Below, in pieces: positions 1 through 64,000 of a DNA stretch of 64,000 nucleotides; position 1 is the first letter of the stretch; each line of letters begins with the position of its first letter. The notes under the pieces were generated by a model. It was not told the origin of the DNA. It was given only the letters and a program-made list of their open reading frames with translations, and ran no database searches. The stretch lies in contig JAUCGI010000008.1 of the NCBI GenBank assembly GCA_030378035.1, positions 1 through 64,000 on the forward strand, read 5' to 3'. The position numbers were made by a program, and so were the translations under genes. This DNA comes from Desulfobacterales bacterium HSG2. Its GTDB lineage: Bacteria; Desulfobacterota; Desulfobacteria; Desulfobacterales; 4be13.

Positions 1-233
1 TTTGTGAGTTCGAACTAATAAGCTCATCAAAACTAAAAAACTCAAAAACTCATCAAACTCATCAAACTCATCAAACTCAAAAACTCATCAAACTCATCAA
101 ACTCATCAAACTCATCAAACTCATCAAACTCATCAAACTCAAAAACTCAAAAACTCATCAAACTCATCAAACTCATCAAACTCATCAAACTCAAAAACTC
201 ATCAAACTCAAAAACTCAAAAACTCATCAAACT
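1..233. repeat. Tandem array of AACTCATCA / AACTCAAA units
   Basis: Almost the whole stretch is built from a 9-base unit AACTCATCA and an 8-base variant AACTCAAA in head-to-tail order, and it continues past the left edge of the window. It runs into the 3' end of the sensor kinase gene, so the last codons and the TGA stop of that gene lie inside repeat units. Units are not separated by unique spacers, so it is not a CRISPR array. No function can be assigned. Confidence 0.9.
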
Positions 234-2432
234 TATAATAAATTTGGCACCCCGGGGCTGGTTGTCCTGCACATTGATCTTGCCGTGATGATCGGCAATG
301 ATTGAACTGACAATGGTCAGTCCTAAGCCCATGCCTGCCTTTTTTGTGGAAAAATAGGGTTCAAAAAGATGCGTCTTGTTTTCATCGGAAATCCCGGGGC
401 CGTCATCGGCCACTTCGATCCGAACTGTTTTTGAAGCCGGATCGCGGGTCAGGGTTATTGTAATTCTGCCTTGGGCTTTCATGGCGGCAATGGCGTTGGT
501 GACAAGATTAATCATTGCCTGCTTGATTTGCCGGCGGTCAAGGTTCAGACGCGGCAGATTCTCCGGCATTCTGATTTCAAAACGGATATTTTCATGCCCT
601 TCCCTGAAAAGCGCCACGGTTTCCTCAATAATGGATGGGAGATCACAGGGGGCCGGGTTTGCTGTGGGAAATTTGGCAAAGGCTGAAAATTCGTTGACCA
701 AATTTCGGATCAGATCCACATGATCAATGATCATGCGGGTACACTCGTCAAAGACCGGTTCAGCCAACTGCCCGGAATATTTTCGCTGCAAACGCTGGGC
801 TGAAAGCTTTATGGGGGTCAGGGGATTTTTCACTTCATGGGCAATCCTGCGGGCGACCTCACGCCATGCAGCCATTCGCTGGGCTTTCTCCAACTCTGTC
901 AGGTCATCAAATGCCATGACAGCCCCCACACTCCGGCCGGTATCATCTTTCAGCAAATTCACACTCACAATGAAACGTCGGGGGCTTCCGTCAATGGTCA
1001 GTCGTAAAGGAAATTCCACCGCATTTTCCCGGGCAAGGTCTTCCATGATTTCCCTTGCCAGGTTCAGATGCGCCCCTCTCAGCAGCATCTTGTAACTTTG
1101 TCCCAGAATCTCCTCGTATCTGATATTCAGCATCTTTTCAGCCGACTTGTTTGTTGTCGTAATATGCCCGTTCGCGTCCAAGGTGATGACCCCAGTTGAG
1201 ACATTTCTCAGAACAATCTCCATGTACTGCCGTCTTTCTTCAATCTCAACATTCTGCTCGCGGAGCATCCGGGCTGAAAGCTCCAGTTGTTCCCTGCTGT
1301 TCCGGAGGTCCCGGGTCATCTTGTTGAACAAGTTCACAAGGCTTCCGATTTCATCATCTGCCGCGGGAGCGATGCTGAAACTCAGGTCCCCTTCGGCCAC
1401 CCGCCGGGTCCCTTCGGCCAATTGCATGATCGGTATGCTGATCGATTTTGCCAGGTAAAAGCCGAACCATATCGCGCAGAACAAGACCAGAAGCGCCACA
1501 ATTGACATGGTGATATAATAGGTGATCTGAATCGGCTTTTTCAGCAGTTGTATCTGCTGATATTCTTCAAACCCCCTTGAAATAGCTGTCATGTTTTCAG
1601 AAAGATCCGGAGGAATCAGGACAGACAGAATAACAAATCCTTTGGCCTCCGTATAATTCACCCCGAAGGGAATGGTTCCGACGGTCCTTGTCAGTTCCCC
1701 TGCCGGCGTATTGTCAGAGACCGAACGGACGTTTTTCAGATTAAAATCCTTGTGAAAATTATCAGAGGACATAACCTCAAGCAGATCATCTTTCAGTTCC
1801 GGGCCGAGCGCAAACGTGACGCGTTCCGCATTCGGGGAATACACTTCGACAGCATGGAGATTGAACGCCCGCTGGACAACCTTTATATAATGGGAAAGTT
1901 TTTTCCTTTTTTTGGATTCCAAAAGTTTCCTGGCGCTAATCTGATAGGCGATCTTTTCCAAAAAAAACCGATTGTGATCCTCCACATATTCATACAGGCG
2001 TCTCCCCACATCCAGTGAATTTTCAAGGGCCTGTTCCACAGGGACATTAAACCAGAATTCAATGCTGCTTGTGATAAAGTTGATGGAAAAGAAAAAAAGT
2101 ACGATGGTCGGCATAAGCGTAATCGATATAAACGCGAGCACAAGCCTTGTCCGGAGTTTTGCCCCCATGACCTTGCGCTTTCTGTCATAAAGAAGCTTTG
2201 CCAGATTTCTGAAAACAAGAAATATCAGCAGGATGAGCAGCAGCAGATTGATGTTGATCAGAATGAACATCAATATGGTGTTGGAAATGGGGAAATCAGC
2301 CCCGAAATATATGATTCGGGTCTGAACAAACGTCAGAAACGCGATAACGGCGATAACAGCAAAAATAATAATGATTTCCCGCTTCCGTTTTCTGCGGTCT
2401 TTTTCTGAAAGCTGTTTTCTGAATCGGTTCAT
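216..2432 (-). CDS. NtrY-like transmembrane sensor histidine kinase
   Basis: A 738-residue membrane histidine kinase of the NtrY type. Hydrophobic segments lie near residues 24-41, 50-75, 95-120 and 306-328, enclosing an extracytoplasmic region of about 180 residues. A HAMP linker (about 330-382), a PAS domain (about 405-500), a HisKA domain with the phospho-acceptor motif AHEVKNPLTP near residue 530, and a HATPase domain with N box (INLVTNAIAAM), G1 (DDGPGIS), F (FEPYFSTK) and G2 (GMGLGL) boxes follow. All catalytic boxes are present, so it should autophosphorylate; the cognate response regulator is expected beyond the left edge. Two oddities: the ATG directly abuts a heptamer array with no recognisable ribosome binding site, and the stop lies in another array. 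The sensed signal is unknown. Confidence 0.92.
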   Translation of the reverse strand: MNRFRKQLSEKDRRKRKREIIIIFAVIAVIAFLTFVQTRIIYFGADFPISNTILMFILININLLLLILLIFLVFRNLAKLLYDRKRKVMGAKLRTRLVLAFISITLMPTIVLFFFSINFITSSIEFWFNVPVEQALENSLDVGRRLYEYVEDHNRFFLEKIAYQISARKLLESKKRKKLSHYIKVVQRAFNLHAVEVYSPNAERVTFALGPELKDDLLEVMSSDNFHKDFNLKNVRSVSDNTPAGELTRTVGTIPFGVNYTEAKGFVILSVLIPPDLSENMTAISRGFEEYQQIQLLKKPIQITYYITMSIVALLVLFCAIWFGFYLAKSISIPIMQLAEGTRRVAEGDLSFSIAPAADDEIGSLVNLFNKMTRDLRNSREQLELSARMLREQNVEIEERRQYMEIVLRNVSTGVITLDANGHITTTNKSAEKMLNIRYEEILGQSYKMLLRGAHLNLAREIMEDLARENAVEFPLRLTIDGSPRRFIVSVNLLKDDTGRSVGAVMAFDDLTELEKAQRMAAWREVARRIAHEVKNPLTPIKLSAQRLQRKYSGQLAEPVFDECTRMIIDHVDLIRNLVNEFSAFAKFPTANPAPCDLPSIIEETVALFREGHENIRFEIRMPENLPRLNLDRRQIKQAMINLVTNAIAAMKAQGRITITLTRDPASKTVRIEVADDGPGISDENKTHLFEPYFSTKKAGMGLGLTIVSSIIADHHGKINVQDNQPRGAKFIISLMSF

Positions 2433-2873
2433 GGTTGGCGGTTTACGGTTTGCGGTTTACGGTTTACGGTTTACGGTTGACAGTTTACGGTTGACAGTTT
2501 ACGGTTTACGGTTTACGGTTTACAGTTTACGGTTTACGGTTTACGGTTTACAGTTTACAGTTTACGGTTTACAGTTTACGGTCAACTGATAACTGTCAAC
2601 TGTCAACTGTCAACTGTCAACTGTCAACTGTCAACCGTCAACTGTCAACCGTCAACCGTCAACCGTCAACTGTCAACCGTCAACCGTCAACTGTCAACCG
2701 TCAACTGTCAACTGTCAACCGTCAACTGTCAACCGTCAACTGTCAACTGTCAACCGTCAACTGTCAACTGTCAACCGTCAACTGTCAACTGTCAACCGTC
2801 AACCGTCAACCGTCAACCGTCAACCGTCAACCGTCAACTGTCAACTGTCAACCGTCAACCGTCAACCGTCAAC
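2433..2873. repeat. Heptamer tandem array in two opposite halves
   Basis: About 440 bases of period-7 repeats fill the whole gap between the CoA-transferase and sensor kinase genes. The left part (to about 2580) uses GGTTTAC, AGTTTAC and GGTTGAC; the right part uses GTCAACC and GTCAACT, the reverse complements of the GGTTGAC/AGTTGAC units. The switch occurs at an irregular core containing CTGATAAC near 2586. The two halves could pair as a very large imperfect hairpin. It touches the stop of the upstream gene and the start codon of the downstream one. Confidence 0.9.
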
Positions 2874-3851
2874 CTACCTCCTATCCAAATTCGCTGCATA
2901 CCCGGTTCGTGGATCCGCTTTGATGGTTTCGATTCGTTCTTTTCCGATCAGATCGAGAAGGCCCTGGTGATCTTTTACGCTGCGGACAAATTTATCAAGA
3001 TATGTCTCGAAAAGCGGGTCGTCTGATGCGAATTTCCGGTAGTCGCTGAGATAGGCCGGATCATAATCGTAGCATCGGTAACACGCGGTCGGATATGCGC
3101 CAAAAGGGATATGCACCACCGCATCCGTGCAGAAAAAGGGGATATGGTTCTGATCCGGATCGATCCTGAGTTCACTGGGTTCAGACAGAACTTCACAAGT
3201 AACAATCAGATGCTTTGCCGATTTGGCCTGCTCCACATCGGCAAAGGTCAGCCCCTCCATTCTCGCAGTTCCATGCCGGTCGCATTGCTGGACATGAATA
3301 ATGGTAACGTCGGGATTGATCGCTGGAACCAGCACCACTTTGGGTGTATTCCCCCATGAGCCGAAGGGATTATCCGAGACAATTAGCTTCTCATTCGGGA
3401 GTTTCGGATCATCCTGTCTCAGCTCCTCAGAAAATCCCCACTGACTGATGATATCCGTTCCGAGAGAAGAACGGGTGGGTAAAAAAGGGATTCCCATCGA
3501 GCCGGCAAGGAATCGCAGGGTCATCTGATAATTGGAATAATCTTCGACCATGAGACGCCCCTCCTGAACAGCCTTTTTAAAACGGACACAGGTCGGCGCA
3601 AATCTGCCGTTGCCGGCATAAGCGATTTCCAACTTTGCGACGCATCCCGCGCCGACCAGTTCGTCAACGCCCTGGCCGTTGGAATGCGCATACAGGTGGA
3701 GACCTTTTTTTCTCTGACGGATGACCTCATATACCGCGGCCATGGGGTTTCTGTTCACAGTAAATCCGCCAATGGAAATATGGCAGCCATCTGTTACATA
3801 TCGACGTATTGCATCGGTCAGTGCCATGACTTTTTCAGAACCGGTATTCAT
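2874..3851 (-). CDS. gctA: Glutaconate CoA-transferase subunit A-like protein
   Basis: A 325-residue family I CoA-transferase alpha subunit, close to the usual length of about 320. The N-terminal glycine-rich stretch (SIGGFTVNRNPMA) and the conserved region around YAHSNGQGVDELVGAG match glutaconate/3-oxoacid CoA-transferase A subunits, which bind CoA; the catalytic glutamate lies on the B subunit. A ribosome site (GGAG) precedes the ATG by about 9 bases. No B subunit gene follows: the next gene on this strand is a sensor kinase, after a repeat array that begins at the stop codon. The B subunit must be elsewhere or has been lost. The acyl substrate cannot be told from the sequence. Confidence 0.88.
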   Translation of the reverse strand: MNTGSEKVMALTDAIRRYVTDGCHISIGGFTVNRNPMAAVYEVIRQRKKGLHLYAHSNGQGVDELVGAGCVAKLEIAYAGNGRFAPTCVRFKKAVQEGRLMVEDYSNYQMTLRFLAGSMGIPFLPTRSSLGTDIISQWGFSEELRQDDPKLPNEKLIVSDNPFGSWGNTPKVVLVPAINPDVTIIHVQQCDRHGTARMEGLTFADVEQAKSAKHLIVTCEVLSEPSELRIDPDQNHIPFFCTDAVVHIPFGAYPTACYRCYDYDPAYLSDYRKFASDDPLFETYLDKFVRSVKDHQGLLDLIGKERIETIKADPRTGYAANLDRR

Positions 3852-3930
3852 AAAAGCGTTCTCCTACCTTTCGTCTATATAATATCTGGAGTGCCAAAGT
3901 TGCTACTTTGACAATGCATCTGGATATTCT

Positions 3931-4108
3931 CATATGTTTCTCAGAACAGAACCGTTGTCGAATTTGGTAATTGGCGAACATTCACCAGGATAGGAATTCT
4001 TCAGGCCGAATCTGTCCGAGATATCCTCAAAAAGTGATCTGAGGGACATTACATATTGGGGATTTTTTAACACTGAGTTCCAATCCACCTGTAACAATAA
4101 GTTGAACA
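3931..4108 (-). pseudogene. Small downstream gene remnant after AAA ATPase
   Basis: Directly after the ATPase stop, an overlapping ATGA would start a second gene, but that frame closes after 29 codons. A different frame stays open to a TGA at 3931 and reads like protein (for example VDWNSVLKNPQYVMSLRSLF), about 58 residues. The simplest reading is a translationally coupled partner gene with a frameshift near its start, possibly also truncated. No family is recognised. The rest of the gap up to the CoA-transferase gene holds nothing obvious. Confidence 0.35.
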
Positions 4109-4112
4109 GTAT

Positions 4113-5183
4113 TCATTCCGCACCGCCAATCTCTGAATATTCCTCCTGTATCGCAAAATCATTTCCGTACAGGTCTCCCAGTGAAAAACATTTAAGCCAT
4201 TCCGGGTCCCGGATATTATCGAGGCGAACCAGTTGCTCTTTCTCATTCTGATCCATCACATACACCCGATGGGGTTCTTTCTTAAATCTGTTTAACATAA
4301 AACGTGAGTGGGTGGCAAGCAGAACCGTCAGTTCTCGCTCATCGGCACGTTCGCGAAAAGCGTTGATAAGCATTTTTACTGCATACGGATGAAGGCCGTT
4401 CTCCGGTTCGTCAATTCCGACAATGCCGCCATCCGGAGCGGAACAGACCGCCATCAGGCTCAGCATGGCCGAGAGGAAACCGTTTGATGCGAAGTATATC
4501 GGTACGGGCGTATCAGACCGGGGCGGATAGATTCGGATGGTCACGGTTTGTCCCGCGCTCTCAAAATCAAGATCATCAAAAAAGGAGGGAAAAGCCTCCC
4601 GGAGAGTCTCTGTCACAAATTCATAACGCTCACGCAGCGGTCTGGAACTGTGCCAGTTCCTCAGAACGGAAAAGGCGTTTTGTCCGAGACTCTGAAGTTC
4701 GGCCCGGGAGTCGGCCTGGGAGCCTGATTTTCGGAGTCGCCACAAATCATAATTGTGATAGTTCCGATATTGTCTCACTATCCGAATGAAGTTTTCAAGC
4801 TTCTGAGAGTCAATATTATGAGGATGAGGATTGTCATAAAGACTTTTTAATCGGGAATTGCCGGGAGGAGAAGCGAAGTCTCCCTGAGTTACTTTCTCCA
4901 TACCCATTGAATTTGAAATTTTCAATTCCCATTGAAGATCGGGCGTTTCAATTTCAAATATTGCAGGTTCATTTGGCAAATCAAAGTGGGTGATCCAGGG
5001 ACCGCCAGCCATATTTACTGCCATGTCAAAACCCCGGTCAAAGGTGTTTCGCAGAAGCTCGACAACGGACAGCAGCGTGCTTTTCCCGGATCCGTTAGGC
5101 CCCACAAGCAGACAGACCCCGTCAGGATTAAAATCAACTGACCGGATTCCTCTGTAATTCGTGATTTTTAAATGAAATCCCAT
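4113..5183 (-). CDS. AAA family ATPase (OLD/ABC-type)
   Basis: A 356-residue ATPase of the OLD-like AAA class. Walker A is GPNGSGKST (near residue 28), Walker B is IVGIDEPENGLHP (near 255) and the H-loop-like LLATHSRFML follows near 295. There is no TOPRIM domain after the ATPase, so any nuclease activity would come from a separate partner; the only candidate is a stump directly downstream. Such ATPases sense or drive effectors in anti-phage systems, but this is inferred from context. Upstream lies a similar ATPase/partner pair. Confidence 0.85.
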   Translation of the reverse strand: MGFHLKITNYRGIRSVDFNPDGVCLLVGPNGSGKSTLLSVVELLRNTFDRGFDMAVNMAGGPWITHFDLPNEPAIFEIETPDLQWELKISNSMGMEKVTQGDFASPPGNSRLKSLYDNPHPHNIDSQKLENFIRIVRQYRNYHNYDLWRLRKSGSQADSRAELQSLGQNAFSVLRNWHSSRPLRERYEFVTETLREAFPSFFDDLDFESAGQTVTIRIYPPRSDTPVPIYFASNGFLSAMLSLMAVCSAPDGGIVGIDEPENGLHPYAVKMLINAFRERADERELTVLLATHSRFMLNRFKKEPHRVYVMDQNEKEQLVRLDNIRDPEWLKCFSLGDLYGNDFAIQEEYSEIGGAE

Positions 5184-5206
5184 ATCTTATACCTCCCGAT
5201 CCGATC

Positions 5207-5240
5207 CGGAGTGCAAAGCTTGCTTTGCAAATCTGCTCCG
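5207..5240. other. Small palindromic element
   Basis: A hairpin with inner arms TGCAAAGC / GCTTTGCA around a 2-base loop and outer arms CGGAG / CTCCG. It lies between the end of a partner gene and the next ATPase start. A related but weaker palindrome occurs near 3886-3915. It may be a REP-like element or a terminator; it lacks a clear T run. Confidence 0.5.
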
Positions 5241-5282
5241 AAGATTACTCTGAGATGATGTTTCCCGAGTGTGTCCTACAAT

Positions 5283-5830
5283 TCAGCAGACCTCTATTAT
5301 CATATTCGGCAATTCCATCTCGATTGTAGCCGCCTTATTTTTAAACCTGAAGACCTTCTGAAATAATGCACGCTTTTTCTCCAGAACCGACATTTTTCTC
5401 TCATACTGCTCTTCTGAAAGCTTTGCAAGACATAGGCATCTGTGACAAGACAGAGTCTGGAATTATTGAGATAATAATTTTCACCTAAAAAAATATCCGC
5501 AAAATCTTTTTTTAAAAACCGCTCAATGGCTGTGGCAAACTTGTTTTCAATTTCTCTGGTCCTTATGCCTTTCGGGGATTTGACATCTCTCAGTTCTGTC
5601 AGATAAAAATCATAATGATCTCTGATATCACATCTGACAATAATCAGGCAATCCACGGACGGAGGCGGATTGTGTGTCCGGGAACTGCTGTAATAGGCAT
5701 CAATCTTCAGTATCAGATATCTGTTGTCTGTCAGGTTTTTATCAAATTTCACCCCTATGTCATTCTCCTCACATTCTCCCCTTTCCAATCCCCACAGATC
5801 ATCATCTTCTCTGATAACATCAAACATCAT
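5283..5830 (-). pseudogene. ATPase partner protein, frameshifted near the 3' end
   Basis: The start overlaps the upstream ATPase stop (ATGA), so the pair is translationally coupled. The open frame gives 176 residues ending in an implausible arginine-rich tail at 5300. Switching frame by one base near 5430-5440 gives a much more natural tail (AKLSEEQYERKMSVLEKK then FRFKNKAATIEMELP) that ends at a TGA at 5283. One base therefore seems missing, probably in a short T run. The N-terminal half (VDCLIIVRCDIRDHYDFYLTELRDVK) hints at a PD-(D/E)xK-like beta strand pair, but no family is firmly recognised. Confidence 0.6.
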
Positions 5831-7173
5831 CCGTTCCTGTTCAGTTTCTCTATCAGTTCGGCCTTTTCGTTAAGGAGCATTTCCACGGAATCAAGAAAAT
5901 TCTCATCATCAATTCCGAGTTCCTCCACCGGAATATCCTTTGCGATGCTGCCCTCGTCTGTCTCATTGAAAATGACTACCCTCGTGGAGGCGATGTCAAC
6001 TTTTCTCTCCAGTATCAGGTTGTTCATTTTGTTGAACATATAGTCGCTGTGGGACGTCATCACAATTCTGACACCCGCCCTCACCAGTTTTGAAAACATC
6101 TCAGTCAGACGGATCTGTGTTTCGGGATGGAGATGCGCCTCGGGCTCCTCAATGAACAGAAGCGGTTTTGCCTCTGTGAAAGCAATGATATATTTCAGAG
6201 AGGCGACAACCGGGGAAAGTTCCGACACCATTGATGATGCCAGAGCCGTGTCCAAAACCATATCCGTCCCGAAGGGTTTGTAAAGGATCTTTTTGGTTTC
6301 GGGATCGAACAGAACTTCTCCTTTCAGAATCTCTTTCTCCATCTCCCCGACGATTTCCAGAATATCCTGATTCCCGTTCTCTCTTATCCTTATGCCGGAC
6401 AATTCTAAAAAGTAGTCACTGACAGGTTCGGGAATACTCGGTATCCCGACGGTTCCTTTCAGGAATCCTCTGTTTCTTGACAGTTCGGCAAAAATTGGCG
6501 AGAATGCGTTTAATGCCTGATACAATCCCGATCGTGATGCGGGCAGATAATATATTCGGAGAATCGCCTGATTGTAAAGTGTGGAAAGAATATTTTCGAC
6601 AAACTTAGTCAATGCAATTCTCTCATCTCCGCGTGTGCGGAGAAAAAGTCTGTTATTTTCAGTTGCATGATTTTCAGTTTTTCCTCGGGTTGCGATCATA
6701 CTGTCGGTTCGTATGACGACTTCCGAGATATTAACCCCCTTTTTACTGATCTCCGCTGTTATTTCAACATCATTCGTGCATAAGCGAATATCTGTTCTCT
6801 GTTTGGCAAACCTGCTTATTACGCTGTCAGATTCCTCAAAAGTCGCGCACAGAGATTCTCGGAAGTCGCTTATAAACCCGCTCTGACCCACATCTTTCAC
6901 AATCTCTTCGATTTCTTTTTTTATATCCATTTCCTTCTCTTGGGAAAGTTCTTCTCTTATCCTTTCACTCAGCGCATTAATCTGATCAGAGATCATCGAA
7001 ACATAAGCAAGACGGTCTTTTTCGATTCTCAGAACACTTTTCAGAATCAGATACACCACAGAAATAGCATAAGATTTCCCGATATTGTTTTTCCCGAAAA
7101 TGACGACAAAGTCCTTTGTCAGATCAAAGCTGAAATCCTTGATCGGCCCGAAATTTCTTATTCTGATGTGCAT
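5827..7173 (-). CDS. AAA family ATPase (AAA15/OLD-like)
   Basis: A 448-residue ATPase with Walker A GKNNIGKS (near residue 28), a long middle region, Walker B LLFIEEPEAHLHP (near 340) and MTSHSDYMFNKM after it. It is the first gene of a coupled two-gene unit with the frameshifted partner at 5283-5830. A ribosome site AAAGGAA precedes the ATG. No TOPRIM region is visible. It is likely the ATPase of a two-component conflict system; the effector type is unclear because the partner is not recognised. Confidence 0.85.
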   Translation of the reverse strand: MHIRIRNFGPIKDFSFDLTKDFVVIFGKNNIGKSYAISVVYLILKSVLRIEKDRLAYVSMISDQINALSERIREELSQEKEMDIKKEIEEIVKDVGQSGFISDFRESLCATFEESDSVISRFAKQRTDIRLCTNDVEITAEISKKGVNISEVVIRTDSMIATRGKTENHATENNRLFLRTRGDERIALTKFVENILSTLYNQAILRIYYLPASRSGLYQALNAFSPIFAELSRNRGFLKGTVGIPSIPEPVSDYFLELSGIRIRENGNQDILEIVGEMEKEILKGEVLFDPETKKILYKPFGTDMVLDTALASSMVSELSPVVASLKYIIAFTEAKPLLFIEEPEAHLHPETQIRLTEMFSKLVRAGVRIVMTSHSDYMFNKMNNLILERKVDIASTRVVIFNETDEGSIAKDIPVEELGIDDENFLDSVEMLLNEKAELIEKLNRNG

Positions 7174-7334
7174 TTGATGTTCCTTTCAGCAGGCTTTCCA
7201 TACAGCAATTTCCACGGAAGATGATGATGAACCCGGCCTTACATACGCGTTTTCAGTGTGAAGGAATAATCTCTAAAAGAGTTGATGGAAAAAAGAATAT
7301 GAATGGAGGGATCAGATAGTTCTATCAGTTTTTT

Positions 7335-7373
7335 TAAGAAACCAAGTTTTTTTCAAAAAAACCTGGTTTCTTA
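7335..7373 (-). terminator. Long hairpin after sucD
   Basis: An inverted repeat with 18-base arms, starting AAGAAACC and ending GGTTTCTT, with T7/A7 runs inside the stem. It lies 20 bases after the sucD stop, where a terminator for the mmdA-sucD operon is expected. It lacks a clean T tail on the minus strand, so the call rests on position and symmetry. The rest of the 219-base gap holds no gene. Confidence 0.55.
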
Positions 7374-7392
7374 ATGACTTAAAATCTGAATA

Positions 7393-8265
7393 TTACACAA
7401 GCACTTTCGCACACAACTCCCCAAGCTCGCCAAGATTTTCGCAGACATGAACGCCGCATTCCTTCATTGCCGCGACCTTGCTCTGTCCCGTGCCGCTGCT
7501 GCCGCTGATAATGGCGCCGGCATGACCCATGCGCCGGCCCGGAGGAGCGGTCAGGCCCGCGATAAATCCGACCACCGGTTTCGTCATCTTATTTTTGATG
7601 AATTCGGCGGCCTCTTCCTCCGCACTCCCGCCAATCTCACCGACCATGACAATCCCTTTGGTCTCCGCATCTTTCTCAAAAGCATCCAGGCAGTCAATGA
7701 AATTGGTCCCATTGACCGGGTCGCCGCCGATTCCGATGCAGGTGGTCTGTCCGATATCCTGCATGGTCAACTGATGCACCACTTCGTACGTCAGGGTCCC
7801 GGAGCGGGAGACCACGCCGATGGGGCCTCCCGGTTTATGTGTCGGTCCGGGCATAATACCGACCTTGCATTCGCCGGGCGTGATGATTCCCGGACAGTTC
7901 GGCCCGATAAGACGACAGGATTTGCCTTCAATATAATTTTTGACCCGCATCATGTCCAGCACCGGAATCCCCTCGGTGATGGCGACAATCAGATCAACAC
8001 CGCCGTCCGCGGACTCCATGATGGCATCCGCGGCAAAGGGAGGCGGCACAAATATCATGCTGCAATTCGCACCGGTCTCTTTCACCGCATCTTTCACGCT
8101 GTTGAACACAGGGACATCGTCCATCTTCTGGCCGCCCTTGCCCGGGGTGACGCCTGCAACCACTTTCGTACCATATTCAAGGCACTGCCGCGTGTGAAAC
8201 TGGCCCTCTTTCCCTGTGATTCCCTGAACCAAAATCTTTGTATCTTTATCGACAAATATGCTCAC
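7393..8265 (-). CDS. sucD: Succinyl-CoA synthetase alpha subunit
   Basis: 290 residues, the standard length. It joins succinate and CoA with ATP/GTP hydrolysis, or the reverse with substrate-level phosphorylation, in complex with SucC. The N-terminal CoA-binding Rossmann region ([13 protein letters not shown]), the [10 protein letters not shown] motif and the phospho-histidine in [11 protein letters not shown] (near residue 250) are present. It starts with GTG preceded by GAGGGG. It is the last gene of the operon mmdA - small subunit - pycB - sucC - sucD; a 65-base gap with a small heptamer palindrome separates it from sucC. Within the methylmalonyl-CoA pathway it links free succinate to succinyl-CoA. 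Confidence 0.97.
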
Positions 8266-8281
8266 TTTCTAATCCCCTCTA

Positions 8282-8330
8282 TGAATTGAAGATTGAAGAC
8301 TGACGATTGCAAATCTTCAATCTTCAATCT
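8282..8330. repeat. Short heptamer palindrome between sucC and sucD
   Basis: Units of ATTGAAG in the left half and ATCTTCA in the right half, period 7, form a near-perfect inverted repeat of about 14 bases per arm around a central ACTGACGATTGC. It is a miniature version of the two-halved heptamer arrays elsewhere in the metabolic cluster. Confidence 0.75.
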
Positions 8331-9491
8331 TTATTTAACGATTTCCGCAACCTTCTGCGCTGCATCTTTCAAATCAACCGCGGTGATGAGACTCAGACCG
8401 GAATCGGAAAGAATCTGACGGCCCCTTTCAACATTGGTACCTTCCATTCGTACCACAACCGGAACATTGATGCCCGTCTTTTTCGCAGCCTCGACCACGC
8501 CTTCTGCCAGCACATCACAACGTAAGATTCCGCCGAAGATGTTAATCAGAACCCCCTTCACATTTTTGTCGCTGAGAATGATTTTGAAACCGTTCTCAAC
8601 CATCTCGGCACTTGCTCCGCCCCCTACGTCCAGAAAATTCGCCGGCTCCGCGCCTGCAAGCTTGATGATGTCCATGGTGGCCATGGCGAGCCCCGCTCCG
8701 TTGACCATGTTCCCCACATTGCCATCCAGGTTGATATAGTTGAGATTGTATTTGGACGCCTCAACCTCAAGGGGATCTTCCTCATCCAAATCCCGATATT
8801 CAAGGATATCCTTGTGGCGGAAGAGCGCGCTGTCATCAAAATTGAACTTGGCGTCCAGCGCAATGACGGTCTCCTTTTTGGTGATGACGAGCGGATTGAT
8901 CTCCAGCAACGAGCAGTCGTAATCCACAAACAGCTTGTAAAGGTTCCTGAGCATGGGATGAAACAGCTTCATCGCCGCAGGCGAAAGATTCAGACCGAAG
9001 GCAGCCTCACGGCAGTGATAGGGCTGAATCCCCAGAAGCGGATCAATGAAAACCTTGATGATCTTCTCAGGGGTTTTGTCCGCGACTTCTTCGATATCCA
9101 TTCCGCCGGCTTCGCTGACCATGATCGCAATCTTTGCGGTTGCCCGATCCGGAATGATGCTCAGATAAAGTTCCTTCTCAATGTCCAGCCCCTGCTCCAC
9201 CAAGAGTTTTTTTACGAGCCGTCCCTCCGGCCCTGTCTGGTGCGTCACCAGAGTCATGCCGAGAATCTCGTTGGCGATGGTTTTCACCTCGTCCGCCGAT
9301 TTCGCAAGTTTGACGCCACCGCCTTTTCCACGGCCGCCGGCGTGAATCTGCGCTTTCACGACCACCGGAAAGCCGCCGAGTTTTCCCGCAACTTCGCTGG
9401 CCTCATCCACCGTAAACGCGACTCCGCCCTCCGGTATGGGAACGTTATATTTTTTGAACAGTTCCTTTGCCTGATATTCATGAATCTTCAT
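8331..9491 (-). CDS. sucC: Succinyl-CoA synthetase beta subunit
   Basis: 386 residues with an N-terminal ATP-grasp domain ([16 protein letters not shown] near residue 45) and a C-terminal CoA-ligase domain ([10 protein letters not shown] and [10 protein letters not shown]). It provides the nucleotide and succinate sites for the SucCD complex. The ribosome site AAGGAG is well spaced before the ATG. Copies of the sequence around this ribosome site recur inside the repeat array just upstream, at about 9606-9628 and 9691-9713. Confidence 0.97.
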
Positions 9492-9504
9492 GATTTCTCC
9501 TTTG

Positions 9505-9782
<278 letters not shown>

Positions 9783-11780
9783 CTATCCGATTACACAAAG
9801 CACATCATTCTTCGCCACAGAATCACCATTGCCGAAGTTGATCGCTTTGATTTCGCCGCTTACCGGGGCCGGCAGGGCGTTTTCCATTTTCATGGCTTCC
9901 AGAACAACGACGGTCTCCCCTTCGCTTACCGAGTCTCCGACATTTTTCTCATACTTTACGATCATGCCGGGCATGGGAGCTGTGAGCGGAGTGCCGTCAA
10001 CCGCGGCCGGTTTGGGTGCGGCAGCAGGTGCAGCAGGTTTGGCAGCAGCAGGAGCAGCCGCGGGCGCGGCAACAGGTGCTACCGGAGCAGCCGGCATCCC
10101 CGCAGGTATCTGAGCCTGGATCTGCTGGATATAATTCACCATCGGCGTTCCGCCGACCTCTTCCACGCCAACCTCAAAATAATCCTCGCCCATAAACACG
10201 TTGAACGTGCGGAGGTTCTCACCCTTGTCAGGTGCTTCTTTGTTCTTTTCAACCACGTTCCCGGCCCATGCCTTTGCAACCAGTTCCAGCTTGGCTTTTG
10301 CGTCTTCAAGGCTGATCGGTTTCACTTCGTCAGGCACAGCCTCCTTGCCGTACTTCCATTTCAGGAATTTTTTCCCGGTCACAGGGTAAATGGCGTAAAG
10401 GACTTCGTCATCGATATCCGCTGCAAGTCCTTTGATCTCCTCCTGGGCCTTTTCAAGCTCGGGCTCCAGAACCTCTGCCGGCCGACAGGAGATCGGATCT
10501 TCTCCCCTCGCATAGCCTTTGAGAGCCTTCTTCTGAACTTCGGTATCAATCGGCACAGCGGTCTTTCCATAGAGGCCGTAGCAGAGATCCTTGACCTGGG
10601 CGGTGATCATCTTATACCGCTCCTTCTCGTCATCAAAGAGAACATTGTTGACCGTCTGGATGCCGACGATCTGGCTGGTGGGTGTCACCAGCGGAATCTG
10701 GCCCAGTTCTTTCCTGACCCTGGGAAGCTCTTTGTAAACTTCGTCGATCTTATCCAGCGCATCCATCTCTCTCAACTGGTTGACCAAGTTGGAGAGCATT
10801 CCGCCCGGGGTCTGGTGGAGCAGCACATTGATATCGATGATCGACAGTTTCGTGTCATCCAGCAGATGCCTGTATTTCGGCATCACCTCTTTTTCGAGGG
10901 TTTCATTGATCTTCGCCAGGAGTTTGATGTCAAACCCTGTGTCCCTGTTGGTTCCGAGAAGGCCCATGACAAGCGGTTCCAGCGCGGCATGGGACGTGCG
11001 GTACGCATAAGGAGACATGCAGGTGTCAACAATATCCACACCCGCCTCAATCGCCTTCAGATGGGACATGGGCGACATACCGGAGGTGAAATGGCTGTGG
11101 AGATTGATCGGTACTTTCACGTTCTCCTTCAGCGCCTTGATAACCGCATACGCGTCATAAGGCGCGATCAGGCCGGCCATATCCTTGACACAGATACTGT
11201 CCGCGCCCATGCTTTCCAGGTCTTTTCCCTTGTTCACATAGTAATCCAGGTTATAGACCTCTCCGCCCAGCCTCGGCGCAGTCAGGGTGTAGCAGATACA
11301 GCCCTGAAAATGTTTTCCGCATGCTTTGATCGCCTTGACCACCGTCTCAAAATTCCGGTAGTCATTCAGCGCGTCAAAGGTCCTGAAGACGTCCATGCCG
11401 TTTTCAGCGGCTCTCTCCACAAAGACTTTGGCCAGATCATCCGCATAGTTCCGATACCCCACCAGGTTCTGCGCCCGGAGGAGCATGGAAAAGGGGGTCT
11501 TTTTCATGTACCGCTTCAGGGTCCGCAGTCTTTCCCACGGATCCTCGTTCAGAAAGCGGTGCATGGTGTCAAATGTCGCGCCGCCCCATGTCTCTATCGC
11601 CCAGAAACCGACTTCATCCAGCATTTCCGCAACCGGAATCATATCTTCGGTCCGTCCCCTTGTGGCAAAAAGGGACTGATGGCCGTCACGAATGCTCAGG
11701 TCCTCCACCTTGACAGGATTTTTCGCCTTGGGCCTGTCGTTGCCATAGTTCATCTCAGTCATTGTAACTTGGTCACTCAT
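9783..11780 (-). CDS. pycB: Pyruvate/oxaloacetate carboxyltransferase with biotinyl domain
   Basis: 665 residues. The N-terminal HMGL-like carboxyltransferase barrel carries IRDGHQSL near residue 28 and the metal-binding INLHSHF near 225. A conserved carboxylase domain follows (about 310-500), then an Ala/Pro linker (about 565-595) and a C-terminal biotinyl domain with the target lysine in VLEAMKMEN. This is the 5S subunit fused to the 1.3S biotin carrier of transcarboxylases, and also resembles oxaloacetate decarboxylase alpha. No membrane beta subunit is nearby, while mmdA and a small subunit are, which favours methylmalonyl-CoA:pyruvate transcarboxylation. The start is supported by GAGGAG 9 bases upstream. 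Confidence 0.93.
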   Translation of the reverse strand: MSDQVTMTEMNYGNDRPKAKNPVKVEDLSIRDGHQSLFATRGRTEDMIPVAEMLDEVGFWAIETWGGATFDTMHRFLNEDPWERLRTLKRYMKKTPFSMLLRAQNLVGYRNYADDLAKVFVERAAENGMDVFRTFDALNDYRNFETVVKAIKACGKHFQGCICYTLTAPRLGGEVYNLDYYVNKGKDLESMGADSICVKDMAGLIAPYDAYAVIKALKENVKVPINLHSHFTSGMSPMSHLKAIEAGVDIVDTCMSPYAYRTSHAALEPLVMGLLGTNRDTGFDIKLLAKINETLEKEVMPKYRHLLDDTKLSIIDINVLLHQTPGGMLSNLVNQLREMDALDKIDEVYKELPRVRKELGQIPLVTPTSQIVGIQTVNNVLFDDEKERYKMITAQVKDLCYGLYGKTAVPIDTEVQKKALKGYARGEDPISCRPAEVLEPELEKAQEEIKGLAADIDDEVLYAIYPVTGKKFLKWKYGKEAVPDEVKPISLEDAKAKLELVAKAWAGNVVEKNKEAPDKGENLRTFNVFMGEDYFEVGVEEVGGTPMVNYIQQIQAQIPAGMPAAPVAPVAAPAAAPAAAKPAAPAAAPKPAAVDGTPLTAPMPGMIVKYEKNVGDSVSEGETVVVLEAMKMENALPAPVSGEIKAINFGNGDSVAKNDVLCVIG

Positions 11781-11849
11781 TCTGTCGTTCTCCTCTCTTT
11801 TATCGGGAATTGAAGGGATTCAATCTTCAATTTCAATTTTCAGTTTTCA
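11781..11849. repeat. Small ATTGAAG/TTCAATC repeat gap
   Basis: The gap between the small subunit gene and pycB carries a short cluster of ATTGAAG- and TTCAATC-like units near 11808-11845, similar to the sucC-sucD palindrome. The pycB ribosome site also lies here. Confidence 0.55.
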
Positions 11850-12059
11850 TTATCTGAAGGCTTTCATCTGCATCAGGTTACGCATTTGCATCATGGCCTG
11901 CCGGCCGCTGACAGCCCACAGCTTCATCGGTGCCGCAGGCGCAGGCGCATAAGCCGCAGGAGCGGCCGCCATGCTCGCCGCGCAGACGGCTTCTTCCTCT
12001 GTCTGAATGTAACTCATCACCGCAGCGATTGCGGCGCCTATCTTCTTTTCGTTATCCAT
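11850..12059 (-). CDS. Small carboxylase/decarboxylase subunit (epsilon-like)
   Basis: 69 residues from an ATG preceded by GGAG at 6 bases; a longer reading would run into the repeat array and is rejected. The N-terminal part (MDNEKKIGAAIAAVMSYIQ) is helical, a short Ala/Pro linker follows, and the C-terminus WAVSGRQAMMQMRNLMQ resembles the C-terminal motif of the delta/epsilon subunits of methylmalonyl-CoA decarboxylases. It lies between mmdA and pycB, so it probably helps assemble the carboxyltransferase complex. It has no transmembrane helix, so it is not a full OadG-type anchor. Confidence 0.75.
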   Translation of the reverse strand: MDNEKKIGAAIAAVMSYIQTEEEAVCAASMAAAPAAYAPAPAAPMKLWAVSGRQAMMQMRNLMQMKAFR

Positions 12060-12062
12060 TTG

Positions 12063-12204
12063 GATCTCCAATTTGGAAACCGGAAACCGGAAACTGGAAA
12101 CCGGAAACTGGAAACTGGAAGCCGGATAATCAGACTTCAAGTTTCAAATGCCAAGTATCAAGTTCAAGTATCAAGTATCAAGTATCAAGTCCCCAAGTTT
12201 CAAA
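12063..12204. repeat. Heptamer array between mmdA and small subunit gene
   Basis: Left part: period-7 units GGAAACC and GGAAACT. Right part: AAGTATC and AAGTTTC units with the same period. A core containing GATAATCAG near 12126 separates the two, comparable to the cores of the arrays at 2433-2873 and 23703-23946. Confidence 0.8.
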
Positions 12205-13761
12205 TTATAAAGGAATGTTTCCATGTTTCTTTGGAGGCCGGATTTCCCGTTTGCTGCACATGACTTCCAGGGCCTCGATCAGGCGGGGCCGTGTTTCGCT
12301 GGGGACGATGACAGCGTCAATATATCCCCGGTTTGCGGCGCAGTAGGGATTTGAAAAAAGTTCATCGTATTCAGCGATCTTCTCCTCCCGTTTTTTAGCA
12401 GGATCATCCGCGGATTTAATCTCTTTCCGATGGATGATATTGGCGGCGCCGGCAGCGCCCATGACCGCAATCTGAGCGGTGGGCCATGCGAACGCCATGT
12501 CAGCACCCAGATCCTTTGAACACATGGCAAGATAGGAACCGCCATAATCCTTGCGGGTGACCAGAAGCAGTTTCGGAACGGTTGCTTCGGAATAGGTCCA
12601 GAGCAGTTTTGCGCCGTGGCGGATAATTCCGCCCCATTCCTGATTGCTTCCGGGGAGATATCCGGGCACATCCGCGACGGTCAGCATGGGAACATTGAAC
12701 GCGTCGCAGAGGCGGATAAAGCGGGATGCTTTGTTCGACGCGTTGATGTCGAGGCATCCTGCCATGACATTTGGCTGATTCGCAATGATTCCGATGCTTC
12801 TGCCGTTCAGCCTGGCAAAGCATATAATGATATTGGGCGCGTAAAACTCGTGCGGTTCAAAAATCTGGCCGTTGTCAACGATCGAACAGATCACGTCTTT
12901 CATGTCGTAAGACTGGTTCGGGTTGTCAGGAATGATCTCATCCAGAAGCGGTTCCGTTCGTTTGGGACTGTCGCTGGTCTCCACGATCGGCGGATCATCC
13001 ATGTTGTTCGACGGCAGATAAGAGAGCAGCATTTTGATCTTACCGATGGCGTCCTCATCACTTTCACAGGCAAAATGAGCAACTCCGCTCTTCTCATTGT
13101 GGGCCATCGCGCCGCCGAGATCTTCAAAATTGATCTCTTCTCCGGTGACGGATTTGATGACCTCGGGTCCGGTAATGAACATATAGCTGGTGTTCTTTAC
13201 CATAAAGATGAAGTCCGTCATGGCAGGCGAGTAAACCGCGCCTCCCGCGGTGGGTCCCATGATGGCCGAAATCTGGGGGATTACGCCGGATGCCACAGAA
13301 TTCCGGTAAAATATCTGACCGTATCCTGAAAGCGCGTCCACGCCCTCCTGAATTCTGGCACCGCCGGAATCGTTAATGCCGACAAACGGGACTCCGGCCT
13401 TCAGCGACATGTCCATAACCTTGCATATCTTTTTGGCATGCATCTCACCGAGGCTTCCTGCTCTGGCAGTAAAATCCTGGGCAAAGGCAAACACGGGTCT
13501 GCCTTCAACAAAACCATGGCCTGTCACCACGCCGTCAGACGGAATTTCAACTTTTTCCATGCCGAAATTCACGCATCTGTGCGTGACGAACATGTCGATC
13601 TCCCGGAATGTTCCCGGGTCGAACAGACAATCCAGACGCTCCCGGGCCGTCATCTTTCCCGGTTTTGACTTTTGTTTTTCAACGGCTTTTTCGCCGCCCA
13701 TCTGAAGTATCTTTTGCTCGAGATCCTTCAGATCCTGTATTTTGTCTGCTACAACTCCCAT
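12205..13761 (-). CDS. mmdA: Methylmalonyl-CoA/propionyl-CoA carboxyltransferase (12S-type)
   Basis: 518 residues, the usual length of biotin-dependent acyl-CoA carboxyltransferases. The N-terminal KMTARERLDCLFDPGTF, the oxyanion regions DSGGARIQEG (near 125) and GPTAGGAVYSPAMTD (near 165) and the C-terminal GYLPGSNQEWGGIIRHGAKLL (near 370) are intact. It exchanges the carboxyl group between methylmalonyl-CoA and biotin on PycB. It is first in the operon that continues to sucD. AAAGGAA lies before the ATG. It could work as a decarboxylase subunit with a Na+ pump, but no pump gene is nearby. Confidence 0.95.
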   Translation of the reverse strand: MGVVADKIQDLKDLEQKILQMGGEKAVEKQKSKPGKMTARERLDCLFDPGTFREIDMFVTHRCVNFGMEKVEIPSDGVVTGHGFVEGRPVFAFAQDFTARAGSLGEMHAKKICKVMDMSLKAGVPFVGINDSGGARIQEGVDALSGYGQIFYRNSVASGVIPQISAIMGPTAGGAVYSPAMTDFIFMVKNTSYMFITGPEVIKSVTGEEINFEDLGGAMAHNEKSGVAHFACESDEDAIGKIKMLLSYLPSNNMDDPPIVETSDSPKRTEPLLDEIIPDNPNQSYDMKDVICSIVDNGQIFEPHEFYAPNIIICFARLNGRSIGIIANQPNVMAGCLDINASNKASRFIRLCDAFNVPMLTVADVPGYLPGSNQEWGGIIRHGAKLLWTYSEATVPKLLLVTRKDYGGSYLAMCSKDLGADMAFAWPTAQIAVMGAAGAANIIHRKEIKSADDPAKKREEKIAEYDELFSNPYCAANRGYIDAVIVPSETRPRLIEALEVMCSKREIRPPKKHGNIPL

Positions 13762-13816
13762 TCGTTTGTTCCTTTCGTTGTTTCAGGTTAAGTTATTGTG
13801 GTAACTACAGGGATCT

Positions 13817-13868
13817 GGTTTGGTAAGGATCAAAGTTGTTCGTTCTGAGAGAAAAACCTTGCCAAACC
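13817..13868. promoter_or_regulatory. Inverted repeat in the mmdA leader
   Basis: Arms GGTTTGGTAAGG (13817-13828) and CCTTGCCAAACC (13857-13868) match at 11 of 12 positions, with 28 bases between them. It sits 55-105 bases before the mmdA start and could be an operator or leader hairpin. A TTGACA is present farther upstream but without a convincing -10. Confidence 0.4.
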
Positions 13869-13909
13869 GAATCCTTGTCGTTTTGTTATCTGTCAATTTT
13901 TTTTTCATC

Positions 13910-14105
13910 CGCTGCTCGGCTCGGATGGCTAAATCCGGGCCGCCGGATTGTTTTCCTACATCAACTCCTCTCTGCTCGGCTCGGATTGCCAAATCCGAGC
14001 CACAAGACTGTTTTCCTGCATCAACTTCCTCCCTGCTCCGCCGGACTGTTTTCCTGCATCAACTTCCTCCCTGCTCGGCTCGGATTGCCAAATCCGAGCC
14101 GCCGG
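13910..14105. repeat. Tandem palindromic repeats upstream of mmdA
   Basis: About three and a half copies of a unit of roughly 60 bases containing the hairpin GGCTCGGATT-TGCC-like loop-AATCCGAGCC followed by CTGTTTTCCTGCATCAACTT. One copy lacks the hairpin and keeps only the linker. The array fills the gap between the HNH gene and the mmdA leader and could act as a strong barrier to transcription entering from the accessory block. Confidence 0.75.
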
Positions 14106-14108
14106 CTA

Positions 14109-14915
14109 TCAGTCTGTAGCAAGCCCTTTGTATTTCCTGTATGTATCGCTCATCTGTTTAAAATCAGCTACAGACAAGCGCAAAATCTCAAAAACAACAT
14201 ACTTCATGCAAGCATAAAATGGTGATCTTTCGGTAAGAAACATTTGATAAACCGCATCTCCTCGCTCAAGAGCGGATATTTTTCCAGAAAATTCAGCATC
14301 ATCCCAATCATTCGGATTGATCGCACGCATATCACGAAATTCCCACCAGATCGTTTTGCAATCACTTTGAAACACAATTTCAGTGAGTTCATCCCATCGC
14401 CGGTTTCTGTATCGCAATGGTTTTGTATCATTAAGAAATTTTATTGTATTGACGACTTCCGAACTTACAGATTTTTTACCGCCTGCAACTGCTTCACGAT
14501 GTTTATTGAATCGAATTAATTCCTCAACAGTATATCCGAAAGACGGTTTTGAAGGATTTATTAAAACCGTTTTCATTGCAGGCTTATGTGGATCAGCCGG
14601 AATACGATAAGGTTTTTGTCTCTTTCTGTCATTACACTCATTACACGAGAGATTGAGGTTTTCCCACTCATAAGCGCGTTCCGGAAACTCTTTATGCCAA
14701 GGCAGAAAATGTTCCACAATTCCTTTCTTGCCGACAAATTTTTCACATAAAAAACATTTTTCCAAATATAATACCTGTAACCTTATCATGACCTCCTCGT
14801 GACGGTATATATCCGTGCGCGGCTTCGCCCCTTCTCTGATCTTTTCTATCTCAGCCGAGAGATCACGATCAAGACATGGCGGATTTCCTACAGACGAGCG
14901 GTCAACCTGCCTCAT
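14109..14915 (-). CDS. HNH endonuclease, Septu PtuB-like
   Basis: 268 residues from an ATG with GGAGGA 9 bases upstream; it overlaps the ATPase gene by 14 bases. The HNH core reads CFLCEKF, then IVEHFLPWHKEF, WENLNLSCNECNDRKRQK: two CxxC pairs that would bind zinc, a catalytic histidine in VEH and the terminal Asn/Lys region. This layout matches the HNH partners of Septu and some retron systems. With two ATPases upstream it forms a three-gene unit. It probably cuts DNA or RNA when released by the ATPase; that role is inferred from the family. Confidence 0.8.
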   Translation of the reverse strand: MRQVDRSSVGNPPCLDRDLSAEIEKIREGAKPRTDIYRHEEVMIRLQVLYLEKCFLCEKFVGKKGIVEHFLPWHKEFPERAYEWENLNLSCNECNDRKRQKPYRIPADPHKPAMKTVLINPSKPSFGYTVEELIRFNKHREAVAGGKKSVSSEVVNTIKFLNDTKPLRYRNRRWDELTEIVFQSDCKTIWWEFRDMRAINPNDWDDAEFSGKISALERGDAVYQMFLTERSPFYACMKYVVFEILRLSVADFKQMSDTYRKYKGLATD

Positions 14916-16350
14916 GAAGATTTTCCTCCATGGGTTGTGTCTCATTAAGCTTCACAATTCGATCCCGAATTTCCGGTGAACCATAAACCGCGACAATCCG
15001 GTCACACGCGGAACGCAGGCTGTTGCCCCGATTTGCAAGTTCCGAGTAAATATCGGTTGCCTTCTCATGATGCTCAGGCTCTGAAATAAAATCCTGAAGC
15101 TGCTCTAATTTCTTTTCAACCTCCGGAGACCATAGAGACGGTATGTTGAATACGACATCCAGAATATCATCAATCCGCCAAGATGAGAAATCATCATCAA
15201 AAACCTCACCGTCAGGAAGCCGAATCACCAATGAGCGATTTTCGGGCAACGACCTCAAGACAAACGGACTATGGGTCGTAACCATAAAATTTATGGTTGG
15301 AAATAATTCAGAAAGAACCGGCAATACTTTTTGCTGCCATTGCGGGTGTAAATGGGAATCCACCTCATCTATAAATACCCATCCGGAAGGCGTTATTTCA
15401 TGGTCCCCGCCCGGATTAAATTTTTCCAGCAGATAGACTTGCTGAGAAATAATGTCTCCGACAGTTACCAGGATATCTAATTCCCCGGCAGACAATAAAG
15501 ACAGGGCTTCCAGTCTTCCCAATCCCACCCTCCGGAAAGGCCAGGGACGGACAACAAATTCTTCATCACCTTTTCTGATAATTTTTAATGCTTTAATGAG
15601 ATTATCATTTGCCAGACTTGCATGTCGATATTCCAGCTTATTATCCAAAGTCATGTCTAAAATAAAACTTTCAAGATTCAACAAGCCTGACTTGGAACCT
15701 ATCGGATATGGACGATTTCCGCTCCAGTTAAATTCAGTTCTTGGTGAAACGCTTCTATTCTGCTTTCCCTCATAGTAGGGCGTTTCAAAACGATCTGAGG
15801 GACGAAACAGAATAACGCTCTTTGCTATGGGATCTCCTGCCCCTTCCTCTGATATTTTCAAAGGGACATCCCTTTTTGCAGATATATCCCACTGGTTCAC
15901 CATATATTCTTTTTCTGAAAAACCAAATTCCTTGCACAAATTTTTGGTAAACCGATGCGTCACTGATTCGTGATTAGCCACTAAGAATTTATAGCCGAAA
16001 TCGGAATATTCTGATTTCCAATTCATTACCAGACCGAAAGCAGGCCCGTCTGAACCAATTTCTTCTCTGCTCCATGATAACCGGAATTTACTGAAACCGA
16101 GTGTTACACCCTCATCATTGCGGTCAGGAACGGATTCATCAGTTAAATTGCAAAGCGCGTTTATGATGACAGACAGCAAAGCCGACTTCCCACCTCCGTT
16201 CGGGCCGACCAGACAGATGATGTTCTTATCTTCGGGTATGGTGACATCCAAGTCACGGATATTCCGAAAATTCCGGACACGGATTCGTTCCAGTTTCAGA
16301 TGGGGGTCAATTTCTTCCCAGGCTGATATTTTTGTATCCTCTTCAACCAT
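14902..16350 (-). CDS. AAA family ATPase, second ATPase of HNH locus (PtuA-like)
   Basis: 482 residues. Walker A is GPNGGGKSALL (near residue 50), Walker B is WVFIDEVDSHLHPQWQ (near 325) with VTTHSPFVLRSLP after it. It starts one base inside the stop of the ATPase upstream (TAATG) and overlaps the HNH gene downstream, so all three are coupled. Its 3' 140 bases are closely repeated at 17818-17965. The C-terminal helical region (ELANRGNSLRSACDRIVAVYG) ends shortly before the HNH start. Confidence 0.85.
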   Translation of the reverse strand: MVEEDTKISAWEEIDPHLKLERIRVRNFRNIRDLDVTIPEDKNIICLVGPNGGGKSALLSVIINALCNLTDESVPDRNDEGVTLGFSKFRLSWSREEIGSDGPAFGLVMNWKSEYSDFGYKFLVANHESVTHRFTKNLCKEFGFSEKEYMVNQWDISAKRDVPLKISEEGAGDPIAKSVILFRPSDRFETPYYEGKQNRSVSPRTEFNWSGNRPYPIGSKSGLLNLESFILDMTLDNKLEYRHASLANDNLIKALKIIRKGDEEFVVRPWPFRRVGLGRLEALSLLSAGELDILVTVGDIISQQVYLLEKFNPGGDHEITPSGWVFIDEVDSHLHPQWQQKVLPVLSELFPTINFMVTTHSPFVLRSLPENRSLVIRLPDGEVFDDDFSSWRIDDILDVVFNIPSLWSPEVEKKLEQLQDFISEPEHHEKATDIYSELANRGNSLRSACDRIVAVYGSPEIRDRIVKLNETQPMEENLHEAG

Positions 16351-17798
16351 TATGCAAGCAACTCCCTAAGCTGGTTGATGTCGCTTGAAAATTCCAGCCT
16401 GTTTTCACTGAGTTCTGTCTGTGCTTCCTCATAATTATTATGGATTCTCTCCCGTCTTTCCTCATCTAGCCTCCAGCCTAACTTCTTGGCAAGCTTTTCA
16501 AATTCTTCCAGCGTCTTTTTCCCTTTTTCGGTTTCTATTTTATCCTGAGATTTTAGCTTTTGCAGAATTGCTCTGAGGTACAAAGCCTTTGTCAACGCTT
16601 TATTTCTGAACGCCTCATTCCCCTCAATCCCGATATCAAACAGATCCATTAAAATACTGTCCCACCTCAGATAACGGGGATCAATGGAATAATTATCTGT
16701 GCAATTCTCCTCTTCGTAATATTTCTTTTGGCAAACATACCCGTCTTTTCCGAATTCCAGTTCCACGATTTCCCAGGGTTCAAAGGATGAAGCGATCATC
16801 GGCGAATGGGTCGCAAAGAAAAACTGGGCTTCAGGCGCGAGGCCGGTGTAATAGTTTACGATTTCGGTCTGAATATCAGGATATAAGGACCGCTCCGGTT
16901 CGTCTATGAGAATGACTGCTTTTTCCGTATTCAAATTGAAAAGCGGCGTGGCGGTCAGAATCACCTGCTTTGTGCCGGTACTCCACCCCTTATACGGTAC
17001 CTCTGTACCATTTAGAGTCCTGATTTTTATAAATTTCAGATCCTCTGCGGATTCAAAATCAAAATCGCTCTTTATCTCCAAATTGAATCGGTTCAGAAGC
17101 GGATCCAGTTTTCGGGCAAGTTCCTCTATGGGATTCACCTTCTCTTTTTTCCACTTCTTAAATTCCTCAAGCAGCCTTTCCCCCTCCTCAATATTGGCGA
17201 CAAATGCTTTTGCCAACTGTTGGCTGTATTTCAATTCCTCTTCTTTATAGGTTTTTATATCCTTTAAAATAATCTCCCATACTGCCAGCACATTCTGTTT
17301 TTCAAAATCAAAAATTTTATCTTCAAAATGTTCTCCGCCCGGATATTTTCCCGATTCAACATCAGGCGTGAGGTAATCCATGGGATTACCGAGCTTTGTT
17401 TCCTGAAGAATCTGATTCAGATTGATATTTATCTCAGCCGGAAAAGAGATCAGAATATTTGTATCCGAGTAGTACTCTGAACGCGATATTTTTTTGTCAG
17501 TATGGTTCTCGGATATCTCTTTATTAACAAATCTGCCATTTTCAATGACTGAAACAACTTCTTCATTTCCGAAATGAGAAACAACAGCGATATTTCCCAT
17601 ATCGGCATTTAGATTACAATCGGCCGTAAACATTCTGCAAAGATTCAGCAGATTCGTCTTCCCTGTCCCGCTCTGCCCGATAAAACAGACCTTGTCCAAA
17701 GGCTTTCCCTCTTTTTCATGGCCTTTGGGATAGCTCAGGTCCAGAGTAAGATTTCTGAACTGATAATAATCTTTTATTTCAATCCGGCTGATTTTCAT
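16350..17798 (-). CDS. AAA family ATPase with antitoxin-like C-terminal tail
   Basis: 482 residues with Walker A GQSGTGKTNLL (near residue 42), Walker B AVILIDEPERSLYPD (near 297) and FFATHSPMIASSF. The last 38 residues (from LDEERRERI to INQLRELLA) are nearly the same as the tail of the small antitoxin at 18251-18460, at protein and DNA level. The gene ends with TAATG, overlapping the next ATPase, exactly as the antitoxin overlaps its toxin. The tail seems acquired by recombination. The two ATPases differ in sequence and may form a heteromer. Confidence 0.85.
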   Translation of the reverse strand: MKISRIEIKDYYQFRNLTLDLSYPKGHEKEGKPLDKVCFIGQSGTGKTNLLNLCRMFTADCNLNADMGNIAVVSHFGNEEVVSVIENGRFVNKEISENHTDKKISRSEYYSDTNILISFPAEININLNQILQETKLGNPMDYLTPDVESGKYPGGEHFEDKIFDFEKQNVLAVWEIILKDIKTYKEEELKYSQQLAKAFVANIEEGERLLEEFKKWKKEKVNPIEELARKLDPLLNRFNLEIKSDFDFESAEDLKFIKIRTLNGTEVPYKGWSTGTKQVILTATPLFNLNTEKAVILIDEPERSLYPDIQTEIVNYYTGLAPEAQFFFATHSPMIASSFEPWEIVELEFGKDGYVCQKKYYEEENCTDNYSIDPRYLRWDSILMDLFDIGIEGNEAFRNKALTKALYLRAILQKLKSQDKIETEKGKKTLEEFEKLAKKLGWRLDEERRERIHNNYEEAQTELSENRLEFSSDINQLRELLA

Positions 17799-17817
17799 CT
17801 GACCTTTTTCTGTCCCT

Positions 17818-17965
17818 CATTAAGCCTTCACAATTTGATCCCGAACTTCCGATGAACCATAAATCGCTACAATCCGGTCACACGCGGAACGCAGGCCGTC
17901 CCCCCGATTTGCAAGTTCCGAGTAAATATCTCTTGCCTTCTCATGATGCTCAGGCTCTGAAATTT
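17818..17965 (-). pseudogene. Stump of the second ATPase 3' end
   Basis: This stretch closely matches 14942-15080, the 3' end of the ATPase gene at 14902-16350, with scattered substitutions. It lies between the RelE-type toxin and the first ATPase and has no start of its own. It shows that an ATPase tail once followed this position, so the toxin gene occupies the place of an ATPase gene in a duplicated unit. Confidence 0.85.
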
Positions 17966-17981
17966 TCTTTCCAAGTTGACA

Positions 17982-18251
17982 TCAATAGACCTCATCATGT
18001 TTTCCAATGGATACAAATATGCTTTTGTTCTTTTCAGGAAAATAAAAAATAACCCTGAGATCATAATCAATGCTGAAGCTCCATAAATCTCTGAGCTTAC
18101 CGGAAAGCTTGTGAGTTTTTAGGTTGCTGTCAAAAGGATCCTCAGCAAATATCTTTACCGCTTTCCAAAACTTTGCTTCCAAGTCTTTCCGATTTTTTAT
18201 TTTTTTCTTAAACGCTCTTTTAAATGAAGAACTGAAGGTTATTTTAACCAT
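17982..18251 (-). CDS. RelE/ParE-family toxin
   Basis: 89 residues. The C-terminal half (HKLSGKLRDLWSFSIDYDLRVIFYF, then IFVSIGKHDEVY) is typical of RelE/YafQ-like ribosome-dependent mRNA interferases. It overlaps the upstream antitoxin by one base (TAATG), the normal coupling of type II pairs. Basic N-terminus (FKRAFKKKIKNRKD). It sits directly before the dual-ATPase/HNH unit in the same orientation. Confidence 0.85.
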   Translation of the reverse strand: MVKITFSSSFKRAFKKKIKNRKDLEAKFWKAVKIFAEDPFDSNLKTHKLSGKLRDLWSFSIDYDLRVIFYFPEKNKSIFVSIGKHDEVY

Positions 18252-18460
18252 TACGAAAGCAACTCCCTAAGCTGGTTGATATCACTCGAAAATTCCAGCT
18301 TGTTTTCACTGAATTCTGTCTGTGCTTCCTCATAATCATTATAGATTTCTTCTCGCCTTTCCTCAATCAGATACCTTTCAACTAAAAAAAACAGTTCCTC
18401 TTTCTGCTCAGTTGATAACTGCTTCACATCTTCAACAACATGCGCAAAATTAGCATTCAT
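18251..18460 (-). CDS. Antitoxin of the RelE pair
   Basis: 69 residues from an ATG with GGAGG 6 bases upstream; a longer in-frame reading lacks a ribosome site. The N-terminal region (ANFAHVVEDVKQLSTEQKEELFFLVERYLIEER) is helical and the C-terminal part, which would wrap the toxin, is acidic and charged. The C-terminal 38 residues are shared with the ATPase at 16350-17798. Assigned by position, size and coupling. Confidence 0.8.
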   Translation of the reverse strand: MNANFAHVVEDVKQLSTEQKEELFFLVERYLIEERREEIYNDYEEAQTEFSENKLEFSSDINQLRELLS

Positions 18461-18514
18461 TCCTGACCTCCTGATTCTGAAGTATTGTCTTTCAGTCAAC
18501 AAAACGCCCCTTCT

Positions 18515-18733
18515 TCAACTTGGCTTCGGAAGAACCCTCTTCATCCGTTCCATCAAATTCTGATCGGAAAGAATTTCATCCAGTTCAACGTCATCTGTAA
18601 ATTGCTGTTCACAGATTCTGGCCAGTGCCGCGGTCTCAATAAAGTTCGGAACAGAGCGATTTTCAGTCTGAGCGGCCTTCCGGAAAACTTCATAGATTTC
18701 ATCTTTTATATGTAATGTTAAACTTTTAGACAT
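18515..18733 (-). CDS. Ribbon-helix-helix-like small protein
   Basis: 72 residues. The start SKSLTLHIKDEIYEVFRKAAQTENRSVPNFIETAAL has the beta strand-helix-helix pattern of CopG/RHH DNA-binding antitoxins. No toxin gene follows directly, since the next gene is the separate antitoxin/toxin pair. It could be an orphan antitoxin or a regulator of the small-gene cluster here. Confidence 0.6.
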   Translation of the reverse strand: MSKSLTLHIKDEIYEVFRKAAQTENRSVPNFIETAALARICEQQFTDDVELDEILSDQNLMERMKRVLPKPS

Positions 18734-18779
18734 TTTTTACCTCAATCTTTCTCAGCGGAGCAAAGTTCTGAAGTTTTGC

Positions 18780-19145
18780 CTAATAAATCTCCAATCTTTT
18801 CAAATCAATGTGCGCTCCAACCTGAAGCAGAAAATTCAGATCGATGATACCATTCATATCGATCCCATAATTCATAGCTCCGACTTGGATATCAAAATCA
18901 CTCACCTGAAGTTCACCCAAACAGAGCCTGTCAATTCGCTTGGTAAAGACAAACTCAGTTCCCTGAATTCGATGCATTCTGTCATAGACTTCTATATGTA
19001 AACCGCGGTCCAAGATTTTATCTGCTGAAAAAATAGTCCCTGCCGAACCTGTATCAAGAAGAATATTATCAAGAGTGATCTGCCGGCCCTCATAGGTCAG
19101 AGAAACTGAGGTATATGCTAAACCATTCCGTATCTCTATCTTCAT
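18780..19145 (-). CDS. Retropepsin-like aspartic protease
   Basis: 121 residues from an ATG that overlaps the previous stop (ATGA); an upstream reading from 19169 is less likely. The catalytic motif ILLDTGSAGTIFSAD lies near residue 30 and a second hydrophobic-glycine motif (GIIDLNFLLQVGA) near 100, as in single-domain retropepsins that work as dimers. No signal peptide. It is coupled to the small protein before it. The substrate is unknown. Confidence 0.75.
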   Translation of the reverse strand: MKIEIRNGLAYTSVSLTYEGRQITLDNILLDTGSAGTIFSADKILDRGLHIEVYDRMHRIQGTEFVFTKRIDRLCLGELQVSDFDIQVGAMNYGIDMNGIIDLNFLLQVGAHIDLKRLEIY

Positions 19146-19402
19146 TGAGCACCTCGAATCCCTACCCACCGCCGTTCAGTAATATCAATCTCCTCACGAT
19201 CTGTGTGCAACACATACAGTTCACGCTTGGGTGATTCCCGATGAAGCTTCATATATGCTTTCATTGCAGGTGTCGAGTCAGGGAAAATGCTTATAACCGA
19301 GAGTTCCTCCAGAATACGTTTGTCTGACTCAGTATGTGCTTTGATGGCTTCCACTAAAAGCCATTGGCTTGGATAATGACTGCGTATTTCTTTCCATTTC
19401 AT
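19142..19402 (-). CDS. Small protein coupled to retropepsin
   Basis: 86 residues, start MKWKEIRSHYPSQWLLVEAIKAHTESDKRILEELSVI. It contains a helix and a C-terminal strand pattern (KRELYVLHTDREEIDI). Its stop overlaps the protease start. No family function is recognised; the pairing with a retropepsin suggests a chaperone, substrate or antitoxin-like role. Confidence 0.65.
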   Translation of the reverse strand: MKWKEIRSHYPSQWLLVEAIKAHTESDKRILEELSVISIFPDSTPAMKAYMKLHRESPKRELYVLHTDREEIDITERRWVGIRGAQ

Positions 19403-19415
19403 TTTGGTTCACTTT

Positions 19416-19679
19416 TTATTTGTCAAAAATATTCCAAAACATTTCCTCTTCAGGATCAATGATTTCGTCAAAAGCTCCTTGTTGTATCGCATAACCCAGG
19501 CGGTCAGCTATGCTGTCACTAAGCGAGGCAAGGGCATCCTGCTCATCGTCGCCATGGCTTGAAACCGAAAAATCAGGACATCTTGCCACGATAACATGAT
19601 CTTCTTCGGTCAGTAAAATATGCAGATATGAGCCGAAAAGATCTTTTATTGTTCCGATTAATGCTTTCGATGGTTTCAT
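19416..19679 (-). CDS. HicB-like small protein
   Basis: 87 residues. The segment HVIVARCPDFSVSSHGDDEQDALASLSDSIADRL follows the HicB-fold pattern (strands, Cys-Pro-Asp, then Gly-Asp-x-x-x-Asp-Ala and helix). No DNA-binding tail or HicA toxin is adjacent. It lies right after meaB and begins the accessory block. It may be a stand-alone HicB-fold protein. Confidence 0.5.
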   Translation of the reverse strand: MKPSKALIGTIKDLFGSYLHILLTEEDHVIVARCPDFSVSSHGDDEQDALASLSDSIADRLGYAIQQGAFDEIIDPEEEMFWNIFDK

Positions 19680-19721
19680 TTTCCATTCTCCTCAACCATG
19701 AATCAGATGCCCGCAATTCTG

Positions 19722-20747
19722 TCAGACCGGATTTTTATCCAGCAGGGAAAGCAGATGAAAGGCCGCGACCGTTGGCGAGGTCTCCCCCTTTCCCACTTCC
19801 TGTGTAACGTCCGGCAGGGCACTTTTGATATCGGGACTATTATAAAAACGATCCTTGAGCCCTTCTTCCACCAGTGAAAACATCCAGTCCAATGCCTGCC
19901 TTTTCCGATTTTCATCCAACTCACCGGTATTCATGAGCCTTTCCCGATGATCCAAGATCGTGTCCCATATTTTGCCGAGGCCGGTCGTCTCTATCGCGCT
20001 ACATGTCAGTACCGGAGGTATCCAAGTAGGTGACGCGGGTCTTAAAAGATGCAGGGCGATTTCATAATCGGATCTTGCCCTTTCCGCCTTTTTAACATTG
20101 TCACCGTCCGCCTTGTTGATTGTGATAGCGTCCGCCAGTTCCAGGACCCCCTTTTTGATCCCCTGAAGTTCATCCCCTGCCCCTGCCAGCATGAGCACAA
20201 GAAAAAAATCGACCATTGAGGAGACTGTGGTTTCAGACTGGCCCACCCCGACGGTCTCAATAATAATCACGTCAAAACCGAAGGCCTCACACACCAGCAT
20301 GGTTTCCCGGGTTTTTCTCGCGACCCCCCCCAGCGTTCCACCTGAGGGAGAGGGACGGATAAAGGCCCGCTTTTCAGCAGAGAGTTTTTCCATGCGCGTT
20401 TTATCCGCGAGCACACTTCCGCGGCTCTTGGTGCTGCTCGGATCAACTGCAAGCACAGCCACTTTGTGTGACTTATGATGTTTCGGGTCTTTTTTTAACG
20501 GGTGCGTCCTTTCACGCGTCAGCATCATGCCGAAGCTCTCAATAAAGGTGCTCTTCCCCGCGCCCGGAACTCCGGTGATTCCGAGGCGGACCGCGTTTCC
20601 GGTATGGGGAAGCAGGGCGTCCATGATGGTTCTGGCCAATTCCTGATGAGCAGGAAGCGAGCTCTCAATCAGTGTGATGGTTTTGGCAAGTATCCGTTTG
20701 TCTTGCGCCAATACGCCTTCAATGTAGTATTGAGGTTCTTTTATCAT
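19722..20747 (-). CDS. meaB: Methylmalonyl-CoA mutase-associated GTPase MeaB
   Basis: 341 residues, a G3E-family P-loop GTPase. Walker A/G1 is GITGVPGAGKSTFIE (near residue 57), DPSSTKSRGSVLADKTRM near 105, IIIETVGVGQSE near 160 and NKADGD near 215. MeaB gates cofactor loading and protects methylmalonyl-CoA mutase. The mutase gene lies upstream in the same orientation, but a promoter and repeat block separate them, so meaB can be expressed separately. Confidence 0.95.
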   Translation of the reverse strand: MIKEPQYYIEGVLAQDKRILAKTITLIESSLPAHQELARTIMDALLPHTGNAVRLGITGVPGAGKSTFIESFGMMLTRERTHPLKKDPKHHKSHKVAVLAVDPSSTKSRGSVLADKTRMEKLSAEKRAFIRPSPSGGTLGGVARKTRETMLVCEAFGFDVIIIETVGVGQSETTVSSMVDFFLVLMLAGAGDELQGIKKGVLELADAITINKADGDNVKKAERARSDYEIALHLLRPASPTWIPPVLTCSAIETTGLGKIWDTILDHRERLMNTGELDENRKRQALDWMFSLVEEGLKDRFYNSPDIKSALPDVTQEVGKGETSPTVAAFHLLSLLDKNPV

Positions 20748-20886
20748 TTTTATTATCCGGTTTTTAAATTAAAATTCCCATGAAACACTGTCAGTATTCC
20801 CTTGATACTATAAAGCCGTAGCTTTAAACTTAGGAGTGGGGCCTTGCACTCCGACTTGCTCTTGATCTCATCAAGCTGAATTGGGT

Positions 20887-20915
20887 ATAGTATACAATTA
20901 ATTTTATTTGGTCAA
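20887..20915 (-). promoter_or_regulatory. Sigma70-type promoter for meaB
   Basis: On the minus strand TTGACC (20915-20910), a 17-base spacer of A/T-rich sequence, and TACTAT (20892-20887). Both hexamers differ by one base from consensus. It points at meaB with a leader of about 130 bases. Confidence 0.7.
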
Positions 20916-20949
20916 CAAAAATATTTTCTGAAAATATGGAACTTGGGAT

Positions 20950-21052
20950 AATCGCATGAAAATCAATATCATCATAATTCAAGTATGTTTGTTAAAAATC
21001 GATAAAAATTTAACTCATTGATTTAATTAAGATTTAACACTTTCATGCGATT
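20950..21052. repeat. Inverted-repeat pair, MITE-like
   Basis: AATCGCATGAAA at 20950-20961 and its exact reverse complement TTTCATGCGATT at 21041-21052 enclose 79 A/T-rich bases without a gene. The size and perfect 12-base arms fit a small non-autonomous element or a large regulatory hairpin. Confidence 0.5.
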
Positions 21053-21117
21053 GCCCTGTATGTGCACCCTTCATAGAAATCGGAAAGTAGTTTACACTTT
21101 CCTATCATTCTGTGCCC

Positions 21118-21344
21118 GTGAAACATAAACATAAACATAAACATACACATACACATGCGCGTTCAGATGCGCGTTCATCTTCAGATGCGCGTTCATCTTC
21201 AGATGCGCGTTTATCTTCACATGCGCGTTCATCTTCAGATGCGCGTTCATCTTCAAATGCGCGTTCATCTTCAGATGCGCGTTCATCTTCAGATGCGCGT
21301 TCACGTCCACATGCGCGTTCACGTTCACATGCATGTCCATCATA
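21118..21344. repeat. 18-base tandem repeat array
   Basis: First four or five ACATAA/ACATAC hexamers, then about ten copies of the 18-mer ATGCGCGTTCATCTTCAG with a few variants (ACGTCC, ACGTTC). All frames stay open because 18 is divisible by three, so apparent low-complexity reading frames here are artefacts. It lies 5' of the meaB promoter, between mcm and meaB. Confidence 0.85.
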
Positions 21345-21472
21345 AGTGTAAACTTAGGAGTTGTGAACTGAGTAACTTACCCATTTTTCTTGCTCTTAAT
21401 CTTGCTCGTGTCCATTTGATTATGAGCAGGAGCAAGAGCAAGAGTCTTGGGAATCCTAAGTTTACACTTATG
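21341..21472. mobile_element. MITE-like element with 19-base inverted ends
   Basis: Ends CATAAGTGTAAACTTAGGA (21341-21359) and the exact reverse complement (21454-21472) enclose about 94 bases. The interior also has an inverted pair of GAGCAAGA-like segments. No coding capacity. It follows the 18-mer array and precedes the mcm stop, so it may also act as a terminator for mcm. Confidence 0.6.
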
Positions 21473-21554
21473 GAACATACACATACAAAAAAAGTGTGAA
21501 ATGAAAAATGCCAAAGTCTGTATAAGAGCGGGGCATAAGCCCCGCCCATTCAGA

Positions 21555-23684
21555 CTATTTCCGCTGTTCCAGCAGATTCAGCACCCGGTTTACGGAATCC
21601 GTAACCGGTGTTCCGGGACCGAATACCAGCGCGGTCCCTTTTTCATAAAGGAAGTCATAATCCCCCGGAGGAATAACCCCGCCTGCAACCACCAGAATAT
21701 CTCCGGCCCCTTCCTTCTTAAGGGCTTCGATCAGTTCGGGAACCAGAGTTTTGTGTCCGGCAGCCAGACTGGATGCGCCGACAATATGCACATCATTTTC
21801 CACAGCCATTTTGGCGGCCTCCTCAGGCGTCTGGAACATGGGACTGATATCCACGTCAAAACCGAGGTCAGCGTAAGCGGTGGCAATCACCTTGATGCCG
21901 CGGTCATGGCCGTCCTGGCCCATCTTCGTGACGAGCATTCTCGGCCGCCTTCCCTCTTTCTCAGCAAACGCGTCGGCTCTTTTCCTGAGCGTGTCAATCA
22001 CTTCATCCTCCCCGTACTCGGAGGCATACACGCCGGAGATACATTGGGTTGTCGCGACGTAACGGTCGAAAACCTTCTCCATCGCGCTTGAAATTTCCCC
22101 GACAGTTGCCCTGGCCCGCATCGCGGGAATACAGAGCTCCAGCAGATTCCCTTCGGATCCGGCAGCATTTGTGATCGCATCAAGGGCCTTCTCAACCGCG
22201 GAATTATCCCGTTTGTCCTTGATTTCTTTCAGCCTTGCAACCTGCTCATCACGAACTGCGGCCGGCACTTCCAGAACATCAAGATCGATATCTTCTTCGA
22301 TCTGATATTTGTTGACGCCGACAATCACCTCTTTGCCCTGATCGATCCTGGCCTGCTTCCGGGCCGCGGATTCTTCGACGCGCATCTTGGGCATTCCGGT
22401 TTCGATGGCCTTGGCCATGCCGCCCATCTCCTCGACCTCGGCCATAATCTTCTGGGCCTCTTTGATGATGCCGTCCGTCAGGGATTCCACATAGTATGAT
22501 CCGGCCAGCGGGTCAACCACATGACAGACCTGGGATTCTTCCTGGACGATGATCTGGGTGTTCCTGGCGATCCTCGCGGAAAAATCGGTGGGGAGTCCCA
22601 CCGCCTCATCAAAGGAGTTGGTGTGCAGGGACTGGGTCCCGCCCAGAGCTGCCGCGAGGCACTCAAGGGTCGTTCGGATGACGTTGTTGTACGGATCCTG
22701 AGCGGTGAGACTCCATCCCGATGTCTGGACATGGGTTCTCAGCATGCTGGACTTGGGATTCTTGGGGTTGAACTGGCTCATGATACGGTGCCACAGGAAA
22801 CGTGCAGCGCGCAGCATGGCGATTTCCATGAAGAAATTCATGCCCACGCCGAAAAAGAAGGAGAGACGGGGGGCAAACTTGTCAATATCCAGCCCCGCGG
22901 CAAGAGCCGCCTTCACATATTCCAGACCGTCAGAGAGGGTAAAAGCAGTCTGAAGCACGGAATCCGCGCCGGCCTCCATCATGTGATATCCGCTGATGCT
23001 GATGCTGTTGTATTTGGGCATGTTATGGGAGCAGTATCCGATGATGTCGGATATGATCCGCATGGACGGCTTGGGCGGATAGATATAGGTGTTTCTCGTG
23101 AGATACTCCTTGAGGATGTCGTTCTGAATGGTCCCCATGAGCTGCTCCTGCTTCACGCCCTGCTCTTCGGCAGCCACAATGTAACCGGCCAGAATCGGCA
23201 GCACCGCGCCGTTCATGGTCATGGAGACGGACATCTGATCCAGGGGGATCTGGTCAAAGAGGATCTTCATGTCCTCCACCGAATCGACTGCAACCCCGGC
23301 CTTGCCAATGTCGCCGGAGACCCTGGGATGATCCGAGTCATATCCCCTGTGGGTCGCGAGGTCAAACGCCACAGAGAGGCCCTTCTGACCTGCCGCGAGA
23401 TTCCTTCTGTAAAACGCGTTCGATTCCTTTGCCGTGGAAAATCCCGCATACTGGCGGATGGTCCAGGGCCGGCCCGCGTACATGGTCGCCATGGGACCCC
23501 GCACATAAGGCGGCATTCCCGGAAGGGTGTTCACATGCTCCATCCCTTCAATATCCTCAGCGGTGTAAAGCGGTTTTACCTCGATGCCTTCGGGCGTCTT
23601 CCAGTTCAGCTTATCCGGCGATTTGCCCTTCAGCAGTTTTGTTGCCAGTTCATTCCATTTTTCCAATTCAGGATGTTTTGCCAT
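21555..23684 (-). CDS. mcm: Methylmalonyl-CoA mutase, B12-dependent
   Basis: 709 residues, a single chain with both the TIM-barrel substrate domain and the C-terminal cobalamin domain. The N-terminal [20 protein letters not shown] region holds acyl-CoA contacts; the B12 domain (about 580-705) has DGHDRG with the cobalt-ligand histidine, then GASSLAAGH and [12 protein letters not shown]. It interconverts succinyl-CoA and (R)-methylmalonyl-CoA. AAGGAG precedes the ATG. The upstream gap to mce is a heptamer array. Confidence 0.97.
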
Positions 23685-23702
23685 TTTATTCTCCTTTTTA
23701 TT

Positions 23703-23946
23703 CGGTTGACGGTTTCCAGTTGACAGTTGACGGTTGACGGTTTCCAGTTGACAGTTGACGGTTGACGGTTTCCAGTTGACAGTTGACGGTTTCCGGTTGA
23801 CGGTTATCAGTTAAAATCAAAAGAAGATTTGTTTGCTGATAGCTGTCAAGCGTAAACCGTAAACCGTAAACCGTAAACCGTAAACCGTAAACCGTAAACC
23901 GTAAACCGTAAACCGTAAACCGTAAACCGTAAACCGTAAACTGATT
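23703..23946. repeat. Two-halved heptamer array between mce and mcm
   Basis: Left half GGTTGAC, GGTTTCC and AGTTGAC units; right half at least a dozen GTAAACC units, the reverse complement of GGTTTAC. The two halves are separated by about 45 irregular bases containing GGTTATCAG and GCTGATAGC, which resemble the core of the array at 2433-2873. The array fills the gap up to the mce stop. Confidence 0.88.
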
Positions 23947-24348
23947 TTATCTTTCACACAGTTCGACCAAAACTCCGTTGGTTGCCTTGGGATGCAGGAA
24001 CGCTATCTTTGCGCCGCCTGCGCCATTTCTCGGTTTTTCATCGATCAGTTTGATGCCCTTTTCCTTGAGTTCGGCCAGTGCCTCCTCAATGTTTTCCACG
24101 CGAAAGGCCACATGCTGGATGCCTTGGCCTTTTTTCTCGATGTACTTGGCCACCGGCCCGTCAGGCGCGGTGGATTCGAGAAGCTCCACTTCACTTTCAC
24201 CCACCGGGAAAAACGCGGTGGTGACTTTCTGCGCCTCGACAGTTTCCGTGCCTTCAAAGCCGAGGCCCAGAACGCCTGTCCAGAAGTTTTTGCCTTCTTC
24301 GATGCTGTTAACAGCAATGCCCAAGTGGTCGATCTTTAGCAACTTCAT
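23947..24348 (-). CDS. mce: Methylmalonyl-CoA epimerase
   Basis: 133 residues, a VOC-superfamily metalloenzyme. The metal-binding pattern is visible: KIDHLGIAV at the N-terminus, [12 protein letters not shown] near residue 76 and GVLVELCER at the C-terminus (His, His, Glu). It interconverts (R)- and (S)-methylmalonyl-CoA between the mutase and the carboxyltransferase. AAAGGAG precedes the ATG at good spacing. Confidence 0.95.
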
Positions 24349-24376
24349 GTATTACTCCTTTATTCTTAGGGTTTGG

Positions 24377-24493
24377 TTAGTTGTTTTTGCCTGTATTCAT
24401 ACCGCCGGCCACCTGATCTGCGCATCCGAAACAAAAATACATGTTTCCTTGAAGGTGGCTGACATTCAAAATCTTCGTTTTGATTTTTTTCAT
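24377..24493 (-). CDS. Possible 38-residue protein coupled to TOPRIM-like gene
   Basis: Its ATG overlaps the previous stop as ATGA. It encodes 38 residues with a lysine-rich start (MKKIKTKILN) and one CFGC pair. The coupling suggests translation, but no family is recognised and a gene stump is equally possible. It ends 30 bases before the mce start. Confidence 0.35.
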   Translation of the reverse strand: MKKIKTKILNVSHLQGNMYFCFGCADQVAGGMNTGKNN

Positions 24494-25287
24494 TCGGAAA
24501 GCTCCCCCATCAGATCATCCACGGTACCTTTTCTGACTTCTCCTCTGGCATATTCTTGTCTCGCTTCCCTGATATTTTTATACATTAATTTATCATTGAA
24601 TGTCCGGGCTTGTGAGCAGAACTCACACACTTTGTTCCAATTATCCGCCACATTTCCCACAACTTGGCGATAACGCTTCACCGGCTTTTTGATTTTGCCA
24701 TCTTTGCGTTTCAAAATTTTGCGATAACCCTTTAATGTCATCAGATAAGCCGGATGACGATGATCATCACCTTTATGAATACATTCGTAATCAGACTTCC
24801 GGCATAACGCATCATCCGGGAAAAGTGCTGCAAAAAGCCAGTTTTCAGTATCTTGTGCCGGAATCGCCAGAATTGCCTCTGAGGGAAATTTGTCTGCGCC
24901 TTCCAAATTCAGCCATCTTGCGATAACCTCTTTTAAATTTTCGACAGTCGGCAGAATAGGCGGACAGGGTTGCGAGACATTTCCCACAGGATGGATCGTG
25001 TCTTCCTGCAAATCAGGTTCAAAAGCAATATCTGCATCTGCATGGATGATGAGCAAATCAATCTGATAATCTGTAATCAGTGTGGTGATATCAGTGTCAA
25101 GAGATTGCCACACATCAAAACAAAAACGACGCACACCTTTCCATCCTGTTCCGCTTCTCCCGAAACTGTCACCGTTGTCTGCCGGCTGCAAATCAAGATA
25201 GTCATGGTCTCCCGGATACAGTTTTTCGATGATCGCTTTCAGCACCAGACGATCTGTGGGCCCTTCGACGACAGTTCCGATTTTCAC
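24490..25287 (-). CDS. TOPRIM-like (DUF4276/OLD-type) nuclease partner
   Basis: 265 residues from a GTG preceded by AGGAGG, read as VKIGTVVEGPTDRLVLKAI; a longer reading would overlap the ATPase. The VEGPTD motif and the later LLIIHADADIAF supply the acidic residues of a TOPRIM fold. The middle (PAQDTENWLFAAL) resembles DUF4276-type proteins. It follows an AAA ATPase by 17 bases, so the pair looks like an OLD nuclease split into two chains. Anti-phage function is inferred. Confidence 0.72.
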   Translation of the reverse strand: MKIGTVVEGPTDRLVLKAIIEKLYPGDHDYLDLQPADNGDSFGRSGTGWKGVRRFCFDVWQSLDTDITTLITDYQIDLLIIHADADIAFEPDLQEDTIHPVGNVSQPCPPILPTVENLKEVIARWLNLEGADKFPSEAILAIPAQDTENWLFAALFPDDALCRKSDYECIHKGDDHRHPAYLMTLKGYRKILKRKDGKIKKPVKRYRQVVGNVADNWNKVCEFCSQARTFNDKLMYKNIREARQEYARGEVRKGTVDDLMGELSE

Positions 25288-25304
25288 TATATATCTCGCT
25301 CCTC

Positions 25305-26525
25305 CTAAAATATGTCTGGCACACCGCCCAGAAGCCCCATGCTCCACATCATTGAAAGCGGTGTCCCTTTTTCACCCTTTTCCAGCAACTCATCCGAAAG
25401 CCGGACTCGGGAAACCTTTGTCGCTCCATGTGTGTCTTGGCTACGATCAACGGCAAACAGGCGAATTCGGTCATCCCGCAGATCAAGGCCGTCCAGAACA
25501 AGGGGACTGTGGGTTGTCAGCAGGGCTTGGCGCGGGGGATCCGATTCAAGCATGAGATTACAGAAAAGCCGTGTCACTCCCCGTGCCAGCCGAGGATTCA
25601 TGGTCTGGCAGAAATTGTCAATGGCAAAGAATCCCGGGGTGCGGGGATGCAGGGCCAGAATTAGTGTGAACAACACATATAATGCGCCCTCACTAGCGTC
25701 ATATCCTGACACCCGATTACGCTTTTCATTCATCCAGTAATCCCTGAACCGCACGAGGCTCCGCAGCGAGGGAACATGGGGGGATAACAGTTCCCGTGAA
25801 GGCGCTGTAATATCAAATTCATCCACCCATTCCAGCAAATCCAGAACATCATCCAAATCCGCTCCGCCGAGACTTTCATTCTCCGGATCAAGGATATCCT
25901 CCACCGCTTCAGCCAGACGCCCGCCGAACAATCCTAAAGGTTCCGAAGGGACAATGTCGGGCTGAATTCCCCGCAACACCGGTGTGGTCGGGGTAAAGAT
26001 TGCATAGTCTGTCAATGCTCTGTAAAGTTCTACTGTCTCAGGTTTATCCGTATAAAATCGGAAGTACCCGACCTTTTTGAGAAATCGGCCAAGTGTCTCA
26101 TCAATAATCCCCTTCTTTATCCTATTTGACGACGTGGGCAAATGTCTTTCCAGTTTTTTGTCGCATAGCTTCTCCTGCCTATAAATCCAAATCCCCGGCG
26201 GAGGATTGTTCAAACTTACCTCATAATTTGCCTCAACGCCATTCCAAGAGCCAGCCGCTTTCAGAACGATATCGTTATCGTCGGATTGCTCCATTCCCTT
26301 CAGGGAGGTTTTGTATAATCCGGAAACGCCGTGCCGAACTCCCCTTCGTAATAGATGATCCGCATCTACACGGCCATCCGCGGCCGCGCTCAACATCCCG
26401 ACAGCCTCCAGCAGATTGCTTTTGCCGCTGCCGTTTGCGCCGATGAACACATTCACCTGTCCCAGTTCCAATGATGGAATATTATGGATGGATTTGAATC
26501 CCTGTATTCCGATTGATGTCAGCAT
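25305..26525 (-). CDS. AAA family ATPase (AAA21-like)
   Basis: 406 residues. MLTSIGIQGFKSIHNIPSLE, Walker A GANGSGKSNLLEA (near 31), FFAIDNFCQTMNPRLARG in the Walker B position (near 316) and LLTTHSPLVLDGLDL (near 350). The acidic pair of Walker B is replaced by Asp-Asn, unusual for the class. It is paralogous to the ATPase at 30034-31281; the two share nearly identical 5' ends including the leader. It is followed by the TOPRIM-like gene. Confidence 0.85.
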   Translation of the reverse strand: MLTSIGIQGFKSIHNIPSLELGQVNVFIGANGSGKSNLLEAVGMLSAAADGRVDADHLLRRGVRHGVSGLYKTSLKGMEQSDDNDIVLKAAGSWNGVEANYEVSLNNPPPGIWIYRQEKLCDKKLERHLPTSSNRIKKGIIDETLGRFLKKVGYFRFYTDKPETVELYRALTDYAIFTPTTPVLRGIQPDIVPSEPLGLFGGRLAEAVEDILDPENESLGGADLDDVLDLLEWVDEFDITAPSRELLSPHVPSLRSLVRFRDYWMNEKRNRVSGYDASEGALYVLFTLILALHPRTPGFFAIDNFCQTMNPRLARGVTRLFCNLMLESDPPRQALLTTHSPLVLDGLDLRDDRIRLFAVDRSQDTHGATKVSRVRLSDELLEKGEKGTPLSMMWSMGLLGGVPDIF

Positions 26526-26606
26526 TTTTTATTCCGGTCCAACCTATTGGGTCAATCTTTTTATTAACAACCTGTTTAAATAATGGCTAAATCAGATACG
26601 CTTTAA

Positions 26607-26640
26607 ATGATTAAGCCCTTTGAACGGTCGTTCGCCATAG
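26607..26640 (-). pseudogene. Fragment resembling the DUF4276 gene end
   Basis: About 33 bases match, with a few changes, the segment near 49897-49933 in the DUF4276 gene that encodes ANNRSKSFNHF. It abuts the stop of the toxin gene at 26646. It is too short for certainty, but it suggests that a DUF4276 partner gene once lay here. The rest of the gap 26526-26645 shows nothing. Confidence 0.35.
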
Positions 26641-26645
26641 CGTAG

Positions 26646-27065
26646 CTATTCATGCTTGTAAAGTTTGAACTCTCTGTCAATCCACAATATATGAAAGAGT
26701 CTTTTGTCACGATAGCCCACCATGGGAGCCTTGCCGTAAAATCTGAATGCGATAAAACTCACATCTTCTCTGAGATACCCCGGTATTCCGGATTTTATGG
26801 ATCGCCTGTCAATTTTCTCAAACCCGATTCCGTGACGATGCGAGGATTTTATTTCCGCCCATGTTTTCTGACTCAGCCTGTGAAGCGTGTCTGCAAAGGC
26901 GGCCTTTTCATCCTTCCCGCATTTTGAGATACAGAAATCTTTTCTGATCTGTGTCAGGGAAAAAACAGGTTCCTGCTGATCATACGATTTTTTCTCGGCA
27001 TCATGCGGAGCAAATCTTTTTCCTTTGCCTGCTTCTCTCTGCTTTATCTTCTTTTTTCTGCCCAT
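26646..27065 (-). CDS. Putative toxin paired with Panacea protein
   Basis: 139 residues with a very basic start (MGRKKKIKQREAGKGKRF). The C-terminal segment IAFRFYGKAPMVGYRDKRLFHILWIDREFKLYKHE resembles the last strands of RelE/HigB-fold toxins. It begins 2 bases after the Panacea-domain gene ends, the usual order in Panacea toxin-antitoxin pairs. Target unknown. A stretch of its 5' end recurs in the scar at 35397-35450. Confidence 0.7.
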   Translation of the reverse strand: MGRKKKIKQREAGKGKRFAPHDAEKKSYDQQEPVFSLTQIRKDFCISKCGKDEKAAFADTLHRLSQKTWAEIKSSHRHGIGFEKIDRRSIKSGIPGYLREDVSFIAFRFYGKAPMVGYRDKRLFHILWIDREFKLYKHE

Positions 27066-27067
27066 CC

Positions 27068-27502
27068 TCAGTCGTTCCGCAACTGGGTTTTAAAATATTC
27101 CCTCATGGAATCACGGGATATGGCAGAACCCGGCGGAGTATCTCTCCAGGGGGATTCCTCATGGACCATGTTCATCAGCTTCCATGCCGAAAACTGGCCG
27201 AACACGGAATAAACCTCATCCAGCAGTTCCCTGATATCCTCATCATACACGGAATAATCCATGTCATCCGGTTTCGGAAGCGGGAGCGACTCATACTTTT
27301 TGTATTCATCGTATAATTCGGGAATCACGGGTCCGTGAGTCCATGCCTCAATATCCGCCTCAAACAGGGGCCTGTCAAAAATGGCCTGATGGAACCCCTG
27401 GGCGTAATAGACGAGTTTCTGCAATTTCATGTTTGAGATCAGGTCGCCGGCCTCGTCATTCGTCAGTGCCAAAAAATATTTGGCGATGTCATGGCAGGTC
27501 AT
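27068..27502 (-). CDS. Panacea-domain (DUF4065/SocA-like) antitoxin
   Basis: 144 residues. MKLQKLVYYAQGFHQAIFDRPLFEADIEAWTHGPVIPELYDEYKKY is the signature of the Panacea/GepA/SocA family, which neutralises many unrelated toxins. It is followed almost directly by the putative toxin. It may also link the toxin to a protease or block it directly, as described for other family members. Confidence 0.88.
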   Translation of the reverse strand: MTCHDIAKYFLALTNDEAGDLISNMKLQKLVYYAQGFHQAIFDRPLFEADIEAWTHGPVIPELYDEYKKYESLPLPKPDDMDYSVYDEDIRELLDEVYSVFGQFSAWKLMNMVHEESPWRDTPPGSAISRDSMREYFKTQLRND

Positions 27503-27581
27503 TATTCTCTCCTATATCTGTTATTTTCCCGGGTTAAAATTACATGGCAAATCACCGCAATCTTCCTCGATCTCAATCTTT

Positions 27582-28525
27582 TTAAGCAGTTCCTTCAATT
27601 TCTACAGAGTCATCAAGATCAAAGGCCGGATTGGATTCTGCGTATTGCTCCCATATCTGTTCATAAACCTTCCGAGTTAATAACACCACAATATCACTCC
27701 CGTCTCCCTCATCAAGTCCGAAAAGAAACGCAACCCCGCCGATATTCGTAAGAATGAAGCGATTATGAAGCTTTTCATGTTCACCATTCTGCTTCTCTTT
27801 CCATCGTTTGAAACAGACTGTCATCCCTTTGGGAATGCAAGAACGCAAATTATTATCATTGCATCTTCTACTGAATTCGTCAAAGCTAGGTTTATCGTCT
27901 CTGTCTGAAGCGTGAACTTCGATCCTTTTAGGAGAAAAAGTACAACGATGATTCACAATCTCTTGTAAAAAAGCCTTGATGGTAACGCGATATTTATCCT
28001 TTTCGGGATCAAAATGCGGATCAATGAAAATCGCCTCTGTGCAATTTGAGAGCATCGGGGAGACGGCTTTTGCCATATCTTTTGCCTTTCTCTCAACAGT
28101 TACCATGGTTTCATGATTCCATTCCGTGATATCATGTTTGAGATTGGAACCTTTAAAGACAGCCTTGTTTAAGTGGCTACGGTCGGGAATATCTTTAACC
28201 AGAATCGCATGAAAAGGGCATCTCTTATGCTCTCGTTCCGCATTTTTCAACCAAGTCTTTTTTTTTCGTAATTTTTGTCTCGATTCCGGCTGATCCGATT
28301 TTCTGTCAGCCTCTTAATAAGTTCTTCACTCCGAATACGCTCAAAGTCTTCTTTTATAGCTGCCTGCTCCTGTTTGAACGCTTTTCTCCATTTATCAAGG
28401 CGCGGATATTCGGACATCATCCGCGGCTGTCCCAGACCGAATTTATCCATAAAATATCTGAAATTATCTTGACTTTTCCACCAACTTACGACAAGTTTGG
28501 GGTCAATAGCATATTCATAAACCAT
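27582..28525 (-). CDS. PLD-like ATPase partner, split by a shift at an A9 run
   Basis: Two overlapping frames, 28525-28247 (92 residues) and 28250-27582 (222 residues), join into one protein of about 313 residues if the reading shifts by -1 at nine consecutive A bases (28258-28266). The joined product reads naturally through KNYEKKKTWLKNAEREHKRC. The C-terminal part has IFIDPHFDP and LHNRFILTNIGGVAFLFGLDEG, similar to the second active-site region of phospholipase D-like nucleases, with His and Arg. It follows a DUF3696 ATPase by 3 bases. The A9 tract could allow slippage, phase variation, or be a mutation or sequencing error. Confidence 0.65.
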
Positions 28526-28528
28526 ATA

Positions 28529-29935
28529 TTAAAACAGCTCCTTTGAACGCTCAGGAAAAAAACCGCCTGGCCAGAATCTTTCAAACTCTCCATCTTCTGT
28601 CGCGGGTATATGAATCACGGATGCTCCTTTTTCATCCGGTTTCACATAAAGCAGCGACAGATCATCCGGCTTTATTGGAGGAATATCTTCGGGAAGCTCT
28701 CCCTCCGTTGTCTCCCGGATCCGCCGAAGCAGGCGAAGAATCAGATGCTCACTGTGTGTCTCAATGATAAACGTGTTCTTATTTTCCCCCAAAGCGGATC
28801 GGATAAATATATCCCCCATCTCCGCTTGGAGGGCCGGGTGCAGGTGGAGCTCGGGTTGCTCTATGAGAAGCATATGTCTTTCAGATACCATGCTCTGAAC
28901 AACAATAGGGAGCAATTGGCTGATACCAAAGCCGACATCCGTAAATCCCATATATGTTCCGGTGGACTTCTCTTTTAATCTGAGTGTCCGCAGGTCGTGA
29001 ATCTCAGATGCCTGATCCGTAAGATTCGCCACCCTGAGTTCATATCCTATTTTAAGATGATCAAACTGCTCATTGACCCTGCTCAGAATTTCCGGATCAG
29101 AAAATAGAATATCCGCGACAAATTCCCCTGTTTTGCCTACATATCGGTTTTTGTTTCCGGTGTAACTGTAATATCTTTCCGGAAAACCGCGCAAATGTCC
29201 CACATAAACAAAACGCCTCAGTATTTCCCTGAACATACGGGAAGTGTAGAACGGGATCAGGGATATGCTTTTGCGTTCTTTGGGGGAGATGAATTCTTCT
29301 GCTGAATCATCATGTACGCCTTCTATCAGATAATGACTGAAATCAAAATGCGCTTCAGAGGCCGGCTTATCAAAAAGAGACTGATGTTTCAGCCAATATT
29401 CATGTTCTTCGTTAAAGTCTTTCAGTTTGGCAATATAAGGATATCTTGTGAAAAATCTTCCCTTGTCTATTTCTTTATCCGGCTGTTCCATTTCGTATGT
29501 GAAAAGCGGTTCAGGATTATCTCCGACAAAAGTTTCAAATTGCGTGATCGTCAAATCGCCCATTTTCAGATCGGAAAAGGTTATACCCAGCCCCACTGTT
29601 TCAAAGCTGATAATGCTGTCCAGAAATTCTTGAACCCTCTTGTCTTTTTCAGTGCTGTCTTTGATGGGAATCGTTACCTTGAAAGAGAATTTTCTTGTAT
29701 CATCATGGCGATGGATAAATTCTCTGAAATTTCCCAGATCAGCAAGACTCCCCTTGGGCAAAAGCGGGGTCTCCTTTCCCCCTTCCTCTGTTGTCTGTTT
29801 CAGCATTGTCAGAGATTGCAGAATGGAACTCTTACCTGATGAATTCGGGCCGAATATCAACGTGATGGGTCTTACCGGAATGACGGCAGACTCGGCAAAT
29901 GGTTTGAAATTGGTTATCTGATATTCTTTTATCAT
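28529..29935 (-). CDS. DUF3696 AAA ATPase
   Basis: 468 residues. Walker A FGPNSSGKSSILQ (near residue 28), Walker B MLLIEQPELHLHPALQ (near 365), FIIETHSEHLILRLLRR, and the C-terminal DUF3696 motif FERFWPGGFFPERSKEL. These ATPases pair with variable partner proteins in defence-like loci; here the partner is the PLD-like protein directly downstream. Confidence 0.88.
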   Translation of the reverse strand: MIKEYQITNFKPFAESAVIPVRPITLIFGPNSSGKSSILQSLTMLKQTTEEGGKETPLLPKGSLADLGNFREFIHRHDDTRKFSFKVTIPIKDSTEKDKRVQEFLDSIISFETVGLGITFSDLKMGDLTITQFETFVGDNPEPLFTYEMEQPDKEIDKGRFFTRYPYIAKLKDFNEEHEYWLKHQSLFDKPASEAHFDFSHYLIEGVHDDSAEEFISPKERKSISLIPFYTSRMFREILRRFVYVGHLRGFPERYYSYTGNKNRYVGKTGEFVADILFSDPEILSRVNEQFDHLKIGYELRVANLTDQASEIHDLRTLRLKEKSTGTYMGFTDVGFGISQLLPIVVQSMVSERHMLLIEQPELHLHPALQAEMGDIFIRSALGENKNTFIIETHSEHLILRLLRRIRETTEGELPEDIPPIKPDDLSLLYVKPDEKGASVIHIPATEDGEFERFWPGGFFPERSKELF

Positions 29936-29939
29936 TTAT

Positions 29940-30038
29940 TTATCGTTCCTTTTTGTCATTCCTATGAATCTGGTTATGTTCTTCGGCAGCGATGAACTCC
30001 GTATTCCAGTTGTGGTTCCGAAATTCAGGTTCATCATA
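29940..30038 (-). pseudogene. Possible stump between two ATPases
   Basis: The gap is open in one frame from just before the ATPase stop to a TAA at 29940 and reads YDEPEFRNHNWNTEFIAA then EEHNQIHRNDKKER, which looks like protein but has no start codon. It may be the remains of a partner gene of the ATPase at 30034-31281. No family is recognised. Confidence 0.3.
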
Positions 30039-31281
30039 CGTTCAGCACCCCGCCCAGGCGTCCCATGACCCACAGCCGGGAAAGCGGAATCCCCTTCGCA
30101 CCTTCCGCGATCAGTTCGGGTGACAGAAGAACTCTCCGGATCCCGGTATGCCCCTCCGAATTCCGATCCAGGGCAAAGAGCCGTATTCGTTCATCGCTGA
30201 GGTCCAGCCCGTCGAGAACTAGGGGATTGTGTGTCGTGAAAAAAGCCGCAGGCCTGCGGGAATTGCTCAGAACCGCCTCACAGAACAGGCCCGCGGCATC
30301 CCTTGCCAGCCTCGGATGCATGGCCTGATCAAAATTGTCAATCGCGAAGAAGCGCGGTGCATCCGGATGCATGGCCAGAGCGAGAACAAACAGCGCGTAG
30401 AGAACGCCCTCGCTCGCGTCATAGGCTGTCAGCTCGTTCCGTTCCGAATGCATGAAGCGGTCCGTGAACCGCAACACTTTGGACGGCCGCGGCACACCGG
30501 ATGACAGAATCTCATCTGTGGGCCTCCCAACCCTCATCCGGTCCACCCATCCGAGCCGGTCAAGAAGGTCGTCCGTGTCCAGATCGCCAAACATCTCCTG
30601 CCCGTCGTCAATGAGGGCCTCTGCCGCATCCGCCAGTCCCCCGCCGCACAGACCCAGGGGATTCTTCTGCACCGTGTCCGGCGCTGTTCCCCGGAGGACA
30701 GGTGTCTGAGGCGTGTAGAGGGCGTATTTCTCCAGACAGGAGAACATATCCTCCCCTTTCCACAAAGGCGGAATCCCCCGCTGGGAGGCCAGAAACCCCT
30801 TATCCCTTCCCATGTTTTTTTCGACAAATTCCGCGACAGGAACGGTGTCACCGTCTGAACCTTTTGTGACAAAAACCGGGACCGCACCCGTATCCGAATT
30901 CCGTCGGAGCAGTGTGTCACCGTTCAGGTCGATTTTTTCGCTTTTAAATATCATGTCCTTTTTCTCAGGGACCAATTCGACCTGATAAGTCCATAAATTT
31001 TCCGACTCTTCCCACTCAGCTTCCAGCATCACCGGGCTGTTCAGAGGCAGGCCCTGAAAAGACGAGGCATATAAAAAGGGGATTCCCAGCCGGATCCCCC
31101 GGAATCTGAGGGACTCGTCATCAATGCGGCCTGCCACCGCCGCACTCAGGACGCCTATTGCCTCAAGAAATGCGGTCTTTCCGCTGCCGTTTGCGCCGAT
31201 GAACACATTCACCTGTCCCAATTCCAACGATGGAATATTATGGACGGATTTGAATCCCTGTATTCCGATTGATGTCAGCAT
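30034..31281 (-). CDS. AAA family ATPase (AAA21-like), partner lost
   Basis: 415 residues. Its first 45 residues are nearly identical to the ATPase at 25305-26525, as is the DNA up to and including the leader. Walker A GANGSGKTAFLEA, Walker B position FFAIDNFDQAMHPRLARD, then FFTTHNPLVLDGLDL, in which the usual ATHS serine is asparagine. The TOPRIM-like gene that follows its paralogue is absent here; only a stump is seen. It follows the KGGVGR-type ATPase by 21 bases. Confidence 0.85.
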   Translation of the reverse strand: MLTSIGIQGFKSVHNIPSLELGQVNVFIGANGSGKTAFLEAIGVLSAAVAGRIDDESLRFRGIRLGIPFLYASSFQGLPLNSPVMLEAEWEESENLWTYQVELVPEKKDMIFKSEKIDLNGDTLLRRNSDTGAVPVFVTKGSDGDTVPVAEFVEKNMGRDKGFLASQRGIPPLWKGEDMFSCLEKYALYTPQTPVLRGTAPDTVQKNPLGLCGGGLADAAEALIDDGQEMFGDLDTDDLLDRLGWVDRMRVGRPTDEILSSGVPRPSKVLRFTDRFMHSERNELTAYDASEGVLYALFVLALAMHPDAPRFFAIDNFDQAMHPRLARDAAGLFCEAVLSNSRRPAAFFTTHNPLVLDGLDLSDERIRLFALDRNSEGHTGIRRVLLSPELIAEGAKGIPLSRLWVMGRLGGVLNV

Positions 31282-31302
31282 TTTTTTTCATTCCTGTCCG
31301 GT

Positions 31303-33987
31303 TTATTGGGTTGATCTTTTTATCAGAGTCAGAACTTTGGGACGGCCACCGCCAGCCAAGCCAAAATTCAGCCCTCGCCTGATAATTTCAGGCATATAAT
31401 ACTCGCCTTTGTGCAAAGTGACAATTCCCATATTCTTCAAGATTTCAATCTCATCCGAAGTAATGCCCAACGTGTCTTTGTCAAAAGGAATCTGCCGGTC
31501 CTGTTCCGGAATCGTTTCCAATTTTGCGAAAATATCCTCAAGGACAGTTATTTCCTGCCTGATCTCTTCAATCTTCTTTTTGCTGCACGGATCGAGCGCG
31601 TTTCTGATAGCGGCAGGTGGCAATAACCTGTCGGGATATTCTTTACGTTCCAAAGCGTTTCCGCTGGCAAAACGAATAAGACGCACAATGTCGCGTGCCT
31701 GTATCTGACCGTTGAAATCGGACAGCGCCGCAATTATCCAATTCAGCGTATATGCTTCTCTTGAACCGGGCTTGCCAAGTTTCAGACCCCATAATTTTTC
31801 CAAACGTCTTTCGGGTCGGGATGCGGCAGTGTCAACATAATCTTTTAATTCGGCAGCGTCTTTCACCAGCCATAAGACCAGACGGATCGCTGCCTCCCAA
31901 TCCCACTTTAGCTCAAATGCTTTGTAACGCGCTTCAAACTGTCCGAAATTCTGTTTTATCGCGGACCGGGCAATATCCTTTCTTATAAAGATGATTAATC
32001 CGATTCTGTTATCAGGCAGTTCCTGTAATGCTTCCGTAACACTCTGGCACAATGCCCGGATGGCTGTCTGTTCAACAGGATCGTTCCGGATGTTTTGGAA
32101 CTGATCTTCCAAGCCGTCAATTTGAAAAATAACATTTTCATCTTTTTTAGTCAACACTTTTTGAATGGCTTTCAACGGATTATTTTCTTCCCCGCAGGAA
32201 AGGGCATCAGCCATTAATCTTAGCCAGAAATCTTTCCATACTGTTTCATTCGTCTCTTTTGAAGCCTTTTTTTCATCTATACGCGCTCTGATTTCAGACT
32301 GCCTGATTTCGTTAAACAGAATCGGAATGCTTTCATAGCAGTTCCTGATAATTTTTTTCGCGTCATCTTCAAGATTTCTGGAAAAGATCAGCGGACAAAT
32401 AAAGCCGTTACTACTCTCTTCAATGTCAAAAGCCTTCAGAAATTCGTCCCAGATTTTAAGTTGGGCCAGTCGGAGATAGATGAATGTCTTTCCCGATCCT
32501 TTTGCGCCCATGACGACGGCTACGGGCATGATACTCTGGAATTTCTGAGCAAACGATCTGAGCGGCTGAATTTTAAGGAAATTTGTTCCCCGCCCGGACT
32601 CGGCAAACTCGTACTCCTCAGCCACATTTTTCAATTTTTCAATATCTTTTATGCGCTGTGGCTCAGAATCATTTTCGATATCTCCCTGATCCCTGAGAGT
32701 TTCATGTTCCGGTGTAAAGAATTTTTCATCTGCAATTTTCGTCATCAGGTGATGCATATCCGTTGTATTCAGCTTGTCAAGTGTTGTGTCAAGGTCTTTC
32801 AGGTAAAGCAGATTTTCATCAAAAAGGCTCGTCAGTAAAAATTCTTTTCCGAGTAAGGCATCCGCATCATTATCCTTATGGATCAGCATATCCGATAATT
32901 GCTCTTTTACCGCTTCAATATCAGGCGTGTTTTTAAGGTCCTCTTTGATCATGGAGAGAATCACAGAGGGGAACTGAGATTCATTCTCCCGCGCTTCATT
33001 TTTCAGCGATTGGATCACTTTTCCGGTTTGTTTCAAAACAAGTTTGGTTCCCTCCAAAGACTGTCCTGATGGTGTGGTGACAATGATCCGATGAATACGG
33101 GGATCAAACAGCAGAGGGCTGGAAAGTTCGCTTAACCCGGCTCTCAGATCAACGATCACAGCATCCGCATTCAGTCTTTTACCCAGCATCCCTAACAACT
33201 CTCCGAGAATCCATTCCTTTTCCATCTCCCATACCAGATGCTCCGGCCGAAGCGGCATCCGCAGAAGCTGATCTGTCTCTCTGAATGCGGGCAGAAAAAA
33301 ATGTTCTGTCTCTGCTTTATGTGTCTTGAAAACAAGCATCTGCTGACGCAACCGCTCCTCAGCAATCGTCATCGAATCGGTATGATTTTCTGAATTATCA
33401 TAATGGGCCAATGCCAGAAAATCCAAAAATGATATTTCACAAGTTCCCAGTTGCTCTCTGGCCCACCATGTCAGTCCCGGCGCTTCCAAGTCGGCGTCTA
33501 TGATCAGGACTTTTTTCGGAGGCTCCTGCTCACTCAGTGCTTTGACCATGGAAATAAGATGTATGGTACGACTGACACCGCCCTTGAAAGAATAAAACGC
33601 ATATATGGGAGGTCCCTTTATGTCAATATCAGGACCTTTGAATTCGGGTTCATCCGGATAAAGACTGAAACTGGCAAAGCTGGGTTTGAGCGTTTTGGGA
33701 ATAAAACATTCCTCTTCCGGTTCCGCTTCAAATACAACGGATAGAAATCTCTTTTCGCCTTTGAACGGAGATTCCAGAAAAATCCTGTTTTCATCGCTGT
33801 CATATTTGGACCTGAACCATTCTTCCAGTTTTTCAGAGACTTCTTCTTGGCCTTCTGTATTTTTTATCCTCACTTCCAATTCGTCAGGATACACACTGAC
33901 ACCGACCATGGCCTCTGGCCAGGAGTATGACAGTTTCTTACGAAGAATCACTGCCTCCACATCAAAGCAACTGAAAAGTTTGCCCAT
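31303..33987 (-). CDS. KGGVGR-type ParA ATPase fused to a second P-loop domain
   Basis: 894 residues. After about 130 residues of unknown fold, YAFYSFKGGVSRTIHLIS is a deviant ParA Walker A, followed by KVLIIDADLEAPGLTWW and AVIVDLRAGLSEL. A second ATPase starts near residue 490 with VVMGAKGSGKTFIYLRL, has VIFQIDGLEDQF in the Walker B position, and ends in a winged-helix-like region (LKNMGIVTLHKGEYYMP). Such KGGVGR proteins are reported from conflict systems. No membrane segments. It lies between a small upstream gene and an AAA ATPase. Confidence 0.75.
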   Translation of the reverse strand: MGKLFSCFDVEAVILRKKLSYSWPEAMVGVSVYPDELEVRIKNTEGQEEVSEKLEEWFRSKYDSDENRIFLESPFKGEKRFLSVVFEAEPEEECFIPKTLKPSFASFSLYPDEPEFKGPDIDIKGPPIYAFYSFKGGVSRTIHLISMVKALSEQEPPKKVLIIDADLEAPGLTWWAREQLGTCEISFLDFLALAHYDNSENHTDSMTIAEERLRQQMLVFKTHKAETEHFFLPAFRETDQLLRMPLRPEHLVWEMEKEWILGELLGMLGKRLNADAVIVDLRAGLSELSSPLLFDPRIHRIIVTTPSGQSLEGTKLVLKQTGKVIQSLKNEARENESQFPSVILSMIKEDLKNTPDIEAVKEQLSDMLIHKDNDADALLGKEFLLTSLFDENLLYLKDLDTTLDKLNTTDMHHLMTKIADEKFFTPEHETLRDQGDIENDSEPQRIKDIEKLKNVAEEYEFAESGRGTNFLKIQPLRSFAQKFQSIMPVAVVMGAKGSGKTFIYLRLAQLKIWDEFLKAFDIEESSNGFICPLIFSRNLEDDAKKIIRNCYESIPILFNEIRQSEIRARIDEKKASKETNETVWKDFWLRLMADALSCGEENNPLKAIQKVLTKKDENVIFQIDGLEDQFQNIRNDPVEQTAIRALCQSVTEALQELPDNRIGLIIFIRKDIARSAIKQNFGQFEARYKAFELKWDWEAAIRLVLWLVKDAAELKDYVDTAASRPERRLEKLWGLKLGKPGSREAYTLNWIIAALSDFNGQIQARDIVRLIRFASGNALERKEYPDRLLPPAAIRNALDPCSKKKIEEIRQEITVLEDIFAKLETIPEQDRQIPFDKDTLGITSDEIEILKNMGIVTLHKGEYYMPEIIRRGLNFGLAGGGRPKVLTLIKRSTQ

Positions 33988-34005
33988 AATAATCTTCCCA
34001 CATAT

Positions 34006-34225
34006 TTATCTTAGCTTGCTATCAAGAACCTGCATAATTTCCTGAAGCTTTTCTTCATACTTGCGTTCATCACCCGGTTCCAGTTCTTTTCCGTATCGCC
34101 ATGCCTCATGGAGCGATTTTGCCGGAATGAATATGTTGTCTTTCGCCTTCACATCAGGCAATTTGTATTGACTGAGATTAACCTTTTTCAATCTCACGAA
34201 GCGTTACATGAACCATAAACGGCAT
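34006..34225 (-). CDS. Small protein before the KGGVGR ATPase, start uncertain
   Basis: The body is 63 residues from a GTG at 34197 (RLKKVNLSQYKLPDVKAKD, then IFIPAKSLHEAWRYGKELEPGDERKYEEKLQEIMQVLD). A better start is the ATG at 34225 with AAGGA 7 bases upstream, which gives MPFMVHVTLREIEK but is out of frame with the body by one base near 34180. Either GTG is used or the gene is frameshifted. A part of this gene recurs in the scar at 35453-35495. Function unknown. Confidence 0.5.
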
Positions 34226-34321
34226 AAAGAGTTCCTTATTTCTACCTTTCAAGCCGTTCTTTTATCAGATTTAAGAATCGGTCCATTATTCTTCTCCCTC
34301 ATGTAGCAGACTTTTGGCAGG

Positions 34322-34798
34322 CTATTCAGCCAGACCGAAATAAAAAATCTGCGCTCCGGGAATCACACCCGTATCGAGGGCAAAGCGTATCCTTTCCAGA
34401 AAGCCCCGATACCCGAGAACTATCGGACCTTCCCACTCCTCTGAGACAAATGAGGTGGTTTCGACAGTCAGATTGTCACCTGAATCTTCTCCTCCCGCTA
34501 TCAAGGTGATGTTCACATGATGCAGGTAACCTTCAATTGTCCCCAGACGGGTGCTTATGCGGGAGGATGCTATCGGCTGACCGATTTTATCCCTGATCTC
34601 TGTGGCTGTCACTCCCCCGATCACACACCATTCGGCACCTGTGTCCAACAATGCGAGACCTGACTCCAAATGTTCTATCTGGCATCGGACAGCCACCGTG
34701 GCCCGCCACGAATCTATCTCATGGCTGATCCGAAACGGCGCGCTCCCTGTGTTCCATACCTTCTTCTCTCTCTCCGCCTGCCTGATCAACTGATTCAT
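34322..34798 (-). CDS. Retropepsin-like aspartic protease, module copy 1 (full length)
   Basis: 158 residues. The catalytic motif is GLALLDTGAEWCVIGG near residue 50; flap and C-terminal strand regions follow (TRLGTIEGYLHHVNITLI and GPIVLGYRGFLERIRFALD). No signal peptide. It lies 11 bases after the DUF5678-type gene at 34810-35367; the pair recurs at 35453-36237 and 51727-52599, where the protease is truncated. Copy 1 is the only complete protease. Confidence 0.78.
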   Translation of the reverse strand: MNQLIRQAEREKKVWNTGSAPFRISHEIDSWRATVAVRCQIEHLESGLALLDTGAEWCVIGGVTATEIRDKIGQPIASSRISTRLGTIEGYLHHVNITLIAGGEDSGDNLTVETTSFVSEEWEGPIVLGYRGFLERIRFALDTGVIPGAQIFYFGLAE

Positions 34799-34809
34799 AA
34801 TCCCTCATT

Positions 34810-35367
34810 TCACATCCGGACAAAAAAAGATTTCTCAAGCTTTCCGGACTGTCTCAGAATTTGACGCAACTCGGCACGACTTTCGTGACTGCCCAGCAAA
34901 ACACCGTCTCTCAGGGCAACCCATTTGCCCTTGTAGTTATCAGCATTATTTTCAAGCCACATCATGTCCTTCCTCATGTCCCCGCCGCTTCCCGGCCCTG
35001 ACAGTCTTGCCACCGGCTCGGCCAGCACCTTCTTCCAGTAGTCGAGCTTTTCGGATACCCCGGGCCGGATCTTTGACACGATCCGGCGGGCCTCCAAGAC
35101 ACAGCCGCCGGCTTCGATAAGCGCGTTTATATGCCTGGAAATCCGCTCCGCATTTTCGGGAGTGGCCTCCCAGTTCTCGCCCTCCGTCATCTCCAGAGGT
35201 TCGGGAGGCTTGGGCGGTCTGAGCGGCCTGCCCCATGGATGGCGGAATGCCTCATCCCACTGCCGCCCGTCCGAAAATCTTTCCAATATCAGAGCGGCCA
35301 CGGCGTCCTGTTCCGCGTCGGGCAGCGATCTGATTTTCTCCATTGCCTTCTCAAGAAGTCTGCTCAT
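34810..35367 (-). CDS. DUF5678-type protein with antitoxin-like N-terminus, copy 1
   Basis: 185 residues. N-terminus MSRLLEKAMEKIRSLPDAEQ followed by DAVAALILERFSDGRQWDEAF resembles small antitoxin-like helical proteins; a proline-rich linker (40-60), a helical middle (ATPENAERISRHINALIEAG) and a C-terminal DUF5678-like segment (NYKGKWVALRDGVLLGSHES) follow. It is coupled with a retropepsin. The protein differs from copy 2 almost only in the linker. Function unknown. Confidence 0.7.
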   Translation of the reverse strand: MSRLLEKAMEKIRSLPDAEQDAVAALILERFSDGRQWDEAFRHPWGRPLRPPKPPEPLEMTEGENWEATPENAERISRHINALIEAGGCVLEARRIVSKIRPGVSEKLDYWKKVLAEPVARLSGPGSGGDMRKDMMWLENNADNYKGKWVALRDGVLLGSHESRAELRQILRQSGKLEKSFFVRM

Positions 35368-35389
35368 TTTTCTGTCTCCTTATCCGGGG

Positions 35390-35500
35390 ATTTGCTGGTC
35401 ATAAGATTTTTTCTCGGCATCATGCGGAATAAATCTTTTCCCCTTGCCGGCCTCATGGAGCGATTTTGCCGGAATGAATATGTTGTCTTTCGATCACAGA
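35390..35500. other. Mosaic scar of gene fragments
   Basis: Between the two module copies lies a composite: 35397-35452 matches the 5' end of the Panacea-paired toxin gene (26982-27038); 35453-35495 matches 34104-34146 inside the small gene before the KGGVGR ATPase; then the sequence jumps to the retropepsin (34619 onward). It records a duplication followed by deletion of about 470 bases. Confidence 0.75.
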
Positions 35501-35671
35501 CCATTCGGCACCTGTGTCCAACAATGCGAGACCTGACTCCAAATGTTCTATCTGGCATCGGACGGCCACCGTGGCCCGCCACGAATCTATCTCATGGCTG
35601 ATCCGAAACGGCGCGCTCCCTGTGTTCCATACCTTCTTCTCTCTCTCCGCCTGCCTGATCAACTGATTCAT
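35453..35671 (-). pseudogene. Truncated retropepsin, module copy 2
   Basis: The first 58 residues equal copy 1 up to LLDTGAEWSVI, then the frame enters the fragment of the small gene and stops (ERQHIHSGKIAP). The catalytic DTG is kept but the flap and C-terminal strands are gone, so it cannot be an active protease. Confidence 0.8.
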
Positions 35672-35682
35672 AATCCCTCATT

Positions 35683-36237
35683 TCACATCCGGACAAAAAA
35701 AGATTTCTCAAGCTTTCCGGACTGTCTCAGAATTTGACGCAACTCGGCACGACTTTCGTGACTGCCCAGCAAAACACCGTCTCTCAGAGCAACCCATTTG
35801 CCCTTGTAGTTGTCGGCATTGTTTTCAAGCCACATCATGTCCTTCCTCATGTCCCCGCCGCTTCCCGGCCCAGACAGTCGTGCCACCGGCTCGGCCAGCA
35901 CCTTCTTCCAGTAGTCGAGCTTTTCGGAGACCCCGGGCCGGATCTTTGACACGATCCGGCGGGCCTCCAAGACACAGCCGCCGGCTTCGATAAGCGCGTT
36001 TATATGCCTGGAAATCCGCTCCGCATTTTCGGGAGTGGCCTCCCAGTTCTCGCCCTCCGTCATCTCCAGAGGTTTGGGAGGATCGGGCCTGAACGGTCTG
36101 CCTCGGAGGGGGCGGAATGCCTCATCCCACTGCCGCCCGTCCGAAAATCTTTCCAATATCAGAGCGGCCACGGCGTCCTGTTCCGCGTCGGGCAGCGATC
36201 TGATCTTCTCCATTGCCTTCTCAAGAAGTCTGCTCAT
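35683..36237 (-). CDS. DUF5678-type protein, copy 2
   Basis: 184 residues, nearly identical to the protein at 34810-35367 apart from the proline-rich linker (RPLRGRPFRPDPPKP here). Same start, same C-terminal DUF5678-like segment and the same short spacing to a retropepsin stump. The DNA of the two copies is nearly identical over about 750 bases, so the duplication is recent. Confidence 0.7.
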   Translation of the reverse strand: MSRLLEKAMEKIRSLPDAEQDAVAALILERFSDGRQWDEAFRPLRGRPFRPDPPKPLEMTEGENWEATPENAERISRHINALIEAGGCVLEARRIVSKIRPGVSEKLDYWKKVLAEPVARLSGPGSGGDMRKDMMWLENNADNYKGKWVALRDGVLLGSHESRAELRQILRQSGKLEKSFFVRM

Positions 36238-36342
36238 TTTTCTGTCTCCTTAATCCGGGATTTGCGGTCAGCATCCTTTAAAAAGTTAAGATAAGCCTCC
36301 TTTTTGATGCTGTCAAGTTACATTAATTTTACCAAGCTGTTT

Positions 36343-36996
36343 TCAAGCCGTTCCTTCACAACCTCCTCCTCTTGTCTTTAAAATGCTTATCACCATTGCG
36401 GAATATTCGGAACTTTTATCCTTCATCTGCTCCAGTTGTCTGAGTAAAAGCAATTTGAGGAGTCTGTTTTTTTCTGAACTGAGGCGTTCTGCCAGATTGC
36501 AGACTTCTTCTATCTTCTCCATTTTTCTACATATGAGCGATGATCTGCGAAAAGAATTCAACTCCAATATTCTTACCGTGATCTCAGCCCTTTTCTGACC
36601 AATGCGCCACAAAATGATCGGGCCATGATGTTCCAAGAGCGACTCGACATCATCAATGTAAGGATCAAGAAACGCTTCACCATCCTCGTAGTAGTCATTT
36701 TTTCTTCTGTTGCATTCCGCACACGCCATTGTCATATTATTCCAGTCAAAGTGAAGGTGAACGGCTTTTGAGGAAGGAATTTTATGTTCTATGTCACCAG
36801 GAGTGTTATGTCCTATCTTGCTTTCACAATAAACACATTTGTGACCGGTCTCCTTTTTCAGGGCCTCTTTTATTTTTTTATGGCGATATCTGTACTTTTT
36901 TGTGGAACTATTTTTGTCTTCCAAATATTGATCCAGCCATATATCGGCATTCTGCTTCAGAATCTCAGGTTCATCTGATTTCGTCAGGTTTCTCAC
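36343..36996 (-). CDS. HNH endonuclease, Septu PtuB-like
   Basis: 217 residues from a GTG preceded by GGGGGAG; it starts within the ATPase gene. HNH core: GHKCVYCESKIGHNTPGDIEHKIP, then FDWNNMTMACAECNRRKND. Two CxxC pairs and the EH of the active site are intact. VRNLTKSDEPEILKQNADIW is the typical start of the TIGR02646-like family. With the ATPase before it, it makes a Septu-like pair. Confidence 0.85.
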   Translation of the reverse strand: MRNLTKSDEPEILKQNADIWLDQYLEDKNSSTKKYRYRHKKIKEALKKETGHKCVYCESKIGHNTPGDIEHKIPSSKAVHLHFDWNNMTMACAECNRRKNDYYEDGEAFLDPYIDDVESLLEHHGPIILWRIGQKRAEITVRILELNSFRRSSLICRKMEKIEEVCNLAERLSSEKNRLLKLLLLRQLEQMKDKSSEYSAMVISILKTRGGGCEGTA

Positions 36997-38251
36997 TGCA
37001 ATCTCCCCCGCTCTCAGGAACAAATTCCCGCACAGAGTCACTCAGCCCCAGTTCTCTCAGTTCCCCGTATATTTTCCCAGCGTTTTCTTCTGTGGCATCC
37101 ATACCTGAATACTTTTCCAAGATTTTTTCTATTTTCTCCTGGACCCACACCGGCAAAGTCGTAGGAAGCCCCATAATGTCACGCAGAATTTTGTTCGGGG
37201 ACGCGGACAGGTCAGCATTGTCAAGCCGTTCCGAAATCACCCGCTTATCATCATTAAAGATCAGTCCGTAAACAGATGCGTGAGGGTCTGAGGACACAAT
37301 GAAAGGGCTGTGTGTGGCCACGACAAACTTGTAACCAGGAAATGCCCTTCTCAGCGAAGGCAAAAATTCACGCTGCATACTCGGATGGAGATGATTTTCA
37401 GGTTCGTCTATGATAACGGTGCAATCCGCCTTGTCTGACCCGTACATGAGAATCTGCCACGCCATTCCGAACACATCGCCGATTCCTCCTGACATGGCAT
37501 CCAAAGAAAAATCACCGCTTTCTGTTATCAGCACAATATCCGGCATTCTGATCTCCATGCGTCTGAATCCTATTTCTTTGGGGAGAACCATTCTCAGTAT
37601 CTCCTGGAACCGTTCAAACAACTCGCAATATTCATAAGTTGGCGCGACAGCCTCGTTTCCGTAACCAAACACGGCCAAGGCCACCAATGACTGTTTGAGA
37701 ACGATTCCGGGATTTCTGACATTCTCGGAGCTGTATGTGTGAAACAAAAGGTCTCGGAATTCTTCAGACTGTTGCAGAATTTCCCGGGGATCTGTCGGGA
37801 TGGCGCCGGTTTTCTGATAGGTCACAACGGGTCTGTGCGACGGGATATGCACCCCGGGAACATGTCTCTGATCCTGATATTGCAGACTGTACTGAGGGCC
37901 GGTGTATGGGGGTGCCGTCAGGATGCATCTGTGTCCGCTGGCGTATTCAATCGTGCCGATCTGAACTGCCCGGTCTGTCTCAGAATCTTTCTCGGGCTCT
38001 TCCCACACATCGGATCGGAGGTTTCGCCTCTTACCCGGAAACAGCGATGAAACCAGCCTCACATCCCAGCCGAAATGCCTTGCGAGCACATTCAGAACAG
38101 TTGTTTTCCCACATCCGTTGGATCCTGTCAGGATACACAAATCCCTGTCAAAATCAATGCGGACATGTTCAAATTGTCTCCATCTGTACAGTTCCAGTTG
38201 TCTGAATTGTTCCATCAGCGAACCTTTTTTATTCTTTTGCTGGCTCATCAA
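36971..38251 (-). CDS. AAA family ATPase, Septu PtuA-like
   Basis: 426 residues. Walker A TGSNGCGKTTVLN (near residue 38), Walker B CTVIIDEPENHLHPSMQ (near 282) and VVATHSPFIVSSDP. The 3' end overlaps the HNH gene by 26 bases. It is a different ATPase from those at 14902-17798, so the window holds two independent Septu-like loci. Expected role: hold the HNH nuclease inactive until phage infection; inferred from the family. Confidence 0.85.
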   Translation of the reverse strand: MMSQQKNKKGSLMEQFRQLELYRWRQFEHVRIDFDRDLCILTGSNGCGKTTVLNVLARHFGWDVRLVSSLFPGKRRNLRSDVWEEPEKDSETDRAVQIGTIEYASGHRCILTAPPYTGPQYSLQYQDQRHVPGVHIPSHRPVVTYQKTGAIPTDPREILQQSEEFRDLLFHTYSSENVRNPGIVLKQSLVALAVFGYGNEAVAPTYEYCELFERFQEILRMVLPKEIGFRRMEIRMPDIVLITESGDFSLDAMSGGIGDVFGMAWQILMYGSDKADCTVIIDEPENHLHPSMQREFLPSLRRAFPGYKFVVATHSPFIVSSDPHASVYGLIFNDDKRVISERLDNADLSASPNKILRDIMGLPTTLPVWVQEKIEKILEKYSGMDATEENAGKIYGELRELGLSDSVREFVPESGGDCSEKPDEIR

Positions 38252-38293
38252 AGTCTGTTTTTTAACCGAATCGTGATTTGGCGAACCATCATA

Positions 38294-39484
38294 TCAAATA
38301 AGTTCATGCAATGTTTTCAAGAAAAAGGGGATATGGTATTTGGGATTATTATCCGATTTCCCTATCTCCGAATAAAAATGTGCTATCCTTGACATAAGCT
38401 GCTCTCTGAAGTTTTCAAGAGGCCCGGCCCATTCTTTCTGGATGCCATAATTGTCTCGCAGTGTTTTTCCAATTCTTCCTGGTTGTGGCTCATTTTCAGT
38501 CTGATGTCCGCTTCAAAAGTTTTGGTTCCAATTCTTTGACGTGGGCGGGGGTAAGCGCTTCGCATAAGTCAAAAGAATGGGTTGCAAGAATATACTGATT
38601 GTTCGGGGTCCATTGCATCAGGTCCCTGACAATCTGATATTGCCAATCCGGATGAAGGGCGATTTCAATTTCATCCATGAGTACAATGGCATCCTCTATC
38701 TTATTATATTTGGTCCACATATAGAGACTGAGCCTTTTCAATTCGCCATGGCTCAGGTCCTTCGCAGGGCCGCTAAAAATCTCTGATATGCTCTTTCATC
38801 GGCCTTGCCTGCATGCAATAGTATCTCTTGTAAATTCAAGCCCTCGTAACCCATCTGCAACGGAATGGAGAGACGCTCCGGAATTACTTTCGGGTAATCC
38901 TGAGAAACTTTGCCCTTAAGATAGGAAGGCTGGAAATGGTATGAAAATGCCTGAGCCATATCCCGAAAAAAACGCCGGCCGATAATTTTAATATTCTCTT
39001 TTGCTGATTCCCCGAGTTTTCTGCAAAGTAACAACCTGTCAGCCGGCTTTTTCCAACCGCTCTCTGTCTCATGCCAGTCCGCTGAATTATTTTCACGAAT
39101 ACGAATTTTTTCCCTGCATGACACCCCGTTCATAGCCCTCATATCCTCACAGAGATCGATTGAATATTCAGCTTCACTCTTTCCCCCTGTCCAAGTGCAG
39201 GAGAATGTGATCGGTTCATCTTTATCTGAAAAGCGATTTCTATGGGGAAACAGATCCGCTGATCTCAAAATATCTCTGTCAGATTCTCTGAAATTTTTTG
39301 GAATATCATTTCCCTCACTGTCATCAGGCATAGCGTGTGCGATTAACCGGGAAAAATGCCTTATGCCCTCCAGGAAATTCGTTTTGCCGGAATTGTTATT
39401 GCCGATAAGGAGCGTTATCGGTCCCAGAGTCAGTTGGGTGTCTGTATGAGTTCGATAATTTTTTAATCTTATTTTTTTAAACAT
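38294..39484 (-). pseudogene. AAA15-type ATPase gene with two frameshifts
   Basis: Three frames together make one ATPase of about 395 residues. N-terminal part to about 38790: FKKIRLKNYRTHTDTQLTL, Walker A GNNNSGKTNFLEG. Shift at a T5 run near 38790 restores FFSGPAKDLSHGELKRLSLY (ABC signature), Walker B AIVLMDEIEIALHPDWQ and ILATHSFDLCEAL. A second shift near 38535 restores GRIGKTLRDNYGIQKEWAG, then ENFREQLMSRIAHFYSEIGKSD, ending at 38294. As written the gene cannot make a full protein. Confidence 0.8.
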
Positions 39485-39517
39485 CTTTATCTTTCAGGGA
39501 AAGGTTTGAGCAATTTT

Positions 39518-39829
39518 CTATGTCCAAAGCCAATGCCGAAGCTTAACAAGTTCTGTAAGTTTTTCAGTGTCCTCATTATATTTTTGATCATCATTTGTTA
39601 TAATCTCTTCAAGTTTTTTTCTCTGCTTCCACCATTCGTATAAATCCCTCAGTTTTTTCTCTGCTTCTCTGGTTTTCTCATCGTGGTTCCAATCAATATC
39701 TCCGTCAAGCAGTTTTTCCTCTTCGATGCAATCCTCGAGAAGCTGAAAGCAGGCGTGAAACATCACAACATCCTTATCATTCCATCCGTCACCGAGACTT
39801 TTTATTTTCAGAATATTAGCGGGTTCCAT
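39518..39829 (-). CDS. Small acidic protein of unknown function
   Basis: 103 residues, MEPANILKIKSLGDGWNDKD at the start and a charged helical body (KTREAEKKLRDLYEWWKQRKKLEEI). It lies between the HEPN-like gene and the broken ATPase, in line with both. The family is not recognised; similar small proteins accompany defence loci and phage genes, but I cannot assign a role. Confidence 0.6.
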   Translation of the reverse strand: MEPANILKIKSLGDGWNDKDVVMFHACFQLLEDCIEEEKLLDGDIDWNHDEKTREAEKKLRDLYEWWKQRKKLEEIITNDDQKYNEDTEKLTELVKLRHWLWT

Positions 39830-39905
39830 AATGATTTCCTTCCAAAATGCCTGTGATCAAAAGCTTCATGATAATCTCATCAGCAAAACTCATTTCCCCA
39901 TCCGT

Positions 39906-41009
39906 TTACGACACGGCATTCCGTTTGTTCGTTTTCCTGACCAGAAAGAATGTATGATTTTCTTTGGCTCTGAACGGCACGCTTATGCCGATGTCCACGC
40001 CTGCCAAACTTGCTGGCACTTCCCTATAGCTTACATTCTCCACCTGGAGTTCCATAATTTTTCCTGCGATATAAGGGAGAATATCGTTTGCAGTTTTGGC
40101 GACAAGCAAATCCCCTACTTTGATCGTCGTCTCTTTCACTGATATACCAACGACCTTCCCTTGTTTAAATATTTTGATGGGTGATCCCAGTTCTGTTCCG
40201 TTATATTTTACTTCATATTTCAGCACTTCACTATAGACAACTTCATACAATGCCTTGCCGTAAGCTTCAAAGAGCGGAATATAGTTTTCCAGAATCGTTA
40301 TGTTATCGAGAAGTTGAACCGGCGGTTCTCCGTGTGCGACTTTGTTTCTGCGCTCAATCAGATGGTTCAAATCGGATAAGGCCAAGTTCGGTTCCGTGTG
40401 ATCCACACTCGCCGGATCCTTCTCTTTCAAATATCTGGTAAAAACAGGGCATTTTATCACACGACCTGAGACATTCCTGACACCGACACTGGCAAATGAA
40501 CTGGCGATCACATCAGGCCAGAAATTGGCTGTATGATGGATAAACGGATATGGATTGATCCGATATCCGGCTGAATTGCTGATGCAGGAGTACAGATCGG
40601 ATATTAACTGTTTTTTTGTAACGAATTCTTTTTCTTTATATTTCGATTCCTCAATATATTTCATAAACTCAACAGAAATATCTATGTAATTTTTGGTTAT
40701 AGCTTCCGGAAGTGCTGAATATACTGGAATTATCACATTCAATTGTTTCAGATAAGATTCAATCAGCGACTCGACAAACTGCTCAAGAAACCCGTAAAGC
40801 GATACAATGATAGAGTTGTACTCGAATTGCTGCTTTTTTTTCCGAGCAGCCAATATGTATTTCTGATACTCTGAAACCAAAGATTCACATTCCGTTTGCG
40901 ACTTTTTATCGACCTCAGATGAAATCAGGCGGGATTCCAATTCAAGTCCCTGAATGTAATGCCGCAACTCATCAAGTTCTTTTTCAAAAGACTGAAGCGT
41001 ATTTTCCAC
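39906..41009 (-). CDS. HEPN-like protein, MAE_28990/MAE_18760 family
   Basis: 367 residues starting at GTG 5 bases after the DUF262 stop. N-terminal coiled helices, a helical core (YNSIIVSLYGFLEQFVESL) and the HEPN RNase motif R-x4-H in LIERRNKVAHGEPP near residue 230. A C-terminal beta-rich part follows. The family is commonly next to DUF262 genes, and here follows three of them. Likely a ribonuclease effector, inferred from the HEPN motif. Confidence 0.75.
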   Translation of the reverse strand: MENTLQSFEKELDELRHYIQGLELESRLISSEVDKKSQTECESLVSEYQKYILAARKKKQQFEYNSIIVSLYGFLEQFVESLIESYLKQLNVIIPVYSALPEAITKNYIDISVEFMKYIEESKYKEKEFVTKKQLISDLYSCISNSAGYRINPYPFIHHTANFWPDVIASSFASVGVRNVSGRVIKCPVFTRYLKEKDPASVDHTEPNLALSDLNHLIERRNKVAHGEPPVQLLDNITILENYIPLFEAYGKALYEVVYSEVLKYEVKYNGTELGSPIKIFKQGKVVGISVKETTIKVGDLLVAKTANDILPYIAGKIMELQVENVSYREVPASLAGVDIGISVPFRAKENHTFFLVRKTNKRNAVS

Positions 41010-41014
41010 CTTAA

Positions 41015-42199
41015 TTATCCTATTATATTCGCTATGATATCCTCAAAAAGTGCGATTCTCCTCTCAAGATCATCTTGATGGATGTGCCTCTCACCTTTGA
41101 ACACATAGTAATTTGTCCTGTAAAGTTCTTCGAGACCATATTGAATTTTCTCACATGAGTCAAGAATCCGTTTCCTATTTTCGACATGCTGACTAAAAAC
41201 ATACATCATCGGATCATAGACCGCCATCGTCGCTCCTTTCCACCAAACCCATTCGTCATTCCAGGGATGCCTCAACCAAAACGCTCTTTCCCCAAAAGTG
41301 TCATAAACCAAACGGATTGTCTGCTCAAACAAATCCTCCAACTTTGTCAGCACCTCCTGAGAGAACTCCTGATTACCATGTCGGAGAAACTCATCCAAAT
41401 AATGTTTGAGAGACTCTCCCGGATGCATCAGTTCCCGTCGCTGTCTGTTTGCGAAAAATCGCAATACCAGTTCCACATCTTCCATTCTCTGGTAATGCTT
41501 ATTTTCAATTAATAATTCCTCATCATCTGTCTCCGCGATATTCCATGTGCTGCGTAAATATTTGTTGTGAGACAATTTACAACAGAGGTCGTTCAGCGGC
41601 CCTCTGAGAATGGCATTCCGGATTTCCTGGGGGGTGATCCTGACGTCCCCGCTGTTGATTCGCTCGAAGACCATATGTTTCAGTCCTTGCGCCTCGTTCT
41701 CATCTTTAGGTGTTTCATACAGCAAAATGACCGAGGAAAGATAGCGCCCGTCAATGCCCCGTTTTATCCGGTCAGGAATCTGTGAATATCTGCGTCCGTC
41801 AAGTTCCGGCCATTTTTCCAGTCCTTCCAAAACAAAATTGTCCTTGTAGAACTCATACACAGCATTAAGACGCTGAAAACCGTCCACGACTTCATAGTGT
41901 GAGGGGCGGTCTTCATAGAGAAAAATCGGCGGAACCGGCACGTTTATTATGAAAGACTCTATCAAATGAGACTTTTTCCTGTTGTGCCACCGATGTCGTC
42001 TCCGGAATTCCGGCTGTAATTCACAATCCCCCCTATCAAGCATGGCAATGATTCTCTTTAAAGGATGCCGCCCATCCATGGTCACAATTCTAATTTCGCC
42101 CTTCACATATTTCAGATTGATATCCTCATCGGACATCCAATCAGTGGCTTTTTCGTGACGCGTAAAAGTAAGCCTTTCATTTGGAAATAAAGACAACAT
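41015..42199 (-). CDS. DUF262 protein 1 (ParB/GmrS-like)
   Basis: 394 residues from the ATG with GGAGG 4-5 bases upstream; the longer reading from 42235 is rejected. DUF262 features: ELQPEFRRRHRWHNRKKSHLIESFI (substrate/nucleotide-binding arm) and YEVVDGFQRLNAVYEF, where the usual DGQQR is DGFQR. No DUF1524 HNH domain follows, unlike GmrSD. The C-terminal half (about 230-394) is shared with the two DUF262 genes upstream. It is next to the HEPN-like gene. Confidence 0.85.
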   Translation of the reverse strand: MLSLFPNERLTFTRHEKATDWMSDEDINLKYVKGEIRIVTMDGRHPLKRIIAMLDRGDCELQPEFRRRHRWHNRKKSHLIESFIINVPVPPIFLYEDRPSHYEVVDGFQRLNAVYEFYKDNFVLEGLEKWPELDGRRYSQIPDRIKRGIDGRYLSSVILLYETPKDENEAQGLKHMVFERINSGDVRITPQEIRNAILRGPLNDLCCKLSHNKYLRSTWNIAETDDEELLIENKHYQRMEDVELVLRFFANRQRRELMHPGESLKHYLDEFLRHGNQEFSQEVLTKLEDLFEQTIRLVYDTFGERAFWLRHPWNDEWVWWKGATMAVYDPMMYVFSQHVENRKRILDSCEKIQYGLEELYRTNYYVFKGERHIHQDDLERRIALFEDIIANIIG

Positions 42200-42254
42200 A
42201 TATCCTCCTTCTGTTTTTATGTGCTTAAACCTCAAACAGGAGAGGTAAATGAAC

Positions 42255-43517
42255 TCAGCCGAGTTCCCTGAATATCATAGCGTAGCCCTTCTTGAAAAGA
42301 TTGAAGCGTATTTTCCACATTTTTTTTATCCTAATTATGTCTGTTATCAGTTTTTCAAAAAGTGCGATTCTTTTCCCAACCTGATGGATATCTTCTTCCC
42401 GGAACATATCATAATTTTCCTTGTAAAAATCTTCAATTCCGCTCCGGAATTTCTGATCACATTGAAGAATCCGCCCGACATCACTTACATGCTGGCTAAT
42501 GACATACATCAGAGGATCATACACCGCTATTGTCGCTTCCGGCCACCAAATCCATTCATTATTTCGATAACGGGGCAGCCAAAATGCTTTTTCACCGAAA
42601 ATTTCATACACCAGGCGAATCGTCTCATTAAATAACGCTTCCGAATCTTTCAGTCTCTCTTCAGAAAACTGTTCATTACCGTATTTGAGAAATCTGTCCA
42701 GATATTCCTTGACAGATTCCTCCTGACATAACTCTTTCTCTCTGTTCGCGAGAAATCGCAGCACCAGTTCCACATCTTCCATTCTCTGATAATGTTCATT
42801 GGCAAGCAGCTCATCGGAAATCACATCATCCGTTTCTCCGGCATCAGGCTCCGGAATATCCCATGTCCGACACAAATATTTATTGCGGGATAACTTGCGA
42901 CAGAGATCGTTCAGTCGTCCTTTGTAGATAAAACTTCTGCTTTCCTGATGGGTAATCCTGCTCCCACCGGTATTCATTCGTTCAAAAACCATTTGTCTGA
43001 ACTGCGCTTCATCTCCCTTCCTGACGGCTTTGCTAGGCAGCAAAGTAAAGGATGAGAGATTTCGCCGGATAAGACCCTCTTTTATCTGGTCAGGAAGCTG
43101 GGAATATCTTCGTCCGTTGAGTTCCGGCCATTTTTCCAGTCCTTCCAAAACAAGTTTGTCCCTGAAGAGATCATAAACAGCATTAATACGCTGAAAACCG
43201 TCCACGACTTCATAGTGTGAGGGGCGGTCTTCATAGAGAAAAACCGGCGGGACTGGCACGTTTATTAGGAAAGACTCTATCAAAAGCGACTTTTTCCTGT
43301 TATTCCACTGATATCGTCTTCGGAATTCCGGCTGTAATTCATAATCTCCCTTCTCAAGCATGGTAACAACTCTCTTTAAAGGATGCAGCGATTCCATGGT
43401 CACAATTCTGACTCCGTACTTCAGACTGATATCCTCATCGGATATCCAATCAGTGGCTTTTTCGTGACGCGTAGAAGTAAGTGTTTCGTTTTCAAAAGGC
43501 TGAAGCGTATTTTCCAT
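42255..43517 (-). CDS. DUF262 protein 2, chimeric ends
   Basis: 420 residues. Its first eight residues (MENTLQPF) are those of the HEPN-like protein, then DUF262 begins (ETLTSTRHEKATDW). DGFQRINAVYDL replaces DGQQR. The last 25 residues, after ITDIIRI, are an out-of-frame reading of another copy of the HEPN gene start. The gene thus carries HEPN stumps on both sides, showing that a DUF262-HEPN unit was duplicated and the HEPN parts deleted. Confidence 0.85.
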   Translation of the reverse strand: MENTLQPFENETLTSTRHEKATDWISDEDISLKYGVRIVTMESLHPLKRVVTMLEKGDYELQPEFRRRYQWNNRKKSLLIESFLINVPVPPVFLYEDRPSHYEVVDGFQRINAVYDLFRDKLVLEGLEKWPELNGRRYSQLPDQIKEGLIRRNLSSFTLLPSKAVRKGDEAQFRQMVFERMNTGGSRITHQESRSFIYKGRLNDLCRKLSRNKYLCRTWDIPEPDAGETDDVISDELLANEHYQRMEDVELVLRFLANREKELCQEESVKEYLDRFLKYGNEQFSEERLKDSEALFNETIRLVYEIFGEKAFWLPRYRNNEWIWWPEATIAVYDPLMYVISQHVSDVGRILQCDQKFRSGIEDFYKENYDMFREEDIHQVGKRIALFEKLITDIIRIKKMWKIRFNLFKKGYAMIFRELG

Positions 43518-43519
43518 AA

Positions 43520-45259
43520 TTATCCTATTATACTCGCTATGAAATCCTCAAAAAGTGCGATTTGCCTATCAATATCATCCTGATGAATACACTTGAACTC
43601 ATGGTAATTTGTTCTGTAAAGCTCTTCGAGACCATATTGAATTTTCTCATGTGAGTCAAGAATCCGTTTCCTATTTTCGACATGCTGACTAAAAACATAC
43701 ATCATCGGATCATAGACCGTCATTGTCGCTTCTCTCCACCAAACCAATCCGTCACTCCGGGGACGCATCAGCCAAAACGCTCTTTTCCCAAAAATGTCAT
43801 AAATCAAACGGATTGTCCGGTTGAACAAATCCTCCAACTTTCTCAGCACCTCCTGAGAGAACTCCTGATTACCATGTCGGAGAAACTCATCCAAATAATG
43901 TTTGAGAGACTCTCCCGGATGCATCAGTTCCCGTCGCTGTCTGTTTGCGAAAAATCGCAATACCAGTTCCACATCTTCCATTCTCTGGTAATGCTTATTT
44001 TCAATTAATAATTCCTCATCATCTGTCTCCGGGATATCCCATGTTTTGCATAAATATTTATTGCGAGATAGTTTGCAACAGAGGTCGTTCAGCGGCCCTC
44101 TGAGAATAGCATTTCGGTTTTCCTGCGGGGTAAGACTGGTGCCTCCGCTGTTGATTCGCTCAAAAACCATTTGTTTAAACTTTAGCGTTTCCTCTTCGTC
44201 TTTGGGTGTTTCATACAACAAAATGATGGCGGATAGATACTGCCTGTCAATGCCCTGTCTTATCTGGTCAGGAAGCTGGGAATATCTGTATCCGTTAAGT
44301 TCAGGCCATTTTTCCAGTCCTTCCAGAACCAGTTTGTCCGTATAGAACTCGTATATGGCAGTCAGTCGCTGAGGGCCGTCCATTACTTCATAGTGTGAAA
44401 TACGGTCTTCATAGAGAAATATCGGAGGAATGGGTACGTTCATTATAAATGATTCAATTAACTTGGATTTTTTGTAATTGTACCATCTGTGGCGTCTCCG
44501 GAACTCCGGTTGTAGTTCATAATCACCGCTGTCAAGCATGGTGACAATTTTCTTTAACGGATACCGAGCCAGTTCGGTCACGATTATGAATTCGTCCTTC
44601 ACATATTTCAGATTGATATCCTCATCGGACGTCCAATCAGTGGTTTCTTCATGATGTGTAACAGCTCGTCCTCTGGGGATGAAACTTCTGCTTTCCTGAT
44701 GGGTAATCCTGCTTCCCCCGGTATTCATTCGTTCAAAAATCATTTGTCTGAACTGCGATTCATCTCCGTTCTTGGCAGCTTTGCCGGGCAACAAAATAAA
44801 GGATGAGAGATTTCTCCGGATAAGAGCCGTTTTTATCCGATCAGGAAGCTGGGAATATCTGCGTCCGTTGAGTTCCGGCCATTTTTCCAGTCCTTCCAAA
44901 ACAAGTTTGTCCCTGAAGAGATCATAAACAGCTTTAAGACGCTGAAAGCCGTCGATGACTTCATAGTGTGAGGGGCGGTCTTCATAGAGAAAAACCGGCG
45001 GGACCGGCACGTTTATAAGGAAAGACTCTGTCAAAAGCGACTTTTTCCTGTTATTCCACCGATGTCGTCTCCGGAATTCCGGCTGTAATTCATAATCCCC
45101 CTTCTCAAGCATGGTGGCAACCCTCTTCAAAGGATATCGCTCATTCATGGTCACGATTCGGATATCGCCCTTCATATATTTCAGATTGATATCCTCATCG
45201 GACATCGAATCCGTAACTTCTTCATGACGTGTAAGTCTTTCATCTGGAAATAAAGCCAT
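43520..45259 (-). CDS. DUF262 protein 3 with duplicated N-terminal domain
   Basis: 579 residues: a first partial DUF262 region (1-195, with IDGFQRLKAVYDL) ends at HQESRSFIPRGR and a second, complete one begins at AVTHHEETTDW (with MDGPQRLTAIYEF). The second half resembles protein 1, the first half protein 2. A single frame joins them, so this looks like an in-frame recombination product of two neighbouring genes. It is first in the operon. Confidence 0.82.
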   Translation of the reverse strand: MALFPDERLTRHEEVTDSMSDEDINLKYMKGDIRIVTMNERYPLKRVATMLEKGDYELQPEFRRRHRWNNRKKSLLTESFLINVPVPPVFLYEDRPSHYEVIDGFQRLKAVYDLFRDKLVLEGLEKWPELNGRRYSQLPDRIKTALIRRNLSSFILLPGKAAKNGDESQFRQMIFERMNTGGSRITHQESRSFIPRGRAVTHHEETTDWTSDEDINLKYVKDEFIIVTELARYPLKKIVTMLDSGDYELQPEFRRRHRWYNYKKSKLIESFIMNVPIPPIFLYEDRISHYEVMDGPQRLTAIYEFYTDKLVLEGLEKWPELNGYRYSQLPDQIRQGIDRQYLSAIILLYETPKDEEETLKFKQMVFERINSGGTSLTPQENRNAILRGPLNDLCCKLSRNKYLCKTWDIPETDDEELLIENKHYQRMEDVELVLRFFANRQRRELMHPGESLKHYLDEFLRHGNQEFSQEVLRKLEDLFNRTIRLIYDIFGKRAFWLMRPRSDGLVWWREATMTVYDPMMYVFSQHVENRKRILDSHEKIQYGLEELYRTNYHEFKCIHQDDIDRQIALFEDFIASIIG

Positions 45260-45280
45260 GTATCCTTACCTAGTGTTTTC

Positions 45281-45572
45281 CTTCAGTAACGCGTTCATCA
45301 GAGACTCGGAACTCCCGAATTTTAATATGCCCTTTGGAATCACGAGCCACGGCATAAAAACATATCCGGCCATTTTAAGTTCGTAGTTCCGCCTTTAGGC
45401 GGTGCCGGAACTACGAACTTAAACTGCCTTCAGCAACGCGTTCATCAGAGACTCGGAACCCCCGAATTTTAATATGCCCTTTGGAATCACGAGCCACGGC
45501 ATAAAAATATATCCGGCCATTTTAAGTTCGTAGTTCCGCACCGCCTAAAGGCGGAACTACGAACTTAAACTA
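45281..45572. repeat. Two tandem 146-base units with an inverted hairpin core
   Basis: Units 45281-45427 and 45428-45572 are nearly identical. Each ends in a hairpin with 15-base arms (AAGTTCGTAGTTCCG and its complement). The centre reads CCTTTAGGCGGTGC in copy 1 and CACCGCCTAAAGG in copy 2: the reverse complement, one base shorter. The core has therefore flipped in one copy relative to the other. Confidence 0.85.
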
Positions 45573-45588
45573 CTTTTCAGGCAAAATG

Positions 45589-45835
45589 AAGGATGCCAAA
45601 ATTATCTTCCATTTTTTGGCATCCTTCACAGAAGTCCAAAAGTAGTTTACGCTTCTGGTAAAGGCGCAGAGGCGCAGAGGCGCAGGGAAACAAAAACTTT
45701 GCAGCCTTTGTTGTGGAAATAAAAGTGTAAACTGGGCAATGAAGGATGCCCACTTTTTTTGAGGAACAAACTCATCCGCGTTTGTCTGCGTCCCGCTGTT
45801 CCCTCAAAAGTGTCAACTGACAAATGAAGGATGCC
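45589..45835. mobile_element. MITE-like repeats ending in GGCATCCTT / AAGGATGCC
   Basis: Terminal motifs occur at 45589-45597, 45618-45626 (inverted), 45742-45750 and 45827-45835. Interior pieces (GGCGCAGAGGCGCAGAG and ACGCGGAT-like segments) recur in the 47-48.5 kb region. Apparent short reading frames here are repeat translation. The following gap to 45996 is A/T-rich, with AAGCTTGAACAAAA twice, and shows no gene. Confidence 0.7.
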
Positions 45836-45996
45836 CATTTTTTTTTACCTATTAATATTAAGGTTAAAAATATCTTTGATACAGTTAAATATAAACCGTT
45901 TTCTGATCATTCAGGAAGCTTGAACAAAAAGCTTGAACAAAAAACCCGGGTTTAAGTTCATACGCGCCAAGTTTTCAAAACTCTTTACAGAACAAT

Positions 45997-46656
45997 TCAG
46001 TCTTCAGGGTTTGAGATTGCCCGCCATACCATTTCAAACAGAACATTCGCCTGCCCTGCCAGGCTCTCCTTCCGTCCCCGGGAAATCCACATGAAAAAGG
46101 ATCGCTGAACCAGCCCGTGCATGAAATCGAGCAGAACGCCGGCCCGCACGTTCGGGTTCAGCATCCCCTCCTCCTGTCCCTGCCGAAGGACATCCAGGAA
46201 GAGATTGATCATCTTTTTCTGCTGAAAGGTGTCATCCGCCATCCATGTCTTAAGGGGAAGGGTCATGAACATGATGCGGCCGACCTGGGGATTCCTTTCA
46301 TAATAGTCCAACTGGACCCAGAAGACCTTCCTCAGTTTTTCCTTGAGATCCTCGAGGCCCTGAAGATGATCCGTGATCCGGTCGGTCAGTTCTCCCAGCC
46401 AGATGTCAAGAAAGGCGAACAAAAGGCCCTCCTTGCTGTCATAGTAGTTGTAGATTGTGCTGAAACTGACGCCCGCCTTCCTGGCGATGGCGCGTATGTT
46501 GGCTTTGTGGAAATCCGATTCGGAAAAGACTTCGAGCACGGCGGATTCAAGTCGTTTATGAATGTCGGACCTGAGCCTTCGGGACATGGGGGATGCCTGT
46601 TGTATGTTTCGGCCTGATGTATGATTATGATCGGCCATTTTGGTTTTTAAAAACAA
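45997..46656 (-). CDS. TetR/AcrR family transcriptional regulator
   Basis: 219 residues. The helix-turn-helix lies near residues 35-80 (VFSESDFHKANIRAIARKAG, VSFSTIYNYYDSKEGLLFAF), followed by an all-helical ligand-binding domain. Typical repressor of neighbouring transport or fatty-acid genes; no obvious target is adjacent, since both sides are repeat-filled gaps. No matching palindromic operator was identified in its leader. Confidence 0.92.
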   Translation of the reverse strand: MFLKTKMADHNHTSGRNIQQASPMSRRLRSDIHKRLESAVLEVFSESDFHKANIRAIARKAGVSFSTIYNYYDSKEGLLFAFLDIWLGELTDRITDHLQGLEDLKEKLRKVFWVQLDYYERNPQVGRIMFMTLPLKTWMADDTFQQKKMINLFLDVLRQGQEEGMLNPNVRAGVLLDFMHGLVQRSFFMWISRGRKESLAGQANVLFEMVWRAISNPED

Positions 46657-46985
46657 AGCTTTTTCGTTGAATTATATGTTTAAAAGATTGATGTTGCTGT
46701 TTCTGAAAATCTGCAAAAGACAGTTTTGTCAAAGTCCGTAACATTGTTATCAACGTCTTTTATACGAACAGAATCGGTATGTCAAGCAGAAAGATCAAAA
46801 AAATAAAAAAATATGTTTTAAAAAAAATTTTGAATATAATGAGTGAGTTAGGTAAGATGTCAGGGAAATGGCCGTTTGATGGATCAATCTGTAAAGTTTT
46901 GAAAACTTGATCCGACTATTCGTAAGTTATCAATAAATGACCTCCAAATTAATATCATGAAATTCTGAAAATTTTAAATCAGGAT
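46657..46985. other. A/T-rich gap upstream of the TetR gene
   Basis: About 330 bases with no gene. It contains A runs (46797-46830) and should hold the TetR promoter, but I do not see a clear pair of hexamers or an operator palindrome. Confidence 0.4.
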
Positions 46986-46987
46986 CC

Positions 46988-47127
46988 GGCATCCTTCATT
47001 TGTCGGTTTACACTTTCGGGTGTCAGGGTGAGTTCTTTTGCTCTTTGTGCCCTTTGTGCCTTTGTGTGGGATGTGAAATGCCGGTTGGAAAAAGTGTAAA
47101 CCACTTTCGGCTTTTATAAAGGATGCC
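46988..47127. mobile_element. MITE-like element, copy A
   Basis: Begins GGCATCCTTCATTTGTCGGT and ends in TTTATAAAGGATGCC; the 9-base ends are perfect inverted repeats and TTTACACTTTC / AAAGTGTAAACC continue the symmetry. The interior has TTTGTGCCC and TTTGTGCCTTTGTGTGGG. Same element at 47903-48035 and 48380-48531. Confidence 0.75.
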
Positions 47128-47902
47128 AAAAATACATTTTCATCATCGGGGTGAAAAAATTTGGCATCCTTCATTTGTCATCTGACACTCTCAAAGTTTT
47201 ATAAACTTTACCATGAAATACATTTTCATCACCGGGATGAAATGGGGAAAAGTTTCATAAACTTTACCATGAAAATACATTTTCATCACCGGGGTGAAAA
47301 AATTTGGCATCCCTCATTTGTCATCTGACACTTCTGAAAGAGCGGATAAACGCGAACAAACGCGGATGAGTCTGTTCATCAGAAAGAGTGTGAAGTAATA
47401 TGAAAGATGTCAAAAATTTTTTCATGGAAGTTTCTTATAGAAACAGATTCCCTGAAATTCATAACATTGTTATTGTTGTTTTTTATGTCGCGGAATTCGG
47501 TATTGGGATGAAATGGGGAAAGGCTCTCAAAGTTTCATAAACTTTCATATAGAAACAGATTCCCTGAAATTCATAACATTGTTATTGTTGTTTTTTATGT
47601 CGCGGAATTCGGTCTTGGGATGAAATGGGGAAGGGAACTCAAAGTTTCATAAACTTTACCATGAAATACATTTTCATCATCGGGGTGAAAAAATTTGGCA
47701 TCCCTCATTTGTCAGTTGACACTCTCAAAGTTTCATAAACTTTCATCACCGGGGTGAAAAAATTTGGCATCCCTCATTTGTCATCTGACACTTCTGAAGA
47801 ACAGCGGGACGCGGATAAACGCGGACAAACGCGTATGAGTCTGTTCTTCAGAAAGAGTGTGAACTGTTTTTGAAGTAATATGAAAGATGCCAAAAATTTT
47901 TT
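47128..47902. repeat. Nested repeat block
   Basis: Composed of at least two repeat types. One begins GGCATCCCTCATTTGTCATC and contains GCGGATAAACGCGGACAAACGCG (47307-47410 and 47766-47891). The other contains TTCATAACATTGTTATTG and GTCGCGGAATTCGG (around 47423-47535 and 47541-47650, again near 48041-48160). Short ATAAACTTT and CATTTTCATCACCGGG pieces link them. No gene recognised. Confidence 0.7.
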
Positions 47903-48035
47903 GGCATCCTTCATTTGTCGGTTTACACTTTCGGGTGTCAGGGTGAATTCTCTTTGTGCCCTTTGTGCCTTTGTGTGGGATATGAAATGCTGGTTGGAAA
48001 AAGTGTAAATTACTTTCGGCTTTTATGAAGGATGC
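47903..48035. mobile_element. MITE-like element, copy B
   Basis: Same ends and interior order as copy A (GGCATCCTT ... AAGGATGCC) with small differences, including a shorter centre. Oriented like copy A. Confidence 0.75.
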
Positions 48036-48197
48036 CAATTTTTTCATGGAAGTTTCTTATATAGAAACAGATTCCCTGAAATTCATAACATTGTTTTTTA
48101 TGTCGCGGAATTCGGTCTTGGGATGAAATGGGAAAGGCTCTCAAAGTTTCATAAACTTTACCATTTTCATCACCGGGATGAAAAAAATTGGCATCCT

Positions 48198-48376
48198 TCA
48201 TTTGTCAGAGTATCCCTTGCAATTCGCATCTGTTGCAACAATCAGCAGATCAGGTAATCCCTCTCTTTCACGATGTATGTCCCGCAAGTATTTTTGAAAC
48301 TCGGTAATGACCCTGCCGTGTCCGCCTCTCATGTGCTTCATCTTCGACAAAAAGTATAATTCTACGTTTCAAAATC
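48198..48376 (-). pseudogene. Stump of a TOPRIM-like nuclease gene
   Basis: Between two repeat elements a fragment survives in two frames: KRRIILFVEDEAHE, then (shifted) MRGGHGRVITEFQKYLRDIH followed by REREGLPDLLIVATDANCKGYSDK. VEDEAHE and VATDANCKGY look like the acidic motifs of RloB/TOPRIM-type partners of AAA ATPases. The stop codon is supplied by the adjoining repeat. It lies downstream of the ATPase at 48517-49803, whose partner it probably was. Confidence 0.7.
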
Positions 48377-48379
48377 AGG

Positions 48380-48531
48380 CATCCTTCATTTGTCGGTTTA
48401 CACTTTCGGGTGTTAAGTGAATTCTTTTTTGCTTCTTTGTGCCCTTTGTGCCTTTGTGTGAGATATAAAAATGCCGCCTGCTCTGATTGGAAAAAAGTGT
48501 AAACTACTTCCGGCGTTTATGAAGGATGCCC
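48380..48531. mobile_element. MITE-like element, copy C, overlapping an ATPase 3' end
   Basis: Same element as 46988-47127. Its terminal GGCATCCTTCATAAACG on the minus strand encodes the last residues (GHPS) and stop of the ATPase gene, so insertion replaced the original ATPase C-terminus and removed the start of the nuclease gene that followed. Confidence 0.75.
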
Positions 48532-49803
48532 AAAATCACCTCGCAAAATAAGCTCGGAAACGGAAATATCTTCAGTATCCTGAGCCTTGTCCGTATCATT
48601 TTCCGGCCGCATGTTTCCCCATGAGCACAGAGGCTCAATAACGGTTCCCTCGGATTCTTTGCGACAGACAAACAGATTCTCATCACAAAGCATGTCAGCC
48701 AGAATCGGAGTGTGTGTCGTGACAATCAGTTGTGTCCTGCCCGTTGCCGCGCGGGTCTCCAAGAGGTCTGCAATCATGCGTATTCTGCGGGGATGGACAC
48801 CGTTTTCAGGTTCTTCAAGTCCGAGCAGGGCGGGAGGCTCCTGTGAGCCGTTCAGGGCCAGCAGTCCAATAAGCCGCAGGGTTCCCTCGGACAGCACCCT
48901 GGTAGGAACAGGCGTCTCATTTTCCATGAGTCTGAGTTCGACCTCGCCGAGATCATTCGGTCCGACATCAATGCCTGTGACATTCGGGATAAACATGCGA
49001 AGCGCCTTTTCAATCGCGTTGAACTGATATTTGTTCTGTACGCGCAAGGTGTTCAGAAAAGAGGCAAGTTCGTTGCCCATGGGACCGATATTGCGGGTCT
49101 CTCTGATCGGACTGGGCGCACGCATCCGCTCCCGTGGCTCAAAATAGAAAAACGACCATCCGGCAAGTTCCTGACGCATGGCGGTCAGGTGCGGGTAAAG
49201 ATGCGGATAAAGGGGCACTGACAGGATGCTGTGATCCGGATGCTGATCATAACAGGTCTGATGGGCATGACCTTCCGTCCGCAAATACAACTGATCCCTT
49301 ATCTTTTCCAGAAACGGACGCCTTTTTCGGCTGACTTTTCCGTCTTTGTCCAGCGCGGCCAAGTATTCGTCAGTGACCCGCAGCTCGCCGGATTTCGGAA
49401 ACATTTCGATTTCAATGCGGTAGCGCAGATATTTTTCACGGACAGAAGTTTCATCATGCTTCAGGCCTGAGGGCAGCTCACATATCTGACGATTGACGGA
49501 TTCCGCGACAGCGTCAGAAAGTTCGACATCGGCCTCCATGCTGAGTGAAACAGTTTTCCGCGTGAGCAATCCCCTAATTCCCTCATTCCCGAACGTGAAA
49601 GATTCCAGAGGCCTGCCGCGATAAGGCGGCTCAAACGCGTCTTTAAGTGTGCGGCCGGCCGCCATCCCTGATAAAAGCTGTAAGGCATCCAGAAAATTGC
49701 TTTTTCCGGCCGCGTTGGCACCGAATAACACAGAAAGCGGGCTGAGACGCACATCAACGTCAATCAGCGATTTATAACCTTTAATTTTAATCTCTCTGAG
49801 CAT
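48517..49803 (-). CDS. AAA family ATPase (AAA21-like), 3' end altered by MITE
   Basis: 428 residues from the ATG with GGAG 10 bases before it; a GTG at 49821 is less likely. Walker A GANAAGKSNFLDA (near 30), signature-like RVLSEGTLRLIGLLAL, Walker B ALLGLEEPENGVHP (near 340) and IVTTHTPILADML. The final residues FGHPS come from a repeat element. It follows the DUF4276 gene by about 20 bases; its own nuclease partner is a stump at 48198-48376. Confidence 0.85.
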   Translation of the reverse strand: MLREIKIKGYKSLIDVDVRLSPLSVLFGANAAGKSNFLDALQLLSGMAAGRTLKDAFEPPYRGRPLESFTFGNEGIRGLLTRKTVSLSMEADVELSDAVAESVNRQICELPSGLKHDETSVREKYLRYRIEIEMFPKSGELRVTDEYLAALDKDGKVSRKRRPFLEKIRDQLYLRTEGHAHQTCYDQHPDHSILSVPLYPHLYPHLTAMRQELAGWSFFYFEPRERMRAPSPIRETRNIGPMGNELASFLNTLRVQNKYQFNAIEKALRMFIPNVTGIDVGPNDLGEVELRLMENETPVPTRVLSEGTLRLIGLLALNGSQEPPALLGLEEPENGVHPRRIRMIADLLETRAATGRTQLIVTTHTPILADMLCDENLFVCRKESEGTVIEPLCSWGNMRPENDTDKAQDTEDISVSELILRGDFGHPS

Positions 49804-49824
49804 CTGTTTCTCACTCCTCACTTC

Positions 49825-50427
49825 TTATTTCTCAGCTTTGCAGATGAAATATTGCCTCCCCTCATTTTCGGGAGACAATCCGTTCAGGCCTGTGACAAAA
49901 TGATTAAAGCTCTTTGAACGGTTGTTCGCCACATTCATGCAGGCGGAAATCTTCTCAGCGGTATCCAGTTTGGGCAAGACATCATATCCTTTCAACTCCG
50001 GAACAATTTGTCTGAGATGTTCAGATGGCTTTATTATTCCGTCTATGTTTCGGAATCTTTTCTTGTTCTGAAATTTTGCCGCCCTGAATCTCGGATAAGC
50101 CCGCTCTGTTGCCGCCATGTCTCCCAAAAACCATGCTTCCAACTCTCTGCAAACGATTCGGATCAGAACCTCACAACCTGCTCTCTCAGACAATTTCTTC
50201 AGCTTGTTTTTCAATTCAAAACAGTTATGGCTGTTCTGATCGTGCAGGATAACAATTGCGACGCCCGGCTGTCTGCTTAGTGTGGGAACAACCTTTCTGA
50301 TCGCAAGCTGCAAGTCCTCCTTTCCGTTATGCGACCTGATCTCATAACTTTCTCCGGGAATGATGATGGGAAGCAGGTTCTCCAGTGCCCGCTGCATGGA
50401 GCGTTCTTCAAGCATAAAATAAATCAT
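49825..50427 (-). CDS. DUF4276 family protein (TOPRIM-like)
   Basis: 200 residues from an ATG that overlaps the ATPase stop (ATGA); the reading from 50469 is rejected. IYFMLEERSMQRALENLLP at the N-terminus, IVILHDQNSHNCFELKNKL near residue 80 and RELEAWFLGDMAA near 115 match DUF4276, a TOPRIM-like fold with Glu, Asp and Glu as likely metal ligands. It is the partner of the frameshifted ATPase at 50424-51613. Confidence 0.85.
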   Translation of the reverse strand: MIYFMLEERSMQRALENLLPIIIPGESYEIRSHNGKEDLQLAIRKVVPTLSRQPGVAIVILHDQNSHNCFELKNKLKKLSERAGCEVLIRIVCRELEAWFLGDMAATERAYPRFRAAKFQNKKRFRNIDGIIKPSEHLRQIVPELKGYDVLPKLDTAEKISACMNVANNRSKSFNHFVTGLNGLSPENEGRQYFICKAEK

Positions 50428-51613
50428 CCCGGATTCGCTCCTCCCGCATAGCCATGCTGCCACAGCCACCCCAGCTCATTCCCGGCCTCAAAAAGCTCCG
50501 TCAGCATCCTGTCGTCCTGTGCGGGAATGATTTCCGCCTCTCCATTGTTTTTCCTCATAAAAAAGAGTTCCCTGATATCTATGGCATTGAGAAAGTCCGG
50601 GGAATGGGTGGAGACGAACACCTGCCCTCCTCTCACAGCATAATCCCTCAGTTCCTCGGCCAGTTCCGGCAGCAGCCCGGGGTGGAGGTGGGTTTCAGGC
50701 TCCTCGATGCAGAGCAGGGGATGAGGCTCCGGATCATGAAGCAGGATGAGATACGCGAACATTCTCAGCGTTCCGTCGGACATATTTCCTGAGACAAACG
50801 GATCCGCAAAAGGCCCGTCGCTGAACCTGAGCAGAATTTGCCCGGCCTCGTTCCGGATGGCCTCGACATTTTCAATCCCCGGGACGCTCCGGGCCATTTT
50901 CCTGAGAATCTCCTCAAACCGCTCAGGATGATTGTCGTGGATGAATTTGGCGACCTGGGCAATGTTCGCACCCGACGGGGAGAGATGTTCGTCAGCACCG
51001 ACCTTTCCGATCCTTTGCAGCGCCTCGTCATGAAAGTCGGACATCGCCCACCCTTCCAGCAGCTTCCGAAAGGAACTGATTGCCCTGAACCGCTGAAACT
51101 GCCCCAGCCCCTTGATCGCCAGGATATCCGGCGATTCCAGGATTTGTTCCTCCGTCTCCTCGGTTGCCCCTTTCTTTCCGTAATCCTCCTCGTTTCTAAT
51201 GACAGTTCCCTTCCCGTTGTGGAACTCCAGAAAATGCCACGGTCTGTCCTGCTGACCCCGGCGATATTTCAGAATCTCGGTCTCCGCATAAGCTCGGTTC
51301 TTTTCATGTCCGATCCTCAGAAAATAAGTCGCCAGAGGGTCCTTTTTCCGCCGGCATAACGGAATTTGATTTCGATTTCCACAAACGCATCCGGGCCGGC
51401 ACCCCGGAAGAGAAGTTCCCCGAACCCGCCCTCACGACTGACGGCCGCTGTGACATTGTTCCTCAGCGCGTCATTCAGAAAGGCAAATATCCTGAAGAAT
51501 GTCGTCTTTCCGGAACCGTTGGGGCCCACAAACACACTGAGCCGGGAAAGGTTTCCTGTCTCGGCGTTCCTGAATGCCCTGAAATTTTTCACTCGTAACT
51601 GTTCTATCTTCAT
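50424..51613 (-). pseudogene. AAA ATPase paired with DUF4276, one-base frameshift
   Basis: Start ATG with AAAGGA 8 bases upstream. KIEQLRVKNFRAFRNAETG, Walker A GPNGSGKTTFFRI, then the frame stops at 51317 after GGKRTLWRLIF. One extra A in the run at about 51340-51345 restores GGKKDPLATYFLRIGHEKN and the rest in one frame, through LLCIEEPETHLHPGLLPE and VFVSTHSPDFLNA to 50424, about 396 residues. Either a recent loss of function or a homopolymer error. Confidence 0.75.
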
Positions 51614-51635
51614 TTTCAACATCCTTTGGGCAGGG

Positions 51636-51734
51636 TTATCCTGCCAACTTCCAGTATTGTTCTATCTTCCCTCTGTTCTCACGGACACCAAAAAGTGAGG
51701 GATATCCTGTGCTTTTCTGATATATCTCATTGAG
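51636..51734 (-). pseudogene. Possible short gene stump
   Basis: An open frame without a start codon reads LNEIYQKSTGYPSLFGVREN, then RGKIEQYWKLAG, which looks like a protein end. It lies right after the truncated retropepsin of module copy 3 and before an ATPase start. It may be the far end of the small gene cut at 52618-52761. Confidence 0.3.
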
Positions 51735-52020
51735 TTAATATTCTCTTCAATCGTTTCTGCCATTCGAGTGATCTTTCAATCCGCTTTAATTGTGAATGAT
51801 TCGGTTGGTCCTCAATGGATGGCAACACATCTCCTCCGATCATGGACCATTCGGCCCCGGTGTCCAACAACGCGAAATAGTCCGATTCCAAACGCTCCAC
51901 CCGACATCTGACAGCCACCGTGACCGGCCATGAGTCTATCTTGAACATGGCCCGGAATGCTGCATTGCCGGTACTCCATATAATGTTATCCTCATCCGTC
52001 TGTTTGAACAACTGTTCCAT
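51727..52020 (-). pseudogene. Truncated retropepsin, module copy 3
   Basis: 97 residues. The first 60 align with copy 1 (WSTGNAAFRAMFKIDSWPVT, then LLDTGAEWSMIGG); after GGDV the sequence is unrelated and the flap region is lost. The catalytic DTG is kept. Six bases after the paired DUF5678-type gene. Confidence 0.7.
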
Positions 52021-52026
52021 GTTTTC

Positions 52027-52599
52027 CTACTTTCCGACTCGAAAGAACAATGTTCCGGTGAGTCTGCCGGATTTTTTCAATGTTTGATGCAGCTCCGCAT
52101 GACTTTCATGAGAGCCGAGCAACACGCCGTTTTTCAGGGCGATCCATTTGCCTTTGTATTTGTCAGCATTGTTTTCGATCCACAACATGTCTTTCCCGTG
52201 ATCTCCGTCTGCTGAGGCTTTTCCGACTCTGACCACAGGCTCGGCCAGCACCTTTTTCCAATAGTCAAGTTCGGCGGAGACCCCGTGCCGGATAGCGGAC
52301 ACAATCCTGCGGGCTTCCGACACACGGCTGGTCTCAATCAGCATCTTTATATGCTCACATATCCGCTCCGCATTTTCGGGTGTGGCCTCCCATTCCGTGT
52401 CATCGGACATTTCGGAGGCGGGCGGGTCTCCGGGAGCCTTTCCCAGGGGCACGACCGGACCGATCCACGGGCGGGCGGATGGCGTGTCTCTCCGCTGTCC
52501 GTCAGGGAACCTTTCCAATATCAGCGCGGCCGCGGCCTCCTGCTCGGCCGCTGGCAGCGCCCTGATTCTGTTTATTGCCTTCTCAAGAAGTCTGCTCAT
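52027..52599 (-). CDS. DUF5678-type protein, copy 3 (diverged)
   Basis: 190 residues, clearly related to copies 1 and 2 but diverged throughout (MSRLLEKAINRIRALPAAEQ; KYKGKWIALKNGVLLGSHES). AAGGAGA precedes the ATG, and the sequence upstream of this ribosome site is a foreign gene stump, so the module begins near 52617. Confidence 0.7.
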   Translation of the reverse strand: MSRLLEKAINRIRALPAAEQEAAAALILERFPDGQRRDTPSARPWIGPVVPLGKAPGDPPASEMSDDTEWEATPENAERICEHIKMLIETSRVSEARRIVSAIRHGVSAELDYWKKVLAEPVVRVGKASADGDHGKDMLWIENNADKYKGKWIALKNGVLLGSHESHAELHQTLKKSGRLTGTLFFRVGK

Positions 52600-52617
52600 T
52601 TTTCTGTCTCCTTATTC

Positions 52618-52761
52618 TTATTCTTTAGTATTAGTAATTTTAGGACCGATATACAATATAAAGAGGGTCCCGGCTTTATATACTGTCTCAAGGGCTCTTA
52701 TAAAATTCTGAATACTTTCATACTGCCCCTCCAATGAAAGCTCATTTGTATAAAGTTGCAT
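52618..52761 (-). pseudogene. N-terminal stump of an ATPase partner gene
   Basis: 47 residues starting 3 bases after the DUF3696 ATPase stop: MQLYTNELSLEGQYESIQNF, IRALETVYKAG, then an abrupt tail. The natural N-terminus and tight spacing mark it as the third gene of the DUF262-ATPase operon, cut off where the retropepsin/DUF5678 module begins. No family name is recognised. Confidence 0.6.
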
Positions 52762-52764
52762 TGT

Positions 52765-53955
52765 TTAAAACGCCCAGCCTGCAAAGTATTCGGAGTCTTT
52801 GTCAAACTGATCAAAGAAGTCCTTCGGCCAGTCATCCAAATTTCCCTCGTTGTCTATTAGCAGCGTCTGAACCTGAGCCAAATTTTCAGCTTCCGCTTTC
52901 TCACGCTGACGAAAAAAGTGAATCGCCACCTGTTCCTTTGTAAGTTCGGAACCTTTGTCTCTGACAGCTCTTCGGACGCCATTCAGTATGTGATCGCTGT
53001 GAGTCTCTGCGATGATTTGGATACCTGCCGAGGCAACCCGGGACAGAAACAGCCCCATGTTTGACTGTGCGGCCGGATGAAGATTCGATTCGGGATTTTC
53101 AATCAGTATGATATCCCCTCTGTCGGCGTTCAGGCATGCCGTTATAATGGGCATGACATGTATTAATCCGTACCCGACATTCTGAGGTCTGTGATACTCA
53201 CCGGATTCTGTCGTGCGAAAAGAGAGTATTACCTGATTCGCATTGGCCGCCTGTTCGATTTTAAACCCCGACCCCGGGAAAAAACGGTTCAGATATGCCT
53301 CTGTCTGTCTCTGCAATTTGAATGACTCACCGGGAATTCTCAGTTTCTCATTAACCGCCTTGCTGCCGTGTTTCAATAAGAACCAGGGAGCATATTCCCC
53401 TTTTGACCCGACTGTGCGGTATCTGTCGGAAGTATGCGCCTTATATGTTTCCTGCGGCGGTAATCTGTCAGAGGAGATATAGGTGAGTCTGTATATTTTA
53501 TCTGTTATCTCGGATGAGCCGATTTCAAATGACTCCGGCATCAGTCTGTAAATTATCTCATTATGAGACGTTGCAGCGCATTTTTTCTCAATATTCAGTC
53601 TGAGGTCAGAAAACCGTATCTCCTCAAAGGGAATGAAATAAGCCAGACGGTCTTCACTGACTGCCTTCCAGAGATATCGGTATCTGTCAGTCTCAACACC
53701 TATAATCACACGATGCCGCCCTCTGCTTTTATCAATGACATCAACCACAGTTCCCAAAGAGAGAGAATCGCCGTTCAGGATAATGCTCTGACTCCACTCG
53801 TTATGCAACATGGTCTGATTCAGCAGAGTCAGTGCCTGCAAGATGCTTGATTTGCCGGAAGCGTTAATACCACTTAGCAATGTTAAATTTTTCAGTGGCA
53901 GATGCAGCTTTTCAAAGCATTTAAAATATTCCATAATGACAGTGTTTAAAATCAT
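52765..53955 (-). CDS. DUF3696 AAA ATPase in DUF262 operon
   Basis: 396 residues. Walker A SGINASGKSSILQ (near 28), Walker B DIILIENPESNLHPAAQ (near 280; the usual Glu-Glu/Asp-Glu is Glu-Asn), IIAETHSDHILNGVRR and the C-terminal DUF3696 motif NLDDWPKDFFDQFDKD. It follows the DUF262 gene by about 70 bases. Together they form an ATPase/DUF262 pair with a third, truncated gene behind. Confidence 0.88.
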   Translation of the reverse strand: MILNTVIMEYFKCFEKLHLPLKNLTLLSGINASGKSSILQALTLLNQTMLHNEWSQSIILNGDSLSLGTVVDVIDKSRGRHRVIIGVETDRYRYLWKAVSEDRLAYFIPFEEIRFSDLRLNIEKKCAATSHNEIIYRLMPESFEIGSSEITDKIYRLTYISSDRLPPQETYKAHTSDRYRTVGSKGEYAPWFLLKHGSKAVNEKLRIPGESFKLQRQTEAYLNRFFPGSGFKIEQAANANQVILSFRTTESGEYHRPQNVGYGLIHVMPIITACLNADRGDIILIENPESNLHPAAQSNMGLFLSRVASAGIQIIAETHSDHILNGVRRAVRDKGSELTKEQVAIHFFRQREKAEAENLAQVQTLLIDNEGNLDDWPKDFFDQFDKDSEYFAGWAF

Positions 53956-54024
53956 CTCATTGCCTCATCCACAGCCTGTTTTGTCAGTTCGAATCTTTTT
54001 CGGACATTCTCTGTCCGATCAGCA

Positions 54025-55041
54025 TTAACCATGAAAAGGGTCGTGCTTTCGGTAAATTCCCTGTTTTTTTCTTAAATTTTCAAATGCATCGGCTATTTTG
54101 TTCTTTTTTTCCTTAATTTTGCTGAACGGATAATCAGACAGGATAACTGAGAGAACATCAAAATAAGCCAGACTGATTTTGTATCTCTTTTCCTCATATA
54201 TCTGAAAGGCTTTCTCTCCGAACACTTCGCAGTTGTTCCTCATGCTGTTATCCAGTTTTTTTGCGAGATTGTCAAGCTCGTTTTCGGTCATTTCATTCAT
54301 ACGGATAAGTGTCTCCGCCAGAAACTGATCCATATTCCCGCCGTATTTGTCAGTTCCCATTAGGGTGAAAGCACAGAAACGGTTCACGGCCTCTCTGTCG
54401 AGCATGTTCTTCTGTAAAAAAACACGTTTGCCGAAACGGATGCATTTTAAAAAATATGTTTTTTCCGACTGTTCTCTGAGCCAGCGTGTTGCGGGGCCGT
54501 TGTGGAGTGCGTTGCGCATCTGCTGTCTGGTAAGCGGTCGCCCGCTGTTCACCCGTTCAAATATGTCCAGTTTGGCCTGTTCCGGTACTTTGTGATCGAT
54601 CAGATACAGTATTAACCGGGTATCTTCCAAACGGTTTTGTAATTTGGGTGGCAGATCGCCAAACTTTTTTCCCAGCAGCGGGCTGCCGTTTGCCAGACCC
54701 CGTAATGCAAATTTGTCGGCAAGATAGTTTTTCAATGCTGTCAGCCGCTGTTGTCCGTCAACAACAACGATATTACCGTTCTCCTGCTCCGCAAAGTAAA
54801 AGACCGGAAGGGGGATGCGCATCAGGCAGGATTCAATCAGTTTGCTTTGACGCTGACAGTTCCAGGCAAAATCTCTTTGGATGTCGGTATCCAGTATGAA
54901 TTTGGGCTGTCCCGGTTCTGGCTGGTTTATTCCTCGGATGACTTCGAAGACTGATCTGTTTTCGGGGCGGATTATGAGACTGTCGAGGGGGTGGTTGCCC
55001 AGAGTGTCAGTGCCTTCCTGAAATTCAATATTATTTTTCAT
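54025..55041 (-). CDS. DUF262 protein with canonical DGQQR motif
   Basis: 338 residues. ILDTDIQRDFAWNCQRQSKLIES is the N-terminal arm and NIVVVDGQQRLTALKNYL the canonical nucleotide-binding motif, unlike the DGFQR/DGPQR of the triplet at 41-45 kb. FERVNSGRPLTRQQMRNALHNGP is also typical. No DUF1524 domain. AGAGGAAA precedes the ATG. It is coupled upstream to a short open frame. Confidence 0.88.
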   Translation of the reverse strand: MKNNIEFQEGTDTLGNHPLDSLIIRPENRSVFEVIRGINQPEPGQPKFILDTDIQRDFAWNCQRQSKLIESCLMRIPLPVFYFAEQENGNIVVVDGQQRLTALKNYLADKFALRGLANGSPLLGKKFGDLPPKLQNRLEDTRLILYLIDHKVPEQAKLDIFERVNSGRPLTRQQMRNALHNGPATRWLREQSEKTYFLKCIRFGKRVFLQKNMLDREAVNRFCAFTLMGTDKYGGNMDQFLAETLIRMNEMTENELDNLAKKLDNSMRNNCEVFGEKAFQIYEEKRYKISLAYFDVLSVILSDYPFSKIKEKKNKIADAFENLRKKQGIYRKHDPFHG

Positions 55042-55237
55042 GGTTATTTCCTCTTTGCATATCCTCTTCTTTTGCCGGGGAAGTCTTTCCTTGTCTGTGC
55101 ATCAGTCTGGCGTATTCAATCCCGACTTTGTCGTTTTTTGGGTTTAGTTGATAAGCTTGTTCTGAAAAAGAGGCTGGCTCTTCAGAACGGTCTAGTTTTC
55201 TCAGGACATGGGCGGTTCTTTCACAGGTTTTGAAGGG
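55031..55237 (-). pseudogene. TPR-like fragment overlapping the DUF262 start
   Basis: An open frame of about 68 codons without ATG reads ERTAHVLRKLDRSEEPASF, then SEQAYQLNPKNDKVGIEYA and RLMHRQGKTSPAKEED. The AYQLNP...YARLMHRQGK pattern is that of a TPR repeat. Its stop overlaps the DUF262 start. It may be the last part of a lost upstream gene. Confidence 0.4.
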
Positions 55238-55270
55238 TTAGGTTTCATTCTTCAGCTACGGGACTTTTGT

Positions 55271-56938
55271 TTAATTTATATTAACTGCAAACTCATATGG
55301 CTGTGAGCATTGAAGAAAAGAATGCTGTGTATCATTATAAAAATAATAAAGTTTAATCAGAAATTCGCAAAAGTAATTCCCTTTGTTTAGATGCAGTTCT
55401 TCATAAGGTATAAATAAATCAGCCTCATCATAAAAGATATCGTTTTCTGAAACGAAATATTTACCAACAGAAACCTGACCGTCTGTAGATGTAAATAACC
55501 CATTGAAATCTTTTAACACCATCCAATCTTTAAGGGAGAAATATGCAGCAACACCACATTGAAAGCCATTTAAATTCTCAGTTTTAAATTTAATACGAAT
55601 CTTTAACCCCTCATTATCATTTTGATAAACACCGGGTTCTGGTGACACATCTATAATCTTTCCTTTAATATATCGAGTTTTATTTAATTTAGGGATTTTT
55701 TTCAAATCCGCTATTAAATCTTCTTTTTCTGAAGTTGAAAGATCAAGATACTCAAGAGACATCTTCTCTATAGCTTGTGATACTTTTTTTATCGCCAATG
55801 TATTACGTTGCGAAAAAGTAATAGAATCGCTTAAACTTTGATAAAGATTTTTAACTCCTTTTATATTTGAATAATCATATGGCAGAGAAAAATCTTCATA
55901 CCCTGCATATATACGGCCTATCTGCTTTGAATTTTCTCTGAGCTTTTTTATCCTAATTATCCATTTATCAAGATAGTCGTCTTTTACTTTTATAATATCT
56001 TTTTCCGACAGCCATTTTTGAATAGTTTCGGCCTGTTTCTTCATCGTTATCAACTTTTCATCTGTAGTGACAGATTTAAAGCCTTCGATAAACTGGCTGA
56101 AATTATCATTAAGGTATTCTTCAACTATCTTCCATACAGACAGCGGACACCAACGTCCAAAAGAAGTTCGGATTGTATATTTACTTGTAAATCCTTGGTA
56201 AAATTTTTTAGGAAGATGGGAGATATCTATATATTGTTTGGTCAAGTTAGCTTGCTCAGAGTCAAATTCTAATTTGGTAAGAAGCGAATCATTAGACTCT
56301 GTATTTTTGAGTTTTTTATATTGAACTCCGATCAAATTTTTGAGATTTATATCCCACTTATTTAAAAAACGTCCATGAGATAATAAATAATAACAAAATA
56401 ATTCTTCGTTCTCATATTTAATTTCTTCATTTAAATCTATCGCATTATTATCCCATAATGAAAAATATAAATCCACGAATTGTTTGATGTGCTGTTGTTT
56501 TTGTGTTATGTAACCCAGCTCTGTATTCACGCCATTGAATCCTCGGAGAGTGAGGTTAGCTGATGTAATCATAACAAATCCGCTTTCTTTTAAGTCATCA
56601 TATAGGGCATATCCTTTTGCATGAACCATTTCGCCTTTGGTTCCTGATATAACTCTCCATTGAAAATTCACCTTTTGTTCCTTATAGTATTGTTCTAATT
56701 TGTGAAGTGTTTGCTTAGACCCCAATTTATATATTTCAGATACATTGAACATAAGAAATACATCCGATATGATTTTCGGACTAAAATCTTGAATAACCTT
56801 CTTTACTAAATCAAAATTTATATAGCAACTAAGAAGGAGTACCTGATTAGTTGAGGTATTATTTAAGTTAGATACAACACTTTTTAAAGAATCTCTGACA
56901 CTACATGTCCTATCATGTAAAAATATATCATCAAACAT
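55271..56938 (-). CDS. Phospholipase D-like protein, probable nuclease
   Basis: 555 residues. The N-terminal third is a PLD-like domain with one HKD-type site: MVHAKGYALYD then FVMITSANLTLRGFNGVNTELG (near residues 125-165). The C-terminal two thirds are of unknown fold. Similar proteins are restriction-type nucleases that dimerise to make an active site. AGAGG precedes the ATG. Its DNA is more A/T-rich than the neighbours, suggesting separate arrival. It stands alone, with no ATPase or methylase next to it. Confidence 0.75.
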   Translation of the reverse strand: MFDDIFLHDRTCSVRDSLKSVVSNLNNTSTNQVLLLSCYINFDLVKKVIQDFSPKIISDVFLMFNVSEIYKLGSKQTLHKLEQYYKEQKVNFQWRVISGTKGEMVHAKGYALYDDLKESGFVMITSANLTLRGFNGVNTELGYITQKQQHIKQFVDLYFSLWDNNAIDLNEEIKYENEELFCYYLLSHGRFLNKWDINLKNLIGVQYKKLKNTESNDSLLTKLEFDSEQANLTKQYIDISHLPKKFYQGFTSKYTIRTSFGRWCPLSVWKIVEEYLNDNFSQFIEGFKSVTTDEKLITMKKQAETIQKWLSEKDIIKVKDDYLDKWIIRIKKLRENSKQIGRIYAGYEDFSLPYDYSNIKGVKNLYQSLSDSITFSQRNTLAIKKVSQAIEKMSLEYLDLSTSEKEDLIADLKKIPKLNKTRYIKGKIIDVSPEPGVYQNDNEGLKIRIKFKTENLNGFQCGVAAYFSLKDWMVLKDFNGLFTSTDGQVSVGKYFVSENDIFYDEADLFIPYEELHLNKGNYFCEFLIKLYYFYNDTQHSFLQCSQPYEFAVNIN

Positions 56939-57060
56939 TTAAACACCTCTTTAAAAATACGCTAACTTTGGATTAGCTCGAAAAACGATCATAAAACATT
57001 TATTCAAAGTGAAGCTCAATCAACCTGTGGGATGACAAAAAAATGACATTGCTCCTTTTT

Positions 57061-59535
57061 TTAGACATTCCCATATTTTTTAACTAACTCCACTAATCTC
57101 ACAATAGCATTAATCAGCCGACTGTCCTTCCCTTCAAAATATTTCATTTTGGCAAGGACTGATCTGGGATTCTCTTTTAAGAGGGAAAAGGGAAACTTGT
57201 CTTGGTGGCTTACAATGTCCAAATCTTTGGTAATCAGAAAACCTTCTTTTGCAGAGCCGAAAATAGTATAATCCCATAAAAGCAAAAGGTTATCCGCCAA
57301 ATGCCCTGCATAAGCTTGCTTGGCATTTTCTAGTTTCTCATAACTTAGATACATGTTATCATCCGCTATCCACAATTCTCCCAATGTCCTGCCATAATTA
57401 CCATAGCCTAAACTGGCTTGATGTATTGAAGAATCTATTTTTTTTGTATCTTTAATAAAGGAATAAATAGCCATAGCTGTCAAACTCTTATTTTTTATGG
57501 CTCTATTTAGGTAAATATTAGCACGATCAATATTTTTTTCTTTATAATAACAATGCATTGCTATCTTTATCATAGCATCTATATTATTATTTTCACATGC
57601 TTTTTTATACCATTTTAATCCTTCAACTTCCTTTTCTTTTACCCCTATACCTCTGTAATAGCACAATCCAACAAGATATTGTCCCGTACTATCATTTTGT
57701 TCAGCGGATTTCATAAAATATTTAAAAGCTTGCCTTCCGCTTTTATCAACATATATACCCTTATCATAGAAAAGTCCAATCATATTCAAAGCTTGTGCAT
57801 AGTCTTGTTCAGCGGCTTTGTAATACCATGTAAATGCCTTTCCATAGTTTTTTCCAACATAATTTCCGGAATAATACATACCACCTAAAGCGGATTGGGC
57901 AGTAGCATAGCCCTGTTCAGCGGCTTTTGAGTACCACTCAAAAGCTTTCTTGCAATCCTTTCCAACATACCATCCAAAACGATGCATAGCACCCAAGTTG
58001 CATTCAGCTTTTGCAAGCCCTTGTTTAGCAGCTTTCAAATACCATTCAAACGCTTTTTTTAAATCTTTCTCAACATATTCTCCATAATGATACATATAAC
58101 CCAATCTGTTTTCTGCTTTATCAAGACCTTGTTCAGCAGCTTTTAAAGACCATTCAAATATTTTTTTGTAGTCCTTCTCAACATACTCTCCTTTCCAATA
58201 CATATCACCCAGCTCAAATTGGGCCTTTGCATGGCCCTGTTCAGCAGCTTTTGAGTACCAGTCCAAAGCTTTCTGTTGATCCTGATCTGCTTCATCATCT
58301 CCATCAAAATATTTTTTACCCAGTATAAACTGCGCCTCTGCATCACCTTGTTCAGCAGCTTTCAAGTACCAGTCAAAATCTTTATCTTCCTCTGGGATGT
58401 CTGAATCTGCCGATGCTGACATGGAATCAGATTCTTCTTCAAACAGATTTTTCGTCAGTTTCATACAATTCAGCAATTCCACAGCAAGATCACGGAGCGG
58501 TATGGCTATCTCCAAATCAATGCCCTGCTTTCTGATAAAAGTTGTCAGAACCTTCTTGATAGCTTCTTTTTTACCAATATTCAACTGCTCGCTCAGAGCG
58601 TCAATCGCTGCCGAACTGCCTACATAGCTGTCAGCAATCTGATACAAAGAGGTGAAGCTCGGATCCGAAACATTCTCCAGAATGAATGATGCCGGTATGG
58701 GATTATCCGGTTCTCCGGAATCCAGGCGGAGAAGTTCCTGATATTGTGAAAACGAGGCATCTTCTATTTCATCTATCAGTTCATCAACAAAGTCGGCAAG
58801 CCTGATTTTCTCTTTCCACGGCAGCCCCGCCTCTTTGACGGCTTTCTGGAGATATTTTATCTCCGTGATATTCCAGGCATCCTCCTTGAGAGACAGAAAA
58901 TCCCTGATCACTCTGAGCAGTCTGAAATGAGGTGGAAATTTTTCATCATAATCGTAAGTATCTATCGTCAGCAGCCAGCCGTGAATATTTGTGGAGACTT
59001 CCAAATTTCCGACCCTGTTTTCCAGATCAAGAAATCTTTTACAGACCTTTTCCGCCATTCTGTCAATTGCATTTTTTGTCTCCTCCTGCTCCACCGCCAG
59101 TGACATCAGATTGTTTTTGACCGTGATCACAGAGTGCGCCAGTAACAGATCACGATCCTGAAGCAGATCAAGATATCGCCAGGCGTATTTCTGCATTTCT
59201 ATGAGGTCTTTCTGGTTTGCCCTTTGCATCTCCCCCTGCTTACCGCAAAGTTTGTGCCAGCATCTTTTGAAGAAGCCCTGTCCCGCATGATCGTCCAGAC
59301 GATCTTCAGTACACGACAGAAGACGTGCCGCGTCCAATGCCATCTGCTCTGCTTCGGTGGCTCTCGTTTGCGCCCGGACCAATCTGGGTTCAATGGATCG
59401 GTCTATTGTCTCAAGCTCATCAGGAGTACAATCAAAAATCCCCTCTCCTGATTTTTTCTCTTTCAAATCCGAACCGCACTGCATACAAAAACGCCCTTTT
59501 TCATATTCAGTGTTGCACTTTTCACAAATCCGCAT
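57061..59535 (-). CDS. Zinc-ribbon protein with Sel1 repeats, paralogue 1
   Basis: 824 residues. Zinc ribbon at 1-23 (CEKCNTEYEKGRFCMQCG), a shared helical region to about 385 (GFFKRCWHKLCGKQGEMQRA; LLLAHSVITVKNNLMSLAVE), an acidic linker, then about nine Sel1-type repeats (WYLKAAEQGDAEAQFILG) from 390 to 690. The last 130 residues (YTIFGSAKEGFLITKDLDI) resemble a PH-like domain. Sel1 repeats bind proteins; the molecule is probably a cytoplasmic scaffold. GGAG precedes the ATG. The role is unknown. Confidence 0.78.
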   Translation of the reverse strand: MRICEKCNTEYEKGRFCMQCGSDLKEKKSGEGIFDCTPDELETIDRSIEPRLVRAQTRATEAEQMALDAARLLSCTEDRLDDHAGQGFFKRCWHKLCGKQGEMQRANQKDLIEMQKYAWRYLDLLQDRDLLLAHSVITVKNNLMSLAVEQEETKNAIDRMAEKVCKRFLDLENRVGNLEVSTNIHGWLLTIDTYDYDEKFPPHFRLLRVIRDFLSLKEDAWNITEIKYLQKAVKEAGLPWKEKIRLADFVDELIDEIEDASFSQYQELLRLDSGEPDNPIPASFILENVSDPSFTSLYQIADSYVGSSAAIDALSEQLNIGKKEAIKKVLTTFIRKQGIDLEIAIPLRDLAVELLNCMKLTKNLFEEESDSMSASADSDIPEEDKDFDWYLKAAEQGDAEAQFILGKKYFDGDDEADQDQQKALDWYSKAAEQGHAKAQFELGDMYWKGEYVEKDYKKIFEWSLKAAEQGLDKAENRLGYMYHYGEYVEKDLKKAFEWYLKAAKQGLAKAECNLGAMHRFGWYVGKDCKKAFEWYSKAAEQGYATAQSALGGMYYSGNYVGKNYGKAFTWYYKAAEQDYAQALNMIGLFYDKGIYVDKSGRQAFKYFMKSAEQNDSTGQYLVGLCYYRGIGVKEKEVEGLKWYKKACENNNIDAMIKIAMHCYYKEKNIDRANIYLNRAIKNKSLTAMAIYSFIKDTKKIDSSIHQASLGYGNYGRTLGELWIADDNMYLSYEKLENAKQAYAGHLADNLLLLWDYTIFGSAKEGFLITKDLDIVSHQDKFPFSLLKENPRSVLAKMKYFEGKDSRLINAIVRLVELVKKYGNV

Positions 59536-59699
59536 GAATACATCTCCATTTCAAAGTCTATAGTATTTTTCTATAAGGAATAACCTGATATGGCTTTTCA
59601 ACATGATTCTTCAATTGTGAGTCCGACATAGCCCCGGTCAGTGGAAGTGATTCGGTGACAGTCGCCTCCATCAAGCTATTCAAAGTATTCGTTCATCAC

Positions 59700-61835
59700 T
59701 TACGGTATCCATAAAGTCTGTTTTATACTATCGGCCAAACTTATAGCTGTAAAAACGATACTTCCCCTAACATAGATATCCACTATTACTTCTAAACCTT
59801 TATCCATAAGCGGGATACTTTCAAAAAACAACTTCCCTATTATTTTATTCTTTTTCATATCAGAATGATTACCTTCCAATAATATAACTTCTGTTATAGC
59901 TTGACTACCCCAAATAATCGGATAAAGTATTAATGATTTTTTGGTCGGCTTTGTTGTGTAGCGTTCAATAATTTTTTGGGGACTGTTATCTCCGACTTTT
60001 ATCAGTATATCCAAAGTTGTTATGTCTAATAATAGAACATTTTTTATATCTCCTCGATGCACCCCATACTGTATTGATGCTCCAATTGCTGACGGTGATC
60101 CTTCTTTATCATCATCCCATATCTTCAATTCTCCGTTAAGATTATCTTTGATGATATTCAATATTAAATCTGACAAGTTACCCTGAGCATAGAATAGAAT
60201 ATCATCAATATCAGAAGTCAAGATACCGCATGATTCAAGCGTATCGAGAAATAATTTTTTTATCTCATCTTCAGCATTCAGAATTTCTGATATATCAATA
60301 TTTGAAACGGATATTACTTCATATACGCCGGCTTCCATATCAATAAGAGCTATATCTATATTATCGTTATCTAACTCGCATACAAAAGTTACACCATATT
60401 TATTGTACTTATGACCATAGGCAAGGCCAGCAAGAACAGGGGATTCAACGATTAGGTGTACTTGTATTCCCCATTTACTTAATAAATAGCATATATTTCG
60501 ACGCATGAATCTGTCAAAGTAAACTGGCACTGCTAAAACGATATCTTTTCTCATAAAATTACTCGATACAGACTCCGCCAATATAGACTGAGCCTCCGCA
60601 TCTCCCTGCTCCGCCGCTTTCAAATACCACTTAAAAGTTTTCTCCTCCTCTGGAATATCTGAATCAGCCGATGCTGAAGTGAAATCAGATTCTTCTTTCT
60701 CATGAGGCTGTTGAAAGTTTTGTTCATTATTAAAACTTTCAAACAGTTTTTTCGTCAGTTTCATACAGTTCAGCAATTCCACAGCAAGATCACGGAGCGG
60801 TATGGCTATCTCCAAATCAATGCCCTGCTTTCTGATAAAAGCTGTCAGAACCTTCCTGACCGCCTCTTTTCTGCTGATATTCAGCTCCTCGCTCAGAACA
60901 TCAATCACCGCCGAACTTCCTGTGTAGCTGTCAGCGATCTGATACAGAGAGGTGAAGCTCGGGACCGAAACATTTTCCAAGATGAATGATGCCGGTATGG
61001 GACTACCCGGTTCTCCGAAATCCAGGAGGAGAAGTTCCTGATATTGTGAAAACGAGCTATCTTCTATTTCATCTGTCAGCTCACAGACAAAATCGGCAAG
61101 CCTGATTTTCTTCTTCCACGGCAGACCCGCATCTTTGACAGCCTTCTGAAGATACTTTATCTCCGTGATATTCCAGTCATCCTCCTTGAGAGACAGAAAG
61201 TCCCTGACCACTCTGAGCAGCCTGAAATGGGGCGGAAATTTCTCATCATAATCATAGGTTTCTATGGTCAGCAGCCAGCTATGAATATTTGTGGCAGCCT
61301 CCAGGACCCCGGCCCTGTTTTCAAGTGCGACAAACCTTTTATAGACCTTTTCCGCCATTCTGGCAATCTCATTTTTTGTCTCCTCCTGCTCCACCGCCAG
61401 TGTCATCAGATTGTTTTTAACCGTGATCACAGAGTGCGCCAGTAGCAGATCACGATCCTGAAGCAGATCAATATATCGCCAGGCATATTTCTGCATTTCT
61501 ATGAGGTCTTTCTGGTTTGCCCTCTGCATTTCTCCCTGTTTACCGCAAAGTTTGTGCCAGCATCTTTTGAAGAAGCCCTGTCCCGCATAATCGTCCAGGC
61601 GATCTTCAGTACACGACAGAAGACGTGCAGCGTCCAATGCCATCTGTTCCGCTTCGGCAGCTTTTGTCTGCGCCCGGACCAGTCTGGGTTCAAGGGATCG
61701 GTCTATTGTCTCAAGCTCATCAGGAGTACAATTAAAAATCCCCTCTCCTGATTTTTTCTCTTTCAAATCCGAACCGCACTGCGTACAAAAACGCCCTTTT
61801 TCATATTCAGTGTCGCACTTTTCACAAATCCGCAT
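59700..61835 (-). CDS. Zinc-ribbon protein fused to degenerate Hsp70-like region, paralogue 2
   Basis: 711 residues. The first 395 are nearly the same as paralogue 1, ending in a single Sel1 repeat. From about 425 an Hsp70-like region follows: IVLAVPVYFDRFMRRNICYL and VESPVLAGLAYG match the IxVPAYF and NEPTAAALAYG motifs, SAIGASIQYGVHRGDIKNVLLLDITTLDILIKV matches the AxAIGAAxQGGVL-GD-K-VLLLDVTPL segment, and a substrate-domain-like beta region ends it. The first ATP-binding lobe (DLGTT) is missing and DLGGGT is replaced by ELDNDNID, so ATPase activity is unlikely. It may bind peptides or partners without cycling. Confidence 0.8.
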   Translation of the reverse strand: MRICEKCDTEYEKGRFCTQCGSDLKEKKSGEGIFNCTPDELETIDRSLEPRLVRAQTKAAEAEQMALDAARLLSCTEDRLDDYAGQGFFKRCWHKLCGKQGEMQRANQKDLIEMQKYAWRYIDLLQDRDLLLAHSVITVKNNLMTLAVEQEETKNEIARMAEKVYKRFVALENRAGVLEAATNIHSWLLTIETYDYDEKFPPHFRLLRVVRDFLSLKEDDWNITEIKYLQKAVKDAGLPWKKKIRLADFVCELTDEIEDSSFSQYQELLLLDFGEPGSPIPASFILENVSVPSFTSLYQIADSYTGSSAVIDVLSEELNISRKEAVRKVLTAFIRKQGIDLEIAIPLRDLAVELLNCMKLTKKLFESFNNEQNFQQPHEKEESDFTSASADSDIPEEEKTFKWYLKAAEQGDAEAQSILAESVSSNFMRKDIVLAVPVYFDRFMRRNICYLLSKWGIQVHLIVESPVLAGLAYGHKYNKYGVTFVCELDNDNIDIALIDMEAGVYEVISVSNIDISEILNAEDEIKKLFLDTLESCGILTSDIDDILFYAQGNLSDLILNIIKDNLNGELKIWDDDKEGSPSAIGASIQYGVHRGDIKNVLLLDITTLDILIKVGDNSPQKIIERYTTKPTKKSLILYPIIWGSQAITEVILLEGNHSDMKKNKIIGKLFFESIPLMDKGLEVIVDIYVRGSIVFTAISLADSIKQTLWIP

Positions 61836-61956
61836 GGATACATCTCTCTTTCAAAGTCTATAGCATTTTTAACCTATCAGCGGCCATAGAGACTTCCGTT
61901 ATTCTCTTTTCAGGCCCTAATCATCGTTTCGGTCGCACTTGTCAAAACTTATTTGG

Positions 61957-64000
61957 TCATGCAGTAAAAAGAAAATTGTCGAAACGATAATCAAGACCTT
62001 TTTTTCCTTTTTTACCTTTCTTAGCTAACTCTGCCAATCTTACAATAGCGTTAATCATCCGACTGTCTTTCCCTTCAAAATATTTCATTTTGGCGATGAC
62101 CGATCTGGGATTCCCGTTTAAAAGGGAACGAGGAAATGTGTCTCGGTGGCTTATAATGTCCAAATCCTTGGTAATTAGAAAGCCTTCTTTTGCAGAACCG
62201 AAGATAGTGGCATCCCACAGAAGCTGGGCTCTATTCGCCAAATTTCCTGCATAAGCTTGTTTGGCATTCTCCAATTTTCCATAATTTTTACACCCCATAT
62301 TATCGCCTACTATCCATAAGTCACCAGCAGCTCTGCCATAATCACCATATCCCAAATTGGCTTCTGATGAAGAAAACCCTTTGGTATCTTCAATAAATGA
62401 ATAGATTGCCATAGCTGTTAAATTACCTTTTTCTATGGCTTCCTTTAAATAAGACTTTGCAAGATCAATATTTTTTTCCTCACAATAGTAATATCTTGCT
62501 ACCCTTATTATAGCTGTTATACTATTATTGTTAAGAGCCCTTTTATACCATTTTAAAGCTTCAAAGTTATCTTTCTCTACTCCTTCACCATAATAATAAC
62601 ACTGTCCAACAAGGCATTGCCCACAATCATCATTTTGTTCAGCGGATTTCATGTAATACCTAAAAGCCTGTTTTTCATTTTTATCAACATATATACCCAA
62701 ATTGTAAAAAGCTCCGATCATAGTTATAGCAAGTGCAAAATCTTGATCAGCAGCTTTTGATAACCATTCAAACGCCTTTCTGACATCTTTCTTGTCCAAA
62801 TAATACATGCTTAACGCGCATTGTGCCTCAGCAAGCCCCTGATCCGCAGCTTTTGAGAGCCATTTAAAAGCCTTTCTGTCATCTTTTTTAAAGTAATACA
62901 TTCCGCCTAACGCACATTGTGCCTCAGCAAGACCCTGATCCGCAGCTTTTGAATACCATTCAAACGCATTCTTCTTATCATCTTTCTCGGAATACACCTC
63001 ACCTAACTCAAATTGAGCTTTGGCATGACCTTGTTCAGCCGCTTTTGAATACCATTTGAAAGCTTTTTGTTGATCGGCCTTTACTTCATCTCCGTCAGAG
63101 TATTTTTTACCCAATATAAACTGCGCCTTCGCATCCCCCTGCTCCGCCGCTTTCAAATACCACTTAAAAGTTTTCTCCTCCTCTGGAATATCTGAATCAG
63201 CCGATGCTGAAGCGAAATCAGATTCTTCTTTCTCCTGAGGCTGTTGAAAGTTTTGTTCATTATTCAAACTTTCAAACAGCTTTTTCGTCAGTTTCATACA
63301 ATTCAGCAATTCCACAGCAAGGTCACGGAGCGGTATGGACACATCCAAATCAATGCCCTGCTTTCTGATGAAAGTTGTCAGAACTTTCCTGATCGCCTCT
63401 TTTCTGCTGATATTCAACTCCTCGCTCAGAACATCAATCACCGCCGAACTTCCTGTGTAGCTGTCAGCAATCTGATACAGAGAAGTGAAGCTCGGGACCG
63501 AAACATTCTCCAGGATGAATGATGCCGGTATGGGATTACCCGGTTCTCCGAAATACAGGCGGAGAAGTTCCTGATATTGTGAAAACGAGCTATCTTCTAT
63601 TTCATCTGTCAGCTCACAGACAAAATCGGCAAGCCTGATTTTTTTCTTCCACGGCAGACCCGCCTCTTTGACAGCTTTCTGGAGATACTTTATCTCCGTG
63701 ATATTCCAGTCATCCTCCTTGAGAGCCAGAAAGTCCCTGACCACTCTGAGCAGCCTGAAATGGGGCGGAAATTTTTCATCATAATCATAGGTTTCAATGG
63801 TCAGCAGCCAACTGTGAATATTTGTGGCAACCTCCAGGACTCCGACCCTGTTTTCGAGTGCGACAAACCTTTTATAGACCTTTTCCGCCATTCTGTTAAT
63901 TGCATTTTTTGTCTTCTCCTGCTCCACCGCCAGTGTCATCAGATTGTTTTTAACCGTGATCACAGAGTGTGCCAGTAACAGATCACGTTCCTGAAGCAGC
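61957..64000 (-). CDS. Zinc-ribbon/Sel1 protein, paralogue 3 (5' end outside window)
   Basis: Open to the right edge; the first visible codons (LLQERDLLLAHSVITVKNN) align with residue 125 of paralogue 1, so about 125 residues with the zinc ribbon lie outside. The visible part has the shared helical region, about eight Sel1 repeats (some short, YYFKKDDRKAFKWLSKAADQ) and the same PH-like tail (ATIFGSAKEGFLITKDLDII). It differs from paralogue 1 in repeat number and order. A Met at 63963 is internal and not the true start. Confidence 0.8.
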   Translation of the reverse strand, partial: LLQERDLLLAHSVITVKNNLMTLAVEQEKTKNAINRMAEKVYKRFVALENRVGVLEVATNIHSWLLTIETYDYDEKFPPHFRLLRVVRDFLALKEDDWNITEIKYLQKAVKEAGLPWKKKIRLADFVCELTDEIEDSSFSQYQELLRLYFGEPGNPIPASFILENVSVPSFTSLYQIADSYTGSSAVIDVLSEELNISRKEAIRKVLTTFIRKQGIDLDVSIPLRDLAVELLNCMKLTKKLFESLNNEQNFQQPQEKEESDFASASADSDIPEEEKTFKWYLKAAEQGDAKAQFILGKKYSDGDEVKADQQKAFKWYSKAAEQGHAKAQFELGEVYSEKDDKKNAFEWYSKAADQGLAEAQCALGGMYYFKKDDRKAFKWLSKAADQGLAEAQCALSMYYLDKKDVRKAFEWLSKAADQDFALAITMIGAFYNLGIYVDKNEKQAFRYYMKSAEQNDDCGQCLVGQCYYYGEGVEKDNFEALKWYKRALNNNSITAIIRVARYYYCEEKNIDLAKSYLKEAIEKGNLTAMAIYSFIEDTKGFSSSEANLGYGDYGRAAGDLWIVGDNMGCKNYGKLENAKQAYAGNLANRAQLLWDATIFGSAKEGFLITKDLDIISHRDTFPRSLLNGNPRSVIAKMKYFEGKDSRMINAIVRLAELAKKGKKGKKGLDYRFDNFLFTA

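Follow-up and report, generated by a model that had tools for sequence, protein, structure and literature searches.

A degenerate DnaK-type Hsp70 module in the exchangeable C-terminal slot of a candidate two-gene defence family

INTRODUCTION

To our knowledge, Hsp70 proteins are nearly always met as working ATPases. Here we describe a 711-residue protein from Desulfobacterales bacterium HSG2, encoded within the first 64,000 nucleotides of contig JAUCGI010000008.1 (referred to here as the window), in which a piece of Hsp70 is joined to a helical N-terminal domain. We refer to proteins with this helical domain as B proteins and to the gene that precedes them as gene A. The Hsp70 module resembles DnaK in its sequence ancestry, its VLLLD linker, and its SBDbeta, but it differs in lacking the ATP site, nearly all of IB, the lid, and most of IIB.

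The nearest described parallels each share only part of this design. Ssz1, of the ribosome-associated complex, is likewise a noncanonical Hsp70 without an ATPase cycle or a lid and with SBDbeta as the binding site, and a lidless SBDbeta of this kind can bind clients without ATP hydrolysis, through a low-affinity site (PMC7083937). However, Ssz1 keeps its entire NBD, still binds ATP, is eukaryotic, acts at the ribosome, and is not fused to a B domain. Hsp70-like NBD/SBD units also occur inside predicted defence systems, namely CoCoNuT and related McrBC systems (PMC11090510), and here the likeness is the fusion of such a unit into a predicted anti-invader system. In those systems, the unit is joined to the McrB GTPase or to McrC, whereas the window protein lacks McrBC parts, and neither McrB GTPase nor McrC gave a Pfam match in A or in the B proteins scanned.

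The conflict systems described by Kaur et al. in 2020 (eLife) use inactive copies of cellular enzymes as variable parts, for which decoy action has been proposed (PMC7159879). These NTP-dependent systems resemble the A-B unit in combining a fixed core with highly variable C-terminal modules, many of them inactive enzyme copies, but none of the MoxR, vWA, GTPase, or VMAP components was found in the A-B unit. In the Juk system, JukA senses early jumbo-phage proteins and recruits effectors (PMC13282480). The JukA sensor domain forms the C terminus of two Acetobacteraceae-like B proteins, and the logic of a sensor with a membrane-acting partner is similar, but a JukA domain is lacking from the window protein and A has no PADLOC match. 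Finally, in Avs5 (AVAST type 5), the domain of TPR/Sel1 repeats at the C terminus is essential for activation and is a proposed pathogen sensor (PMC12931631). Two paralogues in the window, S1 and S2, have comparable C-terminal Sel1/TPR repeats, although the B genes encode neither a STAND NTPase nor a Sir2 domain.

RESULTS

Architecture of the gene and its paralogues

The gene and its two neighbouring paralogues are arranged as follows.

59700-61835, minus strand: intact CDS for the 711-residue B-type protein with a degenerate Hsp70 C terminus (N-domain paralogue and Hsp70 matches)
61776-61826, minus strand: putative zinc ribbon C4-x2-C7...C17-x2-C20, residues 4 to 20 (sequence by eye)
60681-61760, minus strand: conserved helical B domain, approximately residues 26 to 385, the real scaffold (identity to neighbours and homologues; dN/dS about 0.2)
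60579-60680, minus strand: linker with one leftover Sel1-like unit, reaching the Hsp70 seam at approximately codon 418 (DNA similarity break; GC drop)
60399-60545, minus strand: second half of Hsp70 subdomain IA, DnaK 137-185, with VPVYFD and ESPVLAGLAYG (E. coli DnaK alignment; Pfam HSP70 134-215)
60291-60398, minus strand: first part of Hsp70 subdomain IIA, with ELDNDN in place of DLGGGT (E. coli DnaK alignment)
60048-60239, minus strand: second part of Hsp70 subdomain IIA, with AQGNL in place of GGxTR (Pfam and DnaK alignment)
60018-60047, minus strand: interdomain linker IKNVLLLDIT, DnaK 386-395 (VLLLD identical to DnaK)
59703-60017, minus strand: SBDbeta-like domain that stops at the SBDbeta/lid boundary, without a lid (PDB phmmer, DnaK alignment, beta-sandwich strands in the model)
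57061-59535, minus strand: paralogue S2, with the B domain, Sel1 repeats, and a terminal domain weakly matching BnzA (Pfam, paralogue comparison)
61957-64000, minus strand: paralogue S1, with the B domain and Sel1 repeats, running on to contig position 64368 beyond the window (paralogue comparison)

These three genes hold the only copies of the N-domain in the genome. An initial annotation, made from the sequence alone, had noticed that the N-terminal part nearly matches that of its Sel1-carrying neighbours, and residues 1 to 385 are indeed 92% identical to their counterparts in S1 and 87% identical to those in S2. DNA similarity to the paralogues ends abruptly at the seam, where GC content falls from 46% in the N-part to 33% in the Hsp70 module and GC3 falls from 0.51 to 0.27. 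The C termini of S1 and S2 are likewise AT-rich (36 to 38% GC), and all three genes therefore look mosaic, with a resident N-part and an imported C-part.

A draft genome of 288 contigs with three tandem copies whose 5' parts are 87 to 93% identical might suggest an assembly chimera, in which near-identical paralogue N-domains were joined to an unrelated Hsp70 fragment. We regard this as very improbable, given that the N-domain of this copy has its own substitutions along its whole length (8% from S1), that the reading frame is unbroken across the seam, and that the contrast in GC between N- and C-parts is present in all three copies.

The helical domain and its selection

The initial annotation had taken a zinc ribbon and Sel1 repeats to be the scaffold. 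This part of its reading is superseded: as judged by sequence comparison, the scaffold is a helical domain of approximately 340 residues, and Sel1 repeats are just one option among several for the C terminus. The putative zinc ribbon at residues 4 to 20 gives Pfam zinc-ribbon matches only under the cut-off (E of 0.1 to 0.2) and was not found in the N-domains of B relatives from other genomes. The helical N-domain falls outside all Pfam, PADLOC, and PHROGs models, and its profile gave no match below an E of 0.05 against PDB sequences.

Relatives were recovered in other genomes, with B-domain identities of 29 to 60%. The N-domain is found in six loci of the one-genome-per-species contigs, in about 1% of the genomes of the order, and in a single, more remote genome within the phylum, and it is carried by one Vibrio and two Cronobacter plasmids; a scan of viral contigs with the N-domain gave no relative. 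A patatin-dynamin protein (L016) was set aside as a B protein because its match was marginal (E of 8.5e-4) and covered query positions 40 to 140 only. At locus L086:3533-12000, a patatin-helical-dynamin protein with a marginally B-like helical part is followed by a TerB-like gene and two dynamin-like genes.

Purifying selection acts on the N-domain of the Hsp70-carrying gene. The dN/dS between this gene and S1 is 0.235, and the branch leading to this gene, with S2 as the outgroup, carries 10 nonsynonymous and 16 synonymous changes in the N-domain (P of 1.4e-5 under neutrality). Similarity to S1 and S2 is patchy along the N-domain, which suggests gene conversion and weakens the branch assignment.

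Exchangeable C termini

The helical domain is combined with at least six unrelated C termini: Sel1 repeats followed by an end domain, the piece of Hsp70, a JukA domain, an FGE-sulfatase-like domain, a large domain that both HSG16 and Cronobacter possess, and a short tail. JukA is found in two Acetobacteraceae-like MAGs (L022, E of 6.9e-35; the other protein is 84% identical) and in none of the window B proteins. The FGE-sulfatase-like C terminus was recognised by eye in L023, and a Pfam match is present in a more distant relative, L017. The short tail belongs to the Vibrio B protein. The HSG16 and Cronobacter B proteins have in common a C-terminal region of approximately 650 residues (E of 1e-30). 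The N-domain of HSG16 is 54% identical to that of the window, compared to 29% for Cronobacter; that this C terminus is absent from the window copies despite the closer N-domain of HSG16 fits C-terminus swapping.

The end domain of S2 (residues 728 to 787) was considered as BnzA of Bunzi, but the match (E of 7.7e-4) was too weak for use. A stretch of it, FGSAKEGFLIT, is resembled by FKSGKEGFIIT near the end of a Desulfamplus Sel1 protein (L025).

Ancestry and losses of the Hsp70 module

The C-terminal Hsp70 landmarks of the initial annotation belong to a real, degenerate Hsp70. The Pfam HSP70 profile matches the protein at 75.6 bits (E of 3.3e-21) in two stretches (profile positions 134 to 215 and 365 to 493), the NCBIfam DnaK profile TIGR02350 gives an E of 6e-23 versus 8.5e-12 for the HscA profile, and a phmmer search of PDB sequences matched DnaK with an E of 5e-20. 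The module is approximately 27 to 32% identical to the DnaKs aligned. At the level of sequence, the region is thus securely homologous to the Hsp70 superfamily by descent and is of the DnaK type.

In an alignment to E. coli DnaK, IA is matched in its second half, IIA is mostly retained, and the linker is followed by SBDbeta as far as residue 502. Residues 1 to 36, the first half of IA, most of IIB, and the lid have no equivalent, and IB is almost entirely absent. The linker residues V389 to D393 of DnaK are identical at residues 600 to 604, and the protein ends at the position of DnaK residue 502, the SBDbeta/lid border. Most of IIB (about DnaK 228-306) is gone from between the two IIA parts; a few module residues do align within IB and IIB, but the alignment is weak in these places. 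Of the four subdomains of an actin-like NBD (IA, IB, IIA, and IIB), what is left comes chiefly from IIA, most of which is kept, and from the second half of IA. The earlier statement that the first ATP lobe is absent was thus nearly right, with the exception of these remnants.

Every ATP-site motif checked (D8-T12, K70, E171, D194-T199, and GGxTR) is absent or replaced. D8-T12 and K70 have no counterpart, and the replacements are E171 to S, D194 to E, G196-G198 to DND, T199 to N, and GGQTR to AQGNL, in agreement with the previously noted lack of DLGTT and DLGGGT. A module that has neither an ATP site nor a lid, and hardly any IB and little IIB, cannot run the chaperone cycle. The proposed loss of ATPase activity stands as far as the lack of a usable ATP site in the sequence is concerned, and from this we infer the loss of the activity itself. 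SBDbeta is supported by both sequence and model matches, with the lid absent and the pocket changed: peptide-pocket residues are poorly conserved (M404 to G and A429 to I in the DnaK alignment), which counts against ordinary peptide binding in the manner of DnaK and makes such binding uncertain.

Since a full-length mixed alignment misplaced the Hsp70 rows, only the C-terminal region (306 residues) was modelled with AlphaFold2 (mean pLDDT of 70). The best Foldseek match of the model was DnaK (E of 3e-20), and 6sr6, which bears on the likeness to Ssz1, was also among the matches. Because the input alignment held Hsp70 rows, this agreement is partly circular and indicates compatibility with an Hsp70 fold rather than independent proof.

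The singleton status of the module is the main weakness of the case: searches of 389 other class genomes, of plasmids, and of phages gave no orthologue. The next matches in the class genomes were ordinary DnaKs at approximately 60 bits versus 630 for the self-match, and the plasmid and phage searches with the Hsp70 part gave DnaK-like matches only. Another Hsp70-like protein of the same genome (L003:794-3379) repeats a short peptide (SSIKHQA/SSIKHPA) towards the end of the NBD.

Such a singleton, with about half of Hsp70 missing, an AT-rich composition (33% GC; GC3 of 27%), and poorly conserved pocket residues, could be a passenger or decaying cassette, produced by recent recombination between a B gene and a stray piece of Hsp70 and having no function or serving as a silent donor for reshuffling. 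We consider this doubtful, though a serious contender. The module is open for 292 codons, for which the chance is approximately 1e-11 in random sequence of the same composition, its codon-position pattern is normal, and it has neither a stop nor a frameshift despite its low identity to the DnaKs. Furthermore, its deletions lie near subdomain borders, as does the end of the protein. The low GC content by itself does not indicate decay, as the sister C termini are AT-rich too. The purifying selection on the N-domain also argues against a passenger, although a very recent swap could mask relaxation.

Gene A and the A-B loci

Gene A (492 residues; contig positions 64386 to 65864) lies just beyond the window, directly upstream of the B array. 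The same order, with A directly upstream of B, occurs in four lineages (the window genome, HSG16, two Acetobacteraceae-like MAGs, and two Cronobacter plasmids), and in the Acetobacteraceae-like and Cronobacter loci a WYL regulator (PADLOC WYL) stands in front of the pair. The WYL-A-B operon is found on two Cronobacter IncFIB plasmids (L027:4484-10066 and L028:4484-10066), where A and B are annotated as hypothetical only; the Cronobacter-type A-B DNA had no matching E. coli genome. In a MAG labelled as Lactobacillales (L024:2400-5900), a degraded A-B pair is interrupted by stop codons (TAA, TGA, and TAG) and by shifts of frame and is either a decaying copy or an assembly error.

A has no Pfam, PADLOC, or PHROGs family match, and its profile gave none below an E of 0.05 against PDB sequences. 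It has a conserved E...N-D...D...QxK pattern, which we take to recall PD-(D/E)xK nucleases of the Mrr type, along with Gly-rich hydrophobic segments. A is thus predicted to be nuclease-like, with Gly-rich segments that may insert in membranes, a reading drawn from motifs and hydropathy, as the AlphaFold model had very low confidence (pLDDT of 32.5 from an alignment of four sequences only). The N-part of A recurs in Polaromonas, Acinetobacter, and Butyrivibrio plasmid proteins.

On a Vibrio cyclitrophicus plasmid (L026:5955-8269), B is paired with an upstream DUF726 alpha/beta hydrolase instead of A, so the partner of B varies too. This pairing would suit a scheme in which B proteins are effectors rather than sensors, their C termini acting directly (e.g., as dominant negatives on host or phage chaperone work) and A serving as a regulator or membrane anchor, as would the use of inactive cell-enzyme copies as effectors or decoys in conflict systems (PMC7159879). 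However, JukA-type and Sel1 C termini have sensing roles in characterised systems and A has a conserved nuclease-like motif, and we judge an effector role for B to be quite unlikely.

The defence neighbourhood

As the initial annotation had stated, the paralogue set lies beside defence genes, two of which are as follows.

54025-55041, minus strand: NsnA-like (Menshen) gene, DUF262/GmrSD_N (PADLOC NsnA, E of 2.7e-94; Pfam GmrSD_N)
52765-53955, minus strand: NsnB-like (Menshen) AAA ATPase with DUF3696 (PADLOC NsnB, E of 9.6e-102)

We take the Nsn genes to represent the Menshen system. PADLOC also detects HEC-01-like genes beyond NsnA and NsnB. Two HEC-01-like AAA ATPase genes lie at positions 48517 to 51622, the second of them seemingly split, with HEC-01 matches at both 51317 to 51622 and 50424 to 51044; this is perhaps a frameshift or a pseudogene. 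Between the B array and NsnA is a PLD-type nuclease-like gene (55271 to 56938; 31% GC) without a PADLOC match, a possible third partner of the Menshen-like pair. The Hsp70-carrying protein itself has no PADLOC match and is thus not recognised as a component of Menshen (NsnABC).

DISCUSSION

Several features point indirectly to an anti-phage class: the defence neighbours, the WYL regulator, the JukA module, and carriage on plasmids. As the same slot of sister proteins holds unrelated modules, including a known phage sensor, the Hsp70 module is probably a recognition part of a little-known phage-defence system. The initial annotation had offered recognition or scaffolding as the role of the Hsp70 relative. 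The JukA-type domain in the same C-terminal slot of relatives makes recognition plausible, and the scaffold is instead the helical domain, with its own two-gene context. Our preferred reading, to which we give roughly even credence, is that the two genes form a defence-like system in which the Hsp70-carrying B protein supplies a module for recognition or decoy action that works independently of ATP.

Under this reading, the helical N-domain of B would be an adaptor working with A, the C terminus of B would be the exchangeable recognition part, and A would be the output. The Hsp70 piece, made up of IIA, the linker, and a lidless SBDbeta, would offer a passive peptide-binding or decoy surface, and A would be switched on by contact with a phage product, for instance a factor that draws in host DnaK or displays a DnaK-type peptide. 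The defence role, the sensor role, the decoy logic, and A as the effector are all inferred from the comparisons above. A broader idea, which we hold only tentatively and think unlikely, is that the bait of the A-B family consists of interchangeable host proteins that have been retired from their original work. One tandem copy would then carry a nucleotide-free mini-DnaK that detects phage factors engaging host DnaK or presenting DnaK-type peptides, much as an integrated decoy does, here in a bacterium.

That defence genes can contain Hsp70 units is already known. What is unusual here is that, as judged by alignment, the module is pared to part of IA, IIA, the linker, and SBDbeta, with its nucleotide site erased, and that it occupies the exchangeable slot of a two-gene family outside Pfam, PADLOC, and PHROGs. 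If the recognition reading is true, the peptide-binding half of Hsp70 would be reusable without the nucleotide cycle, and some phage products may be recognised via their tie to DnaK. The A-B family, represented by WYL-A-B on the Cronobacter plasmids, has no PADLOC match, and its small size makes it open to direct testing.
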